A DNA stretch of 43,918 nucleotides from NCBI GenBank assembly GCA_024641015.1, contig JAHEDU010000009.1:1-43918 (forward strand), written 5' to 3'. Under the pieces are notes generated by a model. It searched no databases and was not told the origin of the DNA. It saw only the letters and a program-made list of their open reading frames with translations. Of the stretch, positions 1-43,918 are shown in pieces. Within the stretch, counting starts at the first letter, position 1, and each line of letters opens with the position of its first letter. Position numbers and translations under genes: made by a program. Origin of the DNA: Micrococcales bacterium. GTDB taxonomy: Bacteria > Actinomycetota > Actinomycetes > Actinomycetales > Microbacteriaceae.

Positions 1-425
1 TTGCCGGTCTTCGCATCGGTTATGGCATAGGACACCGCGCGATCTTCCAGGCAGCGACCGCGACAGCAATCCCGATGGTCGTCACCGAACAGGCGCAACG
101 GGCGGCGCTCGCGGTTCTCGCCCACAACGACGAGGCCATGCGGATCGTCCACGACATCTGCGAACGACGTGACGCTGTGTGGAATTCCCTCGTTGAACAG
201 GGTTGGGATGTTCCGCGGCCCCACGGAAACTTCGTGTGGCTTCCCACCGGTGACAACACGGCCACCGCCAACGAAATTTTGGAAGAGGACGGCATCATCG
301 CGCGAGTGTTCGCGGATGAAGGAATCCGCGTCACGATTGGCGAGCCCGAATCGGTGAACAAATTCCTCGCCTCGACGGCACGAATCGTCGCCGCCAACCT
401 GCACCGACCGACCTCGAACGGCTAG
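1..425 (+). CDS. HisC-like aminotransferase, C-terminal part (5' end outside window)
   Basis: This is the C-terminal ~140 residues of a fold-type I PLP-dependent aminotransferase of the histidinol-phosphate/aromatic aminotransferase family. The frame is open from base 3 with no start, so the gene begins upstream of the window. AGLRIGYG at the very start is the segment that follows the PLP-binding lysine in this family, so that lysine lies outside the window. PHGNFVWLPTG and the terminal GIRVTIGEPESVNKFL stretch are typical of HisC/Pat C-termini. The stop codon TAG (423-425) is embedded in the -10 element of the next gene. Whether the enzyme serves histidine or aromatic amino acid synthesis cannot be told from this part. 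Lying ahead of a branched-chain dehydrogenase operon, a role in amino acid transamination fits. Confidence 0.85.
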   Translation, partial: AGLRIGYGIGHRAIFQAATATAIPMVVTEQAQRAALAVLAHNDEAMRIVHDICERRDAVWNSLVEQGWDVPRPHGNFVWLPTGDNTATANEILEEDGIIARVFADEGIRVTIGEPESVNKFLASTARIVAANLHRPTSNG

Positions 426-434
426 TCTGGAACC
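423..434 (+). promoter_or_regulatory. Leaderless promoter -10 for E1 alpha
   Basis: TAGTCT at 423-428 is followed by a 6-base gap and ATG at 435. There is no Shine-Dalgarno sequence, and a start point 6-7 bases after the hexamer would put the first transcribed base on the A of ATG. The hexamer begins with the stop codon of the upstream aminotransferase gene. The same arrangement recurs across the window. Confidence 0.6.
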
Positions 435-1547
435 ATGCCGTACACCGAGGCGACACTTCAGTTGCTGTCCACCGACGGAACTCTCGTCGAGTCTGACCGC
501 ACCGCCGAATACCGCGCGCTCGTCGATCGTTTGACCGACGACCACCTGCGCTTGTTCTATCGCGAAATGGTCACGACCCGCCGATTCGACATTGAGGCCG
601 GAAACCTGCAGCGCCAGGGCCAGCTCGCGCTGTGGATCCCCAGCCTTGGCCAGGAAGCGGCACAGGTTGGTTCCGCCTTCGCGACGCGACCGCAGGACAC
701 CATCTTCCCCAGCTACCGCGAACACTCAATCGCCCGAATCCGCGGAATCGACCCGATTCACATCATCGAACTTCTTCGCGGTGTCACGAACGGCGGCTGG
801 AACCCGAACGACTCGAGGTTCCGTCTGTACACGCTCGTTCTCGGAACACAGACCCTGCATGCCACGGGTTATGCAATGGGCATCCAGTTCGACGGCAAGG
901 TCGGCACCGGCGACCAGTCCGCCGACGAAGCCTGCATCGTCTACTTCGGCGACGGCTCGTCGTCAGAGGGTGACGTCAACGAGGCTCTCGTCTTCGCTCA
1001 GTCGTACCAAACCCCGCAGGTCTTCTTCCTGCAGAACAACCAGTACGCAATTTCGGTGCCTGTCGTTCGCCAGTCGCGGAGCCCGCTGTACTTGCGCGGT
1101 GAAGGTTTCGGCATCGAGTCGTACCAGATTGACGGAAACGACGTCCTCATCTCGTACGCCGTCACGCGTTTGGCGATGGACGAAGCTCGCGCCGGTCACG
1201 GACCCCGATTCATCGAGGCACAAACGTACCGACTTGGCGCGCACACCACCAGTGATGATCCGACGAAATACCGCGAAAGCTCGGAGGAGGATTACTGGAA
1301 GCAGCGCGACCCCATTGCCCGCTTCGAGAAGTTCCTTCGCTTCCGCGGCGAATCGGACTCCTTCTTTGAGCAGGTTCGCCAGGAAGGCGAGGAACTCGCC
1401 GCCGACATTCGACGCAAGACGGTGGAATTGACGCCCCCGCCGATGGACGTCATCTTCGACCACGTCTACACCGACGCCCACCCGGTCACCGCTGCCCAGA
1501 AGAAGTGGCTGCAGGAATACGAAGCATCGTTCGGAGGTCAGGCGTGA
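435..1547 (+). CDS. bkdA: Branched-chain 2-oxoacid dehydrogenase E1 alpha subunit
   Basis: This is the alpha subunit of a heterotetrameric thiamine-diphosphate E1, which decarboxylates branched-chain 2-oxo acids and, with E1 beta, reductively acylates the lipoyl group of E2. The 370-residue length is normal for the family. The ThDP motif is clear: GDG at residues 172-174 and NN at 201-202. Conserved PSYREHSIA (92-100) and the phosphorylation-loop-like YRLGAHTTSDDP segment are also present. The stop overlaps the GTG start of E1 beta, so the two are translationally coupled. Actinobacteria normally use a homodimeric AceE for pyruvate dehydrogenase, so this separate E1 alpha/E1 beta pair is more likely branched-chain specific. 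Substrate choice remains inference; pyruvate or acetoin cannot be excluded. Confidence 0.87.
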   Translation: MPYTEATLQLLSTDGTLVESDRTAEYRALVDRLTDDHLRLFYREMVTTRRFDIEAGNLQRQGQLALWIPSLGQEAAQVGSAFATRPQDTIFPSYREHSIARIRGIDPIHIIELLRGVTNGGWNPNDSRFRLYTLVLGTQTLHATGYAMGIQFDGKVGTGDQSADEACIVYFGDGSSSEGDVNEALVFAQSYQTPQVFFLQNNQYAISVPVVRQSRSPLYLRGEGFGIESYQIDGNDVLISYAVTRLAMDEARAGHGPRFIEAQTYRLGAHTTSDDPTKYRESSEEDYWKQRDPIARFEKFLRFRGESDSFFEQVRQEGEELAADIRRKTVELTPPPMDVIFDHVYTDAHPVTAAQKKWLQEYEASFGGQA

Positions 1548-2521
1548 CCGAAAACCTCTCGATGGCAAAGGCCATCAACCTCGGACTTCAGCGCGCAATG
1601 CGCGAAGACGATCGCGTCATCCTCATGGGTGAAGACATCGGAACTCTCGGTGGCGTCTTTCGCGTGACCGAGGGACTCAAGAACGAATTCGGTGAGAACC
1701 GCGTGCTCGACACCCCGCTCGCCGAGTCCGGAATCGTCGGAACGGCGATTGGAATGGCGATGCGCGGTTACCGTCCCGTCTGTGAAATCCAGTTCGACGG
1801 TTTCGTCTTCCCCGCCTTCGACCAGATCGTTTCGCAGTTGGCCAAGCAGACTTCGCGCCACCAAGGGACGCAATCGTTCCCCGTCGTCATCCGCATCCCT
1901 TACGGCGGACACATCGGCGCGGTCGAACACCACCAGGAAAGCCCCGAGGCGTACTTCGCCCACACCGCCGGACTGCGCGTTTTGTCACCCGCTACGCCGA
2001 GCGACGGGTACCACATGATTCGCCAGGCGATCCAGTCGAACGACCCGGTTATTTTCCTCGAGCCGAAGGCTCGTTATTGGCCCAAGGGCGATGTCGATTT
2101 CGACGCAACCCCCGCTCCCGCACACCAGTCGCGCGTTGTTCGCACCGGTACCGACGTCACCGTGGTCGGCCACGGCGCGATGGTCGCCATGCTTCTCGAT
2201 GCCGCCGAGGTCGCAGCCGGTGAGGGAATCAGCCTCGAAGTTATCGACCTGCGTTCGCTGTCGCCGATTGATTACGCGCCGATTATCGCCAGCGTCGAAA
2301 AGACCGGGCGACTCGTCGTTGCGCAGGAAGCACCCGGACAGGCGTCGGTCGGATCCGAGATTGCCGCCACCGTTGCTGAGGCCGCGTACTACTTCCTTGA
2401 AGCGCCCGTCCTTCGCGTCAGCGGTTTCGACACCCCGTTCCCGCCCGCCAACCTCGAAGGCACCTACCTTCCCGATGTCGACCGCATCCTCGACGCCGTC
2501 GACCGAGCGAGAGGGTTCTAG
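1544..2521 (+). CDS. bkdB: Branched-chain 2-oxoacid dehydrogenase E1 beta subunit
   Basis: This is the beta subunit (325 residues) of the same E1, a transketolase-fold protein that completes the ThDP active site and docks to E2. The GTG start at 1544 overlaps the E1 alpha stop (GTGA). An in-frame extension back to 1505 lies inside E1 alpha and is rejected. Visible motifs are GEDIG near residue 28, DTPLAESGIVG, the RIPYGGHIGAVEHHQESPEAY active-site region split around GGHIGAVEHH, and a C-terminal transketolase domain beginning near residue 190 (VVRTGTDVTVVGHGAM). It is followed after 3 bases by the E2 gene. These three consecutive genes form a standard alpha-beta-E2 operon. The dihydrolipoamide dehydrogenase (E3) is not in the window and is presumably shared. 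Confidence 0.88.
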   Translation: MTENLSMAKAINLGLQRAMREDDRVILMGEDIGTLGGVFRVTEGLKNEFGENRVLDTPLAESGIVGTAIGMAMRGYRPVCEIQFDGFVFPAFDQIVSQLAKQTSRHQGTQSFPVVIRIPYGGHIGAVEHHQESPEAYFAHTAGLRVLSPATPSDGYHMIRQAIQSNDPVIFLEPKARYWPKGDVDFDATPAPAHQSRVVRTGTDVTVVGHGAMVAMLLDAAEVAAGEGISLEVIDLRSLSPIDYAPIIASVEKTGRLVVAQEAPGQASVGSEIAATVAEAAYYFLEAPVLRVSGFDTPFPPANLEGTYLPDVDRILDAVDRARGF

Positions 2522-2524
2522 CTC

Positions 2525-3838
2525 ATGACTGTAGTCAACTTCCCGTTGCCCGACGTCGGTGAAGGCCTCACCGAGGCGGAAATCGTCCAGTGGCGCGTTA
2601 AGGTCGGCGACACCGTAGCAATTAACGACATCCTCGTCGAGATTGAAACCGCGAAGTCACTCGTCGAACTTCCCAGCCCGTTCGCCGGAACCATCGTTGC
2701 GTTGCTCGCGGCCGAGGGCGACACCGTCCCCGTCGGCACTCCGATTATCCAGGTGGATTCCGAAGGCGGAGTCCCCGCACCGCTTCACCCCGCACCCGAA
2801 CCGGCTGCGGCTCCCGCGCCGGCAGCCAAGACGGAACAGGCAGCCGAGCCCGTCCTCGTCGGTTACGGCAGCACCGGCCACGTGACGTCGCGCCGCGGAA
2901 ATCGCACCGCACCGGCTCCGTCAGCTTCGCCCGCCATTGCTGACGCCGCGCCCGTTGCGGGAGTTCCCGCCGCGGGAACTCCGGTTCTGGCAAAGCCCCC
3001 GATTCGCAAGATGGCCAAGGAACTGGGCGTTGACCTGACCAAGGTGATTGCCACGGGTCCGAACGGCGAAATCACCCGCGAGGACGTCGTGCGCCAGTCC
3101 GAGGTCAAGACGGTGTTCCGCAACGTCGAGACCCCCGAATGGCCGAGCGAGCGCGAGGAGTACATTCCCGTCAAGGGAGTGCGCAAGGCGATCGCGACCG
3201 CGATGGTCAAGTCGAAGTTCGAGGCCCCTCACGTGTCCGTGTTCGTCGACGTCGACGCCACCCGCACGATGGACTTCGTCAAGCGCCTCAAGTCATCCCC
3301 CGACTTCCAGGGCATCCGCGTCTCGCCGCTTCTCGTCATGGCTCGCGCGGTTATCTGGGCGGTTCAGCGAAACCCCACGGTGAACTCGTCGTGGACAGAC
3401 AAGGACATCATTGTTCACCACTACGTGAACCTGGGTATCGCAGCAGCGACCCCTCGCGGATTGATTGTGCCGAACGTCAAAGAGGCGCACACGCTCAACA
3501 TGAAGCAGCTCGCGATCGCGCTCGAGGATCTCACGATCACCGCCCGCGACGGCAAGACGACTCCGGACGACATGTCGAACGGGACCATCACCATCACGAA
3601 CCTCGGTTCGTTCGGCGTAGACACCGGAACCCCGATCATCAACCCGGGCGAGGTGTCGATTGTGGTGCTGGGAACCATCAAGCAGAAGCCGTGGGTTGTC
3701 GACGGAAATATCGAGCCGCGATTCGTCACGACGATCGGAGCCTCGTTCGACCACCGAGTCGTTGACGGTGACGTCGCCAGCCGTTTCCTTGCTGACATCG
3801 CGTCGATCATCGAAGAACCCGCGCTTCTCCTCGACTAG
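2525..3838 (+). CDS. bkdC: Branched-chain 2-oxoacid dehydrogenase E2 (dihydrolipoyl acyltransferase)
   Basis: This is the E2 core of the complex, which transfers the acyl group from lipoamide to CoA. Domains in order: a single lipoyl domain (residues ~3-78) with the lipoylated lysine in ETAKS at residue 44; an Ala/Pro-rich linker; a peripheral subunit-binding domain (~155-195, [19 protein letters not shown]); a second short linker; and the catalytic acyltransferase domain to the end. The catalytic DHRVVDG motif has His 410 and Asp 414 near the C-terminus. The length, 437 residues, is normal for a one-lipoyl-domain E2. It starts 3 bases after the E1 beta stop. No terminator hairpin is evident downstream before the next promoter. 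Confidence 0.9.
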
Positions 3839-3865
3839 CGTTTTGCGGAAATCACGCCACGCGCA

Positions 3866-3877
3866 TAGCGTGGAGTC
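3866..3877 (+). promoter_or_regulatory. Leaderless promoter -10 for small membrane protein
   Basis: TAGCGT at 3866-3871, a 6-base gap, then ATG at 3878. No ribosome binding site precedes the start. Confidence 0.55.
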
Positions 3878-4150
3878 ATGAACCCGCTATTGCAGCTTGC
3901 CGCCGACGCCCACGAGGCCGGACTTGGCTTCTGGGACGAGGTGTGGTCAATCGTCTTCGACCCGGCGCACATCACGGCTGAACTGGTGTGGAACGTTGTG
4001 TTTGACGTCTTCTTCGTCTCGCTGTTGTACGGAATCGTCTTCAAGCGCCTCATGCTGCCGCGCCTTCGCCGTGAAATTCACCGCGAAATTGACGAGGAAC
4101 ACGGCATCGACCCGCACGACCCGCTCGACCACTCGGACCACAAGCACTAA
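3878..4150 (+). CDS. Small single-pass membrane protein, His/Asp-rich tail
   Basis: I do not recognise this 90-residue protein. It has a short N-terminal segment, one hydrophobic stretch (about residues 36-53, LVWNVVFDVFFVSLLYG), then a positively charged linker (KRLMLPRLRREIHREI), which places the C-terminus in the cytoplasm by the positive-inside rule. The tail is rich in Asp and His and ends in DHSDHKH, which could bind a metal ion. It has its own leaderless promoter and lies between the branched-chain dehydrogenase operon and the cysteine-poor ribosomal protein cluster. Codon use resembles that of the neighbours. A metal-related role is only a guess from the His-rich tail and the neighbouring zinc-independent ribosomal proteins. 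Confidence 0.7.
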   Translation: MNPLLQLAADAHEAGLGFWDEVWSIVFDPAHITAELVWNVVFDVFFVSLLYGIVFKRLMLPRLRREIHREIDEEHGIDPHDPLDHSDHKH

Positions 4151-4167
4151 CTCGGTTTGTGTGGGCG

Positions 4168-4207
4168 CGCGAATTCGCGTACCCTTGAGAGGTTGCGCGT
4201 TAACGCG
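4168..4207. promoter_or_regulatory. Pair of perfect 12-bp palindromes upstream of rpmB
   Basis: Two perfect palindromes share the plan CGCG-4 A/T-CGCG. CGCGAATTCGCG is at 4168-4179 and CGCGTTAACGCG at 4196-4207, with centres 28 bases apart. They lie 91-130 bases upstream of rpmB in the only sizeable gap here. They could be operator half-sites for a dimeric regulator, or simply reflect words common in this genome. They do not resemble the A/T-rich Zur box known from mycobacteria and streptomycetes. Confidence 0.35.
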
Positions 4208-4216
4208 TGCACGCCG

Positions 4217-4276
4217 TGGCCGAGTCACCCGATTCGGTCGCAGACAAGTGATCTTGGGTGAGGGCTCGTACCTCAC
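4217..4276 (+). promoter_or_regulatory. Structured 5' leader of rpmB-rpmG-rpsN
   Basis: Two hairpins can form ahead of rpmB. The first pairs CCGAGTC (4220-4226) with GATTCGG (4231-4237) over an ACCC loop, extendable by G-U and G-C pairs at its base. The second pairs GTGAGG (4258-4263) with CCTCAC (4271-4276) over a 7-base loop. An AAGGAG ribosome binding site follows about 10 bases later. Pairing was done by eye. The leader could be autoregulatory or merely spacer. Confidence 0.35.
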
Positions 4277-4297
4277 GGTAACTACAAGGAGAAAACC

Positions 4298-4534
4298 ATG
4301 GCAGCAGTGTGCCAGGTGACTGGAGCCGTTCCCGGTTTCGGACACACCATTTCGCACTCGCACCGTCGCAACAAGCGTCGGTTCGACCCGAACATCCAGA
4401 AGAAGACCTACTACGTGCCGTCGCTTGGCCGCAAGGTGACCCTCACCCTGTCGGCTAAGGGCATCAAGGTCATCGACGCTCGCGGAATCGACGCAGTCGT
4501 TCGCGAGATGACCGCTCGTGGGGTGAAGTTCTAA
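4298..4534 (+). CDS. rpmB: 50S ribosomal protein L28, zinc-independent (C-) form
   Basis: L28 of the large ribosomal subunit, 78 residues. The N-terminal MAAVCQVTG and the conserved [18 protein letters not shown] block identify the family. Only one cysteine (residue 5) remains, so the zinc-binding cysteine set of the C+ form is absent. AAGGAG lies about 8 bases upstream of ATG. The stop shares one base with the rpmG start (TAATG), showing coupling. In Streptomyces and Mycobacterium, the cysteine-lacking L28-L33-S14 set is an alternative zinc-sparing cluster under Zur control. Here no Zur box of that type is visible, so the set may be constitutive. Confidence 0.95.
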
Positions 4535-4704
4535 TGGCTAAGAAAGCACAGGACGTACGTCCCATCATCAAGCTCCGTTCGACGGCAGGAACCGGGTACA
4601 CCTACGTGACCCGCAAGAACCGTCGTAACACCCCCGACCGTCTCGTCCTCAAGAAGTACGACCCGGTTATCCGTAAGCACGTCGAATTCCGTGAGGAGCG
4701 CTAA
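4534..4704 (+). CDS. rpmG: 50S ribosomal protein L33, zinc-independent (C-) form
   Basis: L33, 56 residues, reading [19 protein letters not shown] at the start and ending in VEFREER. The core [19 protein letters not shown] is the L33 signature. There is no cysteine at all, so this is the zinc-free form. Its ATG overlaps the rpmB stop by one base, and rpsN begins 3 bases after its stop. The gene is short and easily missed by length-filtered gene finders. Confidence 0.95.
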
Positions 4705-4707
4705 ACC

Positions 4708-5013
4708 ATGGCGAAGAAGAGCAAGATTGCGCGCAACGAACAGCGCAAGGTGATTGTCGCCCGTTACGCGACCAAGCGTCTCGAGCTCAAGAAGGCACTC
4801 GTCGACCCCAAGTCGACCGCCGAAGAGCGCGAAGCCGCCCGCCTCGGACTGCAGAAGCTTCCCCGCGATGCATCGCCGATCCGCGTTCGCGGTCGCGACG
4901 CAATCGACGGCCGCCCCCGCGGTTTCCTGTCGAAGTTTGGTATCTCGCGTGTCCGTTTCCGTGAAATGGCACACCGGGGCGAATTGCCGGGCGTTAAGAA
5001 GTCTTCTTGGTAG
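4708..5013 (+). CDS. rpsN: 30S ribosomal protein S14, long zinc-independent form
   Basis: S14 of the small subunit, 101 residues. This is the long type, with the insertion [23 protein letters not shown] and the C-terminal [33 protein letters not shown] region (motif residues ~70-101). The short S14 usually encoded in the spc operon carries a CxxC zinc motif; this protein has no cysteine. It is the last gene of the rpmB-rpmG-rpsN cluster, and HU follows after 70 bases with its own ribosome binding site. Confidence 0.95.
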
Positions 5014-5083
5014 TGTGAAGTGCGGTTGACGTAGGAAACTACTGACACCACACCCCCTATCAAGTCACTACAGGAGGACTCGA

Positions 5084-5356
5084 ATGAACCGATCCGAGCT
5101 CGTGGCCGCAATCGCTGCCAAGACCGGTCAGACCCAGACTGGCGTTAACGCTGTTCTGGATGCCCTTTTCACCACGGTTGCTGGCGAAGTTGCCAAGGGC
5201 AACAAGGTCACCATCCCCGGCTGGGTCGCGTTCGATCGCACCCACCGCGCCGCTCGTCAGGGTCGTAACCCTCAGACGGGTGCCACCATCCAGATCGCCG
5301 CTTCCAAGAGCGTCAAGGTCTCGGCTGGTTCGAAGCTCAAGGCTGCTGTCAAGTAG
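5084..5356 (+). CDS. hup: DNA-binding protein HU
   Basis: Histone-like HU, 90 residues, a homodimeric nucleoid protein that bends DNA. MNRSELVAAIAAKTG is the usual N-terminus. The DNA-binding arm region RTHRAARQGRNPQTGATIQI contains the RNP(Q/K)TG signature whose proline intercalates into DNA. There is no Lys/Ala-rich extension of the mycobacterial HupB type. A strong AGGAGG (5072-5077) lies 6 bases before ATG, making this one of the clearly leadered genes in the window. A strong intrinsic terminator follows directly. Confidence 0.95.
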   Translation: MNRSELVAAIAAKTGQTQTGVNAVLDALFTTVAGEVAKGNKVTIPGWVAFDRTHRAARQGRNPQTGATIQIAASKSVKVSAGSKLKAAVK

Positions 5357-5372
5357 TTTTTGCTTTCACGAG

Positions 5373-5400
5373 AAGGGGCGGAGGAAACTCCGCCCCTTTT
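5373..5400 (+). terminator. Intrinsic terminator after hup
   Basis: An 11-base perfect stem (AAGGGGCGGAG with CTCCGCCCCTT) closes on a GAAA tetraloop at 5384-5387, and TTTT ends at 5400. It lies 17 bases after the hup stop and 22 bases before the next promoter hexamer. Confidence 0.9.
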
Positions 5401-5421
5401 CTGTTGCCCAGTTTCGCTCGG

Positions 5422-5433
5422 TAGGCTCGATGC
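5422..5433 (+). promoter_or_regulatory. Leaderless promoter -10 for copD-ctaG
   Basis: TAGGCT at 5422-5427, a 6-base gap, then GTG at 5434. No ribosome binding site. The identical hexamer and gap precede dcd, chorismate mutase and the LAETG protein. Confidence 0.6.
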
Positions 5434-7371
5434 GTGAGCAGGCAACGGATTCTGGCGGTCGTCGGTCTCGTCGTTGTCGGGCTTCTCGGTCTGGGGTTCG
5501 CCCTCGAGTTGGGCGGAGCCGCCCACGAAGTCGCGCTCGTTGACCCCGGCGTAGTGGTCCGTTGGGGCACACCAATCGCCAAGTTCCTCGTATCCGCCTC
5601 GATGGCGCTGGTCATCGGTGGGCTTGCCGTCCGACTGTTCGCCTTGCCCCCGGGCACGGCCGCGGACCGTGTGGGCGCGGTGACGCTGGCCGCTTCCGTC
5701 GTGTGGTCCTTGTCGATGGTCGCCTACGGCTTCTTCACATTCCTCACCGTGTACGGCGCGCCCGCCAGTCTCGACGCGGGATTCGACGCGAGCCTTCAGT
5801 ACTTCCTGACGGAAACCAACCTCGGCACGCTTCTCGTCATCATCTCGGCGATGGTCGCTGTGACCACGCTCCTGCTTGCGCTGACTCGGTCGTGGTTCTG
5901 GGGTGCCGCAACCTTCCTCCTCGCAGTCGCAACCGCCTGGCCGTTCGCCGAAATGAGCCACTCGGGCGGAACGGCATCGCACGGAATGGCGGTCAGCGCG
6001 CTCGTCTTGCACATCGTGTTCGTGTCGATGTGGACAGGCGGGCTCGTCGCCGCGATCGTTGCGATGGCGGCCGGCGCCGACCGGTCCACGGTGCTTCACC
6101 GCTACTCGTCGATCGCGTTGCTGTCGATCTCAATCGTCGCGATCACCGGAGTTGCCAGCGCAGTTGTGCGCATCGGCTCGTGGGACAAGCTCGTTTCGGC
6201 ATACGGAATCATCGTGCTGCTCAAGGTCGTGGTGACGGTCATTCTGGCGCTGCTCGGTGTGCGCTGGCGACGATCTGTCCTTCCGAAACTTGATACCACC
6301 CGGGGAGTCGTGTCCTTTGCGTTGTTGGAAACGGCGTTGCTCTTGTTCGTCGTCGGACTCGCGACGGGACTTGCCCGAACCGCAACTCCGGCCTCGAACG
6401 AACTGACCGGTGAGCTGAGTCCCGCTGAGATTCTCACGGGAAGGGAAGTGCCCGACCCGTGGACGTGGACGACCGCGGTGACCGAATGGCGGATTGACCT
6501 GATCTGGGGACTCTTCGCGGTCTTCACCACGATCTTCTATCTGTGGGGCGCGATTCGACTTCGACGCCGAGGCGATTCGTGGCCGATTTCGCGCACGATT
6601 CACTGGACATGGGCAATGGCCGTTCTGGTCTATGCGACGAGCGGTGGCGTGGCCGTGTACGGCGAATACCTGTTCAGTGCACACATGATCGAGCACATGC
6701 TCCTCACGATGCTCGTGCCCGTCGGAATCGTCCTGTCCGCACCCGTGACTCTCGTCGCTCGCGCTATCGAGGTTCGAAAAGACGGTTCGCGGGGAATGCG
6801 CGAGTGGTTCCTCGGAATCGTGCACTCCAAGTGGGTCGGACTGGTCGGGCACCCGCTGATCTCAACCGTCGTCTTTGCCCTGTCACTGATGGTGTTCTAT
6901 TACTCGCCACTGCTGTCGTGGGCGACAACCACCCACCTCGGGCATCAGTGGATGGTGTTGCACTTCCTCACCTCCGGCTATCTGTTCGTGCAGGCCCTCA
7001 TCGGCGTCGACCCGAGTCCGCACCGCACCGCATATCCGATTCGCATGATCCTGCTGATGGCCACGATGGGCTTCCACGCTTTCTTTGGGCTGTCACTCAT
7101 GACGGGAACAGGTTTGTTGTTGCCCGAATGGTTCGGTGCGATGGGTCGAACGTGGGGCGATTCACCACTCGTCGACCAGCAAATCGGTGGCGGAATCGCG
7201 TGGGGAATCGGCGAATTGCCGACTCTCATCCTGTCGGGACTCGTCATTCTGTCGTGGATTCGGTCGGACGAACGCGACGCGAAGCGACTCGACCGCCAGG
7301 CAGTGCGCGACGGTGACGCCGACCTCGAGGCGTACAACGCGATGTTGGACAAGATGTCGAAGCGCGGTTAG
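5434..7371 (+). CDS. CopD-CtaG fusion: copper transport / cytochrome c oxidase assembly membrane protein
   Basis: A 645-residue multi-pass membrane protein. The N-terminal half (about 1-325) is a CopD-like copper transport domain with many transmembrane helices and a conserved MSHSGG... HGMAVSALVLHIVFVSMWTGGL region rich in His/Met. The C-terminal half (about 350-625) is a CtaG/caa3-type cytochrome oxidase assembly domain with FSAHMIEHMLLTMLVP, a potential copper-handling His/Met cluster. This fusion is common in actinobacteria and is thought to deliver copper to cytochrome oxidase. The GTG start at 5434 is supported by the TAGGCT element 6 bases before it. Its TAG stop (7369-7371) overlaps the stop of the convergent gene in the tetramer TTAG. 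Confidence 0.88.
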   Translation: MSRQRILAVVGLVVVGLLGLGFALELGGAAHEVALVDPGVVVRWGTPIAKFLVSASMALVIGGLAVRLFALPPGTAADRVGAVTLAASVVWSLSMVAYGFFTFLTVYGAPASLDAGFDASLQYFLTETNLGTLLVIISAMVAVTTLLLALTRSWFWGAATFLLAVATAWPFAEMSHSGGTASHGMAVSALVLHIVFVSMWTGGLVAAIVAMAAGADRSTVLHRYSSIALLSISIVAITGVASAVVRIGSWDKLVSAYGIIVLLKVVVTVILALLGVRWRRSVLPKLDTTRGVVSFALLETALLLFVVGLATGLARTATPASNELTGELSPAEILTGREVPDPWTWTTAVTEWRIDLIWGLFAVFTTIFYLWGAIRLRRRGDSWPISRTIHWTWAMAVLVYATSGGVAVYGEYLFSAHMIEHMLLTMLVPVGIVLSAPVTLVARAIEVRKDGSRGMREWFLGIVHSKWVGLVGHPLISTVVFALSLMVFYYSPLLSWATTTHLGHQWMVLHFLTSGYLFVQALIGVDPSPHRTAYPIRMILLMATMGFHAFFGLSLMTGTGLLLPEWFGAMGRTWGDSPLVDQQIGGGIAWGIGELPTLILSGLVILSWIRSDERDAKRLDRQAVRDGDADLEAYNAMLDKMSKRG

Positions 7372-8309
7372 CGCTCGACGGTATTCTCCACAACCAATCG
7401 GGGCTTTCCCTCGGTCAATCCAGCGATTGTGCCCGACAACTGGAACGACAGCACCTCGGAATACTTCTCCGTCTTTTCGGTGGCGAAATCGACGAGTGAC
7501 ACGTCCAGCTTCACCGAGCCTTCACCCGAAACCTGCCATGCGCCGCCGACCTCCGAAATCGTCACTTTCGGGTATGTCACCATCGTCCAGACCGGACCCT
7601 TCGCAATCTTCTGCGCGGCAAACCCCGCAAAGGGGCACTTCTTCGGCACAAGTGTCTTCTGTTTCGCACACGCGTCCAGATAATCGCGAACCTTCATGTC
7701 AATCTCCGAGGCCAATTGCGCCGTCGGGGTAAACGTGAGGGACGCGAAATACACCGCTGCGGGGTTCGTTGCGGCGATGGCGACGGAGTCAGCCTCGAAC
7801 CACGAGGTCCCGGAAGCAACCTGAGCAATCGCAGGCACATAGGTCGCCCCCGATTCACCCGGGAGCGAACCATTGACGCCGAATGGCGCAATCGGCCGTG
7901 AGTCCAGGTTGACGGTCGCAATCGGCGCGACAGCGAAGCGCCAGTCAGCGAGGGGAGACCACGACGATTCTTTACGCATTCCGAAAGTCGTTGTCCTGGT
8001 CACACCCCCGAGTTCATACGCGACGAGAACGATGGAGGAATCGGCCGTGTTGGAAACCTTCGTGACGCGAATCGAATGGGGGCGATCGGCGGGATCAGTG
8101 GGAACACGTACGTCGTAAGCCAGGGAGCCCGAGTCGCCCCACACCAGTGCCGCGACATCAGCCTGGCGACCGTCCTCCAGGGCGTTGAGATAACGCAAGA
8201 CCGTCGCTTCGGGCGAGTACACCGTTGCGTTGAGGCCGGCGATGACGGCAACGAAAAACAGGACACCGATTGTCCCCAGGATTCGCGCATCGCGAAACAT
8301 CCGCCACAT
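7368..8309 (-). CDS. Membrane-anchored extracytoplasmic protein of unknown function
   Basis: I do not recognise a named family for this 313-residue protein. It begins MWRMFRDARILGTIGVLFF, a positively charged start and one transmembrane helix (about residues 10-29). A soluble region follows that should face outside, with two similar stretches: FLRYLNAL-type text near residue 40 (VLRYLNALEDGRQADVAALV) and DYLDACAKQK near 220, which has a cysteine pair with KKCPF. The architecture resembles NTF2-like or DUF4878-like two-domain proteins, but this is a guess. The start at 8309 is chosen because TAGGCT (8322-8317, minus strand) lies 7 bases before it and no ribosome binding site exists; longer frames run into the divergent promoter. 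It converges on copD-ctaG with overlapping stops. Confidence 0.7.
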   Translation of the reverse strand: MWRMFRDARILGTIGVLFFVAVIAGLNATVYSPEATVLRYLNALEDGRQADVAALVWGDSGSLAYDVRVPTDPADRPHSIRVTKVSNTADSSIVLVAYELGGVTRTTTFGMRKESSWSPLADWRFAVAPIATVNLDSRPIAPFGVNGSLPGESGATYVPAIAQVASGTSWFEADSVAIAATNPAAVYFASLTFTPTAQLASEIDMKVRDYLDACAKQKTLVPKKCPFAGFAAQKIAKGPVWTMVTYPKVTISEVGGAWQVSGEGSVKLDVSLVDFATEKTEKYSEVLSFQLSGTIAGLTEGKPRLVVENTVER

Positions 8310-8322
8310 GGGTATCAGCCTA
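8310..8322 (-). promoter_or_regulatory. Leaderless promoter -10 for the membrane-anchored protein
   Basis: On the minus strand, TAGGCT occupies 8322-8317, then a 7-base gap and ATG at 8309. The divergent helicase gene has its own TACTCT hexamer at 8346-8351 on the plus strand. Confidence 0.5.
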
Positions 8323-8376
8323 CGGTTGGAGGGGGTGCCGACAGGTACTCTGGAAAACCCGACCGAGAGCAGTCCG

Positions 8377-9681
8377 ATGCCCATTGACCTCACGCCTGAA
8401 CAGGCGCACGTCATGGACGTTATCGACTCGACGCGCGAGCACGTTTTTGTCACGGGTCGCGCGGGAACGGGCAAATCCACGCTGTTGCAAGAGTTCGTCC
8501 GTCGAACCGAGAAGTCCCTTGTCATCGCCGCACCGACTGGGGTCGCTGCGCTCGCCGTGGGCGGACAGACGATTCACTCGTTGTTTCGACTGCCGATTGG
8601 CCTGGTGACACCGCACACCAAGATGTATCCGCTGACGGATGATGCCCGAACTCTCATGCGCAAGATTGACACACTCGTCATCGACGAAGTGTCGATGGTG
8701 CGGTGCGACCTGCTCGATGCGATTGATCGCCGGCTTCGCGCGACGCGAGGACGCCGTACGGAACCGTTCGGCGGTGTACAGGTGGTCATGTTCGGTGACC
8801 CGTATCAGCTTCCGCCCGTCCTCAAAGAGGGCGTCGAGAAGCAGTACCTCATCGACAACTATCCCTCGCCGTGGTTCTTCGACGCCAAGGTCTTCCAAGA
8901 GGCACAACCGCGAGTCGTCGAGCTGACGGATGTGCTTCGCCAGTCGGAGGACGCCTTCCGTGACGTGCTCGATCGCATGCGCATGGGGCAAATGACTGCC
9001 GACGATGGCGCGATGCTTAACCAGGTGGGTGCTCGCCGTCCTCTTCCCGAAGGCGTCATCACCCTCGCCGCCACGAATCACACCGCGAACACCATCAACG
9101 CTCGCGCGCTTGCCGAACTGCCCGGCAAGACGAAGATCGCCAAGGCGCACGTCGATGGCGAATTCGGTGGCCAACTTCCTGCCGAAGAGGAACTTGAACT
9201 GAAACCCGGCGCTCGGGTGATGTTCCTGCGCAACGATTCCCTGATGGACGGTGGGCGCTGGGTCAACGGGACACTCGGCACCGTGGTCAAGGTCGACGGC
9301 GTTGTCCACGTTGCGACCGACGAGATGCCGGACGAGCCCGTCGAGGTCAAGCCGGTGGTGTGGGAAAAGATTCAGTACACGTACGACACCGACACGAACA
9401 CCGTCGAAGCCGATATTCAGGCGACGTTCGAGCAGTTTCCGCTTCGACTGGCGTGGGCGGTCACGATTCACAAGTCACAGGGGCAAACCCTGGACAGCGC
9501 GATCCTTGATTTCGGTCGCGGTGCGTTTGCCGACGGACAAGCGTACGTCGCGTTTTCACGAATCCGCACGCTCGACGGGGTCTATCTCTCGCGCGAGTTG
9601 AAGCCCTCGGACATTCGTGTGGACGCCCGAGTCGTGGCCTTCATGAAGACCGCGAAGGACAACGACCGCCTGATTGACTAG
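8377..9681 (+). CDS. PIF1-like superfamily 1 DNA helicase
   Basis: A 434-residue ATP-dependent helicase of the PIF1/RecD-like group. Walker A is GRAGTGKST (residues 27-35), followed by motif Ia AAPTGVAALAVGGQTIHSLF typical of PIF1. Walker B is VIDEVSM (DE at 103-104), motif III is MFGDPYQLPPV, and the C-terminal motif WAVTIHKSQGQTLD plus AYVAFSRIRTL completes the 2A domain. It is shorter than eukaryotic PIF1 and has no extra nuclease or HRDC domain. ATG 8377 follows a TACTCT -10 (8346-8351) and a short leader. An upstream in-frame start at 8230 would run through the divergent gene and promoter, so it is rejected. The stop forms CTAG (9678-9681) with the convergent surface protein gene. Confidence 0.87.
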   Translation: MPIDLTPEQAHVMDVIDSTREHVFVTGRAGTGKSTLLQEFVRRTEKSLVIAAPTGVAALAVGGQTIHSLFRLPIGLVTPHTKMYPLTDDARTLMRKIDTLVIDEVSMVRCDLLDAIDRRLRATRGRRTEPFGGVQVVMFGDPYQLPPVLKEGVEKQYLIDNYPSPWFFDAKVFQEAQPRVVELTDVLRQSEDAFRDVLDRMRMGQMTADDGAMLNQVGARRPLPEGVITLAATNHTANTINARALAELPGKTKIAKAHVDGEFGGQLPAEEELELKPGARVMFLRNDSLMDGGRWVNGTLGTVVKVDGVVHVATDEMPDEPVEVKPVVWEKIQYTYDTDTNTVEADIQATFEQFPLRLAWAVTIHKSQGQTLDSAILDFGRGAFADGQAYVAFSRIRTLDGVYLSRELKPSDIRVDARVVAFMKTAKDNDRLID

Positions 9682-11090
9682 GCGTTGCGGCGGCGACGCG
9701 TCACGAGTGCGACACCGGCTGCACCGATGAGTCCACCCGTGAGTGCGATGCCGGTTGCATCGACACCGGTTGCGGCCAGTTCGCCTTGGCCGTCGTCCCA
9801 CGCACCGGCGTCGAGAAGAGCGCCACGAGTATCGCCGCGCTGGTCGACCGTCAGGTCGGCGTCAAAATCGGCGAGGTCGGCCGAGTTCACCAGGTTGAGT
9901 GCGACACTTCCGTCACCGAGAGCAGCGGTCAACGTCGGGCCACCGTTGTCGGCGGTTGTTTCCAGAGCAAGCTCTTCAGCCGTGACCGAGTTCAGCGAGT
10001 TTGAGTTGGTGAAGTTCACCGAATCGTCCGCGGTCGAAACGTTTCCGCCGTGATCGTTGACCACACCTTCGCTGTACGTCGCGAACTCACCGTCACGTAC
10101 GGAGAAGACATTTCCGACGATGTCGAGAGACGCAGTTGAGTCGACGGACACGTTTGGCACATCGAAGCTTGAGTCATTGTTGATAAATGTGTTGAACGCA
10201 AGCGACACCGACGAGTTTTGTGCGGTCGCTACAGCGGGACCGGCCCAGTCTGAGTCTGAGTAGTTGTTTTCAAATGTGTTGTTGATGATTGTCGCGGCCG
10301 GGCTATCAAAGTAGACCGTTGACTCGCTTCCGTTGTTGTCTCCGAAATAGTTCCCCGACAGGTAGCCAGAAGAACCATCGAACGTGCTGACGCTCGACCA
10401 CTGGGTTACCGCACTCGATGTGTTGTCGGCAAAGTTGTCGACGAAGGATGAGTCAGTGACGGTGATGTCGGAATAACCCCACACGGTGCCCCAGTTGGTG
10501 TAGTTCCCGTCGAAAACAGAGTTGTCGATGACGATTTCGCCGTAGGCGTCGCTGACGCTTCCGCCCTCGTCTACCGCACCGACGACAGACACGTAGGTGG
10601 TGTTCGAGAGGAATCGAGAGTTCAGGATTGTGACAGTACCCGTGGTGTCTTGCGCGAAACCAACGACAGGGATGCTGGTCGAAACACCGTATGTCGTTCC
10701 GGAATAGTTCCAATCATGGAAGTGTTGAACAGTCAAATTGTCAATAGTCAGGTTGATGTCGGCGCCGCCGTCGTTCCAACCAAGAATGAAGCCTGAAGCG
10801 TCGTCGTCTCCCTCGATGATGACGTCACCGAGACCGACGAGGGTCAGGTCGGAGTCGATCAGGATGGGCACGTTCTGGTCGAGCGCCTCCAGCGCCATGT
10901 TCATGGTGCCCTCGTTGATGCAGATGACTGTGTTTCCGTCGTCGATTGCCGTGACGAGGTCTGCCTTTACTGGGTCGATGGTCACATCGCAGGTGTACGC
11001 CTGTGCGGGCGTAACAACGCCGAATGCCGAGACGACAGCGCCGACGCCGGCGACAACGCCGACCTTGGTCGCGAGACGACGAGAAGCCAT
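9678..11090 (-). CDS. Secreted right-handed beta-helix protein with LAATG sortase signal
   Basis: A 470-residue surface protein. A signal peptide covers residues 1-31 (cleavage after AQA). The middle (about 60-400) is a run of short repeats of the type ITVTDSSFVDN, VTILNSRFLSN, IVIDNSVFDGN and IINNTFENN, the pattern of a right-handed parallel beta-helix (pectate-lyase-like, PbH1 repeats). A DQRG-containing C-terminal segment, seen in actinobacterial choice-of-anchor proteins, follows. The end has LAATG at residues 438-442, a hydrophobic helix and TRRRRNA, a class E-type sortase signal. The start has a good GGAGG ribosome binding site and a TACACT hexamer on the minus strand (11125-11120). No catalytic residues of polysaccharide lyases could be identified. 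The insert is richer in Asn, Ser and Asp than its neighbours, as expected for a surface repeat protein. Confidence 0.85.
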   Translation of the reverse strand: MASRRLATKVGVVAGVGAVVSAFGVVTPAQAYTCDVTIDPVKADLVTAIDDGNTVICINEGTMNMALEALDQNVPILIDSDLTLVGLGDVIIEGDDDASGFILGWNDGGADINLTIDNLTVQHFHDWNYSGTTYGVSTSIPVVGFAQDTTGTVTILNSRFLSNTTYVSVVGAVDEGGSVSDAYGEIVIDNSVFDGNYTNWGTVWGYSDITVTDSSFVDNFADNTSSAVTQWSSVSTFDGSSGYLSGNYFGDNNGSESTVYFDSPAATIINNTFENNYSDSDWAGPAVATAQNSSVSLAFNTFINNDSSFDVPNVSVDSTASLDIVGNVFSVRDGEFATYSEGVVNDHGGNVSTADDSVNFTNSNSLNSVTAEELALETTADNGGPTLTAALGDGSVALNLVNSADLADFDADLTVDQRGDTRGALLDAGAWDDGQGELAATGVDATGIALTGGLIGAAGVALVTRRRRNA

Positions 11091-11156
11091 AACAATCCTC
11101 CGAGGGTTTGGTTACTCTCAGTGTAGAGGTCTGATTCCGCGAAAAATAGGAGAACG

Positions 11157-12593
11157 ATGAATCCGTTGTGGCAACTGGTTGAGTCGGCGACCGCGGCACA
11201 CGGCGAGGCGCCCTCGGTGCACACGCTCACCCGCACGTATTCGTTCACCGAGGTCAAGCGAATCACCGAAAACATCGCTGCGGAGCTGCGCGAGCGGGGC
11301 TTACGCAAGGGCGACATCGTCGCGACGATTCTGCCGAACTCGCTCGACTGGTTCATGGTGCTCGCCTGCGCACACGAAGGACTGCTGTCCGTCTCGGTGT
11401 ATTCGCCCGCACATGCCGCGCAACTCGGCGCCACGCTCGCCGTTGTCCGCGAAGGAATCGGCGAAATTAGTGGTGTCGAGACACTCGAGGTCGATGAGCA
11501 CTGGCTGCGCCGCAAGGAAGCGGACACGAATTCGACGCCTCCCCGCGAATTCGATGGCCACGAATCGCTCGCGCGCCTCATTTTGACGAGCGGGACGACG
11601 GGAGAGGCGAAGGCGGCGGAATATTCCGTCGGCACGATCCAGAGCCGCCTCGACAACGCCGAGCGCGTCTGGAATCTTGGGTCGGGCAACCGCATCAACT
11701 TCGTCGGCGTCTCGACGATGGGCGGTTTGTCACAGGGAATGTTGAGTTTGTGGGCCGGCGCCCCATATTTTGCCTTTGATGCGATCACGGACCGAGTTCC
11801 CGCGCTGATTTCCGAACTCGATGTCACGCTGTTGCTTGGCTCGACGGTGAATCTCGCGCAAGTCGCGGACGCCGTCGCGACCGTCACGGGACCGATTTCG
11901 TCGGTCACCCAAATCCTCATCGGCGGAAGCGCGCCTTCCGACGCTTTGCTTGTTCGGCTGGCCGACGTCTTCCCGTCCGCGGTTGTCATGGTTCTCTACG
12001 GATCGACCGAAGCGGGTGTTGTCTCAGCCCGACGAGCGACGGTCGGTGCCGATGCACGCAACGTCGGAATGCCGTTCCCCGGGGTTCAGATCGACGTCAT
12101 CGACGAATCGGGACAACCCGTCGAACGGGGAACTATTGGCGAAATTCGCTACCGTTCGGCGGAACTCGTCCAGCGCTACTACCGAGACCCCGCCGCTACC
12201 GCCGAATCGCTGCGCGATGGCTACTTCTACCCTGGTGACCGCGGATATCTGACCGAAAACGGTGAGCTTGTCATCGCCGGTCGACTCGACGATGTGTTGA
12301 ACATCGGTGGAAACAAGATTGACCCACAAACGGTCGAGAGCATTGCGCTGGCGGTTGCGGGAGTCTCCGATGCTGCGGCATACGAAGTCGTCGGTATCGA
12401 TGGTCGCCCCGTGATTGAGTTGGCGCTGGTGACTGACTCAGCCGAGCTTCTACAGGCGGTCGACACCCGAATCCGCGCGGAACTTCCCGCGTTCGTTCCG
12501 GCGACCTATGTTCGCGTTAACGAGTTGCCGCGAAACATCATGGGCAAACTCAACCGCGACAACCTCGCCGCGGTCGTCCGAGGACAGGCGTGA
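11157..12593 (+). CDS. AMP-forming acyl/aryl ligase (ANL superfamily), first of tandem pair
   Basis: A 478-residue adenylate-forming enzyme that should activate a carboxylate with ATP. The phosphate-binding loop is TSGTTGEAKAAE near residue 142; the usual TSGTTGxPKG has Pro replaced by Ala, although Lys is kept. Further motifs: YGSTEAG, GYFYPGDRGYL (A7 Asp), the hinge GRLDDVLNIGGNKIDP and the catalytic lysine in PRNIMGKLNRD. The N-terminal part before the P-loop is short (about 140 residues). The substrate cannot be deduced, and no acyl carrier protein or CoA-pathway gene lies nearby. AGGAGAA precedes the ATG. The stop overlaps the GTG of a second, related ligase. The MenE/OSB-CoA ligase family is the nearest by general look, but no menaquinone gene is present here. 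Confidence 0.83.
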   Translation: MNPLWQLVESATAAHGEAPSVHTLTRTYSFTEVKRITENIAAELRERGLRKGDIVATILPNSLDWFMVLACAHEGLLSVSVYSPAHAAQLGATLAVVREGIGEISGVETLEVDEHWLRRKEADTNSTPPREFDGHESLARLILTSGTTGEAKAAEYSVGTIQSRLDNAERVWNLGSGNRINFVGVSTMGGLSQGMLSLWAGAPYFAFDAITDRVPALISELDVTLLLGSTVNLAQVADAVATVTGPISSVTQILIGGSAPSDALLVRLADVFPSAVVMVLYGSTEAGVVSARRATVGADARNVGMPFPGVQIDVIDESGQPVERGTIGEIRYRSAELVQRYYRDPAATAESLRDGYFYPGDRGYLTENGELVIAGRLDDVLNIGGNKIDPQTVESIALAVAGVSDAAAYEVVGIDGRPVIELALVTDSAELLQAVDTRIRAELPAFVPATYVRVNELPRNIMGKLNRDNLAAVVRGQA

Positions 12594-13969
12594 CGTCTCC
12601 GTTCATTCGTGACCTGCTCACGTGGGCCGAGTCTGCGCCGGGCGACATCGCGGTCGCGACTCCTTACGAATCCATCACCACTGCGGAACTGGTCGTTCGA
12701 GTCTCGGCCTTCGCGGACTCATTGCGTCGCGCTGGAATCCGCGTTGGCGAGATCGTCGCGGTGTCGTCGGACGGACTCAATGAGATTGTCGGATTTCTCG
12801 CCGTCAATTCTGCCGGCGCGACACCCGTGTCGACGCCGAGCGAGGGGGAATTCACTGCGGCCAACGCTGACCGGCTCGTCCACTCCGGGCGTGACTGGGC
12901 ACCCGAGCGCTCGATCGACATGGCGTCGTTAAAGTCTTCGGGTGGCCCCCAACTCGTCGACCGCGCAGAACTCGTCCCCGCTGCGGCGGTACTGACAAGC
13001 GGAACATCGGGTCAGCCCAAACTCCTTCTCCTCGACGACGACATCGTGGATGCGCGCTTGGTCGGGTATGTCGACTGGTGGCCGACGGCACACTTCGTGA
13101 ATCTCTTCCGCATCAGCGCCATCTCGGGCCTGTTCGCGATGTCCGCCGCATTCCAGTCGCGGACTACTTACAACTCGGTGTCCATCATTGACCGTGCGGC
13201 TGCCGAATTCTGCGGAGACGGTCGAATTTCGCGACTTGCTGGTTCGCCGCACCACATCCAGTCGCTCATCGACGTTGCACGCAAGGTTGGCGCGAAACTC
13301 ACCTTTGACACCGTGACGTCAGCCGGGGCGCAGCAAACTGCACCCTTCCTCGCCGCGGTCCAGTCCGTCTGTGGGGGTGAAATCCGCAGCGTGTACGGCT
13401 CGACCGAAGCCGGCGGAGTCGCCATCGCGCACGAGTCGGTTGCCGGGACTTTCCGGGGCGTCATCGGTCGCGGCGCCGAATTCGACGTCGCCCAGGACGG
13501 CACAGTTCGATACCGAGCGCCGGGTCTGGCGCGGAATTATCGCATCGGGCGCGAAATCGTTCCGGTCGCACCCGACGGGTGGTTTTATCCGGGCGATCTC
13601 GGACACGTCGATGAATCCGGCCGAATCGTCATCGAACGACGGGTGGATGACGTCGTCAACATCGCTGGCGCCAAGGTGAACCCACTCGAATTCGAGGCGC
13701 TCGCCGAGCACGTTGACGGAATCAAGGACGCGGGGTGCGCGGCGGTGACCTTCCCCGACGGCAGTTCGCATCTCGTCCTCGCGGTAGTCGCGCGTGATGA
13801 AGGCGCTTATCAGGCTGTCATCTCCGCGTTCTCTGAACTTCCTACAAACAACCGACCCAACATCGTCGTGGCGGTTCCGTCGATTCCGCGGAACCGAAAC
13901 GGCAAACTTCAGCGAGACGAACTTGCTGCCAAACTGACGGCCGCCATTCGCATCCAGCCCCCCGCTTAG
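12590..13969 (+). CDS. AMP-forming acyl/aryl ligase (ANL superfamily), second of tandem pair
   Basis: A 459-residue paralogue of the preceding gene, starting at a GTG that overlaps its stop (GTGA), so both are probably made in equal amounts. Motifs: P-loop TSGTSGQPKLLLLDD near residue 134, YGSTEAGG, DGWFYPGDLGHVDESG, hinge RRVDDVVNIAGAKVNP and the C-terminal lysine motif IPRNRNGKLQRDEL. All core catalytic elements are present, so it looks active. After the P-loop, the glycine/threonine-rich continuation usual in CoA ligases is replaced by LLLLDD. The two proteins may work as a heteromer or act on successive substrates; this is inference. The TAG stop overlaps the convergent small gene in the tetramer TTAG (13966-13969). 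Confidence 0.83.
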   Translation: MTSPFIRDLLTWAESAPGDIAVATPYESITTAELVVRVSAFADSLRRAGIRVGEIVAVSSDGLNEIVGFLAVNSAGATPVSTPSEGEFTAANADRLVHSGRDWAPERSIDMASLKSSGGPQLVDRAELVPAAAVLTSGTSGQPKLLLLDDDIVDARLVGYVDWWPTAHFVNLFRISAISGLFAMSAAFQSRTTYNSVSIIDRAAAEFCGDGRISRLAGSPHHIQSLIDVARKVGAKLTFDTVTSAGAQQTAPFLAAVQSVCGGEIRSVYGSTEAGGVAIAHESVAGTFRGVIGRGAEFDVAQDGTVRYRAPGLARNYRIGREIVPVAPDGWFYPGDLGHVDESGRIVIERRVDDVVNIAGAKVNPLEFEALAEHVDGIKDAGCAAVTFPDGSSHLVLAVVARDEGAYQAVISAFSELPTNNRPNIVVAVPSIPRNRNGKLQRDELAAKLTAAIRIQPPA

Positions 13970-14220
13970 AACGGGGGCATCGGGCCTTGATTCCGGTCCT
14001 CCCACGCGAGGAACATGTTCTGGTCATGAATGGATCGAACGGCGGATTCCAACAGCCCGATCTTCGAGTACGCGGGCATGCCCTCGCTGCTCGACATCGT
14101 GAACCCGATTGGCGCACCGGCCAGGGCGCCTTCGGCAGTAGCGGCGACGAGCACCCAGCCCGTGACGATGACCGATTCGCCCTGAATTCTCTTGATGAAA
14201 TTGTCGATTGTGGCGTCCAT
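13966..14220 (-). CDS. Small unknown protein (84 residues)
   Basis: I do not recognise this protein. It begins MDATIDNFIKRIQGESVIV and has no signal peptide or clear transmembrane helix, though it contains a moderately hydrophobic stretch (VTGWVLVAATAEGALAGAPIG). It ends in NQGPMPPF. ACGAGG lies 4 bases before the ATG at 14220. A GTG at 14235 is an alternative start adding five residues. A TAAAAT hexamer on the minus strand (14265-14260) would give a leader of about 33 bases. Its stop overlaps that of the second ligase, and dcd is divergent. The length, start signals and tight packing support a real gene. Confidence 0.6.
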   Translation of the reverse strand: MDATIDNFIKRIQGESVIVTGWVLVAATAEGALAGAPIGFTMSSSEGMPAYSKIGLLESAVRSIHDQNMFLAWEDRNQGPMPPF

Positions 14221-14311
14221 GATTCCTCGTTTCACTTCCGGGTCGTCGGAAGGTCGCTTATTTTATGTCCGACCACCGACATGAAACCCTCGAGGTCAAG
14301 GGCTGAAACGG

Positions 14312-14323
14312 TAGGCTCGAGGC
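14312..14323 (+). promoter_or_regulatory. Leaderless promoter -10 for dcd
   Basis: TAGGCT at 14312-14317, a 6-base gap, then ATG at 14324. No ribosome binding site is present. Confidence 0.6.
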
Positions 14324-14899
14324 ATGCTTCTTAGTGACCGCGACATCCGCGCCGAGATTGAATCGGGCCGCGTACAGCTTGACCCCCTCGACCTCGGGAT
14401 GATTCAGCCGTCCTCGATCGACGTGCGTCTGGACAAGTTCTTCCGACTGTTCGACAACCACAAGTACCCGTTCATCGACCCGGCCGAGGAACAGCCCGAC
14501 CTGACTCGCGCCGTCGAGGTGTCGGGCGACGAGCCGTTCATCCTTCACCCGGGAGAATTCGTCCTGGGAAGCACGTTCGAACTCGTCACTCTTCCCGACG
14601 ACATCGCGGCTCGCCTCGAAGGAAAGTCGTCGCTCGGTCGCCTCGGTCTGCTCACGCACTCGACCGCCGGCTTCGTCGACCCCGGCTTCTCCGGGCACGT
14701 CACGCTCGAACTGTCGAACGTCGCGACCTTGCCTATCAAGCTGTGGCCCGGAATGAAGATCGGACAGCTGTGCTTCTTCCGACTGACATCAGCAAGTGAA
14801 GACCCTTACGGCAGCGAAAAGTACGGTAGCCGATACCAGGGTCAGCGCGGACCGACAGCGTCGCGTTCGTGGAAGAACTTCCACAAGACCGAACTCTAA
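14324..14899 (+). CDS. dcd: dCTP deaminase
   Basis: Trimeric dCTP deaminase, 191 residues, feeding dUMP/dTTP synthesis. [36 protein letters not shown], and [23 protein letters not shown] are the family blocks; the last contains the nucleotide-binding Ser/Arg and the catalytic Glu follows in HVTLELSN. Actinobacterial members are often bifunctional (dUMP-forming), but that cannot be read with certainty here. The stop TAA (14897-14899) overlaps the stop of convergent nhaA in the tetramer CTAA, with no terminator hairpin between them. Confidence 0.95.
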
Positions 14900-16044
14900 G
14901 CCGAGACGCGTCGCGCGACGAAGAATGAGGCGACCGCTCCGATGACGGCGGCGACAACAACCGCCGCGGTTCCCGTTTCACCGAATGACGTGTCACCCAG
15001 AGCCAGGTCGTTGATCAACAGCGCCACGGTGAAACCGATTGACGAGATAGTTCCCACCAGCCAGACATCACCGCGTCTCAGCGATGCGTCCCGGCGACCG
15101 CCAAAGTACCTTTCTGCAATCCATGCAAAGAACACGATTCCGAGCGGCTTTCCGACGAGCAGACCCGCCACAATCCCGGCAAACACGGGAGAGGTCGTTG
15201 CGCATGCGCCGATGACAGCCAGCGAGACGCCCGACGAGACAAACACGAAAACCGGAATAGCGACATAGGACGATACGGGAAGGAAGGCGGTCAATGCCCG
15301 GTCGGCGAGTGTGCCCTTGGGCCCTCGCTTTGTTGACAGCAACAGTCCGATGGCAACGCCAGCAATCGTGGCGTGGACGCCTGACTGGAAGACGAGCCAC
15401 CAGATGCCTAGGCCAAGCGCGATGAGGACGACCGGGTGACCGATTCGCGTCCGCTGCAGAATAGCGAACAATCCGAGCGCGAGAACTGCTCCACCCACAT
15501 ACAGGGGCTGCAAGCCAGGTGTGTAGAACAACGCGATGACGATGATTGCGCCAAGGTCATCGACTACGGCAAGCGCGAGCAGGAATGTTCGAAGCGCGGG
15601 GTTTGATTTAGGTGCAACGAGAGCCAGGACGGCGAGGGCGAAAGCGATGTCCGTCGCCATCGGGATTCCCCACCCCACGAGAGTTTCTTGACCAACGTTG
15701 AAGGCGACGTAAATCAGTGCGGGAAATACCATTCCGCCGATGGCGGCCGCGACAGGGACGAGTGCCTTGCGGGGCGAATTCAGTGACCCAACGGTGAACT
15801 CATGACGCAACTCGATGCCGATGACGAGGAAGAAGAACGCCAGCAGGAAGTCGGCCGCCCAGTGGTGAACGTCGAGGACGAGTCCGGGGAAACCGAATTC
15901 GGCGTGAATGATGGCGTTATATGAACCGACGAAAGGCGAGTTGACCCACGCGATCGTCACCACTGCGACGGCGATAGTGATGACTCCGGTGCGCGTCTCG
16001 GCCGAGAGAACTGTGCTGAGCCAGTTCGAAATGCGCCCGCGCAC
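14896..16044 (-). CDS. nhaA: Na+/H+ antiporter NhaA
   Basis: An inner-membrane sodium/proton antiporter of the NhaA family, 382 residues from the chosen start, with about 11-12 transmembrane helices. The family hallmark is visible: [17 protein letters not shown] and, about 30 residues later, [16 protein letters not shown], which holds the two adjacent aspartates of the ion-binding site. The GTG start at 16044 shares one base with the idi stop (TAGTG on the minus strand). A longer frame to 16161 lies inside idi and is rejected. It is therefore the second gene of an idi-nhaA transcript, an unusual pairing of isoprenoid metabolism with sodium export. Confidence 0.93.
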
Positions 16045-16577
16045 TATTCGCTCAACTTGGACTCGACGAGTTGCTCGTGTTGCCACACCAGCCAAGGACT
16101 GAACGCGAACGGCGCGCCGTCGATTGCTGCTGCCAACTTGTCCGGTGAAATCCACTGCCATTCGGCGACTTCCTCAGGCGAGGGGTTCGGCTCGGACACG
16201 GCTACAGCCGCGAACACCGGGCAGATCTCGTTCTCGACGATTCCCGACGCGTCGACCGCTCGGTATCGGAAATTCGGAAGCACCGAGTGGATGCCGTCGA
16301 TCGTCATGCCCAACTCTTGCTGCGCACGGCGACGAATCGCGTCCTCGATGTCCTCGTTGGGGCCAGGGTGGCCGCAGAACGAGTTCGTCCAGACGCCCGG
16401 CCACGTCGCCTTCGACAGCGCGCGTCGCGTCACAAGGATTTCGCCGGCCGCGTTCGTGACGTGGCACGAGAACGCAAAATGAAGCGGGGTGCTGTCGGTG
16501 TGCACGGTCGCCTTGGGCGCGGTCCCGGTAGGGGCGCCCGAATCGTCCACCAGGACGACCAACTCTTCGGTACTCAT
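16044..16577 (-). CDS. idi: Isopentenyl-diphosphate delta-isomerase, type I
   Basis: Type I IPP isomerase with a Nudix fold, 177 residues, converting IPP to DMAPP for prenyl chain synthesis. Metal/active-site features are visible: HFAFSCHV, the catalytic Cys in TNSFCGHP, the Nudix-like REL-type helix AIRRRAQQELGM and the catalytic Glu in ENEICPVF. The ATG at 16577 sits 7 bases after a minus-strand TAGCCT hexamer (16590-16585), so a leaderless transcript is predicted. It is divergent from crtB, with an inverted repeat covering both -10 elements. That layout suggests joint control of precursor supply and carotenoid synthesis. Confidence 0.94.
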   Translation of the reverse strand: MSTEELVVLVDDSGAPTGTAPKATVHTDSTPLHFAFSCHVTNAAGEILVTRRALSKATWPGVWTNSFCGHPGPNEDIEDAIRRRAQQELGMTIDGIHSVLPNFRYRAVDASGIVENEICPVFAAVAVSEPNPSPEEVAEWQWISPDKLAAAIDGAPFAFSPWLVWQHEQLVESKLSE

Positions 16578-16601
16578 CTCTCTCAGGCTATCCTGAGAGA
16601 G
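16578..16601. promoter_or_regulatory. Bidirectional idi/crt promoter inside a perfect inverted repeat
   Basis: CTCTCTCAGG (16578-16587) and CCTGAGAGAG (16592-16601) form a perfect 10-base inverted repeat around a 4-base centre, CTAT. The plus-strand -10 TATCCT (16589-16594) and the minus-strand -10 TAGCCT (16590-16585) overlap by two bases inside it. The repeat touches the idi ATG (16577) on one side and the predicted crt start point on the other. One dimeric repressor bound here would block both directions. Confidence 0.65.
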
Positions 16602-16636
16602 TGCCGTCGGAAAGTGGCGGCACCGAGGAGGCGCAC

Positions 16637-17497
16637 GTGAGTCGGTTGGACCTGTACACCTCGGTCGCGCAAAAGACAGCGTCGCTTGTCATTCGCGACT
16701 ATTCGACGTCGTTCGGTTTGGCATCACGAATCCTGGGCAAGGAAGCCCGTCAGCACATCGACAACATTTACGCGCTCGTTCGTTTGGCTGACGAGGTCGT
16801 CGATGGAGTCGCCGTCGAGGCCGGTCTCGAGAATTCGATGGTTCGCCGTTCTTTGGACGAGCTCGAACGTGACACTTATGCCGCGATGGAATCAGGCTAT
16901 TCAACGAACCTCATCGTTCACGCGTTCGCCCACACAAGCCGTGCCGTGGGAATCACACGCGACATCGTCGAGCCGTTCTTTACGTCAATGCGCATGGACT
17001 TGTCGGACCGCACGTACACCGCCGAATCCTTTGCAACGTATGTTTATGGATCGGCCGAGGTCGTCGGATTGATGTGTCTCGCCGTGTTCGTGCGCGACAA
17101 CAAGCCGCTACCAACTCAGGCGCACGTGCTGGTTGCTGGTGCCCGCTCGCTCGGCGCCGCATTCCAAAAGGTGAACTTCCTGCGCGACCTTTCTGCCGAC
17201 GTCGACGGGCTCGGACGTTCGTATTTCCCCGGAGTTCGCATCGACACGTTCAACGAGATCGACAAGAAGCGAATCTGTGACGACATCGACGACGACCTGT
17301 CTCGCGCCGCCGCGACTCTTCCCCTGCTGACCGCGGATGCGCGCCGTGCGGTGGGTCTCGCTCACGGACTCTTCGCATCGCTCAACGCCAAGATCCGCCG
17401 CACCCCCGCGGAAGTTCTCAAGACCACTCGAATCCGTGTAAGCGACCCCGAGAAACTTCTCATCGCTGCACGCGTGATTCTCGGAGGAGCCAAGTGA
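16637..17497 (+). CDS. crtB: Phytoene synthase
   Basis: Joins two geranylgeranyl diphosphates to phytoene, the first committed carotenoid step. The two Asp-rich substrate motifs are present: LADEVVDG near residue 50 and RDLSADVDGLGR near 185. STSFGLASRIL near the N-terminus is typical. I chose GTG 16637 (286 residues) because GAGGAGG (16625-16631) lies 5 bases before it and the protein then starts like its relatives. GTG 16601 in the same frame sits 6 bases after TATCCT and could be a leaderless start giving 12 extra residues; both may be used. The stop overlaps the crtI start (GTGA). First gene of crtB-crtI-crtYe-crtYf-crtEb. Confidence 0.92.
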   Translation: MSRLDLYTSVAQKTASLVIRDYSTSFGLASRILGKEARQHIDNIYALVRLADEVVDGVAVEAGLENSMVRRSLDELERDTYAAMESGYSTNLIVHAFAHTSRAVGITRDIVEPFFTSMRMDLSDRTYTAESFATYVYGSAEVVGLMCLAVFVRDNKPLPTQAHVLVAGARSLGAAFQKVNFLRDLSADVDGLGRSYFPGVRIDTFNEIDKKRICDDIDDDLSRAAATLPLLTADARRAVGLAHGLFASLNAKIRRTPAEVLKTTRIRVSDPEKLLIAARVILGGAK

Positions 17498-19065
17498 CCA
17501 AGCAACGCGTCATCATTATCGGCGGCGGAATGGGTGGACTATCCGCCTCGGGCCTGTTGGCGCGTGACGGCTACGACGTCACCCTCCTCGAGGCGCTTCC
17601 GAACACCGGCGGTCGTGCCGGCTCGTGGTCCAAGGACGGCTTCCGTTTCGACACCGGTCCGTCGTGGTACCTCATGCCCGAAGTCTTCGACCACTGGTAT
17701 CGCTTAATGGGAACCAGCGCGAAAGAGCAGCTCGACCTGCGGCTTCTCGACCCGGGGTACCGGGTCTTCTTCGAACCGAAGGCGGGCGGCACTGCCGAGC
17801 ACATCGATGTCCAGGTCGGTCGCGAGAAAAACCTCGACCTGTTTGAACAGATCGAACCCGGATCGCGCGAGGCGATGTCACGCTATCTCGACTCGGCGAC
17901 GGAAACATATGAGATCGCCAAGAAATATTTCCTGTACACATCCTTCGTCAAGCTGGGGCCGATTCTTCAGCGCGAGGTTATCGTTCGACTCGGAACCTTG
18001 GCGCGTCTTCTCTTGACAAAGATTTGGGGGTTCGCGGGTCGCTACGTCAAGACCATGCGCGCGAAGCAGATTCTCGGGTACCCCGCGGTGTTCCTCGGGA
18101 CGAGTCCGTACGAGGCCCCCGCGATGTTCCACCTCATGAGCCACCTCGACCTCGTTGACGGAGTGCTCTACGCGCAGGGCGGGTTCACCCGTGTGATGGA
18201 TTCGATTCGTGACCTGTCGGTCGCGGCCGGCGTCTCGATTGAAACGAATGCCCGTGTGACGAAAATCAACGTCGACGAATCGGGTCGCGCCACGGGTGTC
18301 ACCTACACCGACGCCACCGGGGCGACGAAGACGCTCGATGCCGACATCGTCGTGTCGGGGGCGGACCTCCACCACACCGAGACCACGATGTTGCCGCCCG
18401 AAAAGCAGACCTTCCCCGAGAAGTGGTGGGACAAGAAGCAGCCGAGCCCCGGCGCGATCCTGTTGTACCTCGGGGTGAAGGGCGACCTGCCCAATCTGCT
18501 TCACCACAGCCTTTTCTTCACGGACGACTGGGAGGGTAGCTTCAAGCAGATCTTCGCGGACTCGCCAACCATGCCCAACCCAGCCTCGTTCTACGTCTGC
18601 ACGCCGTCCAAGTCCGACGACTCCGTCGCGCCCGCGGGTCACTCGAACGTCTTTGTTCTCGTTCCGTCGCCCGCCGACGTGTCGCTGGGTAAGGGCGGAC
18701 TCGACGGTAAAGGCGACCGAGCTATCGAAGAAGTTGCCGACCGAACGATTGACGCGATCGCAGAATGGGCGAACATCCCCGACTTCCGCGAACGAATCGT
18801 CGTTCGACGCACCGTCGGTCCCGCCGACTTCCAGGCTGACCTCGGCGCGTGGAAGGGCAACTCGCTCGGACCGGCACACACGCTTGGGCAGAGCGCTCTG
18901 TTCCGCGCGACAAACAAGTCGAGCAAGGTCGACGGGCTCTACTACGTCGGTTCGGGCACGGTTCCCGGCATCGGGCTTCCTATGTGCATCATCTCGGCCG
19001 AAGTTCTCCTCAAGCGACTGCGCGGTGACCACTCGGCCGGACCGCTTCCCGACAAGGCGATTTAG
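17494..19065 (+). CDS. crtI: Phytoene desaturase
   Basis: FAD-dependent desaturase, 523 residues, converting phytoene to lycopene in four steps. The N-terminal dinucleotide-binding motif IIIGGGMGGLSASG is at residues 7-20, followed by EALPNTGGRAGSW. The C-terminal CrtI-family FAD motif reads GLYYVGSGTVPGIGLPMCIISAEVL (key part YVGSGTVPGIGLPM). The GTG start overlaps the crtB stop and its TAG stop overlaps the crtYe GTG by one base, so translation is coupled along the operon. Length is typical of actinobacterial CrtI. Confidence 0.94.
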   Translation: MTKQRVIIIGGGMGGLSASGLLARDGYDVTLLEALPNTGGRAGSWSKDGFRFDTGPSWYLMPEVFDHWYRLMGTSAKEQLDLRLLDPGYRVFFEPKAGGTAEHIDVQVGREKNLDLFEQIEPGSREAMSRYLDSATETYEIAKKYFLYTSFVKLGPILQREVIVRLGTLARLLLTKIWGFAGRYVKTMRAKQILGYPAVFLGTSPYEAPAMFHLMSHLDLVDGVLYAQGGFTRVMDSIRDLSVAAGVSIETNARVTKINVDESGRATGVTYTDATGATKTLDADIVVSGADLHHTETTMLPPEKQTFPEKWWDKKQPSPGAILLYLGVKGDLPNLLHHSLFFTDDWEGSFKQIFADSPTMPNPASFYVCTPSKSDDSVAPAGHSNVFVLVPSPADVSLGKGGLDGKGDRAIEEVADRTIDAIAEWANIPDFRERIVVRRTVGPADFQADLGAWKGNSLGPAHTLGQSALFRATNKSSKVDGLYYVGSGTVPGIGLPMCIISAEVLLKRLRGDHSAGPLPDKAI

Positions 19066-19370
19066 TGACCGGCCTGTACCTCGGGCTGCTCCTTTTTTCG
19101 CTGGCCGGACTCGTCCTCTGTGACTGGCGATGGAAAATCGCGTTGTTCGACAACGCCAGGCACACCGTTCTGGTCATCGCGCTCTCGGTCGCGTTCTTCA
19201 TCAGTTGGGACATTTCGGGTGTCGCCAGCGGGGTCTTCTTCAAGGGTGACAGCAACCTGTTGGTCGGGTGGGACATCGCGACCGAAATCCCCATCGAAGA
19301 GGTCTTCTTCCTGACGCTCTTGTCGCACCTCGCCGTGATTGCCTTTCGACTGGCGGAGCGCCGCCGATGA
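19065..19370 (+). CDS. crtYe: C50 carotenoid cyclase subunit, CrtYe/CrtYc type
   Basis: One half of a heterodimeric carotenoid cyclase, 101 residues with three predicted transmembrane helices. The family motif PIEEVFFLTLL (PxEE...F) is at residues ~76-86. Start GTG 19065 shares a base with the crtI stop; the stop overlaps the crtYf ATG (ATGA). In Corynebacterium and Micrococcus, crtYe/crtYf (or crtYg/crtYh) next to crtEb cyclise a C50 lycopene derivative. In other actinobacteria, related crtYc/crtYd make beta- or gamma-carotene. The adjacent crtEb favours the C50 version; the ring type (epsilon, gamma or beta) cannot be read from sequence by eye. Confidence 0.85.
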   Translation: MTGLYLGLLLFSLAGLVLCDWRWKIALFDNARHTVLVIALSVAFFISWDISGVASGVFFKGDSNLLVGWDIATEIPIEEVFFLTLLSHLAVIAFRLAERRR

Positions 19371-19672
19371 GCACGACGTATTTGGAAATGTCTGTTCCTT
19401 ACCTATTCTGGGCAGCCGGGCTGACCGTCCTCGCGAGCTGGAAATTCCGCCTCTACATCCGTAGGCTCGCACTTCCCGTGGTCGGCCTCCTGATCGGAAC
19501 CGCAATCTTCGACAACCTCATCATTTGGTCGGGATTAGTCGCTTACGACGAGTCGAAGATTCTCGGCTGGCGAATCGGGCTGGCGCCCGTCGAAGACTTC
19601 CTCTATGCGATCGTGGCGGTTTTGCTGACCGCGAGTATGTGGCACATCCTGCGTCGCAAGGGCGACCAGTGA
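19367..19672 (+). CDS. crtYf: C50 carotenoid cyclase subunit, CrtYf/CrtYd type
   Basis: The partner cyclase subunit, 101 residues with three transmembrane helices and the motif APVEDFLYAIV near residues 74-84, equivalent to PxEE in the first subunit. ATG 19367 overlaps the crtYe stop (ATGA). An in-frame start at 19268 lies inside crtYe and is rejected. The stop overlaps the crtEb GTG. The two halves are homologous and together make one membrane enzyme. Both small genes are intact. Confidence 0.85.
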   Translation: MSTTYLEMSVPYLFWAAGLTVLASWKFRLYIRRLALPVVGLLIGTAIFDNLIIWSGLVAYDESKILGWRIGLAPVEDFLYAIVAVLLTASMWHILRRKGDQ

Positions 19673-20541
19673 CGCTCGCCCGGGTGGTGCTCGCGTCGTC
19701 GCGCCCCCTGTCCTGGATCAACACGGCGTACCCGTTCGCCGCTACGTACCTGGTGGCTGGCGGTCGGATCGACGCCACGTTCGTCATCGGGACGCTCTTC
19801 TTTCTCGTTCCCTATAACGTCGCGATGTACGGAATCAACGACGTTTTCGATTACGAGTCCGACATCCTCAATCCGCGAAAGGGCGGGGTTGAGGGCGCGG
19901 TTCTCACACCCGAATTCCACCGACCAGTCCTATGGCTCGCGGTGCTGGGGTGCGTTCCGTTCGTCGCCTATCTGGCAAGCGTCGGAAACCCCGTCTCGCA
20001 CCTCGTTCTTGCGCTGTCGCTGTGTGCCGTCGTTGCGTATTCGGCCAAGGGGCTTCGATTCAAAGAACGCCCGTTCCTCGACTCGATCACATCCAGCTTC
20101 CACTTCGTCAGCCCCGCGCTTTTTGCGACCGTCCTCGTCACGGGAACTATCGGCGCTGGAACGTGGATGGTTTTGGGCGCTTTCTTCCTGTGGGGTCTGG
20201 CGTCACACGCGTTCGGTGCCGTTCAAGACATCGTCGCTGATCGGTCTGCCGGGCTGCATTCGATTGCCACCGCGATTGGTGGCGCGTGGACGGTTCGATT
20301 CGCGGTTGGCTGCTATCTCGTCGCGGGCACGCTGCTCGTGTTCGGCCCGGCATATGCGCCGCTCGTTTCGCCGATTGTCCTGTTGTACATCTCGACGATT
20401 GTGCCGTGGTGGAACGTGTCCGACGACAACGCCGAGGACGCGAATCGCGGCTGGAAGCGATTCCTCGCTCTCAACTTCATCGCGGGTTTCGTCGTCACCG
20501 TCGCGCTCATGATGAGCGCCGCGACAACGATCAGCGGATGA
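19669..20541 (+). CDS. crtEb: Lycopene elongase (UbiA-family prenyltransferase)
   Basis: A 290-residue multi-pass UbiA-superfamily prenyltransferase that adds DMAPP-derived C5 units to lycopene, giving C45/C50 carotenoids such as flavuxanthin. The first Asp motif is NDVFDYESD (residues ~44-52) and the second is QDIVADRSAG near 187-196. GTG 19669 overlaps the crtYf stop; an in-frame start at 19525 lies inside crtYf and is rejected. Position and neighbours match the decaprenoxanthin/sarcinaxanthin type of operon. The last 11 bases overlap the end of the convergent transporter gene. No crtE (GGPP synthase) lies in the window, so the C20 precursor must come from elsewhere. Confidence 0.88.
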   Translation: MTLARVVLASSRPLSWINTAYPFAATYLVAGGRIDATFVIGTLFFLVPYNVAMYGINDVFDYESDILNPRKGGVEGAVLTPEFHRPVLWLAVLGCVPFVAYLASVGNPVSHLVLALSLCAVVAYSAKGLRFKERPFLDSITSSFHFVSPALFATVLVTGTIGAGTWMVLGAFFLWGLASHAFGAVQDIVADRSAGLHSIATAIGGAWTVRFAVGCYLVAGTLLVFGPAYAPLVSPIVLLYISTIVPWWNVSDDNAEDANRGWKRFLALNFIAGFVVTVALMMSAATTISG

Positions 20542-21871
20542 ACTTGGGGCGAAGCGGCAGAAGCAGCAGCAGACCAGCGCCCAGAACCAGAACGATTCCG
20601 AGGATGCCCCAATAGTCAGCGCCACCCATGCTCACGAACAGCGCGAAGAACATCGGCGTGAGGAATGAAATAGCGCGGCCCGTGGTTGCGTACAGTCCGT
20701 AGAGTTCGCCTTCGCCGCCGACAGGCGCGAGGTGCCCGATGAGTGAACGCCCAGATGCCTGCGCCGGTCCGACGAAGAGAGTCAACAGCAGCCCGCCGAC
20801 CCAGAACACGCTCGGCCCACCGTCGTGAAGCAGGAACAGCGCGCTTCCCGTGATGACAAGTCCGCCGAGCGACCAGGTGATGACGGCCTTGGAGGAGAAG
20901 TGGTCGTCCAGAATGCCGCCGACGAAAACGCCGATGCCGGCGACGAGATTGCCGCCGATGGCGAACAGGATGACTTCGGTGTCACCGAGGCCGAAGACCT
21001 TGCCGGCGAGGATTCCACCGAACGTGAAGACGCCGGCGAGTCCGTCACGGAACACCGCACTCGACACGAGGAAGAAGAACGTCTCGCGGCTGTTCTTTCG
21101 CAGATCGTTGATCTTGCGGAACACCTTGCGGTACGACTCGATGATTCCGGTGCCCGCGTCGGGGTCGATCGCCGTGTTTTCGGGGATCGCGAGCATGATC
21201 GGGATCGAGAACACAGCTGACCACACCGCCGCGAACACCGCGAGGACGCGAATGTTGATGCCATTTTCCGTCGTGAGACCGAACCAGTACGGCGGGTCAC
21301 CGAGGATGAACCCGACGAGCGCGATGAGCAGCACGACGATTCCGCCGATGTAGCCCATTCCCCAACCGAATCCCGAGATGCGCCCGATGTTCGACGAGTT
21401 TGAAATCTGCATGAGCATCGCGTTGTAGTTGACGTTCGCCATCTCATAGAACACCGTCGCGATGGTGATGAGCACGATGCCGTAAGTGAAGAAGCCGGGC
21501 TTCGCCTCGACTGAGAACATCGCGAGAGTCGTGAGGACGACCACGAGCGTGTTGATCCCGAGCCAACGCTTGCGGCGACCGCCCTGGTCCGTCCGTTGGC
21601 CGACAACTGGCGCGAGAATCGCGACCACGATTCCACCGATTGCCAGCGCCCAACCGAACTGGGCAGTCAGACCGGCGCTCGCGGCGATGTACGTCGGGTC
21701 CTCTTCACCCAACGCGACGGTGGCGGGGTCGAGGAAGTAGTCCGACACGATGTATCGGGAAAAGATGAAGGTCGTGATGATGACCGAGAACGCGGAGGTC
21801 CCCCAGTCCCAGAGTGCCCACGAGAGGGTCTGGCGGAACGGGGCTTTGGGCTGAACGTCGTTGTTCGTCAT
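20531..21871 (-). CDS. MFS transporter of the ATG22/UMF1 type
   Basis: A 446-residue transporter with about 12 transmembrane helices. LSWALWDWGTSAFSVIITTFIFSRY near the N-terminus (key WALWDWGTSAF) is the signature of the UMF1/Atg22-like group of the major facilitator superfamily, and GQRTDQGGRRKRW is the MFS loop 2-3 motif. The substrate is unknown; eukaryotic Atg22 exports vacuolar amino acids. The start is set at ATG 21871 because TACCGT (21883-21878) lies 6 bases before it; a longer frame to 21958 has no start signals. Its 3' end overlaps crtEb by 11 bases. Confidence 0.85.
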   Translation of the reverse strand: MTNNDVQPKAPFRQTLSWALWDWGTSAFSVIITTFIFSRYIVSDYFLDPATVALGEEDPTYIAASAGLTAQFGWALAIGGIVVAILAPVVGQRTDQGGRRKRWLGINTLVVVLTTLAMFSVEAKPGFFTYGIVLITIATVFYEMANVNYNAMLMQISNSSNIGRISGFGWGMGYIGGIVVLLIALVGFILGDPPYWFGLTTENGINIRVLAVFAAVWSAVFSIPIMLAIPENTAIDPDAGTGIIESYRKVFRKINDLRKNSRETFFFLVSSAVFRDGLAGVFTFGGILAGKVFGLGDTEVILFAIGGNLVAGIGVFVGGILDDHFSSKAVITWSLGGLVITGSALFLLHDGGPSVFWVGGLLLTLFVGPAQASGRSLIGHLAPVGGEGELYGLYATTGRAISFLTPMFFALFVSMGGADYWGILGIVLVLGAGLLLLLPLRPKFIR

Positions 21872-21883
21872 AGAGCCACGGTA
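21872..21883 (-). promoter_or_regulatory. Leaderless promoter -10 for the MFS transporter
   Basis: On the minus strand TACCGT (21883-21878), a 6-base gap, then ATG at 21871. No ribosome binding site. Confidence 0.55.
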
Positions 21884-21919
21884 GCGAACTTCTTGGACAA
21901 ATGGCAGGGCACGAGCTGA

Positions 21920-23935
<2,016 letters not shown>

Positions 23936-24517
23936 ATGTCGGACGAACAGAACAACGAGGAAGTTCCCCCGACCGAGCCCGAACAGGGTGAGGCGGGGGA
24001 ACCCACCCCGGCCGAGGACAGCGAGCAGTCGCTCGCGGATGAGGCGTCGGAATCCAACGCCGAGGAACTGCTCGAGTCGCTGCTCAGTGACATCGAACGC
24101 AACCTGGTCGAGGAGTACAAGGACCGCGCGGCTCGTGCCGAGGCGGAACTGGCAAACTTCCGTGCACGCGTTGAGCGTGACCGTGCCGCGAACCGCGACG
24201 CCGTCATCGCCGAGGTGATCCGCGCGCTTCTTCCGGCGATGGACGACCTCAACCGAGCGGACGCTCACGGCGATCTTGCGGGCAGCCCGCTCGAACTCGT
24301 CGCGCAGAAGATTCGCACAGGCTTCGAGCGATTCGGGGTGTCCGCTGTTGGTGAAGTCGGCGAAGCGTTCGACCCCAACCGCCACGAGGCGATCGCGAAG
24401 CTTCCGACTCCAGGCGCAACCAGCGAGACTGTTGCTGACGTCATCGAAATCGGTTACGTCTTGGGCGACCGACTTCTGCGACCCGCCAAGGTCGCCGTCG
24501 CGGCTCCCGCCGAGTAA
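23936..24517 (+). CDS. grpE: Nucleotide exchange factor GrpE
   Basis: GrpE, 193 residues, releases ADP from DnaK. An acidic disordered N-terminus (about 1-45, rich in Glu and Pro) precedes a long coiled-coil helix (about 50-95, YKDRAARAEAELANFRARVERD). The beta domain follows with the signature FDPNRHEAI and ADVIEIGYVLGDRLLRPAKVAV near the end. ATG immediately follows the dnaK stop with no gap, so translation depends on the dnaK tail for its ribosome binding site. The second gene of the heat-shock operon. Confidence 0.96.
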   Translation: MSDEQNNEEVPPTEPEQGEAGEPTPAEDSEQSLADEASESNAEELLESLLSDIERNLVEEYKDRAARAEAELANFRARVERDRAANRDAVIAEVIRALLPAMDDLNRADAHGDLAGSPLELVAQKIRTGFERFGVSAVGEVGEAFDPNRHEAIAKLPTPGATSETVADVIEIGYVLGDRLLRPAKVAVAAPAE

Positions 24518-24534
24518 CGAAAGGAGGGACGCCG

Positions 24535-25515
24535 ATGGCTAGTCAGGATTGGTTCGACAAGGACTTCTACAAGATCCTTGGCGTCTCGAAGGACGTCTCG
24601 GACGCGGAACTGAAAAAGGTGTACCGCAAGCTCGCCCGACAGTTCCACCCGGATTCCAATCCGGGCGACGCGAAGGCCGAGGCTCGATTCAAAGAGATCT
24701 CCGAGGCGTACACGGTGTTGTCGGATTCGGCGACGCGTAAGGAATACGACCAGATTCGCGCGATGGGCGGTGGTGCGCGTTTCACCGCGGGCGGAACCGG
24801 CGCCGGCGGGCAGGGCGGATTCGAGGACATGTTCGGCAACCTCTTCGGGGGTGCTGGCAACGGTCGCGTTCGTTTCCAGACCGGTCAGGACGACCTGTTC
24901 GGCGGGCTGTTCGGGGGCGGGGGAAACCCCTTCGGCGGTGGTGGCCAGCGCGGCGGAAGTCCCCGAAAGGGCGCCGACATCAACGCGGCCATTTCAATCG
25001 ATTTCCGCACGGCGATGAACGGTGGCGAGGTCACCCTCGAATCGAGCGGGTCGAAGCCGATGCACGTGGCGATTCCCGCGGGTGTCGCCGACAAGCAAAA
25101 GATTCGCGTGCGCGGCAAGGGCGAGGCGAGCATGACCGGTGGACCGGTCGGCGACCTCATCCTCACCGTGACGGTCACCGACCACCCCGTGTTTTCGCGC
25201 GACGGAAACAACATCCGCGTCGATGTGCCGGTGACGATCCCCGAGGCGATTCTCGGTGCGACGATTGAAGTGCCGACTCTTGACGGCGAACGCGTCAAGG
25301 TGAAGGTTCCCGCAAACACACCGAGCGGCCGCGTCCTGCGCGTTCGCGACCGCGGCATTTCGGTCAAGGGCAAGAAGGGCGACTTGCTCGCGACGATCCT
25401 CATCGTCACACCCGAGAAGGTAGACGACCAGGCGAAGTCCCTGATCGAGAAGTTTGCGGCGGCAACGGACGGCGAGAACCCGCGTGACGCTCTCTATGGC
25501 AAGGCCGAAAGCTAG
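24535..25515 (+). CDS. dnaJ: DnaJ-family co-chaperone without zinc-finger domain
   Basis: J-domain co-chaperone, 326 residues. The J domain (about 10-75) has HPD at residues 38-40, followed by a Gly/Phe-rich region (about 80-145, LFGGLFGGGGNPFGGG-like). The two C-terminal substrate-binding beta domains follow. There is no cysteine cluster of the CxxCxGxG type and indeed no cysteine, so this is a class II (CbpA-like) rather than a class I DnaJ. GAAAGGAGG (from 24519) gives a strong ribosome binding site 17 bases after grpE. Gene order and the following hspR mark it as the operon's DnaJ. Confidence 0.93.
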   Translation: MASQDWFDKDFYKILGVSKDVSDAELKKVYRKLARQFHPDSNPGDAKAEARFKEISEAYTVLSDSATRKEYDQIRAMGGGARFTAGGTGAGGQGGFEDMFGNLFGGAGNGRVRFQTGQDDLFGGLFGGGGNPFGGGGQRGGSPRKGADINAAISIDFRTAMNGGEVTLESSGSKPMHVAIPAGVADKQKIRVRGKGEASMTGGPVGDLILTVTVTDHPVFSRDGNNIRVDVPVTIPEAILGATIEVPTLDGERVKVKVPANTPSGRVLRVRDRGISVKGKKGDLLATILIVTPEKVDDQAKSLIEKFAAATDGENPRDALYGKAES

Positions 25516-25523
25516 GCCGGACG

Positions 25524-25943
25524 ATGTTCACCGAAAACGACCCGATCTTCCCCATCGCTCAGGCGGCGGAACTCGCGGGGATGCATCCGCAGACCCTTCG
25601 GCAGTACGACCGCCTTGGGCTCGTCAGTCCGACGCGAACCGCGGGTCAGTCACGGCGCTACTCGATGCGCGATATTGTCCAGCTGCGCGAAGTGCAACGA
25701 CTGTCGGCCGAGGGCCTCAACCTCGAGGGAATCCGTCGAATTCTCGAGCTGGAAAATGCTGTCCGCGTCTTGAGCGATCGCGTTCGCGAGCTTGAAGGGA
25801 TTATCGCGGACGAGGTCCTCACCCGACCGGGCGGGCGCGTTTTCGCGGCCGGCCAAGCTGGCGAGGTGATTCCGCTTCGCGCGGGAACGCGCACCAAGAA
25901 GTCGAACCAGGTGGTGCTGTGGCGCCGGTCCTGGTGGAACTAG
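25524..25943 (+). CDS. hspR: Heat-shock repressor HspR (MerR family)
   Basis: A 139-residue MerR-family regulator. The N-terminal winged helix-turn-helix (about 9-78) contains QAAELAGMHPQTLRQYDRLGLVSP and the RRYSMRDIVQLREVQRL block. A coiled-coil segment (about 75-97) follows and a basic tail ends in WRRSWWN. HspR represses the dnaK operon by binding HAIR sequences, with DnaK acting as co-repressor in Streptomyces. Two such sequences lie upstream of dnaK, so autoregulation is well supported. It begins 8 bases after dnaJ. Confidence 0.95.
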   Translation: MFTENDPIFPIAQAAELAGMHPQTLRQYDRLGLVSPTRTAGQSRRYSMRDIVQLREVQRLSAEGLNLEGIRRILELENAVRVLSDRVRELEGIIADEVLTRPGGRVFAAGQAGEVIPLRAGTRTKKSNQVVLWRRSWWN

Positions 25944-25967
25944 TTCACACCCAAACAGAAGGCAGTC

Positions 25968-26531
25968 ATGACTCACCGAGCAAACACCGCATTTCCCATC
26001 CTGGACGTCCTCGCCGAACGCTGGAGCCCCCGCGCGTTTGACCACAACGCAACACTGACCCACGCCGACCTGGCTCCTGCATTCGAAGCCGCTCGCTGGT
26101 CGCCGTCGGCGAACAACCTGCAGCCGTGGAGCTTCATCGTCGGATACCGCGGTGACGAGACGTTCGAGAAGATCGCCGCAACCCTGTCGGGGTTCAACGC
26201 GTCGTGGGCTCCTCACGCGAGTGCGCTCATTGTGGCGGTGACTCACACGCTCACGGCGTCCGGTCGTCAGAATGCATTCGCACGATACGACCTGGGTCAG
26301 GCCGTCGCCCACTTCTCGATTCAGGCGCAGGCGAACGGCATCAGCCTTCACCAGATGGGCGGATTCGACATTGATGCTCTCACCGCGGCACTGGGCGTCA
26401 ACGAGCCACTCGAAATTGTCTCCGTCATCGCCGCAGGAATCGTCGCCGATCCGTCGACAATCTCGGGCGAGATCGCCGAGCGCGAGAACGCACCCCGTGA
26501 GCGCAAAGAAGTCAGTGAGTTCGTTCGCTAG
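25968..26531 (+). CDS. Nitroreductase-family flavoprotein
   Basis: A 187-residue FMN-dependent NAD(P)H oxidoreductase of the nitroreductase fold. RWSPRAFDHNATLTHADL, AARWSPSANNLQPWSFIV (FMN phosphate-binding Ser/Asn region) and the dimer-interface GQAVAHFSIQAQANG are recognisable, as is HQMGGFD. The true substrate is unknown. AGAAGG lies 7 bases upstream of the ATG. It sits only 24 bases after hspR with no terminator between, so it may belong to the heat-shock transcript. A strong terminator follows. Confidence 0.87.
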   Translation: MTHRANTAFPILDVLAERWSPRAFDHNATLTHADLAPAFEAARWSPSANNLQPWSFIVGYRGDETFEKIAATLSGFNASWAPHASALIVAVTHTLTASGRQNAFARYDLGQAVAHFSIQAQANGISLHQMGGFDIDALTAALGVNEPLEIVSVIAAGIVADPSTISGEIAERENAPRERKEVSEFVR

Positions 26532-26543
26532 AAGGCTTAACGC

Positions 26544-26580
26544 AGAAGGGGTCCCGCCACACCGGCAGGACCCCTTCTGT
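26544..26580. terminator. Bidirectional terminator between nitroreductase and LAETG protein genes
   Basis: A 12-base perfect stem, CAGAAGGGGTCC with GGACCCCTTCTG, closes over 13 bases that can pair further. TTCT follows on the plus strand. It lies 12 bases after the nitroreductase stop and 8 bases beyond the stop of the convergent gene, so it can serve both, although the U-tract is weak on either strand. Confidence 0.85.
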
Positions 26581-26588
26581 TCTGTGCG

Positions 26589-27617
26589 TTAGACCGCTGC
26601 GCGACGGCGACGAGCCGCGATGAACACAATTCCTGCTGCGAGGAGTCCCAAACCGAGGACGTTCATCGGGCCGAACGACTGAACACCGGTCTCGGCGAGT
26701 CCGTCGTTGAAAGTGATTCCGCCTGCAGGGCCCCACGCCTCAAGAGTGGTGCTCGGGGTGATGCCCTCGGTCGCAGCGGTCCAGTCATCGAATGTGCTGC
26801 GAGTCACGGCCATAAAGGTGTACGTCCCAGGCTCGAGAGAGATTTCCAGCAATCCGTAGCTCGAATACATCAAGTCACCAGCGTCGGAGTAGGCACCAAC
26901 CGAACGGCCTTCCGCTGCACAACCAACGACACCGCTGTCCGGGGACGCCGGGTCAAAGTTGTCGAAAATGACGATCACGGGATCGACCATTGCTTCGTTA
27001 CTGCTCGTGTCGACCACGCGGAACGTGTAATCCCCCGCCTGACTGATGGTTGCGGTGACCGTGCCGTACGGGTGGACTCCGGCGATTACGTAGCAGTCGC
27101 TGTCGTTTCCGCCACCAATGGTGTGAACCTGTCCGACATCAACCGTGCTGTAGTCCAAAGCGTCAGCACCCGACTTGGTGAGGTTAATCGTCGTGGTGTC
27201 GAGCAGGGTTCCGCCCGGGTTGTCTTCGTTTCCGTAAACATAGATGTCGAGATCAGTAAAGACGCCGTTGTTTTCAAACCGAAGCTCATCGACGAAGCTT
27301 GCGTTGCGCGGGTTCGGCGCGGTGAAGATGATGGGGTCGTTGTTGGGAACATCCGTCGTCACGCTCGACAGGACGGTGTTGTAAAAGCCGCTGTCGTAGG
27401 TTGTCCAATCGTCGAGTCCGTCGACACAGTTGACGGTCGAGATGGTCACGGTATCAGTGAGGTCAACCTGCACGGAGTAGAACTCTTCGCCGCTGGTGCA
27501 GTCGACGACGATCGTCTGTGACGTGGCGTTGGCGGCGGTGGGGAAAGCGAGAAGCGAACCGGCCGCGATGAGGGTTGCACCCGCGACGGACAGGGCTTTG
27601 CGAAGAGTGTTTGTCAT
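26589..27617 (-). CDS. Secreted surface protein with LAETG sortase signal
   Basis: A 342-residue surface protein of unknown role. A signal peptide covers about 1-32 (ANA end). The body has paired cysteines and beta-rich text; two regions (about 75-175 and 180-285) resemble immunoglobulin-like or pre-peptidase C-terminal-type folds (AGDYTFRVVDTSS, EPGTYTFMAVTRS). The C-terminus has LAETG at residues 307-311, a hydrophobic helix and ARRRRAAV, a class E-type sorting signal like that of the beta-helix protein. A minus-strand TAGGCT (27629-27624) lies exactly 6 bases before ATG 27617, so even this exported protein appears to come from a leaderless mRNA. No sortase gene is in the window. Confidence 0.85.
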   Translation of the reverse strand: MTNTLRKALSVAGATLIAAGSLLAFPTAANATSQTIVVDCTSGEEFYSVQVDLTDTVTISTVNCVDGLDDWTTYDSGFYNTVLSSVTTDVPNNDPIIFTAPNPRNASFVDELRFENNGVFTDLDIYVYGNEDNPGGTLLDTTTINLTKSGADALDYSTVDVGQVHTIGGGNDSDCYVIAGVHPYGTVTATISQAGDYTFRVVDTSSNEAMVDPVIVIFDNFDPASPDSGVVGCAAEGRSVGAYSDAGDLMYSSYGLLEISLEPGTYTFMAVTRSTFDDWTAATEGITPSTTLEAWGPAGGITFNDGLAETGVQSFGPMNVLGLGLLAAGIVFIAARRRRAAV

Positions 27618-27629
27618 GGTGCGAGCCTA
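27618..27629 (-). promoter_or_regulatory. Leaderless promoter -10 for LAETG protein
   Basis: On the minus strand TAGGCT (27629-27624), a 6-base gap, then ATG at 27617. Confidence 0.6.
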
Positions 27630-27666
27630 CCAAGAGGGTGTCGCCACGCACCTGCCGCGTCGACGA

Positions 27667-27678
27667 TAAATTGGTGGC
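27667..27678 (+). promoter_or_regulatory. Leaderless promoter -10 for AEC carrier
   Basis: TAAATT at 27667-27672, a 6-base gap, then GTG at 27679. The divergent LAETG-protein promoter lies 37 bases away. Confidence 0.6.
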
Positions 27679-28605
27679 GTGAACCAGGTCGCCCAGGGGT
27701 ATGCGGTCATCGCGGTCATCGCGATCGCAGGCTTTGTGTTGCGTCGAACGGGGTTCCTTGATGAATCCGCCGTGAAGCTCGTTCACCGACTGACGTTCTT
27801 CATCGCGACACCCGCACTCTTTTTCACCGCGTTGTCCACCGCCGACGTGCACACACTGTTGTCCACCTTTTTCCCCGTCATCGCGATCGTGTCGATTGTG
27901 GGGCTCATCCTCGCCGCGGTTTTGGCTCGGGTGTTCTTCCGTGAACAGTTCGCCACCGCGGTCGCCACGGCGACGAGCGCGTCCTATATGAACGCGAACT
28001 TCGTCGGGATCCCCCTTGCAACATACGTTTTGGGCGATGCAACACTCTCGACGCCCGTCATGCTGTTCCAGCTTTTGGTCGTCAGTCCAATCCTGCTCGC
28101 GATCTTCGACCACGCATCGAGCGGTCGTGTGACGGTGAAGTCAGTACTCACTCAGCCGCTGACCAACCCCATCATCATCGCTAGCGTCCTCGGTGCGATC
28201 GTCGGACTGGCGGGTTGGCAGACGCCGTTCATCGTTGCCGAACCGCTGCGACTCGTCGGATCCGCTTCCGTCCCGCTCGCGCTGCTTCTTTTGGGGATGA
28301 CGTTCCACGGCGATTCGGTGTTCGCCAAGGGAAACCGAGGACCGGTCGTCATGGCGACCGCGGTCAAGCTCGTCGCAATGCCGCTGTTGGGCTGGGTGTT
28401 GGCAAGCCAGGTGTTCCACCTCGACGCGAACACGACCTGGGTGGTGACCCTGTTGCTCGCGCTGCCCACCGGGTTCAACGCCCAGAACTACACGATGCGA
28501 TACGGGCTTTCCGACCGAACCGCGCGAGACACCATCGCGCTGACGACGATCCTCGCTCTGCCGGTCATGCTCGTCATCGCACTGTTCCTCGCCCCGATGG
28601 GTTAG
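27679..28605 (+). CDS. AEC-family (auxin efflux carrier-like) permease
   Basis: A 308-residue membrane carrier with about 10 predicted helices of the AEC/BASS-type fold. ASYMNANFVGIPLATYVLGD and the second-half LPTGFNAQNYTMRYG block correspond to the two internal repeats with broken helices. Bacterial members export or import organic acids such as malate; the substrate here is unknown. GTG 27679 is fixed by the TAAATT element. It converges on the exonuclease gene, with only 3 bases between their stops. Confidence 0.86.
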   Translation: MNQVAQGYAVIAVIAIAGFVLRRTGFLDESAVKLVHRLTFFIATPALFFTALSTADVHTLLSTFFPVIAIVSIVGLILAAVLARVFFREQFATAVATATSASYMNANFVGIPLATYVLGDATLSTPVMLFQLLVVSPILLAIFDHASSGRVTVKSVLTQPLTNPIIIASVLGAIVGLAGWQTPFIVAEPLRLVGSASVPLALLLLGMTFHGDSVFAKGNRGPVVMATAVKLVAMPLLGWVLASQVFHLDANTTWVVTLLLALPTGFNAQNYTMRYGLSDRTARDTIALTTILALPVMLVIALFLAPMG

Positions 28606-28608
28606 CCG

Positions 28609-29451
28609 CTACCAAAACATGGGTCGGTCGTCATCGTCCGATTCCGCGCCGGAATCGGAGATTTCGACGACGACGGGGACGTGATCAGACGGCTGTTCAC
28701 CCTTCCGCTGGTCGCGATCGATGAACGCGTCCGTCACCGCGTCGCGGAAACCGGCGGACCCCAGGATGAAGTCGATTCGAAGCCCCTCGTCGCGCGGGAA
28801 CGCCAAGTTCTTGTAATCCCAATACGTAAAGCCCGTCGGAACCGTCGGGCGAACGACGTCGAACAGCCCCATCCGCTCGAATTCGGCGAACGATGAACGC
28901 TCAACGGGCGAGACATGGGTGGACTGCCCAACAATCATTCGAGGATCGCCACAGTCGGCATCGAACGGCGCGATGTTGAAATCACCCATTATTGCGAGTT
29001 GGTCGTGGGTTCGCATTTCCGCGGCGGTCGCCGTGCGCAACGCCTCTAGCCACCGCAGTTTGTAGTCGAAGTGCGGGTCTTCAAGCGAACGCCCGTTCGG
29101 CACATACAGACTCCAGAGTCGGGCACCACCGATCGTCGCACCAATGGCGCGCGCCTCGAGCGGGGGTTCGCCCACTCCGTCGTGATCTTTCGCGAAGCCG
29201 GGCATGCCCTCGAACCCCACTGTTATGTCAGAAAAGCCGAGTCGCGAGACAAGCGCGACACCGTTCCACTGACTCAGCCCGTGATGAGCGACCTCGTAAC
29301 CGGCCGCCGCCAAGGCGTCCTCGGGGAACTGATCATCACGGCACTTCGTTTCTTGCAACGCCAACACGTCGACGTCCGTCGCCTGCAACCACTCGACGAC
29401 CCGATCGACGCGGGTTCGAATCGAATTGATGTTCCAGGTTGCGATGCGCAC
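28609..29451 (-). CDS. xth: Exodeoxyribonuclease III / AP endonuclease
   Basis: A 280-residue exonuclease III family enzyme for base excision repair. Visible motifs: MRIATWNINSIRTRVDRV with the metal-binding Asn, LALQETKC with the catalytic Glu, YVPNGR, MGDFNIAPFDADCGDP with Asp-x-Asn, and SDHVPVVVE near the end with the catalytic Asp-His. GTG at 29451 is chosen because the protein then starts like its relatives and TAAACT (29464-29459) lies 7 bases before it; an in-frame upstream ATG at 29499 would lie within pyrE. Shares a 35-base divergent promoter region with pyrE. Confidence 0.94.
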   Translation of the reverse strand: MRIATWNINSIRTRVDRVVEWLQATDVDVLALQETKCRDDQFPEDALAAAGYEVAHHGLSQWNGVALVSRLGFSDITVGFEGMPGFAKDHDGVGEPPLEARAIGATIGGARLWSLYVPNGRSLEDPHFDYKLRWLEALRTATAAEMRTHDQLAIMGDFNIAPFDADCGDPRMIVGQSTHVSPVERSSFAEFERMGLFDVVRPTVPTGFTYWDYKNLAFPRDEGLRIDFILGSAGFRDAVTDAFIDRDQRKGEQPSDHVPVVVEISDSGAESDDDDRPMFW

Positions 29452-29486
29452 AGGTGCGAGTTTAGGCGGTCGGATAGAGTGGTGGG
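29452..29486. promoter_or_regulatory. Divergent leaderless promoter pair, xth/pyrE
   Basis: Only 35 bases separate the two GTG starts. The minus-strand TAAACT (29464-29459) is 7 bases before xth and the plus-strand TAGAGT (29475-29480) is 6 bases before pyrE. Ten bases separate the two hexamers, so each promoter's upstream contacts fall on or beyond the other gene's start. Confidence 0.55.
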
Positions 29487-30035
29487 GTGACTGACGCACG
29501 CACCGAACTGGCCGCCCTCATCCGCGAGAACGCGGTGTTTTTCGGGGACTTCACCCTGACGAGCGGCAAGAAGGCCACCTATTACATCGATTTGCGCAAG
29601 GTCAGCCTTGACCACCGAGTTGCCCCGCTCATCGGGGACGTCATGGTGGACCTGATCGCGGATATCCCCGACATCGCCGCGGTTGGCGGACTGACGATGG
29701 GCGCCGACCCGATCGCGTCGGCGGTTTTGCACCGAGGCGTCCTCGCCGGAAAGTCGTACGACGCGTTTGTTGTTCGCAAAGAGCCCAAGGACCACGGTCG
29801 GGGAAAGCAGGTCGAAGGACCTGACCTCAAGGGCAAGCGCGTCATCGTCCTCGAAGACACGTCGACGACCGGCGGAAGCCCGATCAAGGCGGCCGAGGCG
29901 CTCGAGCGTGAGGGCGCAATTGTTGTCGCCGTTGCCGTGGTTGTCGATCGCGACACCGGCGCTCGCGAAATCATCGAAGGCGCGGGGTACGAATACCGTG
30001 CGGCTCTGGGATTGAAGGATTTGGGGCTCGAATGA
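29487..30035 (+). CDS. pyrE: Orotate phosphoribosyltransferase
   Basis: Converts orotate and PRPP to OMP in pyrimidine synthesis; 182 residues. FTLTSGKKATYYIDLRKV is the N-terminal signature, and the PRPP-binding loop reads RVIVLEDTSTTGGS at about residues 115-128. VVRKEPKDHGRGKQVEG is the mobile catalytic loop. The GTG start has a TAGAGT hexamer 6 bases upstream. The stop overlaps the ATG of the next gene (ATGA). Other pyr genes are not in the window. Confidence 0.94.
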   Translation: MTDARTELAALIRENAVFFGDFTLTSGKKATYYIDLRKVSLDHRVAPLIGDVMVDLIADIPDIAAVGGLTMGADPIASAVLHRGVLAGKSYDAFVVRKEPKDHGRGKQVEGPDLKGKRVIVLEDTSTTGGSPIKAAEALEREGAIVVAVAVVVDRDTGAREIIEGAGYEYRAALGLKDLGLE

Positions 30036-31234
30036 CCGACGACGACAAGCGCCAAGAGGATTCCGACTGGCTGAAGGACGCGTTCGATCGCGCGCTTCGT
30101 GGCGACAACGGCGTTGCACCGGATGCGACCCGACCCGCGGCCAACCCGTTCGGTGTCAACCCGTCGCCCGAACAGGACGAGCCGGTCCGTCACAACGAAC
30201 TTGACCTGGATTTCGAAACGGAATCCACGGTTCCCCCGCAGGCCTTCCTTCCCGTCGTTGATTTCGGTGACGACACTTCCGCCGATGACAACGAGTCGGA
30301 ACCCGACCCGTTCGCCGTGTTCAACTTCGGAGACTCAGAACCGAAAACCGAACCGACAGACGTTGTCGACATTCCCGAACCGACCGTGCCGCTGATTCAG
30401 CCGACGGCAAGTGCGGCACCAGAACACGTCGAGGCCAACCCGACGGAGGCACTCGACGTTGTAGACGCACCGACGGTGGTTGCCCCGGTCGCTGAGCCGC
30501 CGGCTTCGCCCGTGTCCGAGCCCACCCCGACGGGTTCGGTCGACGGGCTTGACTCGCTTTTCGGTGAAGACAAGTTTGCTGACGCGACAACCGCGCTGAT
30601 TTCCGCGCCGGTTCCGGCTGACACGATTCGTATGACCCGTGCACCGGAGGCTCAGGCAGCCGACGTTGCACCAAAGCAAGCAAAGAGCGGAGTCCCCCAG
30701 AACGTCGTCGTGTACGGAATCGCCGCGGGCCTCGCGGTGCTTCTCGGCATCGGTGGATTCGTCCTCGGTTCGATGCTCGGTGGCGGAACCGCGACGCCCG
30801 AACCCACCGCGACAAAGGAAGCGGACGCGACGGCGATCCGCGAACCGGGAACGTGGGCGTGGAACCAGCTGTTCGGCGGTGAATGCATCGACCCGTTCCC
30901 CGGCGCATGGGCCGAATCGTTCGAGGTCGTCAATTGCGAAACCCCGCACGCTGCACAGCTTGTCGCCGTGGGCGACCTCGCCGACGGCGCCGGAGCGGCG
31001 TTCCCCGGAGCCGACAAGGCCGCGGCGCTTGCCGAAACTGCGTGTTCAGCCCAAGGCGTGCTCGATCTGACAACCGCCGGTGCGTACCCGAACCTGCAGG
31101 TCAGCCTCGCGTATTCGCCCACCCAGGAACAGTGGGATGCGGGCGACACCAAGTACTACTGCTTCGTCAGCCTCGCCGACGCGTCGCCTATCACGGGTTC
31201 CGTCGCGGGAACCGGCGCCGAAATCACTCAGTAA
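30032..31234 (+). CDS. Septum-formation-family membrane protein
   Basis: A 400-residue protein with a long acidic, Pro/Glu/Asp-rich cytoplasmic N-terminus (about 1-215), one transmembrane helix (about 222-247, GIAAGLAVLLGIGGFVLGSM) and an extracellular domain (about 270-400). The latter begins LFGGECIDPFPGAW and continues FEVVNCETPHAAQLVAVGDL with further cysteines (ETACSAQG, YYCFVSL), the hallmark of the actinobacterial Septum_form domain. Members are loosely linked to cell division. ATG overlaps the pyrE stop, so it is in the same transcript. The last 11 bases overlap the convergent methyltransferase gene. Confidence 0.75.
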   Translation: MTDDDKRQEDSDWLKDAFDRALRGDNGVAPDATRPAANPFGVNPSPEQDEPVRHNELDLDFETESTVPPQAFLPVVDFGDDTSADDNESEPDPFAVFNFGDSEPKTEPTDVVDIPEPTVPLIQPTASAAPEHVEANPTEALDVVDAPTVVAPVAEPPASPVSEPTPTGSVDGLDSLFGEDKFADATTALISAPVPADTIRMTRAPEAQAADVAPKQAKSGVPQNVVVYGIAAGLAVLLGIGGFVLGSMLGGGTATPEPTATKEADATAIREPGTWAWNQLFGGECIDPFPGAWAESFEVVNCETPHAAQLVAVGDLADGAGAAFPGADKAAALAETACSAQGVLDLTTAGAYPNLQVSLAYSPTQEQWDAGDTKYYCFVSLADASPITGSVAGTGAEITQ

Positions 31235-32060
31235 CGACGGGTTCGGCGGTTACGCCGAGTCGCTGTTCGATCACCGAAATTGCGTCGGGTGATTCGTCGA
31301 TGAGGACAATACTGCGCCCCAGCTCGATTGCCGCGGCCCCGGTCGTGCCACTTCCCGCAAACGGGTCCAAGACAAGGTCGCCCTCGGTGCTCGACGCCTG
31401 GATGATCCGGCGCAAAATCCCCAACGGCTTCTGAGTCGCGTAACCCGTCTTCTCGTTGCCGGTTGGTGACACGATCGTGTGCCACCACACGTCCGTCGGA
31501 AGCTTCCCTCGCTCGACCTTCTCGGGGGTGACGAGCCCTGGCGCCATGTACGGCTCGCGGTCAACCGCTGTGGAATCGAAATAGTACGTCTTCGGATTCT
31601 TCACGTACACAAGGATCGTGTCGTGCTTTGTCGGCCATTTGCGCGTCGACTTCGCGCCATAGTCGTACGCCCAGATGATCTCGTTGAGGAAACCCTCGCG
31701 ACCGAACAGCGCGTCCAGCGCGACCTTGGCGTAGTGCGCCTCGCGGTAATCCAGGTGGACATAGAGAGTCCCCGAATCGCGCAGCAACCGGTGCGCCTCG
31801 ATAAGCCGTGGCTCCAGGAATTCCCAGTAGTCCTCGAAGGCATCGTCGTACCCGTACAGAGTTCCCTTGACCGTGTCGTAGGACCGTCCCTGGAACCCGG
31901 TTCGAGCACCGTCCTCGCTTCGAACCATCGTCGTCTGTTGGCGCTCTTGCCGGCGACCGGTGTTGAACGGCGGGTCCATATAGACGAGTTGAAACGTTTC
32001 GTCGGGCATCGCCCGCATCGCGGTGAGGTTGTCACCGTGCAGAACGCGCGCCGAGGTCAT
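31224..32060 (-). CDS. Solitary site-specific DNA methyltransferase (beta-class)
   Basis: A 278-residue S-adenosylmethionine-dependent DNA adenine-N6 or cytosine-N4 methyltransferase. The catalytic motif DPPFNTG (residues 29-35) comes first and the AdoMet motif DPFAGSGTTG (232-241) last, the order of beta-class enzymes. The target-recognition region lies between them. No restriction nuclease gene is adjacent, so it may be an orphan with a regulatory or mismatch-marking role. The ATG at 32060 is 6 bases after a minus-strand TAACTT (32072-32067), which overlaps the promoter of the divergent RNA methyltransferase gene. Confidence 0.88.
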   Translation of the reverse strand: MTSARVLHGDNLTAMRAMPDETFQLVYMDPPFNTGRRQERQQTTMVRSEDGARTGFQGRSYDTVKGTLYGYDDAFEDYWEFLEPRLIEAHRLLRDSGTLYVHLDYREAHYAKVALDALFGREGFLNEIIWAYDYGAKSTRKWPTKHDTILVYVKNPKTYYFDSTAVDREPYMAPGLVTPEKVERGKLPTDVWWHTIVSPTGNEKTGYATQKPLGILRRIIQASSTEGDLVLDPFAGSGTTGAAAIELGRSIVLIDESPDAISVIEQRLGVTAEPVVTE

Positions 32061-32077
32061 TCCCCTAAGTTAACAGA
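32061..32077. promoter_or_regulatory. Overlapping divergent leaderless promoters, DNA and RNA methyltransferase genes
   Basis: The two start codons are 17 bases apart. TAAGTT (32066-32071) lies 6 bases before the plus-strand GTG at 32078. TAACTT (32072-32067, minus strand) lies 6 bases before ATG at 32060. The hexamers share five base pairs, so RNA polymerase cannot open both at once. Confidence 0.6.
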
Positions 32078-32722
32078 GTGACCGACGAGACGACCGATTC
32101 GCCCAGCGACGAGCTGAGCACGCACGGCGTCGGCCCGTGGATCGGCAAATGGCCGACCGATTCGAAGTACGACCGCGAGCTTCTCGAGCGCGGCGATACC
32201 CGCAACGTCACCGACGAATATCGCTACTGGACGATGGAAGCGATCGTCGCCGACCTCGACACCAAACGACACGACTTCCACGTCGCCATCGAGAACTGGC
32301 AACACGACCTCAATATCGGTTCAATCGTCCGAACCGCCAACGCTTTCGCCGCTCGCACGGTTCACATCGTCGGCCGTCGTCGCTGGAACAAGCGCGGCGC
32401 GATGGTGACTGATCGTTACCAGCACGTCCTCCACCACCCGACGATCGACGATTTCGTGGAGTGGTGTGGCGCGGAAAAACTGCCGATCATTGGCGTCGAC
32501 AACGTTCCCGGTTCTGTGCCCATCGAATCAACGAGCCTGCCGCGTGCCTGCGTGCTGCTGTTCGGTCAGGAAGGGCCTGGTCTGTCACCCGAGGCGATCG
32601 CCGCCAGTGATGTGGTCGTCGAAATCACCCAGTTCGGTTCGACCCGCTCACTCAATGCGTCCGCTGCCGCGGCCATCGTCATGCACTCGTGGATTCGGGA
32701 GCACGTCTCAGCAAAGCGGTAA
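32078..32722 (+). CDS. SpoU/TrmH-family RNA 2'-O-methyltransferase
   Basis: A 214-residue SPOUT-class RNA methyltransferase. The three SpoU motifs are visible: [17 protein letters not shown] (residues ~79-95), [14 protein letters not shown] near 161-175 and [19 protein letters not shown] near the end, which forms the AdoMet-binding knot. A 65-residue N-terminal part precedes the catalytic domain. Whether it modifies tRNA or rRNA is unknown. The GTG start is fixed by TAAGTT 6 bases upstream. Its TAA stop is the first half of the -10 element of purA. Confidence 0.88.
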
Positions 32723-32725
32723 ACT
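32720..32725 (+). promoter_or_regulatory. -10 element for purA
   Basis: TAAACT begins with the stop codon of the RNA methyltransferase gene. It would start a leader of about 22 bases containing AAAGGA (32743-32748), 6 bases before the purA ATG. Unlike many neighbours, this is a leadered start. Confidence 0.5.
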
Positions 32726-32754
32726 GGACAAGTTCGCCTAACAAAGGACTTGCC

Positions 32755-34041
32755 ATGCCCGCAGTCGTCATCATCGGAGCCCAGTGGGGCGATGAGGGTA
32801 AGGGTAAAGCGACCGACACGATGTCGGGGCGCATCGACTACGTCGTCAAGTTCAACGGCGGAAACAACGCCGGCCACACCGTCGTCATCGGCGACGAAAA
32901 GTACGCACTTCACCTTCTTCCGTCGGGAATCCTGACCGAGGGCGTTGTCCCGGTCATCGCGAACGGTGTCGTCATCGACCCCGAGGTGCTCTTCGAGGAA
33001 CTCGACACTCTGTCGTCGCGCGGAATTGACGTGTCGAAACTTCGCGTCTCGTCCAGCGCCCACATCATCACCTCGTACCACCGCACCTTGGACAAGGTGA
33101 ACGAACGATTCCTGGGCAAGCGTCAGATCGGCACCACGGGTCGCGGGATCGGACCGACGTACGCCGACAAGATCAACCGCGTCGGAATTCGCGTCCAAGA
33201 CCTGTTCGACGAGAACATCCTTCGCCAGAAGGTCGAGGGCGCCCTCGAGGCGAAGAACCACTTGCTCGTCAAGATCTACAACCGTCGTGCGATTGCCGCC
33301 GAGGAAATCGTCACCGAGCTGCTGTCGTACGCCGACCGCTTGCGTCCGATGGTCACCGACACCGCTCTCGAGCTGTACACCGCACTGCGCGCGGGCAAGA
33401 CCGTCCTCTTCGAGGGCGGCCAGGCGACCATGCTCGACGTCGACCACGGCACGTACCCGTTCGTCACCTCGTCGAACTCGACCGCGGGTGGCGCCTCCAC
33501 CGGTTCCGGAATCGGGCCGGGCGAATTCTCGCGCGTCATCGGAATCATCAAGGCGTACACAACTCGCGTTGGTTCTGGCCCGTTCCCCACGGAACTTCAC
33601 GACGAATCCGGCGAACGACTTCGCAGTGTCGGCCACGAATACGGTACGACAACGGGCCGTCCTCGCCGTTGCGGTTGGTACGACGCTCCCATTGCCCGTT
33701 ACTCGGCGCGAATCAACGGCGTGACCGATTTCGTCCTGACCAAGTTGGACGTTCTGACCGGCCTCGACGAGATCCCCGTGTGCGTCGCGTACGACGTCGA
33801 CGGTGTTCGCATGGACGAGGTCCCCGTCAACCAGTCCGACTTCCACCACGCGACCCCCATCTACGAATCGTTCCCCGGCTGGACGGAAGACATCTCGAAA
33901 GCTCGTTCGTTCGACGATCTGCCCGTCAACGCCCAGAAGTACGTTCGCGCAATCGAATCAATGTCGGGCGCGCGCTTCTCGGCGATCGGTGTCGGTCCGG
34001 CTCGCGACGAAATCATCATCCTGCACGACCTGCTCGACTAA
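32755..34041 (+). CDS. purA: Adenylosuccinate synthetase
   Basis: GTP-dependent synthesis of adenylosuccinate from IMP and aspartate; 428 residues. [11 protein letters not shown] near residues 7-17 is the GTP-binding/catalytic loop with Asp; NAGHTVV holds the catalytic His. [16 protein letters not shown] and the [22 protein letters not shown] block are family signatures. ATG 32755 is supported by AAAGGA; an in-frame start at 32689 lies inside the previous gene. The gene is separate from the purine cluster at the right end and is read in the opposite direction. Confidence 0.97.
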
Positions 34042-34101
34042 TTCGGCTCGTCAAAGATTCGTCCAAGAAACATCCAAGTCCCCCGCGGGACCGGTCTTCG
34101 C

Positions 34102-34122
34102 TTCGTACGATGAAAGTACGAA
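34102..34122. promoter_or_regulatory. Inverted repeat over the promoter of the lipoprotein gene
   Basis: TTCGTAC (34102-34108) and GTACGAA (34116-34122) are perfect 7-base arms around a 7-base spacer. A TACGAT -10 candidate (34106-34111) lies inside, so a bound dimer would cover the promoter. The repeat could alternatively form a short hairpin at the RNA 5' end. Confidence 0.45.
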
Positions 34123-34135
34123 CGAAAGGCCCGAG

Positions 34136-34453
34136 ATGCGTCGACAGATTGCAGCGATAACCATCGCTCTCATGTGCGCACTTCCCGTCACTCTCGCCGG
34201 TTGCTCAACCAGCGTTCCGACGCAGATGACGAGCGTGATCGAGGGCAACGACATCCTCACCGCGGACCTCGGAAATGATTTGACTGCGAAGGGCGTCGTA
34301 CTTGCCGCGGTCGTCCTCGTTGCGGGAGACGTCGACAAGGCGCTCGCCGACGGAACGGTGACTCCGGCCGAGGTCGAAGCCGCCCGCAAGGCGATCGCCG
34401 CGGGTAACCTCGATCTCTGGCGTCAGCGTGCCGAAGCGGACGGAACCAAGTGA
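34136..34453 (+). CDS. Small lipoprotein of unknown function
   Basis: A 105-residue predicted lipoprotein. The N-terminus MRRQIAAITIALMCALPVT is a signal sequence and LAGC is the lipobox, with the lipidated cysteine at residue 23. The mature part is short and rather helical (ADGTVTPAEVEAARKAIAAG). GAAAGG precedes ATG 34136 by about 7 bases. The frame is open further upstream but has no start signals there. The stop overlaps the GTG of the next secreted protein (GTGA), so the two are probably made together at the cell surface. I recognise no family. Confidence 0.75.
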   Translation: MRRQIAAITIALMCALPVTLAGCSTSVPTQMTSVIEGNDILTADLGNDLTAKGVVLAAVVLVAGDVDKALADGTVTPAEVEAARKAIAAGNLDLWRQRAEADGTK

Positions 34454-35001
34454 AGTCGGTAATTTTGCGATCCGCGGTGGTGATTGCTGCCGTCGTCGGA
34501 CTAGCGACCCCCGCGTCGGCCGCGGTCGACCTTGACGTCAAGCGGTCCATCGTCGAAGTGGTTCTCGACAACCTCGGTGTGTCAGCGTCACCCGAATTCA
34601 TCGTCAGCATCGCCCAGGACCTCGTCGCTTCGGAACTCGATTCCGGTCTTGTCACCGCGGTGAACAACATTCTCGACACCAATGCCGATCCGCGAAGCAT
34701 CATCGAGAGCCAGACCGACGCCAATGGCGACGGCGTACCCGATGAAGGTGCCGCACTTGAGGCCGCCGATGACGACTCGTCCGACGACGAGGATTCGACG
34801 AAGCCCAGCAACAATTCGGGATCGAATTCTGGGTCAAATTCAGGCAAGAATTCAGGTTCCAGTTCGAATTCGAATTCGAACTCGAACTCGGGCAATGGCG
34901 GCGGAAGCGATGACGGGTCCGACGACGAGAGCGACGACGAGTCGGATGACAACAGTGGGTCCGACGACGGAGAAGACGAGTCCGAAGACGAGGACGATTA
35001 A
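34450..35001 (+). CDS. Secreted protein with acidic Ser/Asn/Asp-rich repetitive tail
   Basis: A 183-residue exported protein of unknown function. A signal peptide covers about 1-24 (ASA cleavage). A small helical domain follows (about 25-75). Then comes DANGDGVPDEG (residues ~91-101), which fits the Asp/Asn/Gly spacing of calcium-binding thrombospondin-3- or EF-hand-like loops. The last 80 residues are low-complexity: NSGSNSG- and SNSNSNS-type repeats, then DD/SD/ED clusters to the end. There is no sorting motif or membrane anchor. It is coupled to the lipoprotein gene (GTG overlapping TGA) and followed by a strong hairpin. Calcium binding or polyanionic wall association is an inference. Confidence 0.75.
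   Translation: MKSVILRSAVVIAAVVGLATPASAAVDLDVKRSIVEVVLDNLGVSASPEFIVSIAQDLVASELDSGLVTAVNNILDTNADPRSIIESQTDANGDGVPDEGAALEAADDDSSDDEDSTKPSNNSGSNSGSNSGKNSGSSSNSNSNSNSGNGGGSDDGSDDESDDESDDNSGSDDGEDESEDEDD
34863..34890 (+). repeat. Hexanucleotide tandem repeat in coding sequence
   Basis: TTCGAA three times, then CTCGAA, then CTCG: four complete 6-base units plus a partial one. Each unit encodes two residues (Ser-Asn), so gain or loss of units keeps the frame and only changes tail length. Confidence 0.8.
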
Positions 35002-35023
35002 GTTCCCCAGGGGTGGGGTAAAC

Positions 35024-35056
35024 ACGCGCCCGGGCCGGTTAACGGTCCGGGCGCGT
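35024..35056 (+). terminator. Strong hairpin (probable terminator) before chorismate mutase
   Basis: A 14-base stem, ACGCGCCCGGGCCG with CGGTCCGGGCGCGT (one G-U pair), around a GTTAA loop. It follows the secreted-protein stop by 22 bases. The downstream run is only CACTTTG, so the U-tract is poor. It ends 7 bases before the next promoter hexamer. Confidence 0.75.
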
Positions 35057-35063
35057 CACTTTG

Positions 35064-35075
35064 TAGGCTGACGGT
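35064..35075 (+). promoter_or_regulatory. Leaderless promoter -10 for chorismate mutase
   Basis: TAGGCT at 35064-35069, a 6-base gap, then ATG at 35076. Confidence 0.6.
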
Positions 35076-35375
35076 ATGGATGAGGGAACCGCCGCGAAGC
35101 TCGCCGCACTGCGTCAAAGCATCGACAACGTTGATGCCGCGCTCGTGCACATGCTCGCCGAGCGTTTCCAGTTCACCCAGCAGGTCGGTCGTCTCAAGGC
35201 GCAGGCGGGTTTGCCCGCCTCAGACAAGCAGCGCGAAGCGGATCAGATCGCTCGCCTTCGTCGCCTTGCCGAAGAGGCGAATCTTGACCCCGCCTTCGCC
35301 GAGGAGTTCCTGAACTTCATCGTCGCCGAGGTCATTCGTCACCACGAAAAAATCGCGGGCGACTCGTCGAACTAA
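35076..35375 (+). CDS. Chorismate mutase, AroQ type
   Basis: A 99-residue all-helical AroQ-class chorismate mutase, converting chorismate to prephenate. LRQSIDNVDAALVHMLAERFQFTQQVGRLKAQ (helix 1, with the catalytic Arg and Lys at conserved places) and the C-terminal FLNFIVAEVIRHHEKIA helix fit the fold. Cytosolic: no signal peptide is present. ATG 35076 follows TAGGCT by 6 bases; ATG 35080 is in a different frame. The stop overlaps that of the convergent nuclease gene in the tetramer CTAA. Confidence 0.9.
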   Translation: MDEGTAAKLAALRQSIDNVDAALVHMLAERFQFTQQVGRLKAQAGLPASDKQREADQIARLRRLAEEANLDPAFAEEFLNFIVAEVIRHHEKIAGDSSN

Positions 35376-35956
35376 GCGTTCGGACGAGCCGCGTACAGCT
35401 TCTCGGCGACACGGATGCAGTCGTCGATCATGCGCTGTTGACGCTTGACCGTGACGTATTTGGGGCCGGGCCACGCCGGGATGAAGGACTTATCGGGGGC
35501 GGTGCTGCGCAGCATCCACGCGAACACGCATTCCTCGGCCCCCGTGACGTAGAGCTGCCACTGAACCTGGCGCTGATAGTGAATCGGCACCCAGTCGTAA
35601 CGTCCCCAGTCGCGACCGGTCGTCTTGACCTCGACGATTCGCCCGTGGTCGGGTGACAGCCCGTCGGGAGTCGCCATACGCCACTCGGCGTCCTCGGACG
35701 CGATCAGCCAGTCGTTTCCTTCGATGTCGAAGCGCTCCTGCAGAAGTTTGATGATGTGTGGTTCCTGGTCGCGACCGAACTTCATGTATCCGTTGTCGGC
35801 GATCGGAGTGGGGTCGGCCATTTGAGCGAGGATCTCGTTGAAGCCCTTGTCGTCAAACGCCTTGGACACCATCGTCGCGGTCACGCCATTGGCGCGAACC
35901 CGCAGCCATTCTTCGTAATCGGTGCTGCGCACCAAGAACCGTGACTCGTCAATCAT
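35372..35956 (-). CDS. YqaJ-like PD-(D/E)XK nuclease
   Basis: A 194-residue protein resembling YqaJ/lambda-exonuclease-type recombination nucleases. FGRDQEPHIIKLL supplies the N-terminal Glu, EWRMATPDGLS the Asp, and IVEVKTTGRDWG the E-x-K catalytic pair; HYQRQVQWQLYVTGAEE carries the Q...Y motif of the family. YqaJ relatives are often phage genes, but no other phage gene lies here and codon use looks native. GAGGAG (minus strand, around 35967-35962) precedes ATG 35956, with a TAGCGT hexamer at 35983-35978. The role is probably in DNA repair or recombination. Confidence 0.75.
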   Translation of the reverse strand: MIDESRFLVRSTDYEEWLRVRANGVTATMVSKAFDDKGFNEILAQMADPTPIADNGYMKFGRDQEPHIIKLLQERFDIEGNDWLIASEDAEWRMATPDGLSPDHGRIVEVKTTGRDWGRYDWVPIHYQRQVQWQLYVTGAEECVFAWMLRSTAPDKSFIPAWPGPKYVTVKRQQRMIDDCIRVAEKLYAARPNA

Positions 35957-36011
35957 TCGAACTCCTCTGTCTCCGTCACGCTACCGTTCGGGAGCCCCGC
36001 GTAATGGGCGA

Positions 36012-38312
36012 CTAGCCGCCGACGACGGGCCCGAAGTGCGCGGGAAGCGTGCCGCGGTGAACGCGAGCGAGTTCGGCGACGGGGATGTCGAACAGTCCCT
36101 GAACTTCAAGAACACCGCTGGTCGAGTCCGTGACGCCGACGCGAAGGACGGGGACGTTGCGACCGTCGCAGAGTCCGCGGAACTTGACGTCGTCCTCGCG
36201 GGCGACCGAGACCAGAACGCGCGCCTGAGTTTCCGAGAACAGTGCGGCGGTTGAATCGACTCCGTCGCGGTCCATGATTTCGTCAATCCAGACGCGGGCG
36301 CCAACACCGAAGCGAAGGACACCGTCGGTGACCGCGCGGAGGAAGCCGCCGGTGCCGAGGTCGGTTGCACTGGTGACGAGCCCTTCGAGAGCGGCGGCAG
36401 ACAGAAGACCAGCAACGTTCTTTTCTGAGTCGAAATCGACGCGCGGGGGAAGTCCACCGAGGTGGTTGTGCACCGCGCCGGCCCAGGCGGAACCGCCCAG
36501 TTCATCGTGCGTGACACCGAGCAGGTACAGGTTCTCGCCGTCGTCCTGCCAACCGGAAGGCAGGCGTCGGGCGACGTTGTCGATGGAACCGAGAACAGCG
36601 ACGACGGGCGTCGGATGAATCGGAACATCACCGGTCTGGTTGTAGAACGAGACGTTTCCACCGGTGACGGGGATGCCGAGTTCGAGGCAACCGTCTGCCA
36701 ATCCTTCGACCGCACGGGCGAACTGCCACATGACCTCGGGGTTTTCGGGTGAACCGAAGTTCAGACAGTCGGAAACTGCCATTGGGGTCGCGCCACTGCT
36801 GGCGACGTTGCGGTACGCCTCGACGAGTGCGAGCTGCGCACCAAGATACGGGTCAAGCTGGCAGTAACGTCCGTTCGCGTCGGTGGCGAGTGCGACACCG
36901 AGCCCGGACTCCTCGTCGATGCGGATCATGCCGGCACCGTCGGGGGTGTGCAGAGCGGTGTTACCCATCACGTAGTAGTCGTACTGGTTCGTGATCCAGT
37001 CGGTGTCGGCCTCGTTCGGCGAACCGAGAATCGCGAGGAACTGCTTCTTCAGCTCGTCGCCACCGGTCGCACGGTCAAACTTCGCGGGCGAATCCGCCTG
37101 CAGCGCATCGAGCCACGCCGGGTATTCCATCGGACGGTTGTAAACCGGACCGTCAATCGCGACCGTGCGCGGGTCGACGTCGACGATGGTCTGGCCCTTC
37201 CACTCGATGACGAGTCGGCCGGTGTCGGTGACCTCGCCCAGCACGCTCGCTTCGACGTCCCACTTGGTCGTGACCGCGAGGAACGCGTCGAGCTTCTCCG
37301 GGCGAACAATCGCCATCATCCGTTCCTGGCTCTCCGACATGAGGATTTCCTCTGCCGTCAGAGTCGGGTCGCGCAGCAGCACGTTGTCGAGCGTGACGAA
37401 CATTCCGCCGTCACCGTTGGACGCGAGTTCGCTGGTTGCGCACGAGATTCCGGCGGCGCCGAGGTCCTGGATTCCTTCAACGCAATCGCCCGCAAACAGT
37501 TCGAGGCAGCACTCGATGAGCACCTTCTCGGCGAACGGGTCGCCGACCTGAACCGCGGGGCGCTTGGTGGGGCCGCCTTCGGCGAAGGTGTCCGACGCGA
37601 GGATTGACGCGCCACCGATTCCGTCGCCACCGGTGCGGGCACCGAACAGGACGACGAGGTTTCCGACGCCTTTGGCGTTAGCGAGGTGAAGGTCCTCGTG
37701 GCGCAGGGCGCCGACCGCGAGAGCGTTGACGAGCGGGTTCGCCTGGTACACCGGGTCGAACCAGGTCTCGCCGCCGATGTTGGGCAGGCCAAGGCAGTTC
37801 CCGTAGAACGAGATTCCGCTGACGACACCGTTGATGACACGGTTCGTGTCGGGGTGGTCAATCGCGCCGAACCGAAGCGCGTCCATGACGGCGACGGGAC
37901 GAGCGCCCATCGAGATGATGTCGCGCACGATTCCACCGACGCCGGTTGCGGCGCCCTGGAACGGTTCGATGTATGACGGGTGGTTGTGGCTTTCGATCTT
38001 GAAGGTGACCGCCCAGCCCTCACCGATGTCGACAACACCGGCGTTTTCGCCCATGCCCACCATCAGGTGCTTCGTCATCTCGGGCGACACCTTCTGGCCG
38101 AACTGGCGAAGGTGCACCTTGGACGACTTGTACGAGCAGTGTTCCGACCACATCACCGAATACATGGCGAGTTCGCCCGACGTGGGGCGACGGCCAAGGA
38201 TGTCGCGAATGCGCTGGTATTCGTCAGGCTTCAGACCAAGCAGGTGGTACGGCTGGTCCTTCTCCGGAGTCGCGGCGGCGTTCTCGACGGTGTCGGGAAT
38301 GTGTTCAGTCAC
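36012..38312 (-). CDS. purL: Phosphoribosylformylglycinamidine synthase, large subunit (small PurL type)
   Basis: Catalytic synthetase subunit of the FGAM synthase complex with PurQ and PurS, 766 residues. Family blocks visible: [14 protein letters not shown] (catalytic His), [28 protein letters not shown], and in the second half [13 protein letters not shown]. The length is that of the short bacterial form that needs separate PurQ and PurS. GTG 38312 has AGGAG 7 bases upstream and lies 12 bases after the purQ stop. Order purS-purQ-purL is standard for Gram-positive bacteria. Confidence 0.97.
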
Positions 38313-38324
38313 GGTGGCTCCTGG

Positions 38325-39020
38325 TTATGAAAGGACGGTGGCGGACAGAATCGACTGGAACATCGCGAGTCCGTCGACGCCCGACTGCATGCGGTCGGCG
38401 GTGTCCGGACCAAATCCCGGTTCAACCGCGTGTTCGGGGTGAGGCATGAGCCCGACAACATTGCCGCGCTTGTTGCGGAGGCCGGCGATGTCGTTCAGCG
38501 AACCGTTCGGGTTCACCTCGAGGTAGCGGAACGCGACAAGCCCGTCGCCCTCCAATTGCTTGAGCGTCTCGTCGTCGGCGATGAACCCGCCCTCTCCGTT
38601 CTTCAACGGAATGGTGATCTCTTGGCCAAGCGTGTACTTGTTCGTCCACGCGGTGTCCACGTTTTCGACGCGAAGCTTCTGGTCACGGCGGATGAACGTG
38701 CCGTGGTCGTTACGAATGAGTCCGCCCGCGAGCAGGTGCGCCTCGACCAGAATCTGGAAACCGTTGCAAATCCCGAGCACGGGCATTCCCTTGTTCGCCG
38801 CGTCGATGACCTCGCTCATGATGGGCGAGTGCGCGGCGATGGCGCCACAGCGCAGGTAGTCGCCGTATGAGAAACCGCCGGGAAGAACGATGGCGTCGAC
38901 GCCACCGAGGTCGTGGTCGCCGTGCCAGAGAGAGACAGCTTCGCCACCGGCGAGGGTGACCGCACGAAGTGCGTCGCGATCGTCAAGCGAGCCGGGGAAA
39001 GTGATGACTCCGACGCGCAT
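38325..39020 (-). CDS. purQ: Phosphoribosylformylglycinamidine synthase, glutaminase subunit
   Basis: Class I glutamine amidotransferase subunit, 231 residues, supplying ammonia to PurL. The nucleophile Cys 85 sits in LGICNGFQ, and the His/Glu of the triad are in [10 protein letters not shown] near residue 194. [10 protein letters not shown] is the usual N-terminus. It begins 3 bases after the purS stop. Confidence 0.97.
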
Positions 39021-39023
39021 CGG

Positions 39024-39272
39024 TTAGTCCGCCACGCGAATCGAGACGACGTCTTCGATGACCTCGTTCGACAGGACGTCCTTGGCGATTTCGCCGATGT
39101 GCTCGAGCAACTTCGGCGTGACCTCGCCGTCGATGGTCAATTCAAAGCGCTTTCCGATGCGAACATCGGTGATCTCGCCGTCGCCGAATCGTTGAAGTGC
39201 ACGAGCGGTGGCTTTCCCTGCGGGGTCCAGCAGGACCTCTTTCGGCATTACGTCAACGATCACTGTGGCCAC
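39024..39272 (-). CDS. purS: Phosphoribosylformylglycinamidine synthase subunit PurS
   Basis: Small structural subunit, 82 residues, that bridges PurL and PurQ. VIVDVMPKEVLLDPAGKATARAL and the GKRFEL segment are typical. GTG 39272 has a strong CGAGGAG (minus strand, 39284-39278) 5 bases upstream. A TAGACT hexamer (39311-39306) would start a leader of about 25-30 bases. It is the first gene of purS-purQ-purL. Confidence 0.95.
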   Translation of the reverse strand: MATVIVDVMPKEVLLDPAGKATARALQRFGDGEITDVRIGKRFELTIDGEVTPKLLEHIGEIAKDVLSNEVIEDVVSIRVAD

Positions 39273-39305
39273 GCGCGCTCCTCGAAATGTCTACTGGGTA
39301 ACCCC

Positions 39306-39311
39306 AGTCTA
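39306..39311 (-). promoter_or_regulatory. -10 element for purS-purQ-purL
   Basis: TAGACT on the minus strand, 33 bases before the purS GTG, giving a leadered transcript with a good ribosome binding site. It separates the purSQL unit from the upstream purD-purC-VOC-SGNH genes, although read-through is possible. Confidence 0.45.
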
Positions 39312-39333
39312 CAAGTGGCTTGGCGTCGACTCT

Positions 39334-40128
39334 CTAGCGACGGAACCGATCGAGCTCGCCGCGCTCGACGAATTCGTCGACGACGATCTGTGCCCAGAGG
39401 TCGTAACCGAGTGGCCCGGGGTGGAAGTTGTCCCGCGCGAAGAATCCGTCGGGGTACGGCACGGGCGGGCGACGCATCGCGATCCGGTCTTCCTTCTCCA
39501 ATCGAAGTCGAGTCGTCCGTTCGATTCCCTGCGAGATTCGGTACAGCGTCGACCGCAACGGCTCGGGGAGTCTGGTGAATCGGAAGAAAGCGGGCAGGCT
39601 CGACAGCGCAATAGCGGCGTCTGGGTTGGCTTCCCGAAGTGTGCGGGCGATGTGGACGAGGTTACGAGCCGCGACCCTGCGGTTTCGAACGCCGAGGGCG
39701 TCGTTCGCACCGAGCGAGACGTAGATGACGTCAGCGGGGTGCCCGATCGCCTCGTCGAGAAAGTCGCGAATGAACTCGTCACTGCGGTGACCGTTCTTGC
39801 CGATTGCACGCCACGAGACGCCCCGGTTAGTTGCCGTCGACGTGTGGTGGGCGATTCGTGCGGCGAGCATCTCGTCGCGGTCGCTCACCCCACAGCCGGC
39901 GGCTGTGGAATCCCCGACAACGAGAACGCGAAGCGGGTCGGGTCCGTCAATCGACCCCTCCCACGGCATGGGCGCATCAGGAAGCCGAGCGACGGTGACC
40001 TTTTTCTTCAGTCCAATGGCAAGCGCGGGAATGAGGTCAATTCCGCTCGACAGGCGGGGGAAACGGTATTCAAAAGTGAGCGGCCAACTCGATTCCGAAT
40101 CCGCCCCCGTGACAAACCGACGCGGCAC
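39334..40128 (-). CDS. SGNH/GDSL-family hydrolase
   Basis: A 264-residue esterase-like protein. Block I is VVGDSTAAGCG with the nucleophilic Ser; SLGANDALG is the GxND block; DNFHPGPLGYDLWA carries the catalytic Asp and His. There is no signal peptide or lipobox, so it is probably cytoplasmic. GTG 40128 begins 2 bases after the VOC gene stop; a longer frame overlaps that gene and is rejected. The substrate is unknown. It is co-directional with the purine genes but not a purine enzyme. Confidence 0.85.
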   Translation of the reverse strand: MPRRFVTGADSESSWPLTFEYRFPRLSSGIDLIPALAIGLKKKVTVARLPDAPMPWEGSIDGPDPLRVLVVGDSTAAGCGVSDRDEMLAARIAHHTSTATNRGVSWRAIGKNGHRSDEFIRDFLDEAIGHPADVIYVSLGANDALGVRNRRVAARNLVHIARTLREANPDAAIALSSLPAFFRFTRLPEPLRSTLYRISQGIERTTRLRLEKEDRIAMRRPPVPYPDGFFARDNFHPGPLGYDLWAQIVVDEFVERGELDRFRR

Positions 40129-40130
40129 GC

Positions 40131-40991
40131 CTAGACCTCCGCGGTGATTCGGACGACGTTGCCCCACGGGTCATCGACATCAATTGTCGATCCGTCGTTT
40201 CGCAGGATGTATCCGTGGTGGTCGAGGCGCTCGCTGAGCAGTCCGACATCGTCGGTCGTCGGAAGGGTGATTTCGACGAGCCCAAGGCCCAGGGCCGGTT
40301 GACGGACCCCCGCGCCGCGGGAACGCCAAATGTTCATCGCCATGTGGTGATGATACCCACCAGCCGAAACGAACAGGGCTTGCTTGTTCCAGTCGAAGGT
40401 CTGGTCGAAGCCGATGTGGTCGACGTAGAACTCGCGTGCGATCGCGGTGTCACCAACGGAAAGGTGGACGTGACCGACGCTGACGGGGGCAGTGCCGTGC
40501 GCAGCGATAGACGCTTCGGTCGCGTTGTGCTCGATGAATGCGTTGGGGTCGAGGTGCAGGGTGTCCATCTGGATCTGACCGTTTTCGATTGTCCAGGTCT
40601 CGCGCGGGCGATCCCAATACAGTTCGACACCGTTTCCTTCGGGGTCATTGAAATAGAACGCCTCAGACACCAGGTGGTCAGCCGACCCAGTGAAGGAACC
40701 GGGAAAGAGTTGGGCCGAGTGAAGGACCGCCGTCGCCAGTGCTGACTTTTCGGTGAAGAGGACGGCGGTGTGGAAGAGGCCCGCCTCGGAAGGGCCGGCG
40801 TGCTTGAGTCCGGGCGAGTGGCGCAGGTGCATGATGATGTCGTCGCCGCGACCGAGCGTGACGTGGCCGCCCGGCATCTCGGCGATTACGGTGAGCCCGA
40901 CGCCGTCACGATAGAAACGGGTGACGAGGTCGAGGTCGGCCACGTCAAGTGTGACGGCACCCATGCGGGTTGCTGCGGCGATGGAGGTCAT
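40131..40991 (-). CDS. VOC-family (glyoxalase/extradiol dioxygenase-like) protein
   Basis: A 286-residue protein with two vicinal-oxygen-chelate halves (about 8-125 and 165-284), each built from beta-alpha-beta-beta-beta units. LDVADLDLVTRFYRDGVGL starts the first and HVHLSVGDTAIAREFYVDHIGF the second. Candidate metal ligands are the His in HTAVLF and EGNGVELYWDRP in the first half, and GYHHHMAMN plus PWGNVVRI in the second. It resembles CatE-type proteins by layout, but no aromatic-degradation genes are near. AAGGACA precedes ATG. It lies 28 bases after purC and is probably co-transcribed. Confidence 0.83.
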   Translation of the reverse strand: MTSIAAATRMGAVTLDVADLDLVTRFYRDGVGLTVIAEMPGGHVTLGRGDDIIMHLRHSPGLKHAGPSEAGLFHTAVLFTEKSALATAVLHSAQLFPGSFTGSADHLVSEAFYFNDPEGNGVELYWDRPRETWTIENGQIQMDTLHLDPNAFIEHNATEASIAAHGTAPVSVGHVHLSVGDTAIAREFYVDHIGFDQTFDWNKQALFVSAGGYHHHMAMNIWRSRGAGVRQPALGLGLVEITLPTTDDVGLLSERLDHHGYILRNDGSTIDVDDPWGNVVRITAEV

Positions 40992-41019
40992 GCTGTCCTT
41001 AAGGGTGAAAGCGACCGAC

Positions 41020-41877
41020 TTATTTCGTCAGTCGCGAAATCAGTTCGCGATACTTCGCGGCGGTCTGCTCGACGATCTCGTCGGGAAGTCGGGGCGGGGT
41101 CCCCGTCTTGTCCCAGTTCGCGGCGAGCCAATTGCGCACGATCTGCTTGTCAAACGAATCGAGTCGGTTCGGGCCGCCCGCCGCGTAGGTGGCGAGGTCC
41201 CAGTAACGCGACGAGTCGCTCGTGAGAACCTCGTCGCATAGCGTCAGCTCGCCCGTTTCGCGGTTGCGCCCAAATTCGAACTTGGTGTCGGCGAGAATCA
41301 GCCCGTGTGATTCGGCAATCGCGGACGCTCGTCGGTAAATCGTCAGGCTCGTGTCACGCAGTTCTACCGCTGTTGCCTCGCCAACCAGTTCAACCGTCTG
41401 GTCAAACGAAATGTTCTCGTCGTGTTCGCCCAGCGGCGCCTTGTACGCGGGAGTGAAGATCGGCTCGGGCAGCTTGTCGCCGTTGGTCAGCCCCGCGGGA
41501 AGTGCGATTCCACAAACGGTGCCCGACTCCTGGTACTCCGCCCAGCCAGTGCCGACGAGGTACCCGCGCACAACGCATTCCACGGGAATCATGTCGAGTT
41601 CGCGCACCACCATCGCGCGGTCGGCGACCGAGTCGGGGGCGTCGATGTCCAGCAGGTGGTTGGGGAATTCCGACAACTGCGCGAACCACCACTTCGACAG
41701 TTCCGTCAGCAAGGCTCCCTTCCCGGGGATGCCGGGGTCAAGAACGTGGTCGAAAGCGGAGACGCGGTCGCTGGCCACCATGAGGATGACGCCGTCACGT
41801 CCACTTTCGCCGTCGATGGCGTAGAGGTCGCGGACTTTGCCGGAATAGATGTGGCGCCAGCCGGCGAGTTCGGTCAT
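41020..41877 (-). CDS. purC: SAICAR synthetase (phosphoribosylaminoimidazole-succinocarboxamide synthase)
   Basis: ATP-dependent addition of aspartate to CAIR, 285 residues. YSGKVRDLYAI with the conserved Lys, MVASDRVSAFD, ECVVRGYLVGTGWAEYQ and LADTKFEFGR are family signatures. ATG 41877 overlaps the purD stop (ATGA), so the two are coupled. Confidence 0.97.
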   Translation of the reverse strand: MTELAGWRHIYSGKVRDLYAIDGESGRDGVILMVASDRVSAFDHVLDPGIPGKGALLTELSKWWFAQLSEFPNHLLDIDAPDSVADRAMVVRELDMIPVECVVRGYLVGTGWAEYQESGTVCGIALPAGLTNGDKLPEPIFTPAYKAPLGEHDENISFDQTVELVGEATAVELRDTSLTIYRRASAIAESHGLILADTKFEFGRNRETGELTLCDEVLTSDSSRYWDLATYAAGGPNRLDSFDKQIVRNWLAANWDKTGTPPRLPDEIVEQTAAKYRELISRLTK

Positions 41878-43121
41878 GCGACGCGCTCGGCGATGTCGTT
41901 TCGATAGTGAGCGCCGTCCAATGAGATGAGCCCGAGTGCACTGTAGACGCGCTCGCGCGCGTCCGCGAAGTCTGACCCGCTGGCGATGACGGACAGCACG
42001 CGGCCGCCCGTTGACACGAACCCGCCATCAGACACCGCGGTGGCTGCGTGTGCGATCGAAACACCGGGCACAGCGAGTGCGTCGGCAAGACCGGTGATTG
42101 CTCGGCCTGTTTCGGGAGATTCGGGGTATCCCTCCGACGCGAGCACGACCGTGACGGCGACGTCGTTCGAGAACTGCGGTTCGGGGACTGACGCAAGCCG
42201 GCCCTGAGCGGTGGCAAGAAGCAGGTTCGCCAACGACGAGTCGAGTCGCTCAAGCACGACCTGGGTTTCGGGGTCGCCGAATCGTGCGTTGAATTCAATG
42301 ACGCGGATGCCGTCCTCGGTGACGATCAACCCGCAGTACAGAAGCCCGACGAACGGGGTGCCGCGGCGAGACATCTCGCGGATCGTGGGTTGCGCCACGG
42401 TCTCGACGACCTCGTCGACAAAGCCTTCCGGCAGCCACGGCAACGGCGAGTACGCGCCCATTCCACCCGTGTTCGGCCCCTCGTCGCCGTCGAACACTCG
42501 CTTGTAGTCCTGCGCGGGAGACAACGGGACAACCGCATCACCATCAGACAGAACGAACAGCGACACTTCTTGGCCCTCGAGGAACTCCTCGATCAAGACA
42601 GAACCCTGATGAATGTAGAACTCGGCGTGGTCGCGGGCGGCATCGCGGTCGATCGTGACGATCACACCTTTACCGGCCGCCAAACCGTCAGCCTTGACGA
42701 CGTAAGGTGCCCCGAACTCGTCCAGAGCCGCGTCGACCTCGGCCATCGTGGACGCACTTCGTGCGCGACCGGTCGGAACACCAGCCGCTTCCATGATTTC
42801 TTTGGCGAAATCCTTCGACCCCTCCAGCGCCGCGGCCGCCTTGTCCGGCCCAAAAACGGGGACGCCAGCCTGACGCAACACATCGGCGACACCGGCGACG
42901 AGAGGCGCCTCCGGTCCGATGATGACGAGTTCGATTCCCTGCTCGCGTGCGTATTCGGTGACGACGTCACCCTCGGTTGGATCCATCGCCACGACCTCAA
43001 CGACCTGCGCGATTCCGGCGTTCCCCGGAGCTGCCACGATCTCGTGGGCGGTCGAATCACGCAACAAACAGTTGATGATGGCGTGCTCGCGAGCGCCCGA
43101 ACCGAGAACAAGAATCTTCAC
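41874..43121 (-). CDS. purD: Phosphoribosylamine-glycine ligase (GAR synthetase)
   Basis: ATP-grasp ligase joining glycine to phosphoribosylamine, 415 residues. KILVLGSGAREHAI is the N-terminal motif, FGAPYVVKADGLAAGKGV is the ATP-grasp loop, and NTGGMGAYSPLPWL and RFGDPETQVVLERL are signatures. GTG 43121 lies exactly 6 bases after a minus-strand TAGTCT (43133-43128) and has no ribosome binding site, so it is predicted leaderless. It is divergent from the sterol-carrier-like gene. Confidence 0.97.
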   Translation of the reverse strand: MKILVLGSGAREHAIINCLLRDSTAHEIVAAPGNAGIAQVVEVVAMDPTEGDVVTEYAREQGIELVIIGPEAPLVAGVADVLRQAGVPVFGPDKAAAALEGSKDFAKEIMEAAGVPTGRARSASTMAEVDAALDEFGAPYVVKADGLAAGKGVIVTIDRDAARDHAEFYIHQGSVLIEEFLEGQEVSLFVLSDGDAVVPLSPAQDYKRVFDGDEGPNTGGMGAYSPLPWLPEGFVDEVVETVAQPTIREMSRRGTPFVGLLYCGLIVTEDGIRVIEFNARFGDPETQVVLERLDSSLANLLLATAQGRLASVPEPQFSNDVAVTVVLASEGYPESPETGRAITGLADALAVPGVSIAHAATAVSDGGFVSTGGRVLSVIASGSDFADARERVYSALGLISLDGAHYRNDIAERVA

Positions 43122-43157
43122 CGCACCAGACTACCGCCGCCCTGTTACCGTGGTTGC
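43122..43157. promoter_or_regulatory. Divergent leaderless promoter pair, purD / sterol-carrier-like gene
   Basis: Thirty-six bases separate the two GTG starts. TAGTCT (43133-43128, minus strand) is 6 bases before purD; TACCGT (43146-43151, plus strand) is 6 bases before the other gene. The layout is almost the same as between xth and pyrE. Confidence 0.6.
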
Positions 43158-43526
43158 GTGCCCCTTCCTCGCATCTCGGACTCAGACGGTCGCGCCGCGG
43201 TTCGCGCGTTCAGCGAGGACGGCGTTCGGGAACGACCGCTGACGGCGCTCGCGGTTCGCTGGATTTTGCAGGAGTTGTCACGCATCGCGCCCGGTAAGTC
43301 GGTCGAGGTCCGCGTGCCACCGTTTGGCGCGGTGCAGATTGTCGCGGGACCAGGTCACACGCGCGGCACACCGCCAAACGTGATTGAACTCAACGCCGAG
43401 ACGCTGGTCGCGCTGGCGGTCGGGGCGGAATCGTGGGACGCGGCCGTTGCCCGCGGAGTCGTTCTTGCGTCCGGGACCCGGGCGACCCTTGCCGACCTCG
43501 TCCCCCTTGCCGGGCTGTCAGAATAG
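43158..43526 (+). CDS. Small sterol-carrier-family-like protein
   Basis: A 122-residue cytosolic protein resembling the small sterol carrier family proteins often found beside purF in actinobacteria. The text VRERPLTALAVRWILQELSRIAPGKSVEVRVPPFGAVQIVAG (shown here in part: PGKSVEVRVPPFGAVQ) followed by NVIELNAETLVALAVG fits that family; the role is unknown, and no lipid-related gene is close. GTG 43158 is set by TACCGT exactly 6 bases upstream. Longer in-frame starts lie inside purD and are rejected. Confidence 0.7.
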   Translation: MPLPRISDSDGRAAVRAFSEDGVRERPLTALAVRWILQELSRIAPGKSVEVRVPPFGAVQIVAGPGHTRGTPPNVIELNAETLVALAVGAESWDAAVARGVVLASGTRATLADLVPLAGLSE

Positions 43527-43530
43527 ACAC

Positions 43531-43797
43531 ATGGCAAAGCAGAAAGTCACCGTGCGTCGCGCACCAAAGCTCGTTTCGTTCCTGGCGACCGGGTTCATCC
43601 TCGGAGTCGTCGTCGCGGCGTTCGTCAGCTTCGGAATGCCCACCGATCCCGCTGTCGGTGCTGGCGCCACCTTCGGGTTCTTCGCGATCATGTTTTCGCT
43701 TGTCGGAATGGGCGTCGGCGCGGTCGTCGGTTTGGTCATTGACCGTTCGACGAAGTCGCACCCCGCGACCGCTGAGGTCACGAAGACGAAGTCCTAA
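43531..43797 (+). CDS. Small two-helix membrane protein, unknown
   Basis: An 88-residue protein with a basic N-terminus (MAKQKVTVRRAPK), two hydrophobic helices (about residues 17-36 and 46-68) and a basic hydrophilic tail. Both ends should be cytoplasmic. It begins 4 bases after the preceding gene with no good Shine-Dalgarno, so translation probably depends on termination of that gene. Its TAA stop overlaps the purF stop in the tetramer CTAA. I recognise no family. Confidence 0.7.
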   Translation: MAKQKVTVRRAPKLVSFLATGFILGVVVAAFVSFGMPTDPAVGAGATFGFFAIMFSLVGMGVGAVVGLVIDRSTKSHPATAEVTKTKS

Positions 43798-43918
43798 GAG
43801 GACTGGTTCGCCTCGACCCAGCGCAGGTATTCGTCGCTGACGGTTCCGGTGACGTACTCGCCGTTGAAGCAGGACATTTCGAGGCGTTCGACGTTGCTGC
43901 CCTCGATGATCGCGGCTT
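43794..43918 (-). CDS. purF: Amidophosphoribosyltransferase, C-terminal end (rest outside window)
   Basis: Only the last ~40 codons are present, read on the minus strand and ending at TAG (43796-43794). The text reads RLEMSCFNGEYVTGTVS followed by DEYLRWVEANQSS, which matches the C-terminus of actinobacterial PurF, including the terminal Cys seen in iron-sulphur-type enzymes. The position near purD fits the first enzyme of purine synthesis. Confidence 0.8.
   Translation of the reverse strand, partial: AAIIEGSNVERLEMSCFNGEYVTGTVSDEYLRWVEANQSS

Follow-up and report, generated by a model that had tools for sequence, protein, structure and literature searches.

Does the perfect inverted repeat between idi and the carotenoid (crt) operon of this Microbacteriaceae genome bind a regulator of both transcripts, or is its symmetry a property of the promoters themselves? 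An earlier note on this DNA had proposed that a single dimer would switch idi, nhaA and crt together, and had remarked that the symmetry could also be intrinsic to a promoter firing in both directions. We examined the repeat in the window, by which we mean the whole stretch of 43,918 nucleotides analysed, and in the rest of the draft genome (1,302,568 bases searched, 87.7% complete), in its genus and family and in genomes of the same class.

The repeat, its neighbours and the two predicted starts

The repeat, CTCTCTCAGG-CTAT-CCTGAGAGAG, is a perfect 10-4-10 palindrome at 16578–16601, read from the bases themselves and assigned to no strand. It is the sole match within the window at up to three mismatches, none of 100 shuffles contained one, and a search of the draft genome for its inner 8-4-8 form, again with up to three mismatches allowed, gave a single place. 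Thus, the description of a perfect 10-4-10 repeat holds, and the repeat is unique in the draft genome. Its left end is the base preceding the idi ATG (16577–16575) and its right end is the G of the GTG at 16601, so that it fills the gap between the idi ATG and the crt start, as had been claimed. On the other hand, bare palindromes are common: the 1,077,299 bases examined contain 52 perfect repeats whose arms are 10 or longer and whose loops span 0–12, five of them in the window. An argument from palindromy alone was rejected as uninformative, since 52 similar repeats exist in the genome; this one stands out by its location and its conserved core. A plasmid search with 401 bases around the repeat as query gave no match.

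On the minus strand the repeat is followed by idi (16044–16577), encoding an isopentenyl-diphosphate delta-isomerase of the Nudix type (NF002995, 262.3 bits with a cut-off of 127; PF00293), and then by nhaA (14896–16044; TIGR00773, 274.7 bits with a cut-off of 254). The GTG of nhaA overlaps the idi stop codon (TAGTG, 16042–16046), which implies coupled translation. On the plus strand, crtB (16601–17497), of the squalene/phytoene synthase family (PF00494, matched with the shorter form of the protein), is followed at 17494–20541 by the remaining crt operon, assigned by family matches: a crtI family gene, two lycopene-cyclase-domain genes and a prenyltransferase gene. The best matches among titled genome records were mostly to Microbacteriaceae. 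No regulator gene is adjacent, in agreement with the earlier note; idi and crtB are directly divergent and nhaA comes after idi. A MerR-type regulator gene (PF13411) was seen at 25524–25943, directly after a DnaJ-like gene, and it is probably the heat-shock regulator of the DnaJ-like operon rather than a carotenoid light regulator. The PF00348 genes of the genome, the family to which a crtE would belong, are on contigs C28 and C86, with none on C80, the contig of the window; in one congener (G001), and for one of the two genes in another (G006), PF00348 shares a contig with the crt genes, at a distance of some 98 kb or more.

The core of the repeat, AGGCTATCCT, reads TATCCT on the plus strand and TAGCCT on the minus strand, joined via the self-complementary TA. 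The predicted -10 box of idi is TAGCCT (16585–16590, minus strand), 7 nt before the ATG, and that of the crt transcript is TATCCT (16589–16594, plus strand), 6 nt before GTG 16601; the statement that both hexamers lie within the repeat and overlap by two bases is correct, the shared bases being TA. From this spacing, transcription of idi is predicted to start at 16577–16578 on the minus strand (leaderless, or with one extra base) and that of crt at the putative leaderless GTG, 16601–16603 on the plus strand, so that the predicted start sites, taken from box spacing and start codons, would be 23–24 bp apart. For idi, the codon at the leaderless distance is the start of the annotated protein. 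For crtB there are two in-frame start candidates, either the leaderless GTG 16601 or GTG 16637, which is preceded by a Shine-Dalgarno-like GAGGAGG (16625–16631, plus strand).

Predicted leaderless genes and fused promoters across the genome

We profiled TANNNT hexamers before the candidate starts of 761 long ORFs in 1,077,299 bases (83% of the genome); start codons came from a simple ORF rule with no gene caller, with a minimum of 150 aa for the profile and 80 aa for the gene pairs described below. At 6 nt, the hexamer was found before 9.5% of 611 ATG, 6.1% of 801 GTG and 0.2% of 408 TTG codons, and before none of 443 control CTG codons; at 7 nt the corresponding values were 2.6, 1.2, 0.5 and 0.2%. 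At 8 and 9 nt before ATG they were 0.7% and 1.0%, with no clear peak, and at most other distances about 0.4%. The peak at 6–7 nt before ATG and GTG is what PMC3160421 and PMC3898074, in their accessible parts, describe as the mark of leaderless genes in Actinobacteria, and the idi/crtB boxes lie at the same distances; unlike the genes described there, the two promoters here face apart and share two bases. As TANNNT peaks genome-wide at these distances before ATG and GTG, and hardly before TTG or CTG, both transcripts are probably leaderless.

The boxes found at 6 nt, 107 in number, favour G at position 3 (frequency 0.63) and C at position 5 (0.63), followed by G (0.61) and a purine (0.84). Each half of the idi/crtB core approaches this leaderless consensus, TAGGCT/TAGCCT and then G and a purine, and two such half-boxes placed back to back tend toward a palindromic core by themselves. 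The plus-strand box TATCCT is invariant, yet its T at position 3 is found in just 6% of the 107 boxes. The outer symmetry was compared with the same promoters: from per-position match rates a run of ten matching pairs is expected at about 4e-5, and 1 of 8,778 promoter pairs had such a run, presumably idi/crtB itself, as the set included idi and crtB. Thus, the ten-pair run is rarer than the promoter consensus predicts. Runs of at least six pairs are found in about 0.5% of promoter pairs, and six-pair symmetry, which is kept in 8 of the 13 genus loci described below, could reflect chance among five fused sites, selection for equal polymerase loading, or a weak operator.

A scan of the same 1,077,299 bases for divergent pairs in which each start has TANNNT at 6–7 nt and opens an ORF of 80 aa or more gave 27 pairs. 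Control scans, seven in all, used other start codons, three altered hexamers or three other distances and gave 0, 1, 6, 0, 0, 0 and 0 pairs, the six coming from the hexamer CA...T. The boxes are fused at TA in five of the 27 pairs, with starts 22–24 bp apart; the other 22 pairs are 31–66 bp apart, and no box overlap other than the TA fusion was found among the 27. Besides idi/crtB, the fused pairs are a DUF3515-like lipoprotein/thiL, a glutaredoxin-like protein/HAD hydrolase, proC/a small membrane protein and a short-chain dehydrogenase (SDR)/PepO-like peptidase, where the names other than idi and crtB come from reading the proteins. When the ORF filter was left out, genomes generated from a first-order Markov model contained 0–4 fused sites (8 runs, mean 1.25) against the 5 observed, so the count of five is weak alone and it is the ORF-filtered comparison that carries weight. 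Further double-leaderless divergent pairs were noticed at 31–35 bp (L125, L173, L218, L235 and L120), and within the window at 29451–29486, between exonuclease III-like and pyrE-like genes, also named by reading.

The other fused pairs were followed in their own relatives; loci whose match left the start uncovered (2 of 14 for thiL, 2 of 15 for proC and 1 of 15 for pepO) were dropped. The DUF3515/thiL pair has the same fused geometry with asymmetric arms, and its TTTCAGG[C/T]TACCGTTG was present in every one of the 12 loci whose start was covered; one set of these loci had been picked by a pattern containing the core, and the other, by protein match, covered all 12. Glutaredoxin/HAD has a palindromic core with different letters, CCAGC-CTAT-GCTGG, which two of four loci carry exactly and the remaining two as near variants; the comparison was limited to 4 of the 15 HAD matches, with the other 11 at 26–31% identity. 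The fused form of proC/membrane protein was kept in 2 of 13 loci, and that of SDR/pepO in 3 of 14, namely this genome and its nearest relatives. Were invariance at the N positions of TANNNT the mark of an operator, variation would be expected there in other fused promoters. As the non-palindromic DUF3515/thiL promoter is equally invariant, tight conservation does not imply an operator, and the double duty of bases shared by two promoters may suffice to explain it. Unrelated gene pairs with unrelated arms are also what is expected if there is no common regulator.

The design was also searched for across the class, taken to be Actinomycetes, in 118 genomes including this one. The ATG-ATG fused pattern occurred 212 times, in 83 genomes, against 48 times, in 35 genomes, for the pattern read backward, a control that does not keep the start-codon context. 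ORFs of at least 80 aa flanked the site on both sides in 20 of 30 loci checked among the 212 matches (at most one per genome, this genome among them), and in 10 they did not.

Conservation in the genus and family

A CrtB search retrieved 13 loci in 15 genus genomes, including this one, and in all 13 idi is divergent and adjacent. The core AGG[C/T]TATCCTGA, which holds the two fused -10 boxes and a GA (16585–16596, no strand), is present without exception across CrtB identities down to 65%, so that the opposite-strand -10 elements overlap in 13 of 13 loci; as the loci are related, this agreement does not amount to 13 independent events. AGG[C/T]TATCCT is kept in all 13 with the idi start codon 6–9 nt from the box: the distance, 7 nt here, is 6–7 nt in 4 loci and 8–9 nt in 9. 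Since the 8 and 9 nt positions reach only 0.7% and 1.0% in the ATG profile, idi may have a leader of 1–3 nt in those congeners. On the crt side, a GTG at the same spacing as here is found in 11 of 13 loci.

The arms behave differently from the core. Counted from the centre, pairs 1–3 match in 13 of 13 loci, pairs 4–5 in 11, pair 6 in 8, pairs 7–8 in one, which is this genome, and pairs 9–10 in 3; the full 10-4-10 form is found in this genome only. Left-arm changes in G003, G007, G008 and G012 have no matching change in the right arm. The earlier note had made conservation in relatives that keep the gene pair its check, and the answer is divided: the core stood and the outer arms did not. NhaA was detected beside idi in 5 of the 13 loci, with about 0.9 kb beyond idi examined per locus; thus, the sodium-export link is no conserved part of the arrangement.

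The sequence TCAGGNTANCCTGA was found in 9 of the 15 genus genomes, at one place each, which in all nine closely precedes the crtB match. A more relaxed pattern was present in 7 of 398 family genomes. Six belong to the genus; the seventh, G316, belongs to another genus, and at its locus L101 the 14-base core TCAGGATAGCCTGA stands 9 nt ahead of an ATG. The L101 stretch gave no match to idi or CrtB, and this occurrence is either chance or a similar promoter.

Of 80 family-level loci, four (L002–L005) have the genus core. In the other 76, idi is divergent and 1,082–1,242 bp from crtB in 43 and within 300 bp in 13; it lies farther in one and on the other strand in 7, and there is no idi match in the stretch in 12. 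We expect the gene in the 1.1-kb interval to be crtE, also from frames read by eye. The fused ANNNTANNNT was found within the set distances in 4 of the 61 family-level loci with idi on the minus strand, all of them the congeners L002–L005, so that among these 61 no locus from outside the genus had the fused form at idi. Several Curtobacterium loci (including L019, L023, L024, L026, L027 and L034–L036) carry ATAGGTTA or ATAGATTA upstream of idi, with about 21 nt between the starts of idi and the next frame; by eye, these are readable as two almost completely overlapping -10 boxes.

The start of crtB differs within the genus. In 9 of the 13 loci (L083 and L086–L093), a GTG 6 nt past the plus-strand box opens a frame of 12–13 codons whose TGA overlaps the crtB ATG as ATGA, and in 8 of these 9 no GGAG- or GAGG-like motif was found before crtB. 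The overlap and the missing Shine-Dalgarno-like motif suggest that ribosomes entering at the 5′ end may reach crtB by translational coupling. Here, unlike in those loci, GTG 16601 is in the crtB frame (16601–16639) and the GAGGAGG stands before the second GTG, 16637. Several other family loci have a longer upstream frame with the same ATGA overlap onto crtB, and the mini-frame of the genus may be a relic of a lost crtE.

Promoter, operator or coincidence

We consider it highly probable, from the features of the sequence, that the 24-base palindrome is a fused bidirectional promoter of two predicted leaderless transcripts; the remark that the symmetry could be intrinsic to the promoter turns out to be the best-supported reading, by geometry, the leaderless peak and recurrence. 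Two -10 boxes would be fused via a shared TA, TAGCCT for idi(-nhaA) and TATCCT for the crt operon, and RNA polymerase would bind in either orientation, never both at once. Transcription would begin about 7 nt downstream of each box, at the idi ATG or one base before it and at GTG 16601, from sites 23–24 bp apart, and would give leaderless messages both ways, so that the region between the two start codons would be the entire bidirectional promoter. The inner symmetry would come largely from both halves nearing the genome's own leaderless consensus, and the outer symmetry would be a local coincidence. What we computed for this reading comprises the sequence with its geometry and conservation, the leaderless signal seen genome-wide and the fact that the design recurs; the actual start sites, the mutual exclusion of polymerases and the absence of a dedicated operator are what we infer. 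Our confidence allows for some further protein binding there as well, and for sharing that has no consequence.

Prokaryotic bidirectional promoters were reportedly first described in a paper of 2021. In the portions of PMC12825309 and PMC10268837 available to us, they are defined by divergent starts 7–25 bp apart, and the idi/crtB locus resembles them in the overlap of opposite-strand -10 elements and in predicted starts 23–24 bp apart. The commonest separation is 18 bp, 10 and 23 bp being common also, and in E. coli the activation of one side can repress the other (PMC12825309, same portions). Unlike the promoters of these two sources, as far as their accessible text goes, both transcripts here are predicted to be leaderless and the promoter would be the whole region between the start codons. 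The accessible text of PMC3898074 reports that no conserved -35 motif was found in M. tuberculosis promoters and mentions closely juxtaposed divergent promoters; the fused form of divergent leaderless promoters is not described in the available parts of PMC3898074 and PMC3160421, and the words 'bidirectional' and 'divergent' are absent from the main text of PMC12340547 and PMC3160421. More broadly, the fused double-leaderless form is not described in the titles and abstract starts listed by searches on leaderless together with bidirectional or divergent promoters or Streptomyces start codons, with most subscription papers outside their reach, and a search for Microbacteriaceae carotenoid promoters returned no paper.

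Set against the promoter reading, the repeat would be the operator of an unlinked dimeric repressor, for instance a MarR-type protein, whose binding would cover the two -10 boxes and control idi and crt jointly. The perfect dyad is near the usual size of MarR sites, which are 16–20 bp and overlap the -10 or -35 in the accessible text of PMC7432914 and PMC5401885, and the locus resembles the crtR/crtE region of C. glutamicum described there, which is divergent, precedes the crt operon and has inverted repeats overlapping the promoter. Unlike that region, this one has no divergent MarR gene and no TTAA, and idi stands in place of crtR. CrtR requires a TTAA motif in the promoter region, according to the part of PMC5401885 available, and no TTAA occurs here between 16400 and 16800. 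The core is found once per genome where present (9 of 15), which suits a local regulator, and as CrtR itself may have one site only (PMC5401885, same part), a single site per genome is no argument against an operator. The genome also has MarR-type genes (6 PF12802 matches in G000), and 11 of 13 loci keep the match at arm pairs 4–5, beyond the hexamers. Nevertheless, no regulator is adjacent to idi/crtB, and a MarR query taken from a crt locus of Glutamicibacter (a MarR protein by family, which may or may not be CrtR) matched in just 2 of 15 genus genomes, this one included, and weakly in both (E 1.4e-9 and 1.1e-4; 32 and 31% identity; 84 and 67 aa). Together with the uncompensated left-arm changes, the absent TTAA and the weak MarR matches leave the proposed dimer switching idi, nhaA and crt together unsupported. 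The non-palindromic DUF3515/thiL promoter is conserved just as tightly. After weighing the operator against CrtR, we set it back from main reading to rival, and judge it quite improbable.

It is less doubtful, although we do not favour it, that two ordinary divergent promoters simply overlap by chance, the symmetry having no function beyond the boxes and the sharing no consequence; this is a weaker form of the promoter reading, and its odds lie inside those of the latter. The outer arms are not conserved, promoters that consist of TANNNT only are short and overlap easily, and the 22 other pairs lie 31–66 bp apart; in five E. coli bidirectional promoters tested in the accessible part of PMC12825309, basal activity was too low for polymerase competition. 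Chance alone fits poorly with a core that is invariant in 13 of 13 loci at CrtB identities down to 65%, and with the same fused geometry, and no other overlap, in 5 of 27 double-leaderless pairs. We give hardly any credence to a role of the repeat in RNA, as hairpin, attenuator or terminator. If it were transcribed, the repeat could form a 10-bp stem and a 4-base loop, but given the predicted starts each transcript would hold no more than the end of the repeat, no T run follows it on either strand (read by eye) and the full stem is present in only 1 of the 13 genus loci.

On the promoter reading, what was presumed to be the operator of pigment genes becomes an instance of a general promoter design, in which two genes start 22–24 bp apart and the gap is predicted to hold both promoters with no leader. 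If the orientation of the polymerase is the sole choice, such loci would be minimal natural systems for asking whether the sharing of a -10 element couples genes, and with 5 fused sites among 27 pairs in 83% of the genome, and the pattern in 83 of 118 class genomes, there would be many natural replicates. For annotation, fused sites would point to the start codons of both genes together. Perhaps, although we think it unlikely, fused double-leaderless promoters are a recurrent device of the class that ties divergent genes to a shared 10-bp site without a regulator, where arm symmetry would be selected for approximately equal loading in the two directions and would here fix the ratio of precursor isomerase to phytoene synthase.
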